From a virus: DNA of 40,184 nt. Location: IMG/VR virus record IMGVR_UViG_3300021471_000012, positions 1 through 40,184 of that record; one strand, written 5' to 3'. The position numbers and the translations under genes were made by a program. Below are positions 1 to 40,184 of this stretch, one piece after another; position 1 is the first letter of the stretch; each line of letters starts with the position of its first letter. The notes under the pieces were generated by a model, which saw only the letters and a program-made list of their open reading frames with translations, had not been told where the DNA came from and made no database searches.

Positions 1-107
1 ACCTTCGTCGCGGCGGAAACCAAATCGCATTCAATCGCATCTTCCCAGGAAGACAACGAGGAATAATCTCCGCCAGACTCCTTAATTGTGCAGACAAACT
101 CTGTCAT
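1..107 (-). CDS. Partial second copy of the tail-fibre gene 5' end
   Basis: The first 35 codons of a leftward gene, running off the window edge. The start codon is the ATG whose complement is at 105-107. The protein begins MTEFVCTIKESGG and is identical at DNA level to the N-terminus of the 838-aa beta-helix fibre that starts at 39574. It lies 145 bp downstream of the 192-aa tail gene in the late operon. Either this is the same gene seen twice because the genome is circular, or it is a second fibre sharing an N-terminal attachment module. I favour the first reading, because late gene order then continues without a break. Confidence 0.75.
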   Translation of the reverse strand, partial: MTEFVCTIKESGGDYSSLSSWEDAIECDLVSAATK

Positions 108-137
108 AGATTGGTTCTTATTAGTAATTCAGCTATT
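1..137. repeat. 137-bp direct repeat, left copy (right copy 39468-39604)
   Basis: Bases 1-137 match 39468-39604 with a single difference (T at 128, C at 39595), and the sequences diverge completely at 138/39605. The repeat covers the fibre start codon and about 30 bases upstream. The right copy is not at the very end of the window, so this is not simple terminal redundancy. It is best explained by contig ends overlapping across a circularly permuted genome, with 580 extra bases attached to one end. Confidence 0.85.
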
Positions 138-205
138 TTAATAGTGTTAGCCGTATTTGTTTTTTACTTGTCTTAATAAAATCTTTGGTATTTTCATATA
201 TATTC

Positions 206-248
206 ATTTCTAATCTCTATCCCGAATTTTCGGGACAGAGTTAGAAAT
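206..248. other. Near-perfect inverted repeat between tail genes
   Basis: Arms at 206-226 and 229-248 pair along almost their whole length, with one bulged T and one A/C mismatch and a two-base loop. The inner core is TCCCGAA/TTCGGGA. It sits between the stop of the 192-aa gene and the next fibre start on the minus strand. No U-run follows on the minus strand, so it may act as an mRNA-stabilising or attenuating hairpin rather than a full terminator. The rest of 108-252 shows nothing else. Confidence 0.5.
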
Positions 249-252
249 CAAT

Positions 253-831
253 CTAGGATAAGGTAATTTCTAAGGTAAGCTCCCAAGTCTGCCCACTGCT
301 CTTTGTGCCTTGCGAGGATACTTTCCGGTTTAATAATTTACCACTGGAAGCCGCATTTAATACGCCAAATTCGTTCCATGCTTGATTGGCATCAGAAGAT
401 CCATAACTGGCTTTCCAAGTAGCTTTCTGACTTGAACCATAAGTAGGATAACCTGACTCCATTGTTTTTTTAACACCTGAAGTAAAAGTTGATTCAGTAT
501 CACTCGCTGAGGCTGATCCTGTTCCAGTTCCGACAATTAAATTGGCATTGCTGTTGTTGTATTGTGTTCCGCCTGTTCCACAAATCAACTTCCATATTTC
601 ATTGATACCTTCATTACAGAGCACATTTCCTTCAATCTTTGTAAATTGAGGAACACCAAATAATTTAATTGCCTCTGCTTTTGAATAAATCTTTTTAGCT
701 TTTGCATCAGCCGCATTAGCATAACGAGCAATTTTCCATTCTGCCTTCTCAAATATTTTTTCAATCAAATTCCTTTTTTGATTGATTGACACAGCATCGT
801 TTCCAATGCCTTTATCTTTATTCACCATCAT
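253..831 (-). CDS. Putative tail structural protein (192 aa)
   Basis: Unknown function, probably a virion or tail protein. Residues 1-60 are basic and helical. Residues 70-192 are Gly/Ser/Thr-rich beta structure with the segments VGTGTGSASASDT and LNRKVSSQGTKSSGQTW. The pattern resembles a domain seen in hypothetical phage structural proteins near tail fibres, but I cannot name the family. It begins ATGATG, overlaps the previous 84-aa gene by 14 bp and shares a strong GGAGG site, so the two are translationally coupled. It lies directly upstream of the fibre start at 107. Confidence 0.8.
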   Translation of the reverse strand: MMVNKDKGIGNDAVSINQKRNLIEKIFEKAEWKIARYANAADAKAKKIYSKAEAIKLFGVPQFTKIEGNVLCNEGINEIWKLICGTGGTQYNNSNANLIVGTGTGSASASDTESTFTSGVKKTMESGYPTYGSSQKATWKASYGSSDANQAWNEFGVLNAASSGKLLNRKVSSQGTKSSGQTWELTLEITLS

Positions 832-1036
832 TTATACCTCCTTCCTGAGCTTCATTTTCTTGAGTTTCCTCTTTAAGATCCTGAAGCTCTTTAATTTCTT
901 TATCAATGTTTTTTTGTATGTCCGCAATTTGCTTTTCAACTTCCTTTGCCGACTCAACAAATTTCTTCGCTTTGTCTAAAGGAAATTCCCTATAAGCATC
1001 AACTGACGGATCATACATTGAAATCATTTTGTCCAT
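818..1036 (-). CDS. Small coiled-coil protein (about 72 aa) in the head-tail operon
   Basis: Starts at MDKMISMYDP because AAAGGAGA lies just upstream of that ATG. A longer reading to 1072 has no such site and would run into the upstream gene. The C-terminal two thirds are charged and heptad-like (Lys/Glu with Ile and Leu), a likely coiled coil, ending in an acidic tail. No family recognised. It overlaps the 192-aa tail gene by 14 bp. By position it could be a small connector, assembly or chaperone protein; that is inference from location only. Confidence 0.7.
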   Translation of the reverse strand: MDKMISMYDPSVDAYREFPLDKAKKFVESAKEVEKQIADIQKNIDKEIKELQDLKEETQENEAQEGGINDGE

Positions 1037-1055
1037 ATTTTTCTCCTTTCTTTTT

Positions 1056-1385
1056 TTATTGATTTCTTCCAATAGCTAAAACTTCAAATGTAATGCTTAC
1101 ATCTGAACCAGTAACATCACAATTAACCCTGATAAACTTGCCAAAGTTGGTTATTCTTTTTGCTTCTTTAGTTGGCGCTGACACTTGGGTAAAAGCAGTA
1201 TGTGTATACCAAGTATTTCCGTCAGGCGAATCTTCAATAGTCACATCAAGAGTATCACCAGAAGATACTTCAGTTACATTTAAATAAACAGCTAATTCAT
1301 CAGAATCAGAAACATCAACTGCGTCAGATTGCTCATCTGCAGTTATTTCAGCGCTTTTCCTAATTGTGTAAAATCGTTTAATCAT
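1056..1385 (-). CDS. Small beta-rich virion protein (109 aa)
   Basis: Predicted all-beta protein with alternating hydrophobic strands and the segment VTIEDSPDGNTWYTHTAF, followed by GKFIRV and a terminal strand. This resembles small phage decoration or head-completion beta-sandwiches, but I cannot assign a family. RBS AGAAAGGA precedes the ATG. It lies two genes downstream of the major capsid gene, where decoration, head-closure or tail-tube proteins are commonly encoded. A major tail protein is not otherwise evident, so this is one candidate. Confidence 0.75.
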   Translation of the reverse strand: MIKRFYTIRKSAEITADEQSDAVDVSDSDELAVYLNVTEVSSGDTLDVTIEDSPDGNTWYTHTAFTQVSAPTKEAKRITNFGKFIRVNCDVTGSDVSITFEVLAIGRNQ

Positions 1386-1400
1386 TTTTTTTCCTTTCTA

Positions 1401-1748
1401 TTAAGTATTCTTTTTATTTACCTCTGATAGCTTGTCCTCTGGATTTGCTTGTTTTGGTTCTTCTGTTAAAGACACTTCATTTCTTAACCTTTTTCTCTCT
1501 AATTCTTCCCATTCTTTTTTTTCTACTAACTCAAATCCTTCATCTGCTGGAAGTTTCTTTACCCATTTACCAACTCTTTTCCCAGTCGTCTCATCAACTA
1601 AAGAACCGGGATCAGGTTTCCAAATAAAACCAAAACGATACATTGCAATTACTTTAGTTACTGGAAGAATGTTGCCAAAAGAATTTTTAAGGTAATAAAC
1701 CTCTTTATCGTCATAGATGTTTAATTCTTTTTCAAGAATATTTTTCAT
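1401..1748 (-). CDS. Small charged protein downstream of the capsid gene (115 aa)
   Basis: No recognised family. The N-terminal 60 residues are mixed alpha/beta, including YLKNSFGNILPVTKVIAMYRFGFIWKP split around a central hydrophobic strand. The last 45 residues are highly charged and probably disordered or coiled coil. A good SD (AAAGGAGAA) precedes the ATG. It lies immediately after the capsid gene and its trailing hairpin, so a structural or head-maturation role is likely from context only. Confidence 0.7.
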   Translation of the reverse strand: MKNILEKELNIYDDKEVYYLKNSFGNILPVTKVIAMYRFGFIWKPDPGSLVDETTGKRVGKWVKKLPADEGFELVEKKEWEELERKRLRNEVSLTEEPKQANPEDKLSEVNKKNT

Positions 1749-1782
1749 ATTTCATTCTCCTTTCTATGTTAATAAACATAAC

Positions 1783-1817
1783 TTAGAGGGGTGGGACAAA
1801 AACCCCACCCCCTCTAA
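1783..1817 (-). terminator. Stable GC hairpin after the major capsid gene (possible attenuator)
   Basis: TTAGAGGGG (783-791 in the 1000s) pairs with CCCCTCTAA, extended by TGGG/CCCA after a single bulged C, giving a 13-bp stem starting three bases past the capsid stop. The minus-strand exit side lacks a U-run, so read-through is expected. It could lower expression of downstream genes relative to capsid and protect the capsid message's 3' end. Confidence 0.6.
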
Positions 1818-1819
1818 AA

Positions 1820-2686
1820 TTAGGCAGCATCTTGCGCTTGAATATGAACAGCATATCTGCCTAAAACCGTATCATCTTTTACCTCGCCAACTCCATAAAT
1901 TTCATCCCCGACTAATTCGGTAGCCAATGCTCTAATGTTGTAATCAGCTTGGATTCTTGGCCCAAGTTGCATCACCAGAGCAAAGGCTTCTTTATGGAAC
2001 AATAAATTGTGTGAAACTTTTGGACTTGTTCCTGTAGTTGGAACTTGGTTCGTCCAGAAAATTCCTTCAAGCCCATATAAGCTTCCGATATTAGCCGTTT
2101 TAAGAGCTTGTGAATCTCCCCGATAATCATACCTAACAACTTCCGGAATCTCCAATAACGCCCTTTTCTGAGCCGCAGAAATAACCAAGTAACGATTTTC
2201 TGAAGGCACATCATTCTCATCAAGAACCTGAAGTGCATCCAGAATGGTTGAAAGAGTAATCTTAGAACTCGTAGTTCCTTTAGTTGTTGCCACACCTGAA
2301 TATAACGCCAATAAATCACTATCAACCTGTTTCGCAAGAGCATAACCCATCTTTTGGGTATATGCCGCTCTCAAATCTGGCTTTGACTGAATTTTGGCAA
2401 TATCTTCAATTCTGACTGCGACATACTTATGCTTATTGACTGTTAAAGTAATCTTACCCTCTGTGTTAGCTGAAAAAGTAACTTCTGTATCAGCTGTTTT
2501 GTCACCAGTGGAAAGATTTTTAACATAATCAATATGCACCGTATCACCAAAATTTTTTACTTCCTCAGAATACTTTTTAATCACCAAATTTCCCATTACC
2601 AGTTTTGATTCTTTTGCTTTCAAAACATCTAGCGACCATATCTCAGGAATAAAATCGGCAACAGTGGTAGTAGTTACATTTGGCAT
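1820..2686 (-). CDS. Major capsid protein (288 aa)
   Basis: Resembles the P22 coat/HK97-fold group of phage major capsid proteins in length and pattern. The opening segment FIPEIWSLDVLKAKESKLV, the GDTVHIDYV strand, the hydrophobic VAVRIEDIAKIQSKPDL region and the closing VLGRYAVHIQAQ strand are typical of a coat subunit. It forms the icosahedral head shell. It follows a coiled-coil scaffold-like gene and precedes small head-completion genes. RBS AAAGGAA precedes the ATG. No membrane segment or signal peptide, as expected. Confidence 0.82.
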   Translation of the reverse strand: MPNVTTTTVADFIPEIWSLDVLKAKESKLVMGNLVIKKYSEEVKNFGDTVHIDYVKNLSTGDKTADTEVTFSANTEGKITLTVNKHKYVAVRIEDIAKIQSKPDLRAAYTQKMGYALAKQVDSDLLALYSGVATTKGTTSSKITLSTILDALQVLDENDVPSENRYLVISAAQKRALLEIPEVVRYDYRGDSQALKTANIGSLYGLEGIFWTNQVPTTGTSPKVSHNLLFHKEAFALVMQLGPRIQADYNIRALATELVGDEIYGVGEVKDDTVLGRYAVHIQAQDAA

Positions 2687-2700
2687 TTTTTAATTCCTTT

Positions 2701-3321
2701 CTATTTGATCAAGCCCTCTGCCACTTGTCTATCAATTTCTTCTTTATTAGCTTCAAACCATTCCAGATCCCCCTGATGTTCTGCTAACTCTGCTCTGGTA
2801 AAAATATGCCTTTCTTCTTTTTTTTGGTTAGACGGTGGAATTTCAGGGGCTGGACCATTATTAGTTTGTAAATTTTCTCCGCCAGAATCGTTGGGCTTTT
2901 GACTGCCTGCTTTAGCTTTGTCAATTCCCTCTTGTAAATATCTGGCCTGTTGGATGTAATCGCTTTCCGGACTTCCTTTAAGTGATTCAAAGGAATCCTT
3001 GAAAGACCGATATACATCAGGATAGTTCGCTCTGATATTTGCCATATAAGCATCGTGGGCTTTATTGTTTAATTCTTCTTCCCGAAGATCTAACCTCTCC
3101 TGATCACTAAGTTTTTGCTTTGCCCGATCTGCCTCACTTTGATACTTACTGACATCTTCACGAGCTATCCTCAAATCTTCTTGAAGTTTTTTTAAGTTTT
3201 CTTGAAGATTTTTATTTTCCTCCTCTATTCTTTTAAGGCGTTCGGTTTCTTGAACCTGAGGAGTATTGCCTTGCTGATTTTTCTCTGGATTCTCACCCAA
3301 AGATTTTTTATCATCAGACAT
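2701..3321 (-). CDS. Putative capsid scaffolding protein (206 aa)
   Basis: Residues 25-90 form a long Glu/Lys/Leu coiled coil (LKRIEEENKNLQENLKKLQE). A flexible Pro/Asn linker follows at 130-165, then a helical C-terminus (EWFEANKEEIDRQVAEGL) like the capsid-binding ends of scaffolds. No protease motif seen. Position just upstream of the capsid gene, length and composition all fit a scaffold that shapes the procapsid and then leaves. SD AAAGGAGA before ATG. It is the first gene after a strong promoter and a structured leader. Confidence 0.72.
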   Translation of the reverse strand: MSDDKKSLGENPEKNQQGNTPQVQETERLKRIEEENKNLQENLKKLQEDLRIAREDVSKYQSEADRAKQKLSDQERLDLREEELNNKAHDAYMANIRANYPDVYRSFKDSFESLKGSPESDYIQQARYLQEGIDKAKAGSQKPNDSGGENLQTNNGPAPEIPPSNQKKEERHIFTRAELAEHQGDLEWFEANKEEIDRQVAEGLIK

Positions 3322-3338
3322 AATAAGTTCTCCTTTCC

Positions 3339-3378
3339 GCCGATTCGCACCGGCTATTCGCTGAATCTCTCCAGCGAA
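3339..3378 (-). promoter_or_regulatory. Structured 5' leader of the scaffold-capsid message
   Basis: Two hairpins lie in the leader. TTCGCTG/CAGCGAA (arms 357-363 and 372-378 in the 3000s) is a perfect 7-bp stem. GCCG/CGGC (339-342 and 351-354) is a second stem immediately before the AAAGGAGA ribosome site. Such hairpins can stabilise an abundant capsid message. They could also regulate start-site access. Confidence 0.5.
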
Positions 3379-3416
3379 ATTTTATTATTTTATTTTTAAC
3401 TTGAATGCTCGTTTAT

Positions 3417-3444
3417 ATTATACTAATTTTCAAAAGGTTGTCAA
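3417..3444 (-). promoter_or_regulatory. Sigma70-type promoter for scaffold-capsid genes
   Basis: On the minus strand, TTGACA (3444-3439) and a perfect TATAAT (3422-3417) are separated by 16 bp, with further AT pairs downstream. It sits at the very end of the 1164-aa gene, overlapping its stop codon. This gives capsid genes their own strong start, consistent with the high copy number of coat protein. Confidence 0.75.
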
Positions 3445-6400
3445 GGGTTATAATATTTTTCTCTTGTTGGCGTTGGCGCTTTCGGAAGAACTGCTTTTTT
3501 CTTTTTAACCGCTTTAATTATCCCCTCATATTTTGTTTTTTCTTTCTTTTTTATTTTCGCTTCAGGTGTTTCTAAAAGTTTTCCTCGCCTTTCTTTCTTT
3601 TCTTGGAATATCCTTTCTTTCGCTGGTATTCTTGTTTTTATTTCTTTTTTCTTTACTGGTTTTAATGGAAGTTTAGGTATTTCTAATGGAGTAATTTCTT
3701 TTGGCTCTTTATATCTAAAATTCTCTAAAATTTCTTTTGCTTGTTTTTCAGTCATCTTTCCTTCTAAAATATCACCGCGAATATCATCTTGTAAATCTTT
3801 AATATTTGTAAGCAAATACTGCCATCCTTTCATTTCCCGATAAGAAGGAATTAAAACTTTAAGCGACCGTTCTGGGCCTTTTTCTTTGTCTAAATAATAA
3901 TCAGGGCTTTCCATCCAACGATAAATCATTTTAGAGAATGGCGGCAAATATCCTAACGAAAATGGATAGCTTGGATCAAGTGGCAACCATGACTCGCCGG
4001 CATTGATTAAATTCCAATACTTGCGTTCAAATGCTTTTCCTTTTTCTGACTCATGCCAATCCTGTGTTTTATTGATAATAACTGCCGCCACTTTCGGCCT
4101 GAGTGCTTTTCCGCCGATTAAATATTCTCCACCTCTTTTAATCACTTTTATCAGATAACTTAATGGGAACATTATGCCAGAATGCAATGATTTCTCAAAA
4201 GCTGAACGGTTTGGATTATATAAGAAAAGCGGAACTGCTTCTTCAAAAGCGGTATATCTTCCTAGCTTCAATGCCTCACGAATTGCATTGTCAAAAATTG
4301 CCGATTCTTTTCCTTGGGATAAAACTGTCTTTGTTTCATCAGCTAAATGGGCTTTTGCTCCACTAAAGCCATATTTTTTAATTATCTGCGCAATCGCTTC
4401 AGGATCATCAGCAAGCGGTTTATAAAAAACTTTTTTAAGATATGGAATTTCTTCTACACTTTTTAATCCATGCTTTTTAAGATATGCTTTAACAACCGGC
4501 ATATTTTTCAGCGCTTCATCTGTTTTCAAAAGAAGGCCAAGTCCATAAGCATTAGCTTCGTTTTTAACCATAAATGGCAACTGCCTCCAACCACTCAGCA
4601 AAATATCTTCAGTGTATCCTAAAGCGCCAGATAAAACCGCTCGCTGTCCTTTAGTTAATTCTGGATGCAAAAAATCTCCAATAGTCCTTTTTAACTTTAT
4701 TTGGTTTTGGACAGCTTTTCTTATTAACGATCCGGCAGGCAATTTATCCGCCCTAATTTCTCCCCATATCTTTACTTCTGGAACTTGCTGAAACCAAAAT
4801 AATGTCCTTAAATGAAATCTGCCAAGAGTATAGTAAAAATATGCCGCATTATACCAACTGCTATATGATCTTAATTTGTTAATCAAATGAGTTGGAATCC
4901 CTGCTTCTTCCCAAGAAGTTACAAATGCCTGTCTGGCTGACTTATCTAATTTCTCTGCCTTCATGGCAACTTCACTGGAATACTTTGACTTACTTAAAAT
5001 TTCAGCAACAATTTCTTTCCAAACACTTTTCCCTAATTCCCTTTCAGTTGGTCTGTAAATCGGGACATCTTTTCCCCCAATACTTATCATCGGCTTTTGA
5101 AGTTTTTTCTTAATTACTTCCCTTGCTCTTTCCGCATCCCTGCCAAAAACATCATACAAACTTTTATCTAATTTATTTCTAATCTTCTGATAAATTGCCT
5201 TTGAATTTTGTGGGACAAAAAATCTTCCAATTACCCCTTCTTTTAATTTGTTGATTGCCTTTCCAAGCAATGCTTTCCGTCCCTCTAAAAATGATGCATC
5301 GCCTTTAGGTAATTCCCTCACGCCCTGATTATAAAGAGTATCAAATCCCTGCTCTTTGACTGTTTTCTTTGTCCACGCTCCAATCGGCTCGGTCATTTTA
5401 AATTTATATTCCTTCGGCGGAGTGATTGCCTTTTGTTTCCCAGCTTGGATAAATTTTTTAGATATTTCTGGTCCTTTAATTCCTTTCACAATTTCATCAT
5501 ATTTTTTTAGAATCTCTGCTTTTAATTCTTGCGGTGTCCCTCTCCAAGTTCCCGAGTGAACGCCTTTATACATAAATGAAGCCAACGCCTTTAATTGTTC
5601 TTCTGGTGTTTTGAAATGCATTCCAGTAAAATCAGTCTTACCAACTTCTTCTATTGCCTCTTTAAGTTTTTTAACACTTCCCTTGTCTTTAATAATTCCT
5701 GCTAAAGTATCATCGCTCATTTTTGCCGCATCTTCAATTTTTGTAATTCCGTTTGCTTTCAAAATTCTTTTAACTGTTTGAGAAATCATTGGCAGATCAT
5801 CAACTTTCGGATTATAAACACTGTCAAGAAATGAAACAATATTTTTCTTGTTAATTGTCATTCCTTTTTCTTTCATCACCCCTAAAAAATATGCCTCTGC
5901 CGCGGCTCTTATTTCTTTATCTTTAAAAACAGAAACTTTATTTATTGCTTTTTCGCCAAAGAATTTTTTAAAGGCCGATTCTGCCGCCTGATAATCAGCC
6001 GCATTTCCAATATATTTTTTCGCCTTTGTTATTTTTTGAAATGCCGCCCCAACAAAAGGCAAAGGAGTAATCATTGACCCTCCAAACTTTATAGCTTCTC
6101 TTTTAGCCCCTTCCTTTGTTAGCTTAATTGGCTTAAATCTTTCCTTACCTTCTGGTATCGCCCTACGGGCTATATCTGTTGCTACTGCGCCGCCGGCTAA
6201 TTTCTTTGCCGCCGCACTAATTGCTTTTCCAACCGGTGTTGAAATCGGGCGAGCCGCTGTAATAAATTGTAATCCTCTGCCAACCTTGCCAACCGCTTTC
6301 GGAATCGTTGGAGTAAAAGCCTTTTTAATCCCTCCAGTAAAAACTGCCTTACCTGCTTTTGGAATGCCTTTAGCTAAACTAACTGCCGGACTCACCGCGG

Positions 6401-6935
6401 TTATTGCCGCAACTGCTGATGCCGCATCTCCTAAAACTTTTTGAGGAGTAAACGGCTCTAATTCTTTCTGCACGCCAGAAATGCCGCTTTTAATTTTTTC
6501 TAAATTTGCTTGAGTAATCTTCAAAGATTTCCGGTAAGCTTCTTTGGATATTTTCCCAGCTTCTTTTTTTGCTTTTAGCGCAGTTATCTGATCGTTTATC
6601 CGTTTTACTTCTTTTTCGTATTCTTTAATTTGAATATTTGCCGATGGTGCGGCGGCAATATCCTTTCCAAACCCAACTATACCCTTGCCAATACCTTTAG
6701 CAAATCCCCCCAACCGCTCTACTGCCTCAAGAGGATTTAAACTATAAAGATATTCTAATCCTTTGCCAATAGTTCTCAATGGAATTGAAAACCAAGCTCG
6801 GCGAGGTTTAGTTTCTTCCTTCTCCTTTGCTTCTTTAGCAACCGCCCTTGCGGCAAAATATTCTCCCAAATAAGGATAGATTTTTATCTTTTTTGGTTTT
6901 TCTTTAAATTCTTTATTTCCTTCTGGAATATACAT
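3441..6935 (-). CDS. Very large virion-associated protein (1164 aa), function unknown
   Basis: Lys-rich protein with an Ala/Gly-rich hydrophobic stretch around residues 170-260 (ASAVAAITAVSPAVSLAKG, then AAAKKLAGGAVA), a long mixed helical middle, and a Lys/Pro/Glu low-complexity C-terminus from about 1070. Residues 600-1000 contain aromatic helices (YNAAYFYYTLGRFHLRTLFW). The size, composition and partly membrane-active look recall podoviral internal/ejection proteins, large polyvalent phage proteins, or a tape measure. Its position between the portal and the scaffold favours a head-internal ejected protein, but this is inference. It starts 10 bp after the stop of the 943-aa gene. Confidence 0.8.
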   Translation of the reverse strand: MYIPEGNKEFKEKPKKIKIYPYLGEYFAARAVAKEAKEKEETKPRRAWFSIPLRTIGKGLEYLYSLNPLEAVERLGGFAKGIGKGIVGFGKDIAAAPSANIQIKEYEKEVKRINDQITALKAKKEAGKISKEAYRKSLKITQANLEKIKSGISGVQKELEPFTPQKVLGDAASAVAAITAVSPAVSLAKGIPKAGKAVFTGGIKKAFTPTIPKAVGKVGRGLQFITAARPISTPVGKAISAAAKKLAGGAVATDIARRAIPEGKERFKPIKLTKEGAKREAIKFGGSMITPLPFVGAAFQKITKAKKYIGNAADYQAAESAFKKFFGEKAINKVSVFKDKEIRAAAEAYFLGVMKEKGMTINKKNIVSFLDSVYNPKVDDLPMISQTVKRILKANGITKIEDAAKMSDDTLAGIIKDKGSVKKLKEAIEEVGKTDFTGMHFKTPEEQLKALASFMYKGVHSGTWRGTPQELKAEILKKYDEIVKGIKGPEISKKFIQAGKQKAITPPKEYKFKMTEPIGAWTKKTVKEQGFDTLYNQGVRELPKGDASFLEGRKALLGKAINKLKEGVIGRFFVPQNSKAIYQKIRNKLDKSLYDVFGRDAERAREVIKKKLQKPMISIGGKDVPIYRPTERELGKSVWKEIVAEILSKSKYSSEVAMKAEKLDKSARQAFVTSWEEAGIPTHLINKLRSYSSWYNAAYFYYTLGRFHLRTLFWFQQVPEVKIWGEIRADKLPAGSLIRKAVQNQIKLKRTIGDFLHPELTKGQRAVLSGALGYTEDILLSGWRQLPFMVKNEANAYGLGLLLKTDEALKNMPVVKAYLKKHGLKSVEEIPYLKKVFYKPLADDPEAIAQIIKKYGFSGAKAHLADETKTVLSQGKESAIFDNAIREALKLGRYTAFEEAVPLFLYNPNRSAFEKSLHSGIMFPLSYLIKVIKRGGEYLIGGKALRPKVAAVIINKTQDWHESEKGKAFERKYWNLINAGESWLPLDPSYPFSLGYLPPFSKMIYRWMESPDYYLDKEKGPERSLKVLIPSYREMKGWQYLLTNIKDLQDDIRGDILEGKMTEKQAKEILENFRYKEPKEITPLEIPKLPLKPVKKKEIKTRIPAKERIFQEKKERRGKLLETPEAKIKKKEKTKYEGIIKAVKKKKAVLPKAPTPTREKYYNP

Positions 6936-6944
6936 AATTTTTAT

Positions 6945-9776
6945 TTACCAAAATTTTAATCTTCCCAAAAACCTTTTCGCTTGGCTTTTAGCTCTCTCAA
7001 AATAATTGCTAACTTTTCCTGAAACCGCTTTCTTTATTACGCCAACATCTGACGGTAACCTCTTAAAAGTTTTTGGAGTATATGTTTTTTTAGTATAAGA
7101 AATGAATTTCTTTGCCGCTGGAATTGCCGGCGAGAATGGCGTTGTCAGTTTCCGTTTAGGAGCATAACCTCTCAAACTCGGCTCTTCTTTGTATCCATAC
7201 ATCCTTGCCCAGTCTTCAATGGTCTTGCCTTTCCATTGTCCTATGCCTTGGCCAGTGGCGGTAAATACCTTTTGGAGATCAGGCCGCCTTGCGTAAATTT
7301 GCCCTAATGCCCCACTTATTTTATTGCCTCCAAACAGCCCTTTAATTTTAGAAACAGCAGTAGAAGTTATGCGTTTAAATATGCCTTGTCTAGGAGCATA
7401 GCTTTTAAGGGTTGGCTCTTCTTTGTATCCATACATCCTTGCCCAGTCTTCAATGGTCTTGCCTTTCCATTGTCCTATGCCTTGGCCAGTGGCGGTAAAT
7501 ACCTTTTGGAGATCAGGCCGCCTTGCGTAAACTGCACCAAGAGCACCGCCGATTTGGCTCGGCTGAAATATCTTTTTCGCCGCAGTTCCAATCGCTCTGC
7601 CAATTGTCTTAATATCTTTAGGAAGCTGAGCCATCTTTTCTTTGCTAAAATCTTCTTTAAATTGAGACTTGACTTTCTGAATCGCTTCTATCGTTTTCGG
7701 GCCAACATAACCTGTTATTCCTTTTCTATAGGCCCCGATTGCTTTTAAATCTTTTTGCAATTCTTCAACAGCTTTTCCTCTGTCTCCAATCTTAAATTTA
7801 GATTTAATTATTTTTGCTACCGTATCTGAAGGCTTTGGAACTTCTGCAATTTTTTCCCGTAGAAATTCTTTAGGGGATGTAGTTTTAATAATATCAACTG
7901 CCTTCTGAATTTTCTCTCCAACATCAGCTCCTATGTTTAATCCTTTTCCAATAATTCCTTCTGGCCTGTCAAGCATATATCTGCCGACAGTTAATTTCAT
8001 TTTTCCAAATTTCCCTTCTTCTTGCGCAACTTCTTTCCAAACATCCTCTTTTATTTTTTGCTGGTATTTTTGTATATCTTCTGAACTCATTAGTTTAAAA
8101 TCAACATCCCTGTATCTTTTTTGAGATGGAATAAATTCTCCTGTCTCATTCAACATTCCCCATTGTTTAGTTTTCGGATCTTGGTATTCAACGATTACAT
8201 TTCCATTTTCATCCTGCCGGTAAATTTCTTTTACTTTAATTTTCTCTCCTCGCTCATTTGTTATTGTTCTTTCAGTAATTTCTCTCCAAACTCCCATATC
8301 AGGATCATAAACATATCCTTCTTTTTGGTAACTCTGGGTAGGGTCAAATTCCCAGCTTGTTTTAAAATTGCCGGCTTTGTCAATTTTTTGAATTGCTTTA
8401 AAATTAGGATCAGAAAAAATCCTGCCGGTAAAATTTCCTTTATCGTCTCTTATTGGAATATTGGCTTTCCAAAAGCCATCAGTTTCAAAATGCTCCTGAA
8501 CGCCTTTTAATGCATTATCTATTTTCTCCCACACGCTTTCAGTTAAATAAGGGCTATAAGCAAGATTGCTTAATTCTTTGATATAATCATCAGTCAGCTT
8601 AATCATTTCAACCGCATATTTTTCAGCATTGATATCGCCGGCATTTAATCTTTTCTCTAAAATGGTTTTTTGCTCAAAGTAATTATTTTTTACTTCGCTA
8701 TATTTTTCTCTTACTTCTTTTTCTCTCGCCTGCCTTATTTTTTTCGCATTTGCCTCGCTGATTTTTTCTTTTTGCTTTTCATATTCCTGAGCTTCCTTGA
8801 CTAACGAATCTATCCGCCCGATTAAAGTAAATTGCTTATTAACATCCGCTTCTGTCTCCAGCCGCCTGTTGAGATAATTATAGTAAACTTCTAAATTTTC
8901 ATCAAAACTATCGCCTAAATCTCCCCGTTTATACTTTAGCAACATATCCCTGTCTTCAAGGGCAACCTGCTTATTATACTCTGCTAAAGCTTCTCTATTG
9001 ATTGAATCCATCGTTGAAACATAGCGATTGTAATAAAGTATCTGTTTTTCCGGATCTTCGGCGCTCTGCGCAATGTCAAGATAAAACTTTGCCAAATCCA
9101 TCTTGTTTGCTGTCTGTTGGTTTATGTCAAATTTAATTTTCAATTCCGCCCTTCTAACTTTTTCCCATTGGGCATTTTGGATGTCTTTTTGGATTTCCAG
9201 ATATTCATTGCTGTCAGGATCAATATTTCTTAGCAAGTCTTCTTTAAATCTAATATAATCATCCGGCTCAATCGTTTTAGCAACTTTAAAGCCAAAATCC
9301 ATTTGCTTGTTAATGTGCTGTTCGGTAATATCATCTAACTTTTTCTGCGTAGTAAAATATTCCAAACTGTCTGGATCAAGAGTCTTTAACCGCTCAGTCA
9401 GATATTCTGAATAAACCGCATAACCAATTAAACCATCCTTATAATCTTCTGTTATTTGCCGGTATTCCAAATTAGCTTTCTCTTTGTATTCTTTTTCCAG
9501 TTTTTTATTGTAAGCATTAGTAACGTCTTTTATCCTTTTTTTTATCGTAAAATAATCGTGCGTTCCTTCTGTAAGCCCAGCTAATTTATTTTGGAGAAAA
9601 CTAATATACTCTTCAAACGAAATAATGCCATCCCTGTAATCTTCTGTCATCTGCCGATATTCCAAATCATAAAGGCGAGGCTTAGCCACTGCAGTCGGCA
9701 TATAAATGCCGCCCCCTCTTTTGCGACGGCTTCTTCTTTTAAGGGTTAATTTTTTTGTTGATCGTCTTAAAGCCAT
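6945..9776 (-). CDS. Large repeat-containing virion protein with peptidoglycan-binding domain (943 aa)
   Basis: The N-terminus is strikingly basic (KKLTLKRRSRRKRGGG). Residues 35-150 hold two about 60-residue helical repeats beginning LEYRQMTEDY and LEYRQITEDY, then more coiled coil. Residues about 660-705 match PG_binding_1 (GDRGKAVEELQKDLKAIGAY, then GYVGPKTIEAI). Two identical copies of a short module (ARRPDLQKVF, GKTIEDWARMYGY) lie near residues 748-787 and 826-865. This combination suggests a protein that meets the cell wall during DNA entry. It follows the portal gene by 6 bp and precedes the 1164-aa gene. Confidence 0.8.
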   Translation of the reverse strand: MALRRSTKKLTLKRRSRRKRGGGIYMPTAVAKPRLYDLEYRQMTEDYRDGIISFEEYISFLQNKLAGLTEGTHDYFTIKKRIKDVTNAYNKKLEKEYKEKANLEYRQITEDYKDGLIGYAVYSEYLTERLKTLDPDSLEYFTTQKKLDDITEQHINKQMDFGFKVAKTIEPDDYIRFKEDLLRNIDPDSNEYLEIQKDIQNAQWEKVRRAELKIKFDINQQTANKMDLAKFYLDIAQSAEDPEKQILYYNRYVSTMDSINREALAEYNKQVALEDRDMLLKYKRGDLGDSFDENLEVYYNYLNRRLETEADVNKQFTLIGRIDSLVKEAQEYEKQKEKISEANAKKIRQAREKEVREKYSEVKNNYFEQKTILEKRLNAGDINAEKYAVEMIKLTDDYIKELSNLAYSPYLTESVWEKIDNALKGVQEHFETDGFWKANIPIRDDKGNFTGRIFSDPNFKAIQKIDKAGNFKTSWEFDPTQSYQKEGYVYDPDMGVWREITERTITNERGEKIKVKEIYRQDENGNVIVEYQDPKTKQWGMLNETGEFIPSQKRYRDVDFKLMSSEDIQKYQQKIKEDVWKEVAQEEGKFGKMKLTVGRYMLDRPEGIIGKGLNIGADVGEKIQKAVDIIKTTSPKEFLREKIAEVPKPSDTVAKIIKSKFKIGDRGKAVEELQKDLKAIGAYRKGITGYVGPKTIEAIQKVKSQFKEDFSKEKMAQLPKDIKTIGRAIGTAAKKIFQPSQIGGALGAVYARRPDLQKVFTATGQGIGQWKGKTIEDWARMYGYKEEPTLKSYAPRQGIFKRITSTAVSKIKGLFGGNKISGALGQIYARRPDLQKVFTATGQGIGQWKGKTIEDWARMYGYKEEPSLRGYAPKRKLTTPFSPAIPAAKKFISYTKKTYTPKTFKRLPSDVGVIKKAVSGKVSNYFERAKSQAKRFLGRLKFW
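7180..7297. repeat. 118-bp perfect direct repeat, copy 1 (copy 2 at 7414-7531)
   Basis: The two 118-bp blocks are identical, 234 bp apart, inside the 943-aa virion gene. Each encodes the RPDLQ...DWARMYGYKEEP module. The intervening spacers differ. DNA-level identity implies a recent duplication or ongoing gene conversion, and the copies could recombine to delete one module. Confidence 0.95.
7414..7531. repeat. 118-bp perfect direct repeat, copy 2
   Basis: Identical to 7180-7297. Encodes the upstream (N-terminal) copy of the RPDLQ-type module, directly after the PG-binding region. Confidence 0.95.
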
Positions 9777-9782
9777 AAATTT

Positions 9783-11858
9783 TTATTCAAATTTTCTTTT
9801 AGGGCTTCCCTTTTGTAATGCTCTGCTCATCCTTAACCTTGGAGGGACTTTATCAATCGGTTGCTCTTCTTTTTTGTTTTGCGATTGGTCAAGCAATGGC
9901 TTTGTTTTTTCTTCTGGGCCGGGTTTCCCTTTTCTTAATTCAACGGCAGGAGAATATTCTGCTCCTTCTGCGTTTTCAAGATGATAGGCAAATAATTCTT
10001 TTACTCCGTCAGGCAGTAAATCAAACTGCCTTGAATTTATAAATTCTAAATGCCGGGCATTATGCGCTTCAAAATCTGGGACACTTCCCGGATCAGTCGG
10101 CGGCACTTCCTGCCCATTAGCCATCTGGTAATTTTCTTGGTCAGCTAAAGCCGCTGATTGCAATTGTTCCTCTTCGGAAGGACCAGCTTCTCCTTCTTCC
10201 CCAGCTCCAGCCGGGACCGCTCCTTCGCCTTCCATTATTTTGGCTTTTGCCTCTGCTTCAATTTTTGCATCAATCATTTTCTCTATTGCAATTTTCTTCA
10301 TTTCATATTCTACATTCTTAACTCCTCGCTTTCTCGCCACCGACTCTTTAGAAATAATTCCTCTGTCAACTAAATTAACATCATTCGTTACAGACACTGC
10401 TTCATCCTGAGGAGTTTTAACTTCCCAATATACATCAACCATTGTGTAGGGTTTGCCTTGAAAATAAATCAGTTCTGCAAAGGAAGGATTATTTTCCGCC
10501 GTAACCCGTAAAAGCCAAGAATACAAATTACGGAGTTCCGGAATCCAATAAATGCTCTTTCTTAAAATTTTTCTTTCAGCCGGATGATACTGGATTTTTA
10601 ATGCTGGCCCAGTATTGATAGACCCTTCTGGATCTCCAAACACAGCATTAGTCATTCCAGTCTCATTTCTTAAATGCTGCTGATTGTCTTTTATGACATT
10701 ATTAAGCGGATAATTATTTATCTGGGGCGTTTTGAAGTTAATCGATTCTCCCGGAATTAACCTTACGTCAAAACTCCTCGTTCCCTTAATCCTATCCAAA
10801 AGCCCCTCCCTTTGCGAAATTAGCTCTTTAGAAGGAAAAACATTGCCATCTATTAAAGCATATTCTAGGGACTTTAATTTATTTATTAAAATCTGCGTTG
10901 GGATTATTCTCCGCAAATCCGACTGGCCTAATCCTTTTTTCATACCCATCGGCGCATTCGGAATATACCAAACCGGAGGAAGTTTTTTGCCGTCTTGGGC
11001 AATTCTAGGAATTTTATGCTCTTTCTGATAAACAAATCTGTCTTTTAAAATTACTGAATAATTTTTCTCGTCGTAGCAATGTATAACTTCCACCATTGGA
11101 TTTAATTCCATCTGTTGTTGCTTCCAAGACTGATAAGCCAAATCTGCCCATCCTGTTTCGGCCATTCCGTCAGCCCTTATCGTTTTTAAATAATCTTCTT
11201 TGGTAAAAATTTCAACTTTTTCCTTATCAAGATATTCTTTATATCTTCTCTCTAATTCTTGAACAGAAATGCGCTCACTCCAGAATATTTTTTCAACTTC
11301 AGTAAGTTTTCCAGTCCTAAATTTTATTCTTACATTCACCGGATTTATAGCTTCAAAAGCGGCCATTTTCCCATATTCCCCGTCTGTAAAAATTTTCCCA
11401 AGAAAAAGCGTGCGACCATATAACGAACCGTCGCACGCTCCATTTGCTAATTCTCTATGATAGTGTGATTTATTTAAAATTAACCTAAGGCATTTTTCAA
11501 TGTCTGTAATCTGATCTGTTTGGATTTCATCTTCTTCTTCATCGTAAGGATCAACATCAACAAACGGATTTTCTTCCTGCGGTTTTGGAACTCTAAACAC
11601 CGGAGGATAATTCATTAAAATCTCTGTGTTAATATCTACCACTTCATCGCAGTGGTTTTCTAACATCCTGACATTTTCTTTAATAAAGCTATTATCTAAA
11701 TTCCATCCATTAGAAAAAATAATGCTTTCATGTTTCCAGTGTTCGCCTGAGTAAAAATCCTCATAAATTGAACAATCTCTAGAAAAATTTTCTGCTGCTT
11801 GTTCAAGACTTTTATATTCTTGAGCTAATTTTGAAGCAATAATAAACTGCTCTGTCAT
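9783..11858 (-). CDS. Portal protein (about 691 aa)
   Basis: Dodecameric head-tail connector through which DNA is packaged and ejected. Length and pattern fit the P22-type portal family: an early stem (DFYSGEHW), the segment PPVWYIPNAPMGMKKGLGQS, a long helical clip/wing region (YALIDGNVFPSKELISQREG), the AVFGDPEGSINTGPALK segment, and an acidic, Gln-rich C-terminal tail. I start at MTEQFIIASK (ATG complement 856-858 in the 11000s) because AGGAAA lies nine bases upstream. The longer reading to 11981 would cross a promoter and terminator. First gene of the portal-943-1164 transcript. Confidence 0.85.
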   Translation of the reverse strand: MTEQFIIASKLAQEYKSLEQAAENFSRDCSIYEDFYSGEHWKHESIIFSNGWNLDNSFIKENVRMLENHCDEVVDINTEILMNYPPVFRVPKPQEENPFVDVDPYDEEEDEIQTDQITDIEKCLRLILNKSHYHRELANGACDGSLYGRTLFLGKIFTDGEYGKMAAFEAINPVNVRIKFRTGKLTEVEKIFWSERISVQELERRYKEYLDKEKVEIFTKEDYLKTIRADGMAETGWADLAYQSWKQQQMELNPMVEVIHCYDEKNYSVILKDRFVYQKEHKIPRIAQDGKKLPPVWYIPNAPMGMKKGLGQSDLRRIIPTQILINKLKSLEYALIDGNVFPSKELISQREGLLDRIKGTRSFDVRLIPGESINFKTPQINNYPLNNVIKDNQQHLRNETGMTNAVFGDPEGSINTGPALKIQYHPAERKILRKSIYWIPELRNLYSWLLRVTAENNPSFAELIYFQGKPYTMVDVYWEVKTPQDEAVSVTNDVNLVDRGIISKESVARKRGVKNVEYEMKKIAIEKMIDAKIEAEAKAKIMEGEGAVPAGAGEEGEAGPSEEEQLQSAALADQENYQMANGQEVPPTDPGSVPDFEAHNARHLEFINSRQFDLLPDGVKELFAYHLENAEGAEYSPAVELRKGKPGPEEKTKPLLDQSQNKKEEQPIDKVPPRLRMSRALQKGSPKRKFE

Positions 11859-11904
11859 AAATTTATTTCCTGACAAAGTCTTGAAGAAGCTACCAACATT
11901 TATT

Positions 11905-11933
11905 AGTTTAATAATTATTAAAAATCTTGTCAA
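11905..11933 (-). promoter_or_regulatory. Promoter of the portal operon
   Basis: Minus-strand TTGACA (11933-11928), 17-bp spacer, TAAACT (11910-11905). It lies just downstream of the intrinsic terminator at 11968-12003 and 47 bp upstream of the portal ATG, so it restarts transcription of the head genes. Confidence 0.65.
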
Positions 11934-11942
11934 GGGGCAACC

Positions 11943-11963
11943 TGTGGATAACTCTGTGGATAA
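11943..11963 (-). promoter_or_regulatory. Two DnaA-box sequences upstream of the portal promoter
   Basis: TGTGGATAA occurs twice (943-951 and 955-963 in the 11000s), 12 bp apart centre to centre, immediately upstream of the portal -35. These are perfect reverse-complement DnaA boxes. They could recruit host DnaA as a regulator or form part of a secondary initiation site. Confidence 0.5.
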
Positions 11964-11967
11964 GTAT

Positions 11968-12003
11968 AAAAAACTCCCCATCTTTCGTTTGGGGGAGTTT
12001 TTT
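11968..12003. terminator. Bidirectional intrinsic terminator between terminase and portal
   Basis: Perfect 12-bp stem: six A plus CTCCCC (968-979) against GGGGAG plus six T (992-12003), with a 12-base loop. U-runs occur on both strands. On the minus strand it ends transcripts from the promoter at 12020-12048 after roughly 45 nt, and terminase read-through. Confidence 0.85.
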
Positions 12004-12019
12004 ATCTTTTCACGCCATC

Positions 12020-12048
12020 ATCTTATCATATTTTTTAAACAATGTCAA
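12020..12048 (-). promoter_or_regulatory. Strong promoter firing straight into a terminator
   Basis: Minus-strand TTGACA (12048-12043), exact 17-bp spacer, TAAGAT (12025-12020). The expected start near 12013 lies only about 10 nt before the 5' arm of the terminator hairpin at 12003. No open reading frame fits, so it should give a very short RNA unless antitermination occurs. The remaining bases to the TerL stop at 12208 are AT-rich with no recognised feature. Confidence 0.65.
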
Positions 12049-12207
12049 GACCTATTTTTTAAAAATCCTAATTCTTTCAAAATACCCCTTTTTAGCGGTT
12101 TAATTTTCTTTTATGTGGTTTTATACCTCTCCTACCCCTTTCGCTTGTTCTACCCCCAAAATTTTAAGAATTTCGCCTATGCCAGTCTTGCTTTAGAAGC
12201 TGTTTTC

Positions 12208-13818
12208 TTACCTATACGCCACTTCAATCTTAACAGCGATATATTTTTTGGCGAGCCAAGCGGCCAAACAAAGCGAAATAAACCTGTCTGTTCTGAGATT
12301 TTTGTCATCCCACTGGTAAACTTTGCATTGCTCAACCAGCTCATAAATATTCGGCATTCTTATCAGGCCATAATTCGGATTCTCCTCAACCACTTCCCTG
12401 ATGTGCCCCTCTTTGTCGTAATAAACTCTTTTTTTCCTTTTGTAGGCAAGCATTTCCCTAAAATTAACAATCAAATCCCCTTTGTTAATCTGCTCTTTTT
12501 CTTCCTTTGTTTTTGTGCCGACAATGCTGGCAAAAAAAATATTAACGCATTTTTCCAAAAGCTGAGCCCTCATCAGCTGTCCCCCCATCCCTGACGCATC
12601 AAAAAGCACATAGGCATTGTTGTAAGTTTCCTGAAGCGATTTTATTTCCGCATAAAAAATTTCCGGCGGCAGCTTTTTTGCTGAAATTCCAAAATGCTTA
12701 ACCAGCACAAACGGCTCTCTGGTTATGTCAAGCACGCTTACGGAATTATCGTCAGTTATCATCGCTGAATCAATTCCGATGACATACCGATGCCCAACAA
12801 CCGGCGACTGCTCAAGGGGCAATTTAATATCAACCGCGTGGTCAACCGTGTCGTTCGGTATTACCGATTCGCCGGTTTCAACAAAATCTCCGTATAAAAC
12901 CTGCCGCATTAAATTCTCATCGTGCTTATAGGCCGCAGTTAATCTTTTCAGCGCTTCCTTGGGAATATAAATATTTTCCTTCGTTGAGCCCTGATGAATA
13001 TAAGCATTCGGATCTTCTTTAAGCTCGTTAATCACCTGCGAGTAATCAAACTTAAACCCTTGGGGAGTTCCGATAATTCTAATAATCCCTTTTTTGCTCA
13101 TTGCCGTTCTCGGGATCAAGGTCGCAAAAATAAATTTATGGAGTTCAGGAATATCGCCGGATTCGTCAATAATTATCCTGTGGAACGTTTTCTGCTTCAT
13201 GCTTGCCCCAAGTCCGCTATAACTTCTGCCCCAAAATTCAGAGCCATTAAAAAATTTTAAGACCGGCGGCTGTGTTGAATCAGATTCAATGCCCCTTTTT
13301 TTAGTGATAAACCAGCCTTTTAATTTGCTTTGGTTAGTATGCCCTCCGGGTTTTACAATTTTTCCTTCAACGATTTTTATAAGCTCGTTAATCAAAGTCC
13401 TGCTTCCGGAGTATTCCGGAGCGGCTACTGCCTGCAAGTATTCAGACCTCAGCCAAGCCTCCGGATCATCCGTTTCCAAATCCAGCTTAAAATAAGCATC
13501 ATGAATTACGCCTAAAGCTTCGTGGAATGTCTTGCCCCACTTGTTTCCGCTTCTGTTTAAAACAATCGTTTTGCCTTCCGAGTTTTTCTCATAACGGAAC
13601 TGGTCCAAAGTCAGGTCAATGTCTAAATAAAATTTCGCAAAAGCTTTTAATCCTTCCGCATTTTTTTGCCGGGCAATTTTATCGGTTTCAATCCTTTCCG
13701 CTTCCTCTTTCAATCTCCTGTATTTCTCTTGTAATCCGTTTAATATCTCCTTCAACTTGCTTAATTGTATTTCCAAGACTTTTAATCTCGTCCGGCGAGA
13801 TTCGTTTTCTTTCTTCAT
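12208..13818 (-). CDS. terL: Terminase large subunit (about 536 aa)
   Basis: ATP-driven packaging motor plus headful nuclease. Walker A is GNKWGKT near residue 88 and Walker B is RIIIDESGD near 215. The RNase H-like nuclease has acidic positions at GIDSAM (about 348), FDASGMG (about 406) and a late Asp in KNLRTDRF. A 45-residue coiled coil precedes the ATPase. The start is uncertain: I use MKKENESRRT at 13818, which overlaps TerS by about 130 bp without a clear SD. A later non-ATG start is possible. It sits downstream of the TerS candidate and is followed by 204 noncoding bases and a terminator. Confidence 0.88.
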   Translation of the reverse strand: MKKENESRRTRLKVLEIQLSKLKEILNGLQEKYRRLKEEAERIETDKIARQKNAEGLKAFAKFYLDIDLTLDQFRYEKNSEGKTIVLNRSGNKWGKTFHEALGVIHDAYFKLDLETDDPEAWLRSEYLQAVAAPEYSGSRTLINELIKIVEGKIVKPGGHTNQSKLKGWFITKKRGIESDSTQPPVLKFFNGSEFWGRSYSGLGASMKQKTFHRIIIDESGDIPELHKFIFATLIPRTAMSKKGIIRIIGTPQGFKFDYSQVINELKEDPNAYIHQGSTKENIYIPKEALKRLTAAYKHDENLMRQVLYGDFVETGESVIPNDTVDHAVDIKLPLEQSPVVGHRYVIGIDSAMITDDNSVSVLDITREPFVLVKHFGISAKKLPPEIFYAEIKSLQETYNNAYVLFDASGMGGQLMRAQLLEKCVNIFFASIVGTKTKEEKEQINKGDLIVNFREMLAYKRKKRVYYDKEGHIREVVEENPNYGLIRMPNIYELVEQCKVYQWDDKNLRTDRFISLCLAAWLAKKYIAVKIEVAYR

Positions 13819-14329
13819 TTTGGCTTTGTGTAATAAATTTAGCAAAAGCAATTTTTACAGAGTCTTCTTCAGCTTTTACAGATCGTTCCCTTTGTTCAAG
13901 AGTAATCGGGATAGCAAGTTCGCCTAAAGTAAAATACCGTTTAGCATCAGCCAGTTGGTCAATCATCCTTTGCGTCGCCAGTTGCTTAGCTTTCTCAAGT
14001 GAAATTTCTTCTTTTACTTTGGCTTGGTAGATAAGCATTGATTCTTCTTGGGCTTGTTCAATTTTGCTTCTATCAATCGTGATATGTTTTCTGTGGTTAA
14101 CAATGCTTCTTTTTATGTGTTCTTTTTTGCCGGGCACTCTTTGCTTTCCTGTCTCTGGGTCAATAACCATGCAAAAGTCAACAATGCGAGAAAGCATTAC
14201 TCCGTCCATAATCATTTTATCAATTTCAGGCTTATAGACAGAATTACAAATTCTGCAATTAGGGTTGATGGTGAAGCCAAACTCTTCAGGGACAATTTCT
14301 TTTTTGTTTGTTATTGTTATATTCTTCAT
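13688..14329 (-). CDS. Probable terminase small subunit / DNA-recognition protein (213 aa)
   Basis: The N-terminal region has CRIC followed by a helical stretch (KPEIDKMIMDGVMLSRIVDF) and HIKRSIVNHRKHI. This is the Cys-Cys/His-His plus HTH-like pattern seen in phage DNA-binding proteins. The C-terminal half is charged coiled coil, suited to oligomerisation. Position immediately before TerL supports a TerS role in recognising the packaging site. It starts at ATG 14329 (a GTG lies one codon upstream). The -10 element ends nine bases before that ATG, so the message is probably leaderless. Confidence 0.68.
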   Translation of the reverse strand: MKNITITNKKEIVPEEFGFTINPNCRICNSVYKPEIDKMIMDGVMLSRIVDFCMVIDPETGKQRVPGKKEHIKRSIVNHRKHITIDRSKIEQAQEESMLIYQAKVKEEISLEKAKQLATQRMIDQLADAKRYFTLGELAIPITLEQRERSVKAEEDSVKIAFAKFITQSQNEERKRISPDEIKSLGNTIKQVEGDIKRITREIQEIERGSGKD

Positions 14330-14337
14330 CACTTTTT

Positions 14338-14365
14338 ATTATATTACTATTTTTTAGTATGTCAA
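14338..14365 (-). promoter_or_regulatory. Late promoter for the terminase operon
   Basis: Minus-strand perfect TTGACA (14365-14360), 16-bp spacer, perfect TATAAT (14343-14338). Predicted start of transcription falls at about 14331, essentially at the GTG/ATG start codons (14332/14329). Confidence 0.78.
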
Positions 14366-14411
14366 GAGCATATTGGATTTTTAGTTTTTTTCTTATTAAA
14401 AAAAATAATAG

Positions 14412-14435
14412 ATAACTACTACCGCTGGTAGTTAT
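14412..14435. promoter_or_regulatory. Palindromic candidate operator near the late promoter
   Basis: ATAACTAC (412-419) and GTAGTTAT (428-435) are perfect inverted repeats with an 8-bp spacer, and ACTACC/GGTAGT also gives a tight hairpin. It lies about 47 bp upstream of the late -35 and next to the iterons. That suits a repressor, activator or initiator binding site. Confidence 0.5.
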
Positions 14436-14476
14436 TTTTAAATATATTTTTAATATATATATTTAGAAAAAGGGAT

Positions 14477-14648
14477 AGTGTTAAAACAACCACTATTTTT
14501 ATAGTTATTTTGGGCTAAAATATAATAAATAGGTAAAATAGTTATTTTTTTCAAAAGGTGTTAAAACAACCACTAGCACTAGTGTTAAAACAGCCACTAC
14601 TGATAGTGTTAAAACAACCACTATTTGCTAGTGTTAAAACAACCACTA
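14477..14648. repeat. Five iterons, probable initiator-binding sites of the replication origin
   Basis: Five 19-bp copies of the AGTGTTAAAACAACCACTA type lie at 14477-14495, 14557-14575, 14581-14599, 14605-14623 and 14630-14648. The last four are spaced 24-25 bp, and copies differ by at most one base. Each has inverted ends (AGTG/CACT). Regularly spaced iterons next to DnaA boxes and an AT-rich stretch are typical of an origin. The RepO-like protein (19913-20626) is the natural candidate binder. Confidence 0.82.
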
Positions 14649-14783
14649 CCCCCCCCATTTTGAATGAGCGTCCCCTTCTCAAAAAAGGGGGTGGGCGATT
14701 TAATGCTATACCCGATATTTTTGCAAAAATATCAAAATAAAATTCACTTTTTAACTCCAAATTGTAAATACCCTAATGGCGAC

Positions 14784-15023
14784 TTATCCATAGGTTATCC
14801 ACAACTTACCTATTACGATTTTCAGAATAAAGGGAACTCACACATCTTTTAAAAACGACTTATTTAACACATCTTAAAAAAGCGATTTCAATTCTTAAAG
14901 CGATTTTCACTTGCAGAAATACCGGACCTTAAAGCGATTTTATAAGCGATTTTTAAAAAGTTATCCACAACTAACACATTTTACAATAAAAAAAACTAAA
15001 AACCTAAAATAGACTTATCCACA
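14784..15023. other. DnaA-box cluster and AT-rich part of the putative origin
   Basis: Perfect TTATCCACA occurs at 14795-14803, 14961-14969 and 15015-15023, plus TTATCCATA at 14784-14792. Between them are four AAGCGATTT repeats (about 14880, 14898, 14932 and 14944) in a strongly AT-rich stretch suitable for unwinding. A CCCCTT/AAGGGG hairpin lies upstream at about 14672-14690. With the iterons this makes 14400-15060 the likely origin. No credible gene is seen in 14366-15140. Confidence 0.7.
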
Positions 15024-15067
15024 AGCTAAAAATGGCTAAAATAAGCCAAAAAAAACACAAAAAAGAC

Positions 15068-15106
15068 TTGTCAGGGTATTGACAATCTTTTTAGAAGTTA
15101 TATAAT
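15068..15106 (+). promoter_or_regulatory. Main early promoter with an operator over the -35
   Basis: TTGACA (15079-15084), 16-bp spacer and a perfect TATAAT (15101-15106; a second overlapping TATAAT follows). TTGTCA (15068-15073) and TGACAA (15080-15085) form an inverted repeat covering the -35, a classic place for a repressor. It is the only strong rightward promoter seen before the early genes. Confidence 0.75.
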
Positions 15107-15140
15107 TATAATAGAAAAACAAAAGAGGAGGTGATAAAAA

Positions 15141-15251
15141 ATGAGGCTAACAACAACCCGGCAACAAGCCGAAATATCCCGATTAAAAAGACTTGCGACA
15201 TTTTATTTGCTAACTACACTTTTTCTACTTTATTACATTTTAACTAAATAA
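15141..15251 (+). CDS. Tiny membrane protein (36 aa), first early gene
   Basis: Very strong SD (GAGGAGGTGAT) eight bases before the ATG. The first 20 residues are basic and soluble (MRLTTTRQQAEISRLKR) and the last 15 are one hydrophobic helix (FYLLTTLFLLYYIL). Predicted single-pass inner-membrane peptide. No family recognised. As the first product of the early promoter it may act on the host envelope or exclude other phages, which is speculation. Confidence 0.65.
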   Translation: MRLTTTRQQAEISRLKRLATFYLLTTLFLLYYILTK

Positions 15252-15269
15252 CAAACGGAGACTAAAAAA

Positions 15270-15428
15270 ATGGCACTTATAAAAAAAGAAGATATTCTAC
15301 GAGAAATTGAAACCTTACAAAAAGAATTACTAACTGATTATAAAAAGAAATACTATAATGACGAATACATATCAGAATATAATCTCTTAAATCAATTTAA
15401 AAAAATTATAATCTCAAAGGGAGACTAA
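15270..15428 (+). CDS. Small hypothetical early protein (52 aa)
   Basis: Preceded by CGGAG. Strongly charged, helical and Lys/Tyr-rich with pattern ILREIETLQKELL, probably a short coiled coil. Lies between the tiny membrane protein and the 104-aa gene with small gaps, so it is part of the same early transcript. No function recognised. Confidence 0.6.
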   Translation: MALIKKEDILREIETLQKELLTDYKKKYYNDEYISEYNLLNQFKKIIISKGD

Positions 15429-15431
15429 AAA

Positions 15432-15746
15432 ATGAAAACATTATCAGCTTTAAAACTACAAAACATTGAAATTGACTGGTTGCACGACAAGACAGAAGCC
15501 CCACTAATGCAAGCAATGGCGATCAATCAGTTAAGGGAAATCTATAAAGGAGCTAAACGCTACGGATACATCCTACTATCAGGAAATGAAGGAATACTCC
15601 CGGAAGGATGCTACTATTTACTGGAGCTTAAAACCGATTTAAAAGATGGAAAAGGAATACAAAATGCTCTAATAGCATTTAAAGAAAATGGCGACCATCT
15701 CAGGGGTTATGCAATTTTTACAGACTCGGACCAACTAAAAAACTAA
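15432..15746 (+). CDS. Hypothetical early protein (104 aa)
   Basis: SD AAAGGGAG precedes the ATG. A compact alpha/beta protein: a helical N-half (EAPLMQAMAINQLREIYKGA) followed by beta strands (YGYILLSGNEG, CYYLLELK, LRGYAIFTD). No catalytic motif or known family seen. The gene lies only 3 bp after the previous stop and belongs to the first early operon. Confidence 0.68.
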   Translation: MKTLSALKLQNIEIDWLHDKTEAPLMQAMAINQLREIYKGAKRYGYILLSGNEGILPEGCYYLLELKTDLKDGKGIQNALIAFKENGDHLRGYAIFTDSDQLKN

Positions 15747-15766
15747 AAATAAGGAGGTGATAAAAT

Positions 15767-16108
15767 ATGAATATAGAAGACATAAAAAATGAAACCAAGC
15801 GGCAACGCATACTAAATGAATTTGTCAATCAGCACATTGGAGAAAATCAGACAATGCTGATTGATGAATTGCTAAAAAATGAAATTGTCCATTATGAAGA
15901 CATTGTCAATCTCTACGATGACGATGAAGAGCCGGAGGAGATTTTTGAATGGTGGCAAGCTGATGAATGGCTATTAAATAAGCTGGAAGCTAAAGGCGAA
16001 CCAGTCTTGCGGAGCGACTATGGCAACTGGTGGGGACGGACTTGCACAGGGCAAGCAATCCACATGGATGCAATAATTGAAGAAATCTACAAAGAATCGC
16101 AGATTTAA
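15767..16108 (+). CDS. Acidic hypothetical early protein (113 aa)
   Basis: Strong SD AAGGAGGTGAT. Very acidic, with a DDDEEPEE stretch at about residue 50 and Trp-rich WWQADEW, then YGNWWGRTCTGQAI. The pattern resembles small phage or host-acquired proteins annotated as hypothetical. Its acidity would also fit a DNA-mimic inhibitor, but nothing proves that. Its stop codon lies inside the 5' arm of the hairpin at 16104-16158 that joins it to the next gene. Confidence 0.7.
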   Translation: MNIEDIKNETKRQRILNEFVNQHIGENQTMLIDELLKNEIVHYEDIVNLYDDDEEPEEIFEWWQADEWLLNKLEAKGEPVLRSDYGNWWGRTCTGQAIHMDAIIEEIYKESQI

Positions 16109-16158
16109 AGTTTTTTCACTCCCTACAATAACATTGCAGGGAGAAATAAAACTTTAAA
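16104..16158 (+). promoter_or_regulatory. Gene-junction hairpin (stop codon in stem, start just after)
   Basis: TTTAAAGTTTT (104-114) pairs perfectly over 11 bp with AAAACTTTAAA (148-158), with CTCCCT/AGGGAG (119-124/138-143) stacked inside. The upstream stop TAA is in the 5' arm and the next ATG is 4 bases beyond the 3' arm. No SD is visible, so ribosomes finishing the 113-aa gene may be needed to start the next. Confidence 0.6.
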
Positions 16159-16161
16159 AAT

Positions 16162-16842
16162 ATGTTTATAGAAGATTTTAAACAACTAAAAAAAGATTTG
16201 TCTATCCATCAGAAAATAATAAAAAAAGCGGACCGAGAGGAGCTGAAATTCATTAAAATTGAAAAAGAAAACCCGGACACAATAAAATTGACATCCACAG
16301 ATGGAGTGCGGCTGTTTGCGACGACATCTCAAGTAAAACTCCGAGATAATCTAAAATTTAATAGATTTATACCGCTGGAAAAAATTGATACCCTAAAAAA
16401 AGAAATAAAGAGCCAAGAAATAGAAGATAAAGAATTTACAAAATACCTTATGGACAATCCTAACTATCCGGATGTGAAAGCTATCAGACCGAAATATAAA
16501 CATCACTTTAAAATTGAAACTGAAGATTTAAAAAGATTTATCAGAATAGCTAAAAAATGGGGCACATCCTATATTGATTTCAAACTTGCAAGAGGGAAAT
16601 TGATTTGCCGGGTTAAATATTATAGAGAAAAATATGATGAATATAGAGGGAAAGACATTGCCAAAGCTAAAGTTAAAATCCCGGTAATACACAGCACGCA
16701 AAAATATATCAGGTTTTTAATCAATCCAAAGTTGTTAGATGATATAATACCGGCAAAGGGAATTATCACGATTAAAAAGAATAAAGTAGATGAACCGTTG
16801 TTATTTGGCAATAATTTAATCATGGCAATTAAAAATAAGTAA
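16162..16842 (+). CDS. Sliding-clamp-like protein, reduced (226 aa)
   Basis: Two features recall DnaN-type clamps: an internal TIKLTSTDGVRLFATT strand-turn, like the TDG segment of beta-clamp domains, and a C-terminal EPLLFGNNLIMAIKNK, like the PLLI...MPVR ending. At 226 aa it could hold only two clamp domains, not three. If correct it would tether a polymerase to DNA. No polymerase gene is visible in the window, so it would serve a host enzyme. The call rests on short motifs. It begins right after the junction hairpin and ends 17 bp before the structured noncoding region. Confidence 0.45.
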   Translation: MFIEDFKQLKKDLSIHQKIIKKADREELKFIKIEKENPDTIKLTSTDGVRLFATTSQVKLRDNLKFNRFIPLEKIDTLKKEIKSQEIEDKEFTKYLMDNPNYPDVKAIRPKYKHHFKIETEDLKRFIRIAKKWGTSYIDFKLARGKLICRVKYYREKYDEYRGKDIAKAKVKIPVIHSTQKYIRFLINPKLLDDIIPAKGIITIKKNKVDEPLLFGNNLIMAIKNK

Positions 16843-16859
16843 TAATATTTGTTTAATTG

Positions 16860-17400
16860 CCTATAAAAATTATTGCTGGATTTAAGCGGTTGATCTCCGC
16901 GATGACACCTCGCAAGAGGAGCTATCATAAGATAGTTAAGATCCGATCAGTCTGGCACTTTTCATTTGTAAGTTTTAAAATGTCTATGGAGTTAACGGGA
17001 GCAAGGCAATCACGCTAAGCATTAAAAACATCGGGCTATCAGGGTTGCCGGATGACCGCGAAGCGAAATAGAACTTTAAAATTTACAAGCTGGACAATGA
17101 CTTTTAGGAACAAGACTAAATGACCACCTCAAAGAGGTTGACTGCCGGCAAAGCCGGCTGACACCTTGAAAAGACAAGGCAAGAATTTGAGACTTGTAAA
17201 AATATCAAAACCTTGACAATTTGACCACATAGCCGAACCGAAAAAACCTTGCCGATAACAAAGAGAGTTGCTGAACGATGTTGCTTGTTTTGTTATTGGC
17301 ACAGGTTTAAATTCTGACAAGCAAGTTTAGTGGTTAAACCTTGCCGGATTGTGGACCAAAACATTGGACCAAAACCAAGCCGGCAAGGATTTAATTATTA
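16860..17400 (+). ncRNA. Candidate large ornate noncoding RNA (about 540 nt)
   Basis: No convincing ORF occurs in 576 bases, while base composition is visibly more GC-rich than the flanks and perfect helices abound. CCTC-GCAA-GAGG (16908-16919). CTATC-ATAA-GATAG (16922-16935). A 14-bp long-range helix 16966-16979 with 17075-17088. GGCAA/TTGCC (17005-17009, 17045-17049). ACCTC-AAA-GAGGT (17126-17138). GCCGGC-AAA-GCCGGC (17144-17158). CCTTG/CAAGG (17164-17179). A 13-bp helix 17250-17262 with 17289-17301. A 9-bp helix 17339-17347 with 17380-17388. It recalls phage ornate RNAs such as ROOL or GOLLD, but I cannot confirm homology by eye. Confidence 0.72.
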
Positions 17401-17419
17401 AACAAAGGAGGCGAAAAAG

Positions 17420-17632
17420 ATGAAATTTAGAAAGGAAGAAATTAAAAAATATAATTGGCTGATAGATTATATCAGAGAAGAGATGGAAACGGGCAGAGAT
17501 TTTTGGGCAAGCTTATTTTCAGGGGGTTTAACTTTTACAGAGGATATAGAGAGATTTTGTCATTATGCTTCACAAATAGGGGCATTAGATATTTCAGAAG
17601 AAATTTTAAAAGAACATCCAGAATGGATTTAA
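17420..17632 (+). CDS. Hypothetical protein after the structured RNA (70 aa)
   Basis: A strong AAAGGAGGCG site immediately follows the last RNA helix. Mixed helical protein with FWASLFSGGLTFTEDIERF in the middle and an acidic C-terminus. No family recognised. It is 9 bp upstream of the helicase start and probably cotranscribed with it. Confidence 0.7.
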   Translation: MKFRKEEIKKYNWLIDYIREEMETGRDFWASLFSGGLTFTEDIERFCHYASQIGALDISEEILKEHPEWI

Positions 17633-17641
17633 CTATCAAAG

Positions 17642-19255
17642 ATGAAAATCACAAAACAAAATAACAATATTATAATTCAGTTTAATTATGATAAAAAAAT
17701 AGTAAACGCAGTTAGGGAATTGCCGGCAAGGCGGTTTAATTTTCATAAAAAGTTTTGGACTGTGCCTATTCAACACGCTGAAATAACATTAGAAAAATTA
17801 AAGCAATTTAATCCTATAGTAGATCCTAAAATAAAAGAAGAGATTAACCGGCAAAAGAAAAACCTTACTGACCTTGAGAAAATCAGGAATAAAAAAGATA
17901 TAGAAATGAATTTTAAAACGCCGCTTTTTAACTATCAAAAAATCGGAGTGGCTTTTATGTTAAAAGCTAAAAATTGTATTTTAGGTGATGAGCCGGGATT
18001 GGGCAAAACGATCCAAAGCATAACAGTTGCCGAACATAATAAAGCAAATAAAGTTTTGGTTTTATGTCCGGCATCCCTTAAAGAAAACTGGCACGAAGAA
18101 ATAAAAAAATGGACCAAACGAAAAAGCATAATTATAAAAGGCACGGCAAAAATGCGGAAAAATCAATGGCAAAGCGAAGCAAATTATTATATCGCAAACT
18201 ATGAATTATTACTCAGGGATTTAGAGTTAATGCAAAATATAAACTGGGATTTCATAATTGCCGACGAGGCTACAAGAATATCTAACCCTCAAGCTAAAAG
18301 CAGTAAAGCAATTAAAAGAATAAAAGCAAAAAAAAGGCTTGCCTTGACCGGCACGCCCATAAATAACAAGCCGGATGATTTATGGAATATTGCTGACTAT
18401 ATCAGACCGGGGGAATTTGGAAGTTTTTGGAATTTTAAACAGCGGTATTGCATATGCGATTATTGGGGAAGCACAATCGGCTACCGAAATCTAAACGAAA
18501 TAAGAAACAAAATACAACGGATAATGATTAGACGAAAAAAGGAAGAAGTGCTAAAAGAATTGCCGCCGAAATTATACGAGGATATTTTTACTGAATTAAA
18601 CGGATATGAAAGAAGCTATTATACCTCTCTAAAAGAAGAAATGATTGCTTTAATCAATAAAAATACCGTAGAAGCTACCAATGCTTTAACACAGATGATT
18701 AGACTAAAACAACTAACAAGCAGTTTAGAGCTATTAGGCGGAGAAGGTTCAAGCAAGTTAGAAACGCTGAAAGAATTATTAAAAGATATAATCTGTAATG
18801 GAAATAAGGCAGTAATATTTACACAATTTGCCGAGATGAGTAAAATAATGTTAAGGGAATTAGAAGAGTATAATCCGCTTTTAATCAATGGGGAAATCCC
18901 GGCAAACGAAAGGCAAAAGATTGTCCATAATTTTAACAATAAAAGCGAACATAAGATAATGATAATGACCGAAGCTGGAGCATTTGGGCTCAATCTCCAA
19001 AGCGCAAGTTATGTAATTCATTATGATTTAAGCTGGAGTTTAAGCAAAATGATTCAAAGGGAAGACCGATGCCACCGAGTTGGACAGAAGAAAAACGTGA
19101 CGATTTATACTTTAATGGCGAGGAATACTATTGATCAATATGTCAGAAGCGTAATCTATCGCAAGCAAAAATTGAGCAACTTTTTATTGGATACTAAAAA
19201 TGAAATGCAATCTGGAAAGCTAACCAAAGAAGATTTATTAGAATTATTAAAATAG
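17642..19255 (+). CDS. SNF2/DEAD-like helicase (537 aa)
   Basis: Superfamily 2 ATPase of the SNF2/SWI2 type, related in layout to SMARCAL1-like annealing helicases. An N-terminal HARP-like stretch (residues 15-60, PARRFNFHKKFWTVP) is followed by Walker A DEPGLGKT (about 117-124), motif II DEAT (about 207), motif III LALTGTPI, and a C-terminal lobe with GAFGLNLQSASY and QREDRCHRVGQ (about 471-482). It would translocate on or remodel branched DNA, most likely at replication forks or during recombination. No SD is evident at the ATG. It lies upstream of the RepO-like initiator block. Confidence 0.88.
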   Translation: MKITKQNNNIIIQFNYDKKIVNAVRELPARRFNFHKKFWTVPIQHAEITLEKLKQFNPIVDPKIKEEINRQKKNLTDLEKIRNKKDIEMNFKTPLFNYQKIGVAFMLKAKNCILGDEPGLGKTIQSITVAEHNKANKVLVLCPASLKENWHEEIKKWTKRKSIIIKGTAKMRKNQWQSEANYYIANYELLLRDLELMQNINWDFIIADEATRISNPQAKSSKAIKRIKAKKRLALTGTPINNKPDDLWNIADYIRPGEFGSFWNFKQRYCICDYWGSTIGYRNLNEIRNKIQRIMIRRKKEEVLKELPPKLYEDIFTELNGYERSYYTSLKEEMIALINKNTVEATNALTQMIRLKQLTSSLELLGGEGSSKLETLKELLKDIICNGNKAVIFTQFAEMSKIMLRELEEYNPLLINGEIPANERQKIVHNFNNKSEHKIMIMTEAGAFGLNLQSASYVIHYDLSWSLSKMIQREDRCHRVGQKKNVTIYTLMARNTIDQYVRSVIYRKQKLSNFLLDTKNEMQSGKLTKEDLLELLK

Positions 19256-19271
19256 AAAGGAGGTAATTAAA

Positions 19272-19547
19272 ATGGTTTTAGTAGATAAATCCAAACCAAA
19301 CCATCAGCATTGCCGGTATTGCGGCAAAGAAATACCATTAGGCAGATATAAATTTTGCAGTCCCGAGTGCGCTAAAAAATGGCGGCTGGAATATATAAAA
19401 GAATGGCAACGCAAAAAAATGAAAAAGACAAACTATCAGTATTTAAAAAAATGGAAAAAAGAAAATCCCGAAAAAGTAAAAGTGCAATATCAACGGTGGA
19501 TAAAAAGAAAAAAGGGGGATGTAAACAACCAACACTTATCCACTTGA
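19272..19547 (+). CDS. Zinc-finger, Lys-rich protein (91 aa)
   Basis: Good SD GAAAGGAGG. The N-terminus holds CRYCGKEI and FCSPECAKKW, a four-Cys zinc-binding pattern near residues 14-36. The rest is basic and aromatic (QYLKKWKKENPEKVKVQYQRW), like the DNA-contacting tails of small phage HNH or zinc proteins, but the HNH His residues are absent. Probably DNA-binding. Partner unknown. Confidence 0.72.
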   Translation: MVLVDKSKPNHQHCRYCGKEIPLGRYKFCSPECAKKWRLEYIKEWQRKKMKKTNYQYLKKWKKENPEKVKVQYQRWIKRKKGDVNNQHLST

Positions 19548-19572
19548 CAAGGTTTTAAAAATTTGATAAGAT
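19544..19572 (+). promoter_or_regulatory. Internal early promoter
   Basis: TTGACA (19544-19549), exactly 17 bp, TAAGAT (19567-19572), the same consensus as the leftward promoter at 12020-12048. TTATCCACT (19537-19545) overlaps the -35 and a perfect TGTGGATAA DnaA box lies at 19591-19599, between promoter and start codon. DnaA or the initiator could therefore regulate the replication genes. Confidence 0.75.
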
Positions 19573-19605
19573 GTAAATAGAATATTAACCTGTGGATAAC
19601 TAACT

Positions 19606-19806
19606 ATGTCTCCTTATAAAATAATGTTAAAAAAAATAAGAGATGCCAAAGCTGAATACATCTTATATTATCGGAAACAGCATAAAAGTTTTGAAGAAAT
19701 TGCTAAAACTGTCCCAGCTGACAATAAAATAGGCATTTCCCGAATGAGAGCGCATCAAATTCTCCAAGAATATTTTCAGGACCAATTAAAAGGTAATCAG
19801 GATTGA
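19606..19806 (+). CDS. Small HTH protein (66 aa), probable regulator
   Basis: A single helix-turn-helix spans most of the protein: KSFEEIAKTV, a turn, then ISRMRAHQILQEYF, much like sigma-factor region 4. Likely binds DNA and controls the replication block or its own promoter just upstream. No SD; the ATG follows AACTAACT. The stop codon is within the 5' arm of the long hairpin at 19802-19901. Confidence 0.7.
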   Translation: MSPYKIMLKKIRDAKAEYILYYRKQHKSFEEIAKTVPADNKIGISRMRAHQILQEYFQDQLKGNQD

Positions 19807-19901
19807 CCCTTTTATAAATGGATGCCCTCTTTTAGTTTTTTTAAAATTGATCCTTGAACGCTCTTTAAAATATTTGGGCATTCATTTATAAGAGGATCAA
19901 T
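19802..19901 (+). promoter_or_regulatory. 26-bp junction hairpin that sequesters the initiator's ribosome site
   Basis: Arms 19802-19827 and 19876-19901 pair over 26 positions with one C/A mismatch and two G-U pairs, around a 48-base loop. The stop of the 66-aa HTH gene is in the 5' arm. The only SD-like AGAGGA before the RepO ATG (19913) is in the 3' arm. Translation of the HTH gene would open the stem, so coupling or RNA-based control of replication is plausible. Confidence 0.7.
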
Positions 19902-19912
19902 TAAAAAAAACT

Positions 19913-20626
19913 ATGGCAAGTCCGCAATTAGAAAATGGATATACACAACTCTCCAATGAATTATTAGAAGCAATTATTAAATATCCTTTTGGTAAACGCT
20001 CTCTTAAAATTATCTTAATAATTCTCCGTGAAACTTATGGATGGCATCGGAAGAAAAAACAAATTAGTTTTGGGAAAATAGCAGAAAAAGCTCCAATAGA
20101 CCGGCGGAATGTTATTTATACTTGTAATATTCTTTTTAAACATAATATTCTTTTTAAACAAAAACTTAAAAACAATAAAAACATTTGGGGAATAAATAAA
20201 AATTATGAAGAATGGCTGATGCCGGATGGAAAAACCTTATTTAGAGAGTATGAATTTCAATTTAAAGAGAGAAAATTAAAACAAGCACAATGGCAAAAAA
20301 TTTGGATCAAGAATAAATTCCCAGAGTTAACAGAAATTTTAGCAGAAGAAATAGAAGAGCTTTTAAAAAAATATTCAGAACAAAAATTTATAGAAGCATT
20401 AAAAATCGCTGTTAAACAAAACAATAAAAAACTTGCTTATATTGAAGGAATTTTAAAAAGGATGAGTAGTGAAGAAAAACAAGAAGAAAATGATGCTACC
20501 GGTAAAACTCAAATAAGCGACGGCAGATGGCTAACTGATGAAGAATTAGCCGAAGAAGAAATGAAAGGAAATATATATTATGAACGAAAAACGAACAAGT
20601 GGATTTGTATCAATCCTCAACCATAA
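19913..20626 (+). CDS. Replication protein O-like initiator (237 aa)
   Basis: The N-terminal 100 residues match the phage replication protein O domain: ENGYTQLSNELLEAI, KIILIILRETYGWHRKKKQISFGKIAEK, then DRRNVIYTCNILFKHNIL, a winged-helix pattern that binds origin iterons. The C-terminal half is helical and charged and may load a helicase. Its likely targets are the five iterons at 14477-14648. The start follows the long hairpin, and the end overlaps the next gene by 47 bp. Confidence 0.82.
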   Translation: MASPQLENGYTQLSNELLEAIIKYPFGKRSLKIILIILRETYGWHRKKKQISFGKIAEKAPIDRRNVIYTCNILFKHNILFKQKLKNNKNIWGINKNYEEWLMPDGKTLFREYEFQFKERKLKQAQWQKIWIKNKFPELTEILAEEIEELLKKYSEQKFIEALKIAVKQNNKKLAYIEGILKRMSSEEKQEENDATGKTQISDGRWLTDEELAEEEMKGNIYYERKTNKWICINPQP

Positions 20627-21011
20627 AAAAAATTACATTGATTTAATGATAGAAAAAGGGCTTTTAACAAAAGAGAAAGGAGAAAAAGCAAAACGACTTA
20701 TTTATAATCCATTACTTGGGTTTACTAATGCAAAGGAAATAGATGAAGCATTAACAATGGGAGCAATTAAAAAATGGAAAGAAAAAGGAGAAGTGCGATG
20801 GGGAGTTGCAACTGAAGAAAAAATTATCAATGGCAAAAAAGTTATAGTTATTGCTCAAGCATACAGAGAATTTGAAGAAAAAAAGAGAAAGAGAGAAAAG
20901 GCCGCTTATTATAATAAAGAATCAATGGATAATTTAATTCGTAAAGAAGAGAAGGGAATAGATGTTGATAAAATTTTTAAAGTTTTCCCCGGCAGTAAAA
21001 AAGTTAATTAA
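20580..21011 (+). CDS. Hypothetical replication-region protein (143 aa)
   Basis: Overlaps the RepO-like gene by 47 bp. AAAGGA lies upstream of this ATG, so the overlap is probably genuine; MIEKGLLTKEKGEKAK further in is a second possible start. Helical, Lys-rich, with a central WKEKGEVRWGVATEEKI strand. Position suggests a helicase-loader or primase partner, but no motif supports that. Confidence 0.68.
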   Translation: MNEKRTSGFVSILNHKKNYIDLMIEKGLLTKEKGEKAKRLIYNPLLGFTNAKEIDEALTMGAIKKWKEKGEVRWGVATEEKIINGKKVIVIAQAYREFEEKKRKREKAAYYNKESMDNLIRKEEKGIDVDKIFKVFPGSKKVN

Positions 21012-21019
21012 AAAAAACA

Positions 21020-21310
21020 ATGAGTGAAAAAATTAAAATAGATAAAGATTTTCTAAAAAAAGTTTTAGAAGAACAATCAAAACTTAAAGAGAGAGTTAAA
21101 GCATTAGAATTAGAAAAAGAAAAAAGGGTATACCAAAATCTACAACATCTCCCAGAACAAAAAGATGAAAAGTTTAATATGGATTTCAGTATAAAATATT
21201 TTGGAGAAAAGGATATTTTAAAAGAACAGCAATTTCAAAAAGAATTAAAAGAAATGATGAAGAAATACAGAGTATTTGTTTGCCAAGCAACCTTAATAAA
21301 AGTTTTTTAA
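21020..21310 (+). CDS. Small coiled-coil protein (96 aa)
   Basis: Residues 8-40 are a Leu/Lys/Glu coiled coil (LKERVKALELEKEK). A mixed C-terminal segment ends FVCQATLIKVF. No SD; the ATG follows a run of A. It lies between the replication block and the zinc-ribbon RDF-like gene, with spacing typical of one transcript. Function unknown. Confidence 0.62.
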   Translation: MSEKIKIDKDFLKKVLEEQSKLKERVKALELEKEKRVYQNLQHLPEQKDEKFNMDFSIKYFGEKDILKEQQFQKELKEMMKKYRVFVCQATLIKVF

Positions 21311-21333
21311 ATAACAAAGAAAGGGACAAAAAT

Positions 21334-22254
21334 ATGCCAATTAAAGGACTTTCTCAAATTAGGCGATTACCTCGTTTAGGGGTTATCAGGTTAGGCGTTA
21401 AAACTAAATCAGCTAAAGGAACTGAATACCCTAAAGCTGTTGATTACTTTGTTTGTCCGGATGAAGTTAAAAAAGTTTATGGTGAAAAGCCGAGAAAATT
21501 AGATATTGTTCTGCCGCTTGAAAACATAGATGATGTTTTCCCACAATTTTATAAGAGATATGGCCATTCAATTGGATTAAAATGTAAGGGAGATGGCGAA
21601 ATAGCAAATCAAATCAATGAAAAAACAGGCGAGTTTGAAGAAGTAGAATGTCTTGGGCAAAAGTGTCCATTTTATCAAGCTAAAAAATGTAAAGAAGTGG
21701 CAACACTTAATTTCATTTTACCAAAAGTTCAGCTTGATGGAATATATCAGCTTCACACCTCCAGTTATCATTCTATAGTTAAAATCAATAGTTCGCTTGA
21801 TTACATTAAAGCAATGTTTGGCAAAATTTCAATGATTCCCCTTAAACTAATAGTGGAAGGAACAGAAGCCCACCCCGATAAAAAAATGAGAAAGATTGTT
21901 TATACCCTACGAATTGCTTTTGACACAAACGAAATTATGGAATCACTTCAAAAAAGAAAGACACTTTTATTTTCCCAGCCAAAAAAGCAAATAGAAATGC
22001 CAAATGAAATAAACGGACCACAGCAACCAGTAAAACCTGCCGCCCCAAAAATAGAAATGCCGACAAGCGATGAAAAGCCTGATGATCTTTTTCCGGAAGA
22101 AGAAGAAGAAATCAAACTTTGTGATGTTTGTTCACAAGCTCTTACTGAAGAAGAAGTTGATTATTGCGAATCCCATCAATTTACAAAAAATGGCAAACTT
22201 ATGTATCAATATTTATGTTCTAATTGTATAAAAGATTTAGGTTATAAAAAATAA
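21334..22254 (+). CDS. RDF/gp3-like phage protein with C-terminal zinc ribbon (306 aa)
   Basis: The N-terminal segment IRRLPRLGVIRLGVK, the GLKCKGDGEIA loop and the pattern LNFILPKVQLDGIYQLHTSS resemble the phage family annotated as recombination-directionality-factor-like (gp3-like). Internal Cys pairs at CLGQKCPFY and the C-terminal CDVC...CESH...CSNC (from about residue 261) are likely zinc sites. A Pro-rich acidic linker separates the two halves. I start at MPIKGLSQIR, which has an AAAGAAAGGGA site, not the longer frame that overlaps the preceding gene. No integrase is visible, so its role may be in replication or recombination instead. Confidence 0.7.
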   Translation: MPIKGLSQIRRLPRLGVIRLGVKTKSAKGTEYPKAVDYFVCPDEVKKVYGEKPRKLDIVLPLENIDDVFPQFYKRYGHSIGLKCKGDGEIANQINEKTGEFEEVECLGQKCPFYQAKKCKEVATLNFILPKVQLDGIYQLHTSSYHSIVKINSSLDYIKAMFGKISMIPLKLIVEGTEAHPDKKMRKIVYTLRIAFDTNEIMESLQKRKTLLFSQPKKQIEMPNEINGPQQPVKPAAPKIEMPTSDEKPDDLFPEEEEEIKLCDVCSQALTEEEVDYCESHQFTKNGKLMYQYLCSNCIKDLGYKK

Positions 22255-22257
22255 ACT

Positions 22258-22824
22258 ATGAAAATAAATAAAGAGGATATAGAAACAATAATTTGGATAT
22301 TTTTAGGAGTAGCATTTGTGTATTTAATGATTCATATTGGATTTTATCTGACAACAAGACCGCAAGCCGAAATGAAGTCCCCTCTGCAGACAGTATGGGA
22401 GACGAGAGTGGATCTGCAGGCTAAGTTTCCCGATGGAGTTAACGGAGTAGAGGAGATGCAAGGATGGACTCTTCAGCAATGGGCTCAAACATTTGGCTGG
22501 AAGGAGAACCGCTTGCTTAAAAGATATAATCCCGAAGCAGAGAAAGAATACATCTACCGCAAGTATCTTCCACTTGAGAGAACTTTACAGGAAATCTCAT
22601 CGCACATATATGGAGACGGCTACAACTGTATTGACTTCTCGGAAGACTTTCAGGAGGCGTTGAGAAATAAAGGAATGGAAAGTATTCTGATTATTGGTAA
22701 TACCCCGAGTGGCTATCACGAATGGGTGGGAGTATACTTTGATCCTATGTTGGGTAATTTTGTAAAAGTTTCAAGCAATTACAGATTTGAAAGGGTTGTT
22801 TCAAAAGGTTATTGGGATAAATAA
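22258..22824 (+). CDS. Membrane-anchored transglutaminase-like protein (188 aa)
   Basis: One membrane helix at residues 11-32 (IIWIFLGVAFVYLMIHIGFYL) is followed by an external domain. Residues 47-88 contain RVDLQAKF, GWTLQQWAQTFGW and a final RYNP, the same module as the RPDLQ repeats of the 943-aa virion protein. Residues 115-188 hold YNCIDFSEDF (Cys about 123), YHEWVGVYFDP (His about 153, Asp about 161), a transglutaminase/papain-like Cys-His-Asp arrangement. It probably acts outside the membrane on the wall or on proteins. Codon use is more GC-rich than its neighbours, suggesting transfer. Confidence 0.72.
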   Translation: MKINKEDIETIIWIFLGVAFVYLMIHIGFYLTTRPQAEMKSPLQTVWETRVDLQAKFPDGVNGVEEMQGWTLQQWAQTFGWKENRLLKRYNPEAEKEYIYRKYLPLERTLQEISSHIYGDGYNCIDFSEDFQEALRNKGMESILIIGNTPSGYHEWVGVYFDPMLGNFVKVSSNYRFERVVSKGYWDK

Positions 22825-22825
22825 A

Positions 22826-22847
22826 TTCGGGTGAAGTTTATAAACTA
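22826..22847. repeat. 22-bp direct repeat, left copy, upstream of the Ro60 gene
   Basis: Identical to 24665-24686. The core AGTTTATAAACT is a perfect 12-bp palindrome preceded by TTCGGGTGA. The two copies bracket exactly the Ro60 gene and its two RNAs, as operators, recombination sites or a cassette boundary would. Confidence 0.9.
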
Positions 22848-22862
22848 GTTAATAAATAAACT

Positions 22863-24395
22863 ATGTCAAAATTTAACAAAACTACAAAACAAAAAACTAT
22901 TACCAAAAATTATGAAGGAGAGAAAGCTTACACGCTAACTCCCGAATTGGAATTATATTCTGCTGTGGTTACATCTACCCTTAATCCGAAATTTTATGAG
23001 CCGACTGAAACTGGAAATGTTTTGCCTCGCTTAATGGCTTTAATGAAAAAAGTAAGTCCAGAGTTTGTTGCTAAGTTAGCAGTTTATGCCAGAGAAAAAA
23101 TGTATTTACGAACTATCCCGTTGGTTTTAGCGGTTAAGCTGGCTAAAATTCATAAAGGCAATAATCTTGTCTCAAGATTGGTAGAGCGAGTAATCCAAAG
23201 AGCTGATGAAATTACAGAAATCCTTGCTTATTACCAAAGATATCATGATAGAACAGATATAAAGAAATTAAATAAACTTTCCAAACAAATCCAGAAAGGA
23301 ATTGCAAAAGCGTTTGAAAGCGGTAAGTTTGACCGTTATAATTTACAAAAATATAATAGAAAGACTGAGGTAAGATTAAGGGACGCTTTATTCCTTTCTC
23401 ACGCTAAACCAAAGGATAAAGAGCAGGCAGAATTATTTAAGAAAATTGCCGAAGACACTTTGGAAGTTCCTTATACTTGGGAAGTTGAGTTGTCCCACTT
23501 AGGTCAGCAAGAGTTTGAAACAAAAGAAGAAAGACAAGAAGCATTTAAAAAGAAATGGGAAGAACTGATTGATAGCGGAAAAATAGGTTATATGGCTCAA
23601 TTAAGAAATTTGAGAAATATTCTTGAGGCTGATGTTTCACAGAATCATCTTGCTAAAGTATGCAGTTATCTATCCAATCCAGAAGCGGTCAGGAAATCAA
23701 AACAACTGCCCTTTAGATTTTTATCAGCATATCGGGAACTGAAAAAAACTCCTTCTCCTTACACTTCAATGGTGTTAGACGCTTTAGAAGAAGCGATTAA
23801 AGTAAGCGCAGAGAACATAAAAGGATATGATTATAATACTTCAGTTTTGATTGCTTGCGATGTGTCTGGTTCAATGGAAACCTCAATTTCTCCGAGAAGC
23901 AAGGTTCAGTATTATGACATCGGATTGGTGTTAGGAATGCTTTTACAATCAAGGTGCAAAGCGGTGATCTCGGGAATGTTTGGTAATGAATGGAAAGTAG
24001 TTCAATTGCCAAGAACGAGTATTTTACATAATGCTGATGAACTACACGAAAGGGAAGGAGAGGTGGGATATTCTACAAACGGCTGGAAGGTTATCAGATA
24101 TTTAAGAGAAAATAATATCAGGATAGACAAGGTGATGATATTTACTGACTGCCAGTTGTGGGATTTTGTTTTTGGTGAGACTCATATTAACGATGAATGG
24201 AGAGAATACAAGAAGTTCAATCCCACTGCTAAACTTTACCTGTTTGATTTGGCTGGTTATGGAAATACTCCTTTATCGGTTCAAAGAGATGATGTTCATC
24301 TGATTGCTGGCTGGTCTGATAAGGTGTTTGATGTTTTAGAAGCATTGGAAAAGGGCGGTTCGGCAATTGACGAGATAAACAAAATTGAACTTTGA
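22863..24395 (+). CDS. rsr: Ro60/TROVE-domain RNA-binding protein (510 aa)
   Basis: Bacterial-type Ro60 orthologue. Residues 1-325 form the helical TROVE ring (LYSAVVTSTLNPKFYE, LVLAVKLAK, RFLSAYREL). Residues 326-510 are a von Willebrand A domain with a MIDAS motif DVSGSMETS near 331-339 and a later MIFTDCQLWD strand. The family binds Y RNAs on the outside of the ring and misfolded RNA ends inside it. In bacteria it partners with PNPase in RNA decay or rRNA maturation. Length is typical. Y-RNA-like genes start 10 bp after the stop, the usual neighbourhood. No SD; the ATG follows AAATAAACT. Confidence 0.93.
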   Translation: MSKFNKTTKQKTITKNYEGEKAYTLTPELELYSAVVTSTLNPKFYEPTETGNVLPRLMALMKKVSPEFVAKLAVYAREKMYLRTIPLVLAVKLAKIHKGNNLVSRLVERVIQRADEITEILAYYQRYHDRTDIKKLNKLSKQIQKGIAKAFESGKFDRYNLQKYNRKTEVRLRDALFLSHAKPKDKEQAELFKKIAEDTLEVPYTWEVELSHLGQQEFETKEERQEAFKKKWEELIDSGKIGYMAQLRNLRNILEADVSQNHLAKVCSYLSNPEAVRKSKQLPFRFLSAYRELKKTPSPYTSMVLDALEEAIKVSAENIKGYDYNTSVLIACDVSGSMETSISPRSKVQYYDIGLVLGMLLQSRCKAVISGMFGNEWKVVQLPRTSILHNADELHEREGEVGYSTNGWKVIRYLRENNIRIDKVMIFTDCQLWDFVFGETHINDEWREYKKFNPTAKLYLFDLAGYGNTPLSVQRDDVHLIAGWSDKVFDVLEALEKGGSAIDEINKIEL

Positions 24396-24404
24396 AAAAC
24401 AAAG

Positions 24405-24494
24405 GGTGGCGTAGGAAAGAGTTACTTCGATCGGTTTACATAGGTTCGACTCCTATTGCTACCTTCGGGTAGTAAAATACTCTTTCCGCCTGTT
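24405..24494 (+). ncRNA. YrlA-like Y RNA (Ro60-bound)
   Basis: The ends form a 12-bp helix: GGC (408-410) with GCC (488-490), a three-base GTA bulge, then GGAAAGAGT (414-422) with ACTCTTTCC (479-487). Inside is a perfect T-arm mimic, ATAGG-TTCGACT-CCTAT (440-456), joined to an acceptor-like hairpin TGCTACC-TTCG-GGTAGTA (457-474). This is the permuted tRNA-like layout of YrlA RNAs: the Ro-binding stem takes the anticodon position and the acceptor is capped by a tetraloop. No D-arm is visible. It lies directly downstream of the Ro60 gene. Confidence 0.8.
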
Positions 24495-24503
24495 CCCCTT
24501 TAC

Positions 24504-24633
24504 GGCGGGGGTAGCTCAGTGGCAGAGCGCTTATGTTCTCTTTTCGCTTGTTATCCTCTCGGTGTCGTAGAAAAGAGATACTTCGCCTTTTTTCACGCGA
24601 GAGGTCGTGGGTTCGATTCCCACCCCCCGCCCA
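24504..24633 (+). ncRNA. tRNA-like RNA with a Y-RNA helix in place of the anticodon arm
   Basis: It has tRNA arms: acceptor GCGGGGG/CCCCCGC (505-511, 624-630), TA, D-arm GCTC-AGTGGCA-GAGC (514-528), T-arm GTGGG-TTCGATT-CCCAC (607-623) and an encoded CCA at 631-633. Between D and T arms lie 78 nt instead of about 22. They fold as TCTCTTTTC/GAAAAGAGA (537-545, 570-578), then TTCGC/GCGAG (582-586, 597-601) with a 10-nt loop. The two strands of the first helix copy those of the upstream Y RNA in swapped order. CCTCTCG (555-561) could also pair with CGAGAGG (598-604) as a pseudoknot. No usable anticodon stem was found. Confidence 0.78.
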
Positions 24634-24664
24634 AACTTGAAATTTAATCATTAAGCCAAATAAG

Positions 24665-24686
24665 TTCGGGTGAAGTTTATAAACTA
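24665..24686. repeat. 22-bp direct repeat, right copy, after the Y-RNA pair
   Basis: Exact copy of 22826-22847 with the palindrome AGTTTATAAACT, 32 bp after the tRNA-like RNA and 44 bp before the next ATG. Confidence 0.9.
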
Positions 24687-24729
24687 AACAAGTTTATATT
24701 CCATCTAATCGGGTGAGAAAGGAGTAAAT

Positions 24730-25314
24730 ATGAACCTTACAATCAGCAACCAAACCAAAAAAGAACTGATAATCTTCTTAATTGTAATAATGGGATTTAT
24801 CTGGCTTGCATTGTCGTTGGAGAATGCCTACAATGAGCAAAAATTGGAAGAACTAAGAGAAGAAAAGATAAAACTGGAGCAGAGAAACGAGGAACTTTTT
24901 CAGGAACTAAAGGAAACTATCCATAAGTCGGAGGCTGGCGTTCGTGATAGTGAGGCGCTGGCATCCAGCCCTGTGGAAGAGTTAGTCGGTAGTCGGGGCA
25001 ATTCGACTGATGCCCCGACTTCCGATGGGATAATCAGGGAAGTAACGATGTATACTTCCCGTCCCGAGGAGACAGACGAAACGCCCTGCATCTCAGCTGA
25101 CGGAACGAACATCTGCGAGGTTGACTACAATGTCTGTGCGACCAATGCCTTCCCGATTGGCACGAGGCTGTATGTGGACAAGCTGGGCGAGTGTATCGTC
25201 AAGGATGTGATGTCTCGGAAATACCAACACAGGATAGATTGGTATGCTGGGACGGATGTGGAACGGGCTCTGGCTTTCGGAATTCAGCGCTTACGAGTAA
25301 AAAAATTGGATTAA
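24730..25314 (+). CDS. Membrane-anchored 3D-domain protein (194 aa)
   Basis: N-terminal membrane helix at about residues 13-30 (IIFLIVIMGFIWLALSL), a coiled coil to about 65, a Ser/Thr/Pro linker, then a 3D domain from about residue 103. Its markers are VTMYTSRPEETDETPC, an Asn-rich ICEVDYNVCATN stretch, FPIGTRLYV, and the Asp residues in KDVMSRKYQHRIDWY. 3D domains form double-psi barrels in MltA- and RlpA-like enzymes that cut peptidoglycan glycan strands. It may remodel or lyse the host wall from the membrane. SD AAAGGAG. The 3D part is visibly more GC-rich than neighbouring genes. Confidence 0.82.
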   Translation: MNLTISNQTKKELIIFLIVIMGFIWLALSLENAYNEQKLEELREEKIKLEQRNEELFQELKETIHKSEAGVRDSEALASSPVEELVGSRGNSTDAPTSDGIIREVTMYTSRPEETDETPCISADGTNICEVDYNVCATNAFPIGTRLYVDKLGECIVKDVMSRKYQHRIDWYAGTDVERALAFGIQRLRVKKLD

Positions 25315-25331
25315 AAAAATAAATAAGATTT

Positions 25332-25640
25332 ATGACAAAAAAGTTAAAAATAGGCGATTTTAAAAGAAAAGGGATGAAAGGAAGTTTTGGGCATTATTTT
25401 AGTTGTATTTTACCAGACAAAAAAGAAGTTTGTTTAGAAGCGTGTCTAAATGGGTATGATGTTGCAATTTATGATAAAAAAGGCAATCTGATTGGCGAGA
25501 AAACCTGCACGAATATAAAAGGAATGCTTGAAGCCCAAATAATGTCTGGATTTAGTATTTTAACTGGTGAAGCATTAGAGAAAGCAGTAGAAATAGCAAA
25601 TAAAAAGATTAAGGAACTTTATGACAAAAAAATTGATTAA
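25332..25640 (+). CDS. Hypothetical protein (102 aa)
   Basis: Lys-rich alpha/beta protein: KIGDFKRKGMKGSFGHYFSC, KKEVCLEACLNGYDVAIYDKKG, then a long C-terminal helix (GEALEKAVEIANKKIKELY). The repeated VAIYDKKGNLIGEKT turn looks like a phage single-domain beta-hairpin fold, but no family is recognised. No SD. Followed 18 bp later by another small gene, part of an accessory run between the 3D-domain gene and the methyltransferase remnant. Confidence 0.65.
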   Translation: MTKKLKIGDFKRKGMKGSFGHYFSCILPDKKEVCLEACLNGYDVAIYDKKGNLIGEKTCTNIKGMLEAQIMSGFSILTGEALEKAVEIANKKIKELYDKKID

Positions 25641-25658
25641 AATAACTAAATAAAACTT

Positions 25659-25937
25659 ATGAAAAAAGAAAAGAAAATTGAAAATTGGGAAAAGGAGTTT
25701 GATGAAATATTAGATAGGGTTATATGGTGTGAAGAAAACTTTAATCCGTTTGGTTATGGTAATCCAGATAGGGACACTTTAAGAAATTTTGTTTATCAGC
25801 TTGTTAATGAATTTCTTAATAGACAAAAACAAGAAATAAAAGAAGACCTCCAAACTGTTATACATATGCTTGAAGGCTCAACCGCCACCAGAGAACAAAT
25901 AGCGAATTATATTAAGAGATATTTATTAACTAACTAA
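25659..25937 (+). CDS. Hypothetical helical protein (92 aa)
   Basis: Predicted nearly all helical and acidic/basic mixed, with NFNPFGYGNPDRDTLRNF in the middle. No known motif. No SD; ATG follows TAAAACTT. It is 4 bp from the next gene, so the pair is probably cotranscribed. Confidence 0.62.
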   Translation: MKKEKKIENWEKEFDEILDRVIWCEENFNPFGYGNPDRDTLRNFVYQLVNEFLNRQKQEIKEDLQTVIHMLEGSTATREQIANYIKRYLLTN

Positions 25938-25941
25938 AACT

Positions 25942-26169
25942 ATGCCAAAAGCAGAGCAAACAATTAAAGAGGAGATAATAAAAATAGTTTCTGGCCCTGT
26001 GTGGTATTTTTCTCTTTCCAAAGAGGGAGAAAGAAAATTAGATAAAATAATTGAAAAATGGTTTGAAGAATTTATGGTTGATAAGATTATCAGAAGAGAT
26101 GTAAGAAGAATAACTTGTTTAGAAGAGCTAAAGTTGAGAATTAAGAAAATGTTAAAAGAATTTAACTAA
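25942..26169 (+). CDS. Hypothetical helical protein (75 aa)
   Basis: Helical and charged (KAEQTIKEEIIKIV, KLDKIIEKWFEEFM, CLEELKLRIKKMLKEF). It resembles the preceding 92-aa protein in style, and the two may be diverged relatives, though pairwise similarity is not obvious. No SD; the ATG follows CTAAAACT. Confidence 0.6.
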   Translation: MPKAEQTIKEEIIKIVSGPVWYFSLSKEGERKLDKIIEKWFEEFMVDKIIRRDVRRITCLEELKLRIKKMLKEFN

Positions 26170-26179
26170 CCATAAACCT

Positions 26180-26353
26180 ATGCCAAAAGAAAAGAAAACA
26201 ATTAAATTTAAAATAAATTCTCGTTTAGATAGAGATGAATTAGTGGCGATTTTAGCCGATAATGGATATAAGGTGTGGGTAGAAGAAGAGGAAAACCCAG
26301 AATGGCGATGGGGTAAAATATACTACGTTTATGGAGAATTAAAAAACTAAATA
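26180..26353 (+). CDS. Small hypothetical protein (57 aa)
   Basis: ATG after CATAAACCT, same SD-less style as its neighbours. Begins MPKEKKTIKFKI and contains RDELVAILADNGYKVWVEEE followed by WRWGKIYYVYG, a helix then strands. It looks like one of the small alpha/beta phage proteins, function unknown. It fills the gap between two predicted genes with only 6-10 bp spacers, which supports it being real. Confidence 0.6.
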
Positions 26354-26359
26354 AAAATT

Positions 26360-26641
26360 ATGAAAAAGAAAAAAACTAAGAAAGTAAAGTTAATAAAAAA
26401 TGCTCCTTACGAGATTGAGTGGGTAGATACATTTACCTATAATGGTTGGTTTACCGAAAAAGAAATAGACGAAAAAGTTAATAATTCATCAGTTTGCTTG
26501 AGCATAGGATATTTTATTAAAGAGAAGAATGGATTTATTATTTTAGCGGGAGGAAGAGAAATTGGAAGCGATGATTTTTTGCCTTATAATACTCCTAAAT
26601 TTATTCCGATAGGTTATATTAAGTCAATTCGGAGATTGTAA
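26360..26641 (+). CDS. Hypothetical protein (93 aa)
   Basis: Basic start (MKKKKTKKVKLIKNA), then a beta-rich core: YEIEWVDTFTYNGWFT, SIGYFIKEKNGFIILAGG and KFIPIGYIKSIRRL. The WVDTFTYNGW and GYFIKEKNGFI pattern resembles small phage proteins found beside DNA-modification genes. I cannot assign a function. It ends six bases before the methyltransferase remnant. Confidence 0.66.
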   Translation: MKKKKTKKVKLIKNAPYEIEWVDTFTYNGWFTEKEIDEKVNNSSVCLSIGYFIKEKNGFIILAGGREIGSDDFLPYNTPKFIPIGYIKSIRRL

Positions 26642-26647
26642 GAAATA

Positions 26648-26755
26648 ATGTATCAAATAAATCACATAAGAAACAAAATTTTGTGTGGCGATGTTCTTTC
26701 AGAATTAAAGAAGATACAGAGTGAGTTGACAATTGTTTTATTTTTATTAAAATAA
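26648..26755 (+). pseudogene. N-terminal remnant of a DNA methyltransferase
   Basis: Encodes only 35 residues: NKILCGDVLSELKKI is the typical start of beta-class N4/N6 DNA methyltransferases, where a DPPY motif should soon follow. Instead the frame slides into AT-rich sequence and stops. The matching C-terminal part is at 27309-27457, beyond an HNH gene. The catalytic DPPY and target-recognition regions are gone. Confidence 0.72.
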
Positions 26756-26761
26756 AAATGT

Positions 26762-27322
26762 ATGAGAAAAAACCCACAAAAAACAAAAGAGTATGCTCGG
26801 AAATACTATTTAAAACACAGAGAAGAATTACTTAAAAAAAGAAGAGAAAGATATTTACAAAAATATTATAATGATGGAGAATATCGTAAAAAGGTATTGG
26901 AAAGGAGTAAAAATTATAGAAAAAAGAATTCGGAAAAGTATAGAGAATATCGTAGAAGATATCGTTATGAGAACCCAGCGGGAATTTATAGTGTTTTGAA
27001 AGATGGTTTAACGAGAAAAGGAAAAAAGAGAAAAGAATTATTAAAGATTTCGAAAGAAGAGTTTGTGAAATGGTATAATTCTCAACTTAAAATTTGTCAT
27101 TACTGTAAAAGGACGTTTAAGGAAATAAAAAGCGAAAAGGATTCTTTGAATAATAAGATAAATAGACTTACTATTGATAGAGTTGATAATAAAAAACCCT
27201 ATGAAATTGGGAATATAGTATTAGCTTGTTATAGATGTAATTCTATTAAGGGAGATTATTTTACAGAAGATGAAATGATGAAAATAGGTAAAATTATTTA
27301 TGAAAAATGGAATAGTCCTTGA
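26762..27322 (+). CDS. HNH endonuclease, homing type (186 aa)
   Basis: Residues 1-85 are a basic helical DNA-binding region (KTKEYARKYYLKHREELLKK, then EYRRRYRYENP). Residues 110-175 hold the HNH core: CHYCKRTF, LTIDRVDNKKPYEIGNIVLA, CYRCNSIKGD, with two Cys pairs binding zinc. Such free-standing HNH enzymes nick or cut near their insertion site. This one lies exactly between the two remnants of a methyltransferase gene, so it most likely arrived by homing and removed the middle. Its stop overlaps the remnant. Confidence 0.85.
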   Translation: MRKNPQKTKEYARKYYLKHREELLKKRRERYLQKYYNDGEYRKKVLERSKNYRKKNSEKYREYRRRYRYENPAGIYSVLKDGLTRKGKKRKELLKISKEEFVKWYNSQLKICHYCKRTFKEIKSEKDSLNNKINRLTIDRVDNKKPYEIGNIVLACYRCNSIKGDYFTEDEMMKIGKIIYEKWNSP

Positions 27323-27457
27323 TCCCTTTATAGGGAGCGGAACAAGGCCGTAGTCGCTAAAAAATTATGCAGAGATTTCATCGGTATTGAAATTTCAAAA
27401 GATTATATTAAAATAGCAGAAAAAAGAATAAACTCAATTCCTAAACCATTATTATGA
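27309..27457 (+). pseudogene. C-terminal remnant of a DNA methyltransferase, frameshifted
   Basis: Reading from 27309 gives GIVLDPFIGSGT, the SAM-binding motif I of beta-class methyltransferases. A one-base loss after GGAACA breaks the frame, which continues as AVVAKKLCRDFIGIEISKDY and KIAEKRINSIPKPLL. The final TGA overlaps the ATG of the next nuclease gene (ATGA), preserving the ancestral operon joint. Confidence 0.78.
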
Positions 27458-28236
27458 ACCAAAAAAATAAAGATTTTAGCTTGACAGAAATAATAGCTAA
27501 ACAAATAGACGAGGAAAGAAAAATTAAAATCCGAGACAATAATTATTGGCACGGATCAGATATGGGTTTATGTCCGCGTAAAAGATTTTACAAAAGACTG
27601 GGAATAGATGGCAAAGATTTTGATGAACGGACCTTGAGAGTTTTTAAATGTGGAGATATTTTTCACGAGTGGTTGCAAGACCTGCTTAATAAGCAAAATG
27701 TATTAGTTGGCTACGAGGAAACTTTAAAGGATGATAAACTTAATTATAAAGGCCACTATGACGCACTTATTAGAATAGGTGATCGTTTAATACTTTATGA
27801 CTTTAAAACAGTTAATTCAATGGCATTTACTTATTATAATAAACAAGGATTTCCTAAATACCATAAAAGCCAACTGATGAGTTATGTTTATTTTTTAAGG
27901 AAACAAAAATATCCCCAATTAGAAGAGGGGCGAATGTTTTATATTTCAAAAGATGATCTCCGAACCGTAGAAGTTCCAGTTTGGTATAATAAGGAATGGG
28001 AAAAAAAGATTGAAGCTGAATTAACTTTATTAAATGAATATTGGAAGAAAGGGGAACTACCGCCCAGAATAGTTAAAGATTACCGGAATGCATCAGAGCC
28101 AGAAGCTTGGCAATGCGCTAAAAAAGTCGGTAAACCACGCAAAGATGGAACATATTTATTTAAGCCATTCTGCCAATATTTTGAACATTGTTGGAATGAA
28201 AATAATAATAATATAGAAGTTAATATCAATAAATGA
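27454..28236 (+). CDS. Cas4/RecB-like PD-(D/E)XK exonuclease with iron-sulfur Cys set (260 aa)
   Basis: Nuclease core: GDIFHEWLQDLL (about 66-77), YKGHYDALIRIGDRLILYDFKT (Asp near 99, D...K near 112-116) and a downstream KSQLMSYVYFL QxxxY motif. One Cys lies at GLCPRKR (about 39) and three near the C-terminus (WQCAKK, FCQYFEHC, about 220-246), the four-Cys iron-sulfur arrangement of Cas4 and AddB-type nucleases. Probably resects DNA ends in phage recombination. No CRISPR array is present. Translation is coupled to the methyltransferase remnant by ATGA. Confidence 0.82.
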   Translation: MNQKNKDFSLTEIIAKQIDEERKIKIRDNNYWHGSDMGLCPRKRFYKRLGIDGKDFDERTLRVFKCGDIFHEWLQDLLNKQNVLVGYEETLKDDKLNYKGHYDALIRIGDRLILYDFKTVNSMAFTYYNKQGFPKYHKSQLMSYVYFLRKQKYPQLEEGRMFYISKDDLRTVEVPVWYNKEWEKKIEAELTLLNEYWKKGELPPRIVKDYRNASEPEAWQCAKKVGKPRKDGTYLFKPFCQYFEHCWNENNNNIEVNINK

Positions 28237-28252
28237 AAGGAGGTGAAAAAAA

Positions 28253-28672
28253 ATGGTAATTTCACAAACTGGACCAGAAGTAGCACCAGAAAAGATGCCA
28301 TCAGCAGAAACAGAAGTTTATATTCCAAGCAATAAAAACTTTTTAGTTGGATACATTTATAACCTTACTTCTGATATTTCAAGTTTAAGAGTAAGCATAA
28401 ATTACCGAAGGAAAGTTAATAGCCAATTAGCTGATGCAATAAAAGAGATAAAAAATAAAATAGTAGACAATCCTAATCTTAAAAAAGAGATTAGAGAGCA
28501 GAATAAAGCCTATCAAAATGGATTAAAAAGGTTAGAAAAAAAGAAAATTGAAAATAATGAAGAATTGGAAAAACTTCTTGAAAGAGTGGAAGATAAGCAA
28601 CACTTATGCCAAGTGGCAATGGCAGAATTGGACACAGCAGAAGAGTATGAGCTTCCAGTAATGCTTAAATAA
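28253..28672 (+). CDS. Coiled-coil early protein (139 aa), last rightward gene
   Basis: Strong SD AAAGGAGGTGA. The N-terminal 35 residues are flexible, then a long coiled coil (LADAIKEIKNKIVDN, KAYQNGLKRLEKKKIENNEEL). No enzyme motif. By position next to the nuclease it could be a recombination accessory protein. It ends 13 bp before the convergent terminator. Confidence 0.72.
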   Translation: MVISQTGPEVAPEKMPSAETEVYIPSNKNFLVGYIYNLTSDISSLRVSINYRRKVNSQLADAIKEIKNKIVDNPNLKKEIREQNKAYQNGLKRLEKKKIENNEELEKLLERVEDKQHLCQVAMAELDTAEEYELPVMLK

Positions 28673-28684
28673 TTTATATACAAC

Positions 28685-28722
28685 ATTAAAAACGGCCATA
28701 ATTTTATAAAGCCGTTTTTAAT
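28685..28722. terminator. Bidirectional terminator between early and late blocks
   Basis: Perfect 12-bp stem ATTAAAAACGGC/GCCGTTTTTAAT (685-696 and 711-722) with a 14-base loop and A/T runs on both sides. It separates the rightward early operon from the leftward late genes that stop at 28729. Confidence 0.9.
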
Positions 28723-28728
28723 TTATTT

Positions 28729-29007
28729 TTATCTTGTTTCGCCTTCTATTTTCTTGCTTTCTATCTTCTCTTCTATTTGTTCAGCCGGTTCTTTTGGAAT
28801 ATACTTTTCATCAATTATTCTCTTAAGAGAATAAAGCACTGGCATAATAACATTGATTAAAGCTAAAGCAGAATCAACTGTTCCAGTTTTAGCAAAATCA
28901 ATCAATAGCATTAAAGCAAATGTTACAGCCGCAATAATAAAAATTATAGAAGTTACTGATCCTTTCGGCATATAAAGCGGCGCATTGTATTTTATCATTT
29001 TTATCAC
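28729..29007 (-). CDS. Putative holin (92 aa)
   Basis: Two membrane helices (VTSIIFIIAAVTFALMLLI at about 18-36, and ALALINVIMPVLYSLKRII at about 48-66) separated by a short turn, followed by a charged Glu/Lys C-terminus. Size, topology and location at the end of the late operon fit a holin that would release the amidase encoded at 36364-36999. Strong SD AAAGGAGGTGAT. No specific holin family recognised. Confidence 0.6.
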   Translation of the reverse strand: MIKMIKYNAPLYMPKGSVTSIIFIIAAVTFALMLLIDFAKTGTVDSALALINVIMPVLYSLKRIIDEKYIPKEPAEQIEEKIESKKIEGETR

Positions 29008-29016
29008 CTCCTTTCA

Positions 29017-29376
29017 CTACCTCATTTGTTTTTCCATTTCGGACAAGATCTGAGCCGTGACGAATGGCAGATAGTAATTCACTATCTCTCCGTTCGCTCC
29101 CTTGGCCCTGAAGTTTTCTTCAACGACCTTCTTGATAAATCCGAACTCCTCGTCTGAAAACTCCATTTTGCTCCCTTTGCAGTTCTTTATTTTCAACACC
29201 AGATCCCAGGCGGTAACTGCCTGCCTGCCCTTACGGTCGGCCAACGGGAGAAGACTGATCAAAACCTCCTTGATCGTTAAAGGGATAACCTTCCCGTCTT
29301 CCAGCCGTTCGCTTGCCTGCCTGCCTCTTGCGGTAAGAATCTTTTTATCAAGCTGAAGGAATTTGTTCTTTTTCAT
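29017..29376 (-). CDS. Hypothetical late protein (119 aa)
   Basis: Helical protein resembling small phage proteins encoded beside tail fibres: GRQASERLEDGKVIPLTIKE, then FSDEEFGFIKKVVEENF and a final QILSEMEKQMR. GC content is clearly higher than the surrounding genes, which hints at separate acquisition. Very strong SD AAAGGAGGTGAC. It lies between the receptor-binding protein and the putative holin; a regulatory or assembly role is possible. Confidence 0.7.
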   Translation of the reverse strand: MKKNKFLQLDKKILTARGRQASERLEDGKVIPLTIKEVLISLLPLADRKGRQAVTAWDLVLKIKNCKGSKMEFSDEEFGFIKKVVEENFRAKGANGEIVNYYLPFVTAQILSEMEKQMR

Positions 29377-29439
29377 TGAATGTCACCTCCTTTTACATTG
29401 ATTAAATCTGAATAGTTTGGCATATTTTTTTGCTTCCTG

Positions 29440-32097
29440 TTAGTTATAAAAAGCTAAAGAATAAACTGTGCAAGTTTCTGCTCCATATTGCCTTGAAAAC
29501 GAAATATAATTTGTAGAAAAAGTGACAGTTACTGAACTATCGTTAGAAAGGACAATTTTAACTGCATTATTAAGCCCTCTCCTGACTTCCAATAATTGTC
29601 TTACTTCGTTTCCTGACCGGTCAAGAAAACTCGCAAACATAAGCGCTCTTCTCGCATCCCCTTGAGCATAAAATTTGGTCGTGCTGAAGTTAACATCTTG
29701 CCCACCACTCGGGATATTTATTTTCTCTATCAGAAATCCTGTTCTTTGAATGCTTAACTCTATCTTGTTGTCTCCGCTTGTTCTTTCTCCAATCAAAACA
29801 TTCCTTTTTTGGTTTCCCACACCGCTTACAACTTCGCCAGCGGTAGCGTCAGAAAGCCACACTTTCAAACCCTTGCCACTGCTCGCATATAAAGTCGCTA
29901 ATCCAGACTTCTGAACCTTAACATCATTTCCAGCAGACTTCGTGCTTCTAAAAACCCCTATCACATTCCTGCAGAGATTATAGTCGTCCGCTTTCGCCAA
30001 ATACGCTTTTCCGTCTCCCGCCCCATAATAAGTTACTCTGATTTTAGGCTTATTGTTAGCATTATCGGAGCTATTAAATTTAATATATTTATTATTTACT
30101 CCGCCCCATTCTAACCTAATGCCATAATTATCCTTATTGCCGCCCTTCCACTGCTTGTAAATCTGCGTGATATCAAAAGCATAATATGCTCCTTGATAAT
30201 CATTATTTAAAGTATAGCTTTTAGTTGTATAGTTATCCTCAAAATCATCATCCACATCTGGCTTATTGTTCCAAGTAATCGTTCCCTCGTCCCAACTCGC
30301 ATTTGCGCTTTTAAAAGTCAAGGTATCCTCTCCTCCATAAACCAGATTTATATACAAAAGCAATTCAACTTTCATTATTTTATACAAAGTTTGACCGATA
30401 TTTGCTGATATTTTCAAAAAAGTATAATAGTGATAGCCGTCTGACATTCCAGCCCACAGATAGCCGTCAGAGCCATAATTTGTATCTGAATATCTATCCG
30501 TAACATAGGCATCTACGTCTAATGTCTCTGATGTAGTATCTGGTATGTTTTTAACGCAAGCTATATATCCAGCTGTTACATCTTCCCCAGCTTCAAAGGT
30601 CTCCAAATTTTTCGTATCGCAAGCTACTTCCATATCATTTCCGTCAAACCTGATATAATCATCAAGGCTGTAATTCCCCACAAAAAACTTTCCCTTGTTG
30701 CTGTCGCTGTCGTCCAGCCCGAGAATAATCGCCCCTCCGCTTGCGTCTCCGCCTCTCCAGTTAGTTAAATCCAGATTGTTTCCGCCAGCTATGTAGCTGT
30801 CGCCCGTTCCGTCAGCCACCGCCAATGTTATCTGCTTGGAGTAGATTGTCCCAGCGGTAAGCCTTCCTATCGGCACTGCCAAACTCGGCTGTCCAGCAGG
30901 GTTCTTGTAGAGGGCGTAAACTTCTGCGGCGGTAAGGGCTTTGTTATAGATGCGGACTTCGTCTATCTTACCGTCATATTCTGCCCAGCCATCTCCCCGA
31001 ACACCAACCCATAAGTGATTATAATCATCGTCAAAAAGAATATTTCTTGATAATGTTCCAGACCTTTTTAATTCTCCGTTTTCATAAAATCTAAAATTTA
31101 GGTTTCCTTCTACTACATAAACATAATGTTTCCAAGTTCCAGGAGTTACATCTGTATAAGTATCTAATTCTGGGAAACCTGTTCCATCTCCATATCCTAA
31201 CGTAATATCATTTGAACTATAAGTAAAAATCATCCATCCTTTTTTATCATCTATATTACTATCATAAGAAGTATCCAGAAAAACTCTTGATGTTCCATCT
31301 TCGTCTGGACAAGCCCAAAAAGAAATCGTTATTGGAGTATAATCTGAAGTAAAACTATTTTGGAAATTATCCACCTGAACATAATCATCTACTCCGTCAA
31401 AATCCAGACAGCTTCCAGCCACTCCGTCCACCCAGTCGTCGTCCGTCATATTGTGTAAAGTGCCATCGTTCCCGTTGCCGCTTCCGTCGTAGGCTTTATC
31501 GCCCTTGCCCTCGTCAAAGCTCCAGTAGCCGACAAGGTTCTCGTCGCTCGGGAGGTTGGCTTCTATTTCCGTATAGAGCCCGGTCGAGATTTCATTGGCT
31601 GTGATCGTATTCGCCGCAATCTTATCCGCGGTCACGGCGTTCGCCGCAATCTTATCCGCGGTCACGGCGTTCGCCGCAATCTTATCCGCGGTTACAGCGT
31701 TCGCCGCAATCTCGTTCGCTGTAATTGTTCCTGCCGCTATTTCTGCCGCAGTGATTGTGTTAGCGGCAATTTTTGCCGCGGTAACTGCATTTGCGGCAAG
31801 TTTATCGGTTGTTACCGCACCACTATAAATTTTATTTTCCGTTATTGCTCCAGCCGCTATCACATCCCCTTGTATTGCATCAACTTGAATCTTGGCATTA
31901 CTTACCGCTTCTTCAGCAATCTTTAGTTCTGTAACACACTCATCTAACAATTTAGCAGTGGTAACCGCTCCATCGGCAATCTCATTAGTGCCGATTATCA
32001 TAGCAATATAATTTTCCAATGCACTTACTCTTTTCTCAAGAGAAGAAGATTCTCTTGTTCTTTTTTCTCTTTTTTGGTTTAATAATTCTACACTCAT
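29440..32097 (-). CDS. Receptor-binding tail protein with LamG and DNRLRE domains (885 aa)
   Basis: N-terminal coiled coil (SSLEKRVSALENYIAMIIG), then residues 60-180 of ten-residue repeats of the VTADKIAANA type, a trimeric stalk pattern. Residues about 184-395 are a LamG/concanavalin-like fold (LVGYWSFDEGKGDKAYDGSG ... KIDEVRIYNKALTAAEV). Residues about 520-690 match DNRLRE (TLDVDAYVTDRY, WNNKPDV, YGIRLEWGGV). These are sugar-binding beta domains typical of phage adhesins. It would bind the host surface. The start overlaps the preceding tail gene by 4 bp. Confidence 0.85.
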   Translation of the reverse strand: MSVELLNQKREKRTRESSSLEKRVSALENYIAMIIGTNEIADGAVTTAKLLDECVTELKIAEEAVSNAKIQVDAIQGDVIAAGAITENKIYSGAVTTDKLAANAVTAAKIAANTITAAEIAAGTITANEIAANAVTADKIAANAVTADKIAANAVTADKIAANTITANEISTGLYTEIEANLPSDENLVGYWSFDEGKGDKAYDGSGNGNDGTLHNMTDDDWVDGVAGSCLDFDGVDDYVQVDNFQNSFTSDYTPITISFWACPDEDGTSRVFLDTSYDSNIDDKKGWMIFTYSSNDITLGYGDGTGFPELDTYTDVTPGTWKHYVYVVEGNLNFRFYENGELKRSGTLSRNILFDDDYNHLWVGVRGDGWAEYDGKIDEVRIYNKALTAAEVYALYKNPAGQPSLAVPIGRLTAGTIYSKQITLAVADGTGDSYIAGGNNLDLTNWRGGDASGGAIILGLDDSDSNKGKFFVGNYSLDDYIRFDGNDMEVACDTKNLETFEAGEDVTAGYIACVKNIPDTTSETLDVDAYVTDRYSDTNYGSDGYLWAGMSDGYHYYTFLKISANIGQTLYKIMKVELLLYINLVYGGEDTLTFKSANASWDEGTITWNNKPDVDDDFEDNYTTKSYTLNNDYQGAYYAFDITQIYKQWKGGNKDNYGIRLEWGGVNNKYIKFNSSDNANNKPKIRVTYYGAGDGKAYLAKADDYNLCRNVIGVFRSTKSAGNDVKVQKSGLATLYASSGKGLKVWLSDATAGEVVSGVGNQKRNVLIGERTSGDNKIELSIQRTGFLIEKINIPSGGQDVNFSTTKFYAQGDARRALMFASFLDRSGNEVRQLLEVRRGLNNAVKIVLSNDSSVTVTFSTNYISFSRQYGAETCTVYSLAFYN
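31591..31800. repeat. 30-bp tandem repeats in the receptor-binding protein stalk
   Basis: Units 31621-31650 and 31651-31680 are identical, 31681-31710 differs at two bases, and more degenerate units flank them. Each encodes VTADKIAANA. The array can expand or shrink and so alter stalk length. Confidence 0.88.
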
Positions 32098-33170
32098 AGT
32101 TTTTTCTCAGTTATTATTTGAACTTCAACTTTTTCCCTGTCAGAGACTCCAACCGCAACAACTCTTCTGAATTCATCAATATCAAGTAATCCGTTTTTAG
32201 CAATCACTCTAACATTATCTCCTATATTCCAGCCGTCAAATAAATCTGTTTTAACTGAAAAAGTATAAAGTTTAGTAGGATTTTTATATCTTTTAATGAA
32301 ATCTTTAAGAGTTGAAAGAAGTTCAGTAGTATTATTTATATCTTTTCTAACACTAACATCATACATTGCTCCATAATCTGACTTGCTTGTCGCATCTGAG
32401 TATTCTGTTCCGGTTTGGTTTTCCCAAAAACCGGACCCTACTCCAAAGACATGATTAGCAATATCAGAGGCAATCTCGGCCCAGTCAATCTGAAGCATAT
32501 TAGATCCAAGAATAAAAACAACATCTGATTTGTCTGTATTTTTATTTTTCCAAAAATTAAATACTCTTGAGGGTGTAATTTCAAATAAAGGCACATCATC
32601 TCCCTCATTGGCCATAAAGTATAATTCTTCTATAAAACCCAATACTGTTCTAAAATTAGCCATTACAGACACTGTAGATGGTGTTGTGGGTGCTTCTATT
32701 GTTCCAATAGTGATATTGCATTTATTAGGCCCCAGTAGACTGTTTGTTTCCCCTATAGCATTGGTTAAAATTGTATTGATAATTGTATTGATTGGGGTAG
32801 CACTCCAAGAATTATTATTTCTTGCTGAATTAGAATTATAATAATCTTTATAATTTCCGTTAGTGTTGGACTTTTTTACAAAATAATATTCTAATAAATA
32901 AAGAAAGCTATCACAAGTAACAGTAATAGTGTCTTCCGTTCCCTGATAATCTGAAACTATTCCTGCCCAGATTAAATTTGCTCCGTCATAAACTTCAATA
33001 ATATTTTTATTTTTGCCGATAATATTTTCATTAGCTAAATCAGATTTAAGGGGCAATGTAAAAACCAGCTGGCCGGGTTCTGATTCATAAAAAGTAAATT
33101 CTTTATCAAATGCTTCGGTTAATACTCCTTTTATGTTTCCTGAAAAATCTTTTGAAATATATTGATACAT
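32094..33170 (-). CDS. Gp37-like siphovirus tail protein (about 358 aa)
   Basis: Resembles the ReqiPepy6 Gp37-like/Tal family of tail-tip hub proteins: FTFYESEPGQLVFTLPLKSD, NIIEVYDGANLIWAGIVSDY, ITVTCDSFLYLLEYY, and a C-terminal GWNIGDNVRVIAKNG. These form the baseplate hub between Dit and fibres. I start at MYQYISKDFS. The longer frame to 33233 overlaps the upstream nuclease, and an intermediate ATG (MLLKFLIYK) is possible. Overlaps the receptor-binding gene by 4 bp. Confidence 0.75.
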   Translation of the reverse strand: MYQYISKDFSGNIKGVLTEAFDKEFTFYESEPGQLVFTLPLKSDLANENIIGKNKNIIEVYDGANLIWAGIVSDYQGTEDTITVTCDSFLYLLEYYFVKKSNTNGNYKDYYNSNSARNNNSWSATPINTIINTILTNAIGETNSLLGPNKCNITIGTIEAPTTPSTVSVMANFRTVLGFIEELYFMANEGDDVPLFEITPSRVFNFWKNKNTDKSDVVFILGSNMLQIDWAEIASDIANHVFGVGSGFWENQTGTEYSDATSKSDYGAMYDVSVRKDINNTTELLSTLKDFIKRYKNPTKLYTFSVKTDLFDGWNIGDNVRVIAKNGLLDIDEFRRVVAVGVSDREKVEVQIITEKKL

Positions 33171-33180
33171 TTTATTATCT

Positions 33181-33486
33181 TTATAAATTAAAAATTTTAA
33201 TAACATCTTCCTTACTTCGGGCCACAAAACCAAAGCAATATTTCTGCTTATTTACCACATCTAAAAATTCTTTTTGATGTTTTGTTAATTTTCCTTCCTC
33301 TGTTTTAACTTCACAAGCAAAGAATTTTCCTTGATAAAATCCTAAAATATCAGATGAACCTACTTTACCAAATCTTATAATTCTATTTTGAATTACCATT
33401 ACTCCATTATTATTCCGCCAATGATAAATGTTGTGTTTTTTTAATAATCTTATAATAGAATCTTGAATACTTTTTTCGTCACGCAT
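33181..33486 (-). CDS. VRR-NUC nuclease (101 aa)
   Basis: Standalone virus-type replication-repair nuclease domain. The core is GKVGSSDILGFYQGKFFACE, then EVKTEEGKLTKHQKEFLD, giving the catalytic Asp (about 45), Glu and Lys of the PD-(D/E)XK fold. It usually cuts branched or flapped DNA. It lies oddly between tail genes and is translated with the overlapping small gene upstream (8-bp overlap). A role in resolving junctions before packaging is possible. Confidence 0.85.
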   Translation of the reverse strand: MRDEKSIQDSIIRLLKKHNIYHWRNNNGVMVIQNRIIRFGKVGSSDILGFYQGKFFACEVKTEEGKLTKHQKEFLDVVNKQKYCFGFVARSKEDVIKIFNL

Positions 33487-33628
33487 TATACAATCCCTTT
33501 CTTAATTTATTTTCAATCTTTTTCCAGATTTTATTTTTCTCGCTTCTGGTGGGCATTTGGGATATGCCTCGCCATAAAATCCGCAGCATTTCTATAATTT
33601 CTTCTTTTGTAAAATTTATTTTCTTCAT
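33479..33628 (-). CDS. Small basic protein (49 aa)
   Basis: I start at MKKINFTKEEI. The longer frame to 33670 begins with an unlikely hydrophobic stretch. Helical and basic, pattern IIEMLRILWRG then SEKNKIWKKIENKL. No SD is obvious. It overlaps the VRR-NUC start by 8 bp. Function unknown. Confidence 0.55.
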   Translation of the reverse strand: MKKINFTKEEIIEMLRILWRGISQMPTRSEKNKIWKKIENKLRKGLYNA

Positions 33629-33678
33629 TTTAAAAGAGAGGGGAGAGAGAAAAATGAAAAACTCTCTCACAATTTTTT

Positions 33679-33750
33679 TTAATTTTCTTCAAAAGTTAGT
33701 TGCTTTATCAGCTTCTCTTTTAGTTCCATATAACGCTCGTATTCATCCAT
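33679..33750 (-). CDS. Micro-gene (23 aa) overlapping its upstream neighbour
   Basis: MDEYERYMELKEKLIKQL and a short tail. Its ATG overlaps the TGA of the 45-aa gene (ATGGATGA). Charged single helix. The tight overlap suggests a real coupled micro-protein, though its short length leaves doubt. Confidence 0.4.
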   Translation of the reverse strand: MDEYERYMELKEKLIKQLTFEEN

Positions 33751-33880
33751 TTCTCTCTCTGATTTCCTCAAGTATCTTGCCAAGCTGCCAAAGTTCGGTC
33801 GTAATGTTCTGAAAGTGCACATTTGCTCTCTGCAATAGTTTCGTCAATTCTTCGTCCCGTGTCGGTAGTTCCGATTTCAT
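33743..33880 (-). CDS. Small coiled-coil protein (45 aa)
   Basis: MKSELPTRDEELTKLLQRAN then NITTELWQLGKILEEI: one amphipathic helix. An upstream ATG at 33889 (adding MVK) overlaps the previous stop as ATGGTAA. GAGG lies nearby. Part of a chain of overlapping tiny late genes. Confidence 0.55.
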   Translation of the reverse strand: MKSELPTRDEELTKLLQRANVHFQNITTELWQLGKILEEIRERNG

Positions 33881-33882
33881 TT

Positions 33883-34035
33883 TTACCATCCTCTTTCCTG
33901 TCTTCTCTTAATCATTTCGCTCTGCCTTATCATCGCCAATCTCGTTTCTATCTGTATTTTCCTCTGCTTTAAAAGCTCTATCTGGGCTTCTATTTCGCCC
34001 AGCTCCTTCCTTAATACTCTTTCTTCATTCCTCAT
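33883..34035 (-). CDS. Small coiled-coil protein (50 aa)
   Basis: MRNEERVLRKELGEIEAQIE then KQRKIQIETRLAMI: a single long coiled coil with a basic end (IKRRQERGW). It overlaps its upstream neighbour by 11 bp. No family recognised. Confidence 0.6.
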   Translation of the reverse strand: MRNEERVLRKELGEIEAQIELLKQRKIQIETRLAMIRQSEMIKRRQERGW

Positions 34036-34138
34036 TTTCTTTTTTCTCCAACTCTTCGGCTTTCCAAAATTTCCCGTTCCAGTATCCTACATATCCTTCC
34101 TTTCTTAGAAATTCTACACCTTCCAGTATTGTTTTCAT
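34025..34138 (-). CDS. Small protein with WNGKFWK motif (37 aa)
   Basis: Strong SD GGAGGTGA. Sequence MKTILEGVEFLRKEG then YVGYWNGKFWKAEELEKKEN: a helix, a Gly/Trp turn and a charged tail. Such YWNGxFW micro-proteins are common hypothetical phage genes. First of the cluster of overlapping tiny genes. Confidence 0.62.
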   Translation of the reverse strand: MKTILEGVEFLRKEGYVGYWNGKFWKAEELEKKENEE

Positions 34139-34155
34139 TTTTTTTATTCACCTCC

Positions 34156-34404
34156 TTAGATTTTATTCAAAATAAAAGAAATTATCAAAGTTAATACTAT
34201 CACCAAGATAGAAATTTTACCAGTTAAGTTGTTCTTAAAACCTTCCAATTTTTGAATACGTTCGCAGTGGTTATGAACATTTCCATTTAACCTGTCTAAT
34301 CTCTGATTAACTCCTTCAAATCCTTTTTTTGTTTCTCCTTGAAGTTGTCCTATTTTTTCGGATAATTCAATTAACATTTTGTAGATGTCTTTATTGTTTT
34401 CCAT
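34156..34404 (-). CDS. XhlA-like coiled-coil membrane protein (82 aa)
   Basis: Residues 1-60 are amphipathic coiled coil (LIELSEKIGQLQGETKKGFE, then QRLDRLNGNVHNHCERIQKL). Residues 62-80 are a membrane helix (ISILVIVLTLIISFIL). This layout matches hemolysin XhlA-type phage proteins that help holins at the inner membrane. It lies 107 bp downstream of the Dit-like gene, after a hairpin. A role in lysis is likely but not proven. Confidence 0.65.
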   Translation of the reverse strand: MENNKDIYKMLIELSEKIGQLQGETKKGFEGVNQRLDRLNGNVHNHCERIQKLEGFKNNLTGKISILVIVLTLIISFILNKI

Positions 34405-34428
34405 TTTATTTATTTCTAATAATCTAAA

Positions 34429-34457
34429 CTTGAGGGACGACTATGCGTCGCCTCAAG
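34429..34457. other. Hairpin between Dit-like and XhlA-like genes
   Basis: CTTGAGG/CCTCAAG (429-435, 451-457) encloses CGAC/GTCG with a five-base loop. The outer TAAACTTG can alternatively pair with CAAGTTTA near 34498-34505, so two mutually exclusive folds exist upstream of the XhlA-like gene. No U-run follows. Confidence 0.5.
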
Positions 34458-34511
34458 CTATTAAGGAGGAAGAGGATAGAAAGGGAAAAAACTATCCCCA
34501 AGTTTAAATTA

Positions 34512-35321
34512 TTAGTTATAGGCTTTGTAATACTTGATAGTAAATTTTGTAATGTTGGTTAGATTGATAGTATTATTTCCCGGCGCAAGCTCCCAAAATT
34601 CACTACCCGGAGTAAAGAGTGATATTTTATTAGTTGATCCCTGTTTAATAGTCCCTTTTTCTGTATCAATAGTTAAAGTGCCAGTAAAACTTCCGGTAAG
34701 CTCAATATATTTTCCGGTAGTAGTATTGGTAATTTTCCCCGGACTTGTAAAGTTAGCCGCGGCTATTTCAATAATTGGGTAAGTAAAATCATCTCCATTA
34801 ACTATTACAGAACCGTTAGTTTTATCACTTTCAGTTGTTTGTGTCTGTGAATATTTTTTAGGATCACGGCCAACTAAAATAATTTCAAATTTCCTTCTTA
34901 ATTTTTCTGTTTCGTCTTCATCTATCTTTGCTACCGTATAAGGTTTTAAATACATCATCAGCTTGCGTGATACATCTGAGGGATGTTCTTCGGTCCATTT
35001 AAGGGGCAAATATCCTTTGCCATCACTGGATAAATGTTCCGCATACCGGGGATTAAACATTTTCCTTAATACCGCTTCTTTACTATTAAGCGTTTCAACA
35101 TCCGGGGCAATTATATTTCCAAATATTTGGACTATTCTTATATCACGATAGCTGCCAAAGTCTTCAGCGCCTTCTTTTTTCTCAAAACTTTCCAATCCTC
35201 CTCTCATTTTTACGCTATCTATTAAAATACGGTTCACTTTATACAAGTTACGGTGAACTGTTTTGTCATTTAAAGTAATTGTATTTGAACCCGTCCCATA
35301 GACGAGAGTTGTTTCTAACAT
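34512..35321 (-). CDS. Distal tail (Dit-like) protein (269 aa)
   Basis: Siphovirus-type tail-tip ring protein. Residues 1-150 resemble the Dit N-domain (TITLNDKTVHRNLYKVNRIL, FGSYRDIRIVQIFGNIIAP, LNSKEAVLRKMFNPRY). The C-terminal half is a beta sandwich (YPIIEIAAANFTSPGKITN, KYIELTGSFTGTLTIDTEKG), as in Dit galectin-like domains. It joins the tail tube to the Gp37-like hub. Five bases separate it from the upstream 281-aa gene. Confidence 0.8.
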   Translation of the reverse strand: MLETTLVYGTGSNTITLNDKTVHRNLYKVNRILIDSVKMRGGLESFEKKEGAEDFGSYRDIRIVQIFGNIIAPDVETLNSKEAVLRKMFNPRYAEHLSSDGKGYLPLKWTEEHPSDVSRKLMMYLKPYTVAKIDEDETEKLRRKFEIILVGRDPKKYSQTQTTESDKTNGSVIVNGDDFTYPIIEIAAANFTSPGKITNTTTGKYIELTGSFTGTLTIDTEKGTIKQGSTNKISLFTPGSEFWELAPGNNTINLTNITKFTIKYYKAYN

Positions 35322-35325
35322 TTTT

Positions 35326-36171
35326 TTAATGTGTTACTACTGGAGCAGAAATTAAAGTAAATTTAGCTAATAGTTTTTCATAATCCAACTTATAAATTGA
35401 CAGAAGTTTCATTAAAGCATCCACTACCGCCTTATCTCCTTCATTGCTGGATTGCATGGCAATCTTAAATAATTCCGATTCAATAACTTTAATAACCACT
35501 CCTTTAGCTATTAAATCATCATATTTAGCTGGCAAATATTCTTCTCCTAAAACTCTTTTAATCCCAATTACTTTAATGGTTTTTGTGCCTGCTAAAAATC
35601 TTAAATGTAGAGTATATCCTCCAGTGTCGTTTTTAACTAACTTCCACAGCGTGGGCGCAATCTGATGCCAGTATTCACTGCCATCTTCTTTGACATAGCA
35701 TTCTGAGATTTCAAACACATCATCATTTAAATCATAATTATAAAGAGTTGAACTTCCGTCTATATCGTCTTTAACATAAGATTCTCCGAGTGTCTCCCTT
35801 AATGTTGTTATCTCTACATCTCTGAATGTTTTAAGATCGTCTAACGAATAATTGGCATTATTTGGGTCTTTAAGCAATGTAGAAATATACTTTAACAAAA
35901 ATGAAGTATTTCCTTTCATTGAAGGCGCATCTGCTAATGCTGTTTCTTCATCGGATGTTGAATTATAATAAGTGGCCCGATAATAATAAGCGGACTCGCC
36001 TGCAGTATCAAGATAAAAAGTAGACCTTACATCTGAAGTCATATCAATATCAATTGTAGCCAATAAACTATAGTTGGCTGTTTCATCAGTGCTAGTGCTA
36101 CGATAAATTTTTATCTTATTATAAGAATCTGTCCCGTCTTTCGGGTTTGCAATTTCAAGTTTTATAACCAT
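35326..36171 (-). CDS. Phage tail/baseplate protein with Fn3-like N-terminus (281 aa)
   Basis: Residues 1-95 look like a fibronectin III-type beta domain (DSYNKIKIYRSTSTDETANY then AYYYRATYYNSTSDEE). Residues 100-280 are a mixed domain with FRDVEITTLRETLGE and a helical end (DKAVVDALMKLLSIYKLDYE). Such proteins sit next to Dit in tail clusters. Exact role unknown. No SD. Confidence 0.66.
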   Translation of the reverse strand: MVIKLEIANPKDGTDSYNKIKIYRSTSTDETANYSLLATIDIDMTSDVRSTFYLDTAGESAYYYRATYYNSTSDEETALADAPSMKGNTSFLLKYISTLLKDPNNANYSLDDLKTFRDVEITTLRETLGESYVKDDIDGSSTLYNYDLNDDVFEISECYVKEDGSEYWHQIAPTLWKLVKNDTGGYTLHLRFLAGTKTIKVIGIKRVLGEEYLPAKYDDLIAKGVVIKVIESELFKIAMQSSNEGDKAVVDALMKLLSIYKLDYEKLLAKFTLISAPVVTH

Positions 36172-36179
36172 AATTATTC

Positions 36180-36353
36180 TTAAGCTCCTCTTTTAACTTT
36201 TTTAACTTTAATTGGATAACAAACCGTTTTTCCGCCTTGTGGGCCGGCTTTTTTAGTGATGGCGCATCTCAATGTTTTACCATTTCTTTTGATAACTCGC
36301 CATCTCTTTGCTCCGCCTCTTGCTTTAATTTTTCTTTCTGCTGATTTTGGCAT
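36180..36353 (-). CDS. Small basic protein (57 aa)
   Basis: MPKSAERKIKARGGAKRW then KRNGKTLRCAITKKAGPQGG and a Lys/Val tail. Strongly basic beta-rich micro-protein, possibly nucleic-acid binding. It fits cleanly between the amidase and the 281-aa gene with about 10-bp gaps, which supports it. No SD is visible. Confidence 0.62.
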   Translation of the reverse strand: MPKSAERKIKARGGAKRWRVIKRNGKTLRCAITKKAGPQGGKTVCYPIKVKKVKRGA

Positions 36354-36363
36354 AATTTTAAAT

Positions 36364-36999
36364 TTAATAATTATCTAATAATTTTTTTAACTCTTCTTTA
36401 AGAGCATAATATTTTTGCTCAAAATTATTTATTGGCTCTATCTTGTTTTTACATTCTGTATGGGTAATCCGATGGACAATCTGATGCAACGCTTCAGCAT
36501 ATAATTCTGGACCTTTTGCCGCATCAGCATAACTGTCTACAAATCCGTTTTCACTTAAAATAGCTGGAATAGGTTTAGTGTCTCTAATTATCCCAAGCCG
36601 GTTATGCCTTGTCCAAGTATCTGGTTTTGCTCCCCTGTTAGGCGAATTAGTTATCTCACTTAAAAGATTACTATAAACTTCTGCTACTCCCCGAGAAAAA
36701 GCATCTCCGGCATAATAATAAACTTCTGTTCCTTCGCCTCCACCTGCGTTGCAATGGACAGAAATCAAAATATCATTCTTTGTAGAATGTTTGTTAATCC
36801 ATTCTATTTTTTTTATTAAGTTTTCATTGCCGTTCATTCCTCCTAGTCCATCAGGAACAACAAGAACATTAAAGCCGCACTTCTTTAATTGTTTTTCAGC
36901 TAAAGCAACTATCTGTCTTACTTTAGTTACTTCGTCAAAAATTGCTCTTGCTCCGGGAAATGCTGGATCGTGTCCCGGGTCTAAAATTACTTTTGCCAT
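36364..36999 (-). CDS. Endolysin: N-acetylmuramoyl-L-alanine amidase (211 aa)
   Basis: Amidase_3 fold that cuts the bond between N-acetylmuramic acid and the peptide stem of peptidoglycan. Zinc ligands: His in LDPGHDPAFPG (about 10), Glu in the following helix (FDEV), His in ISVHCNAGGGEG (about 81); catalytic Glu in LSENGFVDS (about 148). A short helical C-terminus could bind the wall. No signal peptide, so a holin is needed (candidate at 28729-29007). The host therefore has peptidoglycan. Confidence 0.92.
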   Translation of the reverse strand: MAKVILDPGHDPAFPGARAIFDEVTKVRQIVALAEKQLKKCGFNVLVVPDGLGGMNGNENLIKKIEWINKHSTKNDILISVHCNAGGGEGTEVYYYAGDAFSRGVAEVYSNLLSEITNSPNRGAKPDTWTRHNRLGIIRDTKPIPAILSENGFVDSYADAAKGPELYAEALHQIVHRITHTECKNKIEPINNFEQKYYALKEELKKLLDNY

Positions 37000-37057
37000 A
37001 ATAAAATATTATTACTAATTATTAAAGCTGATAGCTCCTCAAGACTTTTATAATTAG

Positions 37058-39574
37058 TTAATAATTTAATATTGATTTAATTTTTGCTTTGAGTTGGTCA
37101 GAAGATTTAATTCTTCCTCTAACTTGGTTGGAAGATTTAATTTTTGCTCTAAGTTGGTTGGAAGATTTAATTTTTGCTATTGCCGCCGCTATCTTTTGTT
37201 TCCATATATTATCTGCTCCTATACCTGAATCTAATATCTCAACTAAAGTGGCAAAGGTTAGAACTTCGCTTCCGCTTCCGCTGTCATTAACTTGCTTACT
37301 ATATGTTTCTTCTATATTAACGCTATCCGCTCCGCTTCCAGCATCAGACAAAGCTAACTGAATAAGAACACTTAATGCTTCTTGTCCTGCTCCTGTTTCG
37401 CTTAACGCTATCTGAACTAATATTTCTAATGCTTCTGTCGCTGAACCGCTGTCACTAATGGCAATTTGTTTTAAAATCTCAATAGCTTCGCTTCCATTTC
37501 CTGAATCAATTAAAGCAATTTGTCCTATAACGGTTATTGCATCCGTTCCGCTGGATGTATCCGTTAAAGCTATCTGATTTAAAATAGCCAAAATCTCACT
37601 TCCGATTCCACTATCTTGAATTAACATCTCAATTAAAATATTTAGCGCTTCGCTTCCTGAACCACTATCTTGAATAAATTTTCCTTCGCCTGATACGGCA
37701 ATCTCATCCGTTCCACTGCCAGTTTCTGTAATAGCTAATTTGGCCAAAACTGTTAAAGCTTCACTGCTTACTGATCCGCTATCTGCTATTGCTATTTGCT
37801 TTAATATTTCCAGCGCCTCTGTTCCGCTTCCGCTGTCATTTTGTAAAATTTGTGAAAGAATATTTATAATTTCCGTTCCTATGCCGCTATCTACTACTGC
37901 CAGCCTGACTAATACCATTGCGGCTTCTGTTCCTGTTCCACTGTCAACCATTGCTATCTTGGCCAAAATACTTAATGCATCTGTTCCTGTTCCTGTATCT
38001 GAAACCTGCTTACTATCGCCTTGAACTTGTTTATCTACTGCATCTGTTCCTGTGCCTGTTTCTTGTAAAGCAATTTGGGATAAAATGTTTATTATTTCGC
38101 TACCTGCGCCGCTATCAGTGATGGCAATTTTATATAAAATATTTAGCACTTCGCTTCCTGAACCAGTGTCGGTTACACTTAATCTATTTATTAAAGAAAT
38201 AATATCTGCACCTTGTCCTGTTTCTAAAAGTGATTTTAATTGGGTAATTGAAATTGTATCTGCTCCACTTCCTGTATCTGTTAAATTCATACTGGCAAGA
38301 ATCGTAGCGATGTCCGCGCCAGCTCCGCTGTCTGTGATTGATGTTTGACATTTGATTGAAACCGCATCTGATCCTGAACCAGTGTCTGAAACATTTTTTT
38401 CGGTTGCCCCCCCTGCAACATACTCGTCAGCTCCGATGTCCCAGCTACTATCCCGCGTATCGCCGTCTATGTCGTCAGAAAATAAGCCAGAACCTGGGTC
38501 GTTCGTCCCAGCGTTATACAGAACCGAATTCGTATTCTTGATATGGAAATCCCCGTTGGCGTAATCCACAAAGGCGTCGTTCCAGTCATCGCTCTCGTTT
38601 GCTCCTGGACTTATGTCAACGGCATTAGTGCCGTCGCCGTCATCGGATGCGTTGTGGTCACAGGTAGAAAACGTGCCCTTAAAATCATCAACATTGTTAA
38701 AAACTACATTGTTAATCGCAGTTAGTGTCCCTGCATAGCGGTATATGCCATTATAACAATCCGAAATTGTGTTATTGTAGATATAAAGAGTAGCATCAGC
38801 TTCCCAATCACATATGCCAACTCTGGTGCTGTTCCCTTTAAATCCATAAATGATATTATTCCAAATTTTCCCTACAGTTCCAGACGCAGAGTTCCAAAAA
38901 TTTATGCCTGTAACGTAGTTTCCGCCACTTACAACACCTCTGATGATGTTGTTTGAAATCCTGATTTCCGAAGTTCCGCCTGGTCTCATCCAGACGGCAT
39001 ACTGCTCAGTGCTCGTTGTTAATTTTATCTGCAATCCGTCTATCCTTACATAGTTCTCATAATTAGTTATGCAGTCAACATTATTAGTCTCCAGCCTGTA
39101 TTTGTTCGTATTCCATTTCCCGTCGTGCCTCGCCTCAGGAGTGGTATAAATCTTGATATAATGGTTGGCATCGGTCGTCCATCCGTCTATTACGACAGCG
39201 GAAGTGTCGGCATTTATCCAAGTTCCGTCTATCTTGGCAACGGCACTCGGAGAATCGCCCGTGTCCGAAATCTGAAAATAATTACTGCTGTCAACTCTCC
39301 ACTGGTCGCCCGACTGAAAGGAGAAAGAAGTATTTGAAATATCCTTTACAAGAATCTGCGAGCCGGTGGCGTGTAGGCAAATCGCAGTCACTCCTTGGCT
39401 TGAGCCTCCCCTATACAGCGTAACAGAATCTCCGTCCGATATCGCTCCAGTTTTCGAGCCGCCGAAAACCTTCGTCGCGGCGGAAACCAAATCGCATTCA
39501 ATCGCATCTTCCCAGGAAGACAACGAGGAATAATCTCCGCCAGACTCCTTAATTGTGCAGACAAACTCTGTCAT
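37058..39574 (-). CDS. Tail fibre: N-terminal attachment module, beta-helix and long acidic repeats (838 aa)
   Basis: Residues 1-130 (MTEFVCTIKESGGDYSSLSS...) are an N-terminal domain common to metagenomic beta-helix proteins and probably attach to the virion. Residues 150-385 show right-handed parallel beta-helix rungs (IRISNNIIRGV, KIWNNIIYGF, LYIYNNTISDCYNGI) ending DIGADEYVAGG. From 390 to 785 follow about 17 repeats of some 22-24 residues like DSGSGSEALNILIEMLI. The tail is four KIKSSNQLRA-type ten-residue repeats. No SD at the start. Confidence 0.85.
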   Translation of the reverse strand: MTEFVCTIKESGGDYSSLSSWEDAIECDLVSAATKVFGGSKTGAISDGDSVTLYRGGSSQGVTAICLHATGSQILVKDISNTSFSFQSGDQWRVDSSNYFQISDTGDSPSAVAKIDGTWINADTSAVVIDGWTTDANHYIKIYTTPEARHDGKWNTNKYRLETNNVDCITNYENYVRIDGLQIKLTTSTEQYAVWMRPGGTSEIRISNNIIRGVVSGGNYVTGINFWNSASGTVGKIWNNIIYGFKGNSTRVGICDWEADATLYIYNNTISDCYNGIYRYAGTLTAINNVVFNNVDDFKGTFSTCDHNASDDGDGTNAVDISPGANESDDWNDAFVDYANGDFHIKNTNSVLYNAGTNDPGSGLFSDDIDGDTRDSSWDIGADEYVAGGATEKNVSDTGSGSDAVSIKCQTSITDSGAGADIATILASMNLTDTGSGADTISITQLKSLLETGQGADIISLINRLSVTDTGSGSEVLNILYKIAITDSGAGSEIINILSQIALQETGTGTDAVDKQVQGDSKQVSDTGTGTDALSILAKIAMVDSGTGTEAAMVLVRLAVVDSGIGTEIINILSQILQNDSGSGTEALEILKQIAIADSGSVSSEALTVLAKLAITETGSGTDEIAVSGEGKFIQDSGSGSEALNILIEMLIQDSGIGSEILAILNQIALTDTSSGTDAITVIGQIALIDSGNGSEAIEILKQIAISDSGSATEALEILVQIALSETGAGQEALSVLIQLALSDAGSGADSVNIEETYSKQVNDSGSGSEVLTFATLVEILDSGIGADNIWKQKIAAAIAKIKSSNQLRAKIKSSNQVRGRIKSSDQLKAKIKSILNY
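37081..37170. repeat. Three 30-bp tandem repeats at the fibre C-terminus
   Basis: Units at 37081, 37111 and 37141, each 30 bp and differing by only a few bases, encode the basic ten-residue motif KIKSSNQLRA. Confidence 0.85.
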
Positions 39575-39604
39575 AGATTGGTTCTTATTAGTAACTCAGC
39601 TATT
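39468..39604. repeat. 137-bp direct repeat, right copy
   Basis: Matches 1-137 except for one base. Contains the fibre start codon at 39574 and its 5' flank. Confidence 0.85.
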
Positions 39605-39613
39605 GTTAAAAAA

Positions 39614-39717
39614 CCGACACCTGAAAGTGTCGGCTGGAGACCCGAGAATGACAACGGTTGCCTGAAATCACCCTCGGGAATCCAGCCGAGACCCCCAAGA
39701 ATCGGCAACCGTTTTTG
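39614..39717 (-). terminator. Terminator hairpin next to a compact pseudoknot
   Basis: On the minus strand CCGACAC/GTGTCGG (627-633, 614-620 in the 39000s) is followed by a T6 run, a good intrinsic terminator. Just upstream, GGCTGGA+CCCGAG (632-646) pairs with CTCGGG+TCCAGCC (673-687) across a GA/AA internal loop. ACGGTTGCC (654-662), inside that hairpin, is perfectly complementary to GGCAACCGT (704-712) outside it, an H-type pseudoknot. The pseudoknot stem shares bases with the terminator stem, as in riboswitch-like switches. Confidence 0.65.
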
Positions 39718-39719
39718 GA

Positions 39720-40013
39720 TTATTTATTTCTTTTCGCTCTGAATTTTGACGCACAGCCTGTTGATCCCAGAACAGTCCACTTCGCGATCGTTATTATCCT
39801 TATCCTACTCCTTTCTCTTTCACTTTTGAACGCCTTCTTAATCATTTTTTTCTCTGCTTCACGCTGTAAGGGTTGTCTTCCGACATCTCAGTGTCCCTGA
39901 TTGCAATACAGATGTTCTTGCCTTCATTTAACGCCGTTCTGATCAATACCTCATATCCCTTGTGAAACGGAGACCATATTATTTTGTCAATCTTTTCAGA
40001 ATGTCGTAGCACC
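39720..40013 (-). pseudogene. Degenerate nucleotidyltransferase (NMNAT/cytidylyltransferase-like) fragment
   Basis: Minus-strand reading gives KIIWSPFHKGYEVLIRTAL, then NICIAIRDTEMSEDNPYSVK, typical of HxGH-superfamily nucleotidyltransferases. The second catalytic His of HxGH is Tyr here. The frame breaks at an A7 run (stop at 39842-39844) and continues in another frame (MIKKAFKSER...IRIITI), then shifts again. It is either a dead gene or a low-quality contig end. Confidence 0.6.
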
Positions 40014-40182
40014 ACAGGTCTCTAATGTTGCCTTCCTGCCAGTTGATACAGGTCGACTTGTCCCTGAAATCGGCGATGGACAACTTATCTTTCGTCATAG
40101 TGCCAGAGTGCCTGATGTCAATGTTCGGTTGCTTGGATTGCCATGTTTCATAGAGACTCCTGTCCCGGCCACCAGGTTCATA
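39979..40182 (-). CDS. C-terminal fragment of a possible glycosyltransferase (67 aa, partial)
   Basis: Runs in from beyond the right edge: YEPGGRDRSLYETWQSKQP, NIDIRHSGTMTKDKLSIADF, then NWQEGNIRDLWCYDILKRL and stop. The DIRH...T...F pattern recalls the end of family-2-like glycosyltransferases, from memory only. It overlaps the nucleotidyltransferase fragment by about 35 bp. Composition is more GC-rich than the phage genes. Confidence 0.4.
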   Translation of the reverse strand, partial: YEPGGRDRSLYETWQSKQPNIDIRHSGTMTKDKLSIADFRDKSTCINWQEGNIRDLWCYDILKRLTK

Positions 40183-40184
40183 AC

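Follow-up and report, generated by a model that had tools for sequence, protein, structure and literature searches.

We conclude, with a probability of about 0.8, that positions 24505-24633 (+ strand) of a viral record encode a Y RNA of an unpermuted class, in which the tRNA-like parts stand in tRNA order, and that this RNA is most likely processed from the transcript of a neighboring Ro60 gene and presumably binds Ro60. We refer to this RNA as unit 2 and to the whole stretch of DNA analyzed, 40,184 bases long, as the window. Viral unpermuted Y RNAs are a real and recurrent family with conserved structure, and, judged by Rfam and the open papers found, their layout is apparently undescribed. 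The core of unit 2 most likely consists of acceptor, D and T arms together with the tertiary 15-48 pair, with the Y stem projecting at the place of the anticodon loop.

The window encodes terminase, portal, coat and tail genes, as well as a 510-aa Ro60/TROVE protein (22863-24395, + strand). This protein matched Pfam TROVE (PF05731, E 4.8e-28), vWA_Ro60 (PF25045, 3.1e-6, at its cut-off), the PHROG 850 RNA-binding protein (3.4e-61) and the PDB TROVE proteins 9l5y/9kop (1.7e-25), and it has the combination that defines Ro60/TROVE members, TROVE plus a vWA domain with a MIDAS-type motif (DVSGSM). On the + strand, the Ro60 gene ends at 24395, a first Y RNA (unit 1) starts at 24401, and after a 3-base gap unit 2 follows from 24505, 109 nt 3' of the Ro60 gene. 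A 29-nt direct repeat (28/29 identical, 22819-22847 and 24658-24686) brackets the Ro60 gene and both Y RNAs, with each copy a short way upstream of an ORF start; the repeat may be a common promoter, or the segment that it encloses may be exchangeable as a module. Elsewhere in the window, there is an 838-aa protein (37058-39574, - strand) whose C-terminal half consists of DSGSGSEALNIL-type repeats.

Unit 1 (24401-24501, + strand; fold -35.2 kcal/mol, z -3.6) has the permuted layout of YrlA. As the first-pass annotation had described, it runs from a Y 5' strand through a T arm (24440-24456) and a 7-bp acceptor capped by UUCG (24457-24474) to a Y 3' strand, and its sequence has no D arm. The tRNA model reached only a sub-threshold 28.2 bits on unit 1, at 24405-24464.

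Unit 2 is ordered acceptor, D arm, Y 3' strand, closing loop, Y 5' strand, T arm, acceptor. The 5' acceptor strand GCGGGGG (24505-24511) pairs with 24624-24630 at 7/7 Watson-Crick positions and is followed by a D arm of the form GCUC...GAGC with GG in its loop (24514-24528; placed by the Rfam tRNA alignment and 100% paired in the 17 aligned sequences). The Y RNA 3' strand (24531-24553) leads to a loop, CC-UCUC-GG (24555-24562), whose closing pairs are likewise 100% paired (n=17) and change on both sides among the 17, with a UUCG loop in several relatives. The Y RNA 5' strand, GGUGUCGUAGAAAAGAGAUACUUCG (24561-24585), completes a 9-bp helix between 24537-24545 (5' side) and 24570-24578 (3' side). 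The T arm, GUGGG UUCGAUU CCCAC (24607-24623; also from the tRNA alignment, 98.8% paired in the family), is followed by the 3' acceptor strand CCCCCGC and directly by CCA (24624-24633). Our recount agreed with the 78 nt reported between the D and T arms and with the observation that this insert holds both strands of the upstream Y helix in swapped order, 24561-24585 being identical to 24405-24429 at 22/25 positions and 24538-24552 to 24480-24494 at 13/15. In a free search of 500 dinucleotide shuffles of the insert, 0/500 reached 22/25 and 2/500 reached 13/15.

Models of known RNA families placed unit 2 among tRNAs by its arms. Rfam tRNA (RF00005) scored 47.4 bits on 24505-24631 against a gathering score of 29, the only Rfam family to pass its cut-off at unit 2, and the arms and tertiary signature of the tRNA model were all found. 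Rfam YrlA (RF02553) gave 19 bits against a gathering score of 69, spanning 24403-24560 across both units; unit 2 lacks the permuted order of YrlA and has a Ro60-type stem beside a TROVE gene. ARAGORN reported no tRNA, and by tRNA criteria the sequence of unit 2 holds no anticodon stem-loop with U33 and an anticodon. A DNA similarity search with 24390-24640 against phages returned only T-arm matches to tRNA-like stretches. The earlier description of canonical arms with an encoded CCA stood for the arms; CCA is present at 24631-24633 but comes one base early, because it abuts the 7-bp stem without a spare discriminator base. Allowing for the usual discriminator base, unit 2 would terminate in C-CAA and not in N-CCA.

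Relatives in other viruses were sought with a consensus pattern of the Y 5' strand and with Ro60 profile scans, since a scan of viral contigs with a single Ro60 protein had yielded none, and several hundred loci were obtained. At these Ro60 loci many Y RNAs follow the permuted order of YrlA, and they frequently form tandem arrays. A unit was classed as unpermuted if its acceptor 3' strand paired better with the D-arm side preceding it, and as permuted if it paired better with the one following it; a first census gave 140 permuted cases versus a handful of true unpermuted ones. With wider sets, 17 unpermuted members could be aligned, drawn from 12 virus contigs (the window, L092, L379, L393, L419, L480 and L501 with one each; L017, L089, L090, L491 and L506 with two each), and the archaeal virus HGTV-1 provided a further member. 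All of these were found near a Ro60 gene. Of 132 distinct groups of viral Ro60 contigs, 11 contained at least one unpermuted unit, and the window and L017 add two more; by the criteria used, ~92% of the viral Ro60 loci examined were without one. Both layouts, which the first-pass annotation had suggested seeking in other viruses, were thus found there, the unpermuted order recurring at Ro60 loci and the permuted order being commoner.

Membership was kept strict. Model matches of 20-65 bits were left out, since such scores are also reached by junctions of tandem YrlA units and by ordinary tRNAs; ten members outside model building scored 67-103 bits, and tandem junctions of permuted units at most ~65. 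A strict junction pattern with a UUCG cap matched only in the L089 and L090 contigs, and the pattern TTGTT..CC..GGTGBCGTAG matched many stretches, among the known members only L017. A search with R1 of 395 genomes of one phylum, with eight candidates per genome scored among the matches listed, did not recover the control genome G011. On a bacterial contig of that genome (G011:C184; L523/L535, ~7100-9350), we observed a cluster of units with an unpermuted-like layout and acceptors of GAAGCAG/CUGCUUC or AAAGCAG/CUGCUUU. The cluster is bordered by a type I restriction-modification locus on one side and, on the other, by a 743-aa ORF with a sub-threshold Prok-RING_4 match; no Ro60 gene was recognized on this contig.

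The proposed structure is conserved among the relatives. In a MAFFT alignment of seven members, with the structure drawn from the same sequences, 94.6% of cells were paired and 18/29 pairs changed on both sides, with covariation of 0.667 versus 0.224 in shuffles (0/500). The 17-member alignment (A7), built with the structure model and so favoring that structure, agreed with this outcome, with 94.9% of cells paired and changes on both sides at 24/29 pairs (acceptor 7/7, Y helix 8/9, closing pairs 2/2, T stem 3/5). The first-pass annotation had tied its reading to conservation of the helix 24537-24545/24570-24578 in homologues, and the eight of nine Y helix pairs are compensatory changes in exactly this helix. 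The tertiary Levitt pair R15-Y48, which lies outside the structure model, was correct in 17/17 members, as A-U in 7 and G-C in 10. Covariation in A7 was 0.780 versus 0.223 when shuffled (0/500) and at most 0.16 when partners were slid, and the Levitt agreement was matched by 5/100,000 shuffles; because shuffles ignore relatedness, such figures are strong but give no formal probability. U8, A14, GG and UUCRA were likewise present in 17/17. An in-register N-CCA occurred in 5/17 unpermuted units versus 11/176 permuted ones, with 12/17 unpermuted units lacking it, a distribution that fits tRNA-type 3' ends in some members.

Folding of the lone window RNA differed from the family structure. Without constraints, unit 2 favored another fold by ~6.5 kcal/mol (-52.1 vs -45.6), in which 24555-24561 pairs with 24598-24604 and the Y helix and D arm are displaced. 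This pairing was rejected as a conserved structure, being 68.8% paired in relatives versus 65.3% in shuffles. Unconstrained folds of L089b, L017a, L092 and L506 formed the acceptor, D arm, anticodon-like stem, Y helix and T arm together.

Loop closure distinguishes the two topologies. Permuted units cap the acceptor helix with short loops, often UUCG, and unpermuted units cap the Y stem, as CC-UUCG-GG (L089, L090), GC-UUCG-GC (L419, L501) or CGAAAG (L393). That either the acceptor or the Y stem should be capped, to the exclusion of the other, would be expected if the chain opening changed within one fold, and this reciprocal closure together with the class of relatives upholds the circular permutation originally proposed. 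In layout, an unpermuted unit is the junction of two tandem permuted units; therefore the model also matches tandem arrays (Hymenobacter and others, 20-65 bits), and the layout could arise from a tandem array by a phase shift. The further claim that the anticodon arm is replaced was borne out for the loop and not for the arm as a whole, since several relatives retain a 5-bp anticodon stem; unit 2 in the window has lost most of its arm to the replacement.

Other arrangements were seen at related loci. In L085 and L088, Y RNAs just upstream of Ro60 consist of the Ro60 stem and a short loop without a tRNA-like module. Caulobacter phage CcrColossus (L007, 1300-2450) has ~6 tandem YrlA-like units upstream of its TROVE gene, one of which overlaps an annotated tRNA-Gln. 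Phage csAssE-Sib (OR575929; L010, 2284-2430) shows a third layout, in which the Y 5' and Y 3' strands flank an annotated tRNA-Lys whose anticodon arm is normal; the Y stem is on the acceptor side, and in the predicted fold outer and inner Y helices surround the tRNA. An adjoining annotated tRNA-Tyr looks alike.

That unit 2 has exactly the layout of a tandem YrlA junction raises the question of whether 24505-24633 is simply the end of a decayed YrlA unit joined to the start of the next, with its acceptor pairing inherited. The model scores on tandem junctions in Bacteroidota and phages (up to ~65 bits) and the weak Rfam YrlA match across both units speak for such debris, which we nonetheless consider unlikely: the T arm at 24623 has no D arm after it, neither acceptor strand has an alternative partner, and across the family the A3 acceptor strands find a better match in the A5 strand of their own unit than in those of neighboring copies. 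The window and L092 units are also solitary, and UUCG-type capping of the Y stem is sensible only for a single chain. It is very improbable that unit 2 is instead a decaying tRNA gained by chance or a phage attachment site in which the Y insert is incidental. The 3' halves of tRNAs are often used as attP, the window has a gene resembling recombination directionality factors (21280-22254), and the T arm and acceptor half of unit 2 resemble tRNA genes over 24-40 nt; against this, acceptor sequences vary among relatives yet pair within each unit, both tRNA halves are retained, and the place beside Ro60 recurs.

An intron-containing tRNA, from which the insert would be spliced to leave a normal tRNA, also appears quite unlikely. 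Splicing would suit the annotation of the HGTV-1 relative, 'tRNA Asp (gtc) + Intron', the RtcB and RNA ligases that this virus encodes (PMC8651126), and the 5-bp anticodon stem kept by several relatives. For the window RNA, removing any contiguous stretch fails to leave a proper 5-bp anticodon stem, the outcome that the first-pass annotation had named as refuting its reading; CUUAU with GCGAG has one mismatch and needs two G-U pairs. The HGTV-1 'anticodon' GTC lacks U33 because a C precedes it. Moreover, the insert is the Y module found also in permuted Y RNAs, which are not tRNA genes, it covaries as a stem, and the aligned members adjoin Ro60 genes.

Returning to unit 2 as an unpermuted Y RNA, gene order points to Ro60 as the probable partner of this class, and we infer Ro60 binding, end processing and function of unit 2 along the following lines. 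One transcript would carry Ro60, unit 1 and unit 2. The enzymes of tRNA maturation would excise unit 2 from it, with RNase P cutting at 24504/24505 and with a 3' nuclease and CCA enzyme acting as well; the RNase P cut alone would both mature unit 2 and release unit 1 at its 3' end. Phage Ro60 would then take the capped Y stem, holding the tRNA-like head with its free 3' end away from the protein and toward PNPase or tRNA-binding proteins. This would resemble the bacterial Ro60 Rsr, which a Y RNA tethers to PNPase through binding of PNPase by the tRNA-like domain (review PMC8394870). Candidate roles of the head in infection are PNPase recruitment, a gate for Ro60 and a decoy for tRNA nucleases. 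More broadly, it is a tentative possibility that a class of viral Ro60 RNAs is processed like tRNAs (RNase P, 3' tRNase, CCA tailing, possibly aminoacylation) while their anticodon end is held by Ro60. If so, tandem YrlA arrays would interconvert permuted and unpermuted genes, offering a route, still in operation, for the derivation of Y RNAs and tRNAs from each other.

YrlA is a circular permutation of tRNA and can be superposed on it (PMC11472068). It mimics tRNA in space, not in chain order; the unpermuted class, sometimes beside permuted units in one virus, shows the same fold opened at either end. This makes it possible to test how Y RNAs arose and what their tRNA-like head does, and enzymes that require tRNA ends can be separated from proteins that read only the fold, because unpermuted units would have a free 3' end where the loop of YrlA is closed. 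As the HGTV-1 entry illustrates, tRNA annotation of viral genomes can miscall unpermuted Y RNAs as tRNAs or intron-containing tRNAs.

Among known systems, tRNA (RF00005) shares with unit 2 the arm order, the 7-bp acceptor and the D and T arms, and with the unpermuted family U8, A14, the Levitt pair 15-48, GG and UUCRA. Unit 2 differs in having a Y stem for the anticodon loop and 78 nt between the D and T arms, and it cannot decode because it has no anticodon. tmRNA (permuted form: RF04321) also has a tRNA-like end domain and a large insert between the D and T sides, and like the Y RNA class it occurs in permuted and unpermuted forms in nature. Unit 2 is far smaller, no tag-peptide reading frame was found in it, and its partner by gene order would be Ro60, as opposed to SmpB for tmRNA.

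A further known system is the HGTV-1 RNA deposited as an intron-containing tRNA-Asp (KC292026, 70440-70571; L366, 4441-4572), which appears to be an unpermuted Y RNA. It has the layout of unit 2 with a capped Y stem, CCAC-GUUUU-GUGG, and a TROVE gene near it, as at unit 2, with RtcB also close by; it differs in coming from an archaeal virus and in its D arm of the GGCC..GGC type. YrlA itself (RF02553; Salmonella YrlA structure 6CU1) has, like unit 2, a Ro60-binding stem, a D arm, a T arm and an acceptor-like helix, the Y stem is attached to the tRNA core in the same way, and both adjoin a Ro60/Rsr gene. The two differ in where the chain opens: YrlA ends at the Y stem and has its acceptor capped, whereas unit 2 ends at the acceptor and has its Y stem capped.
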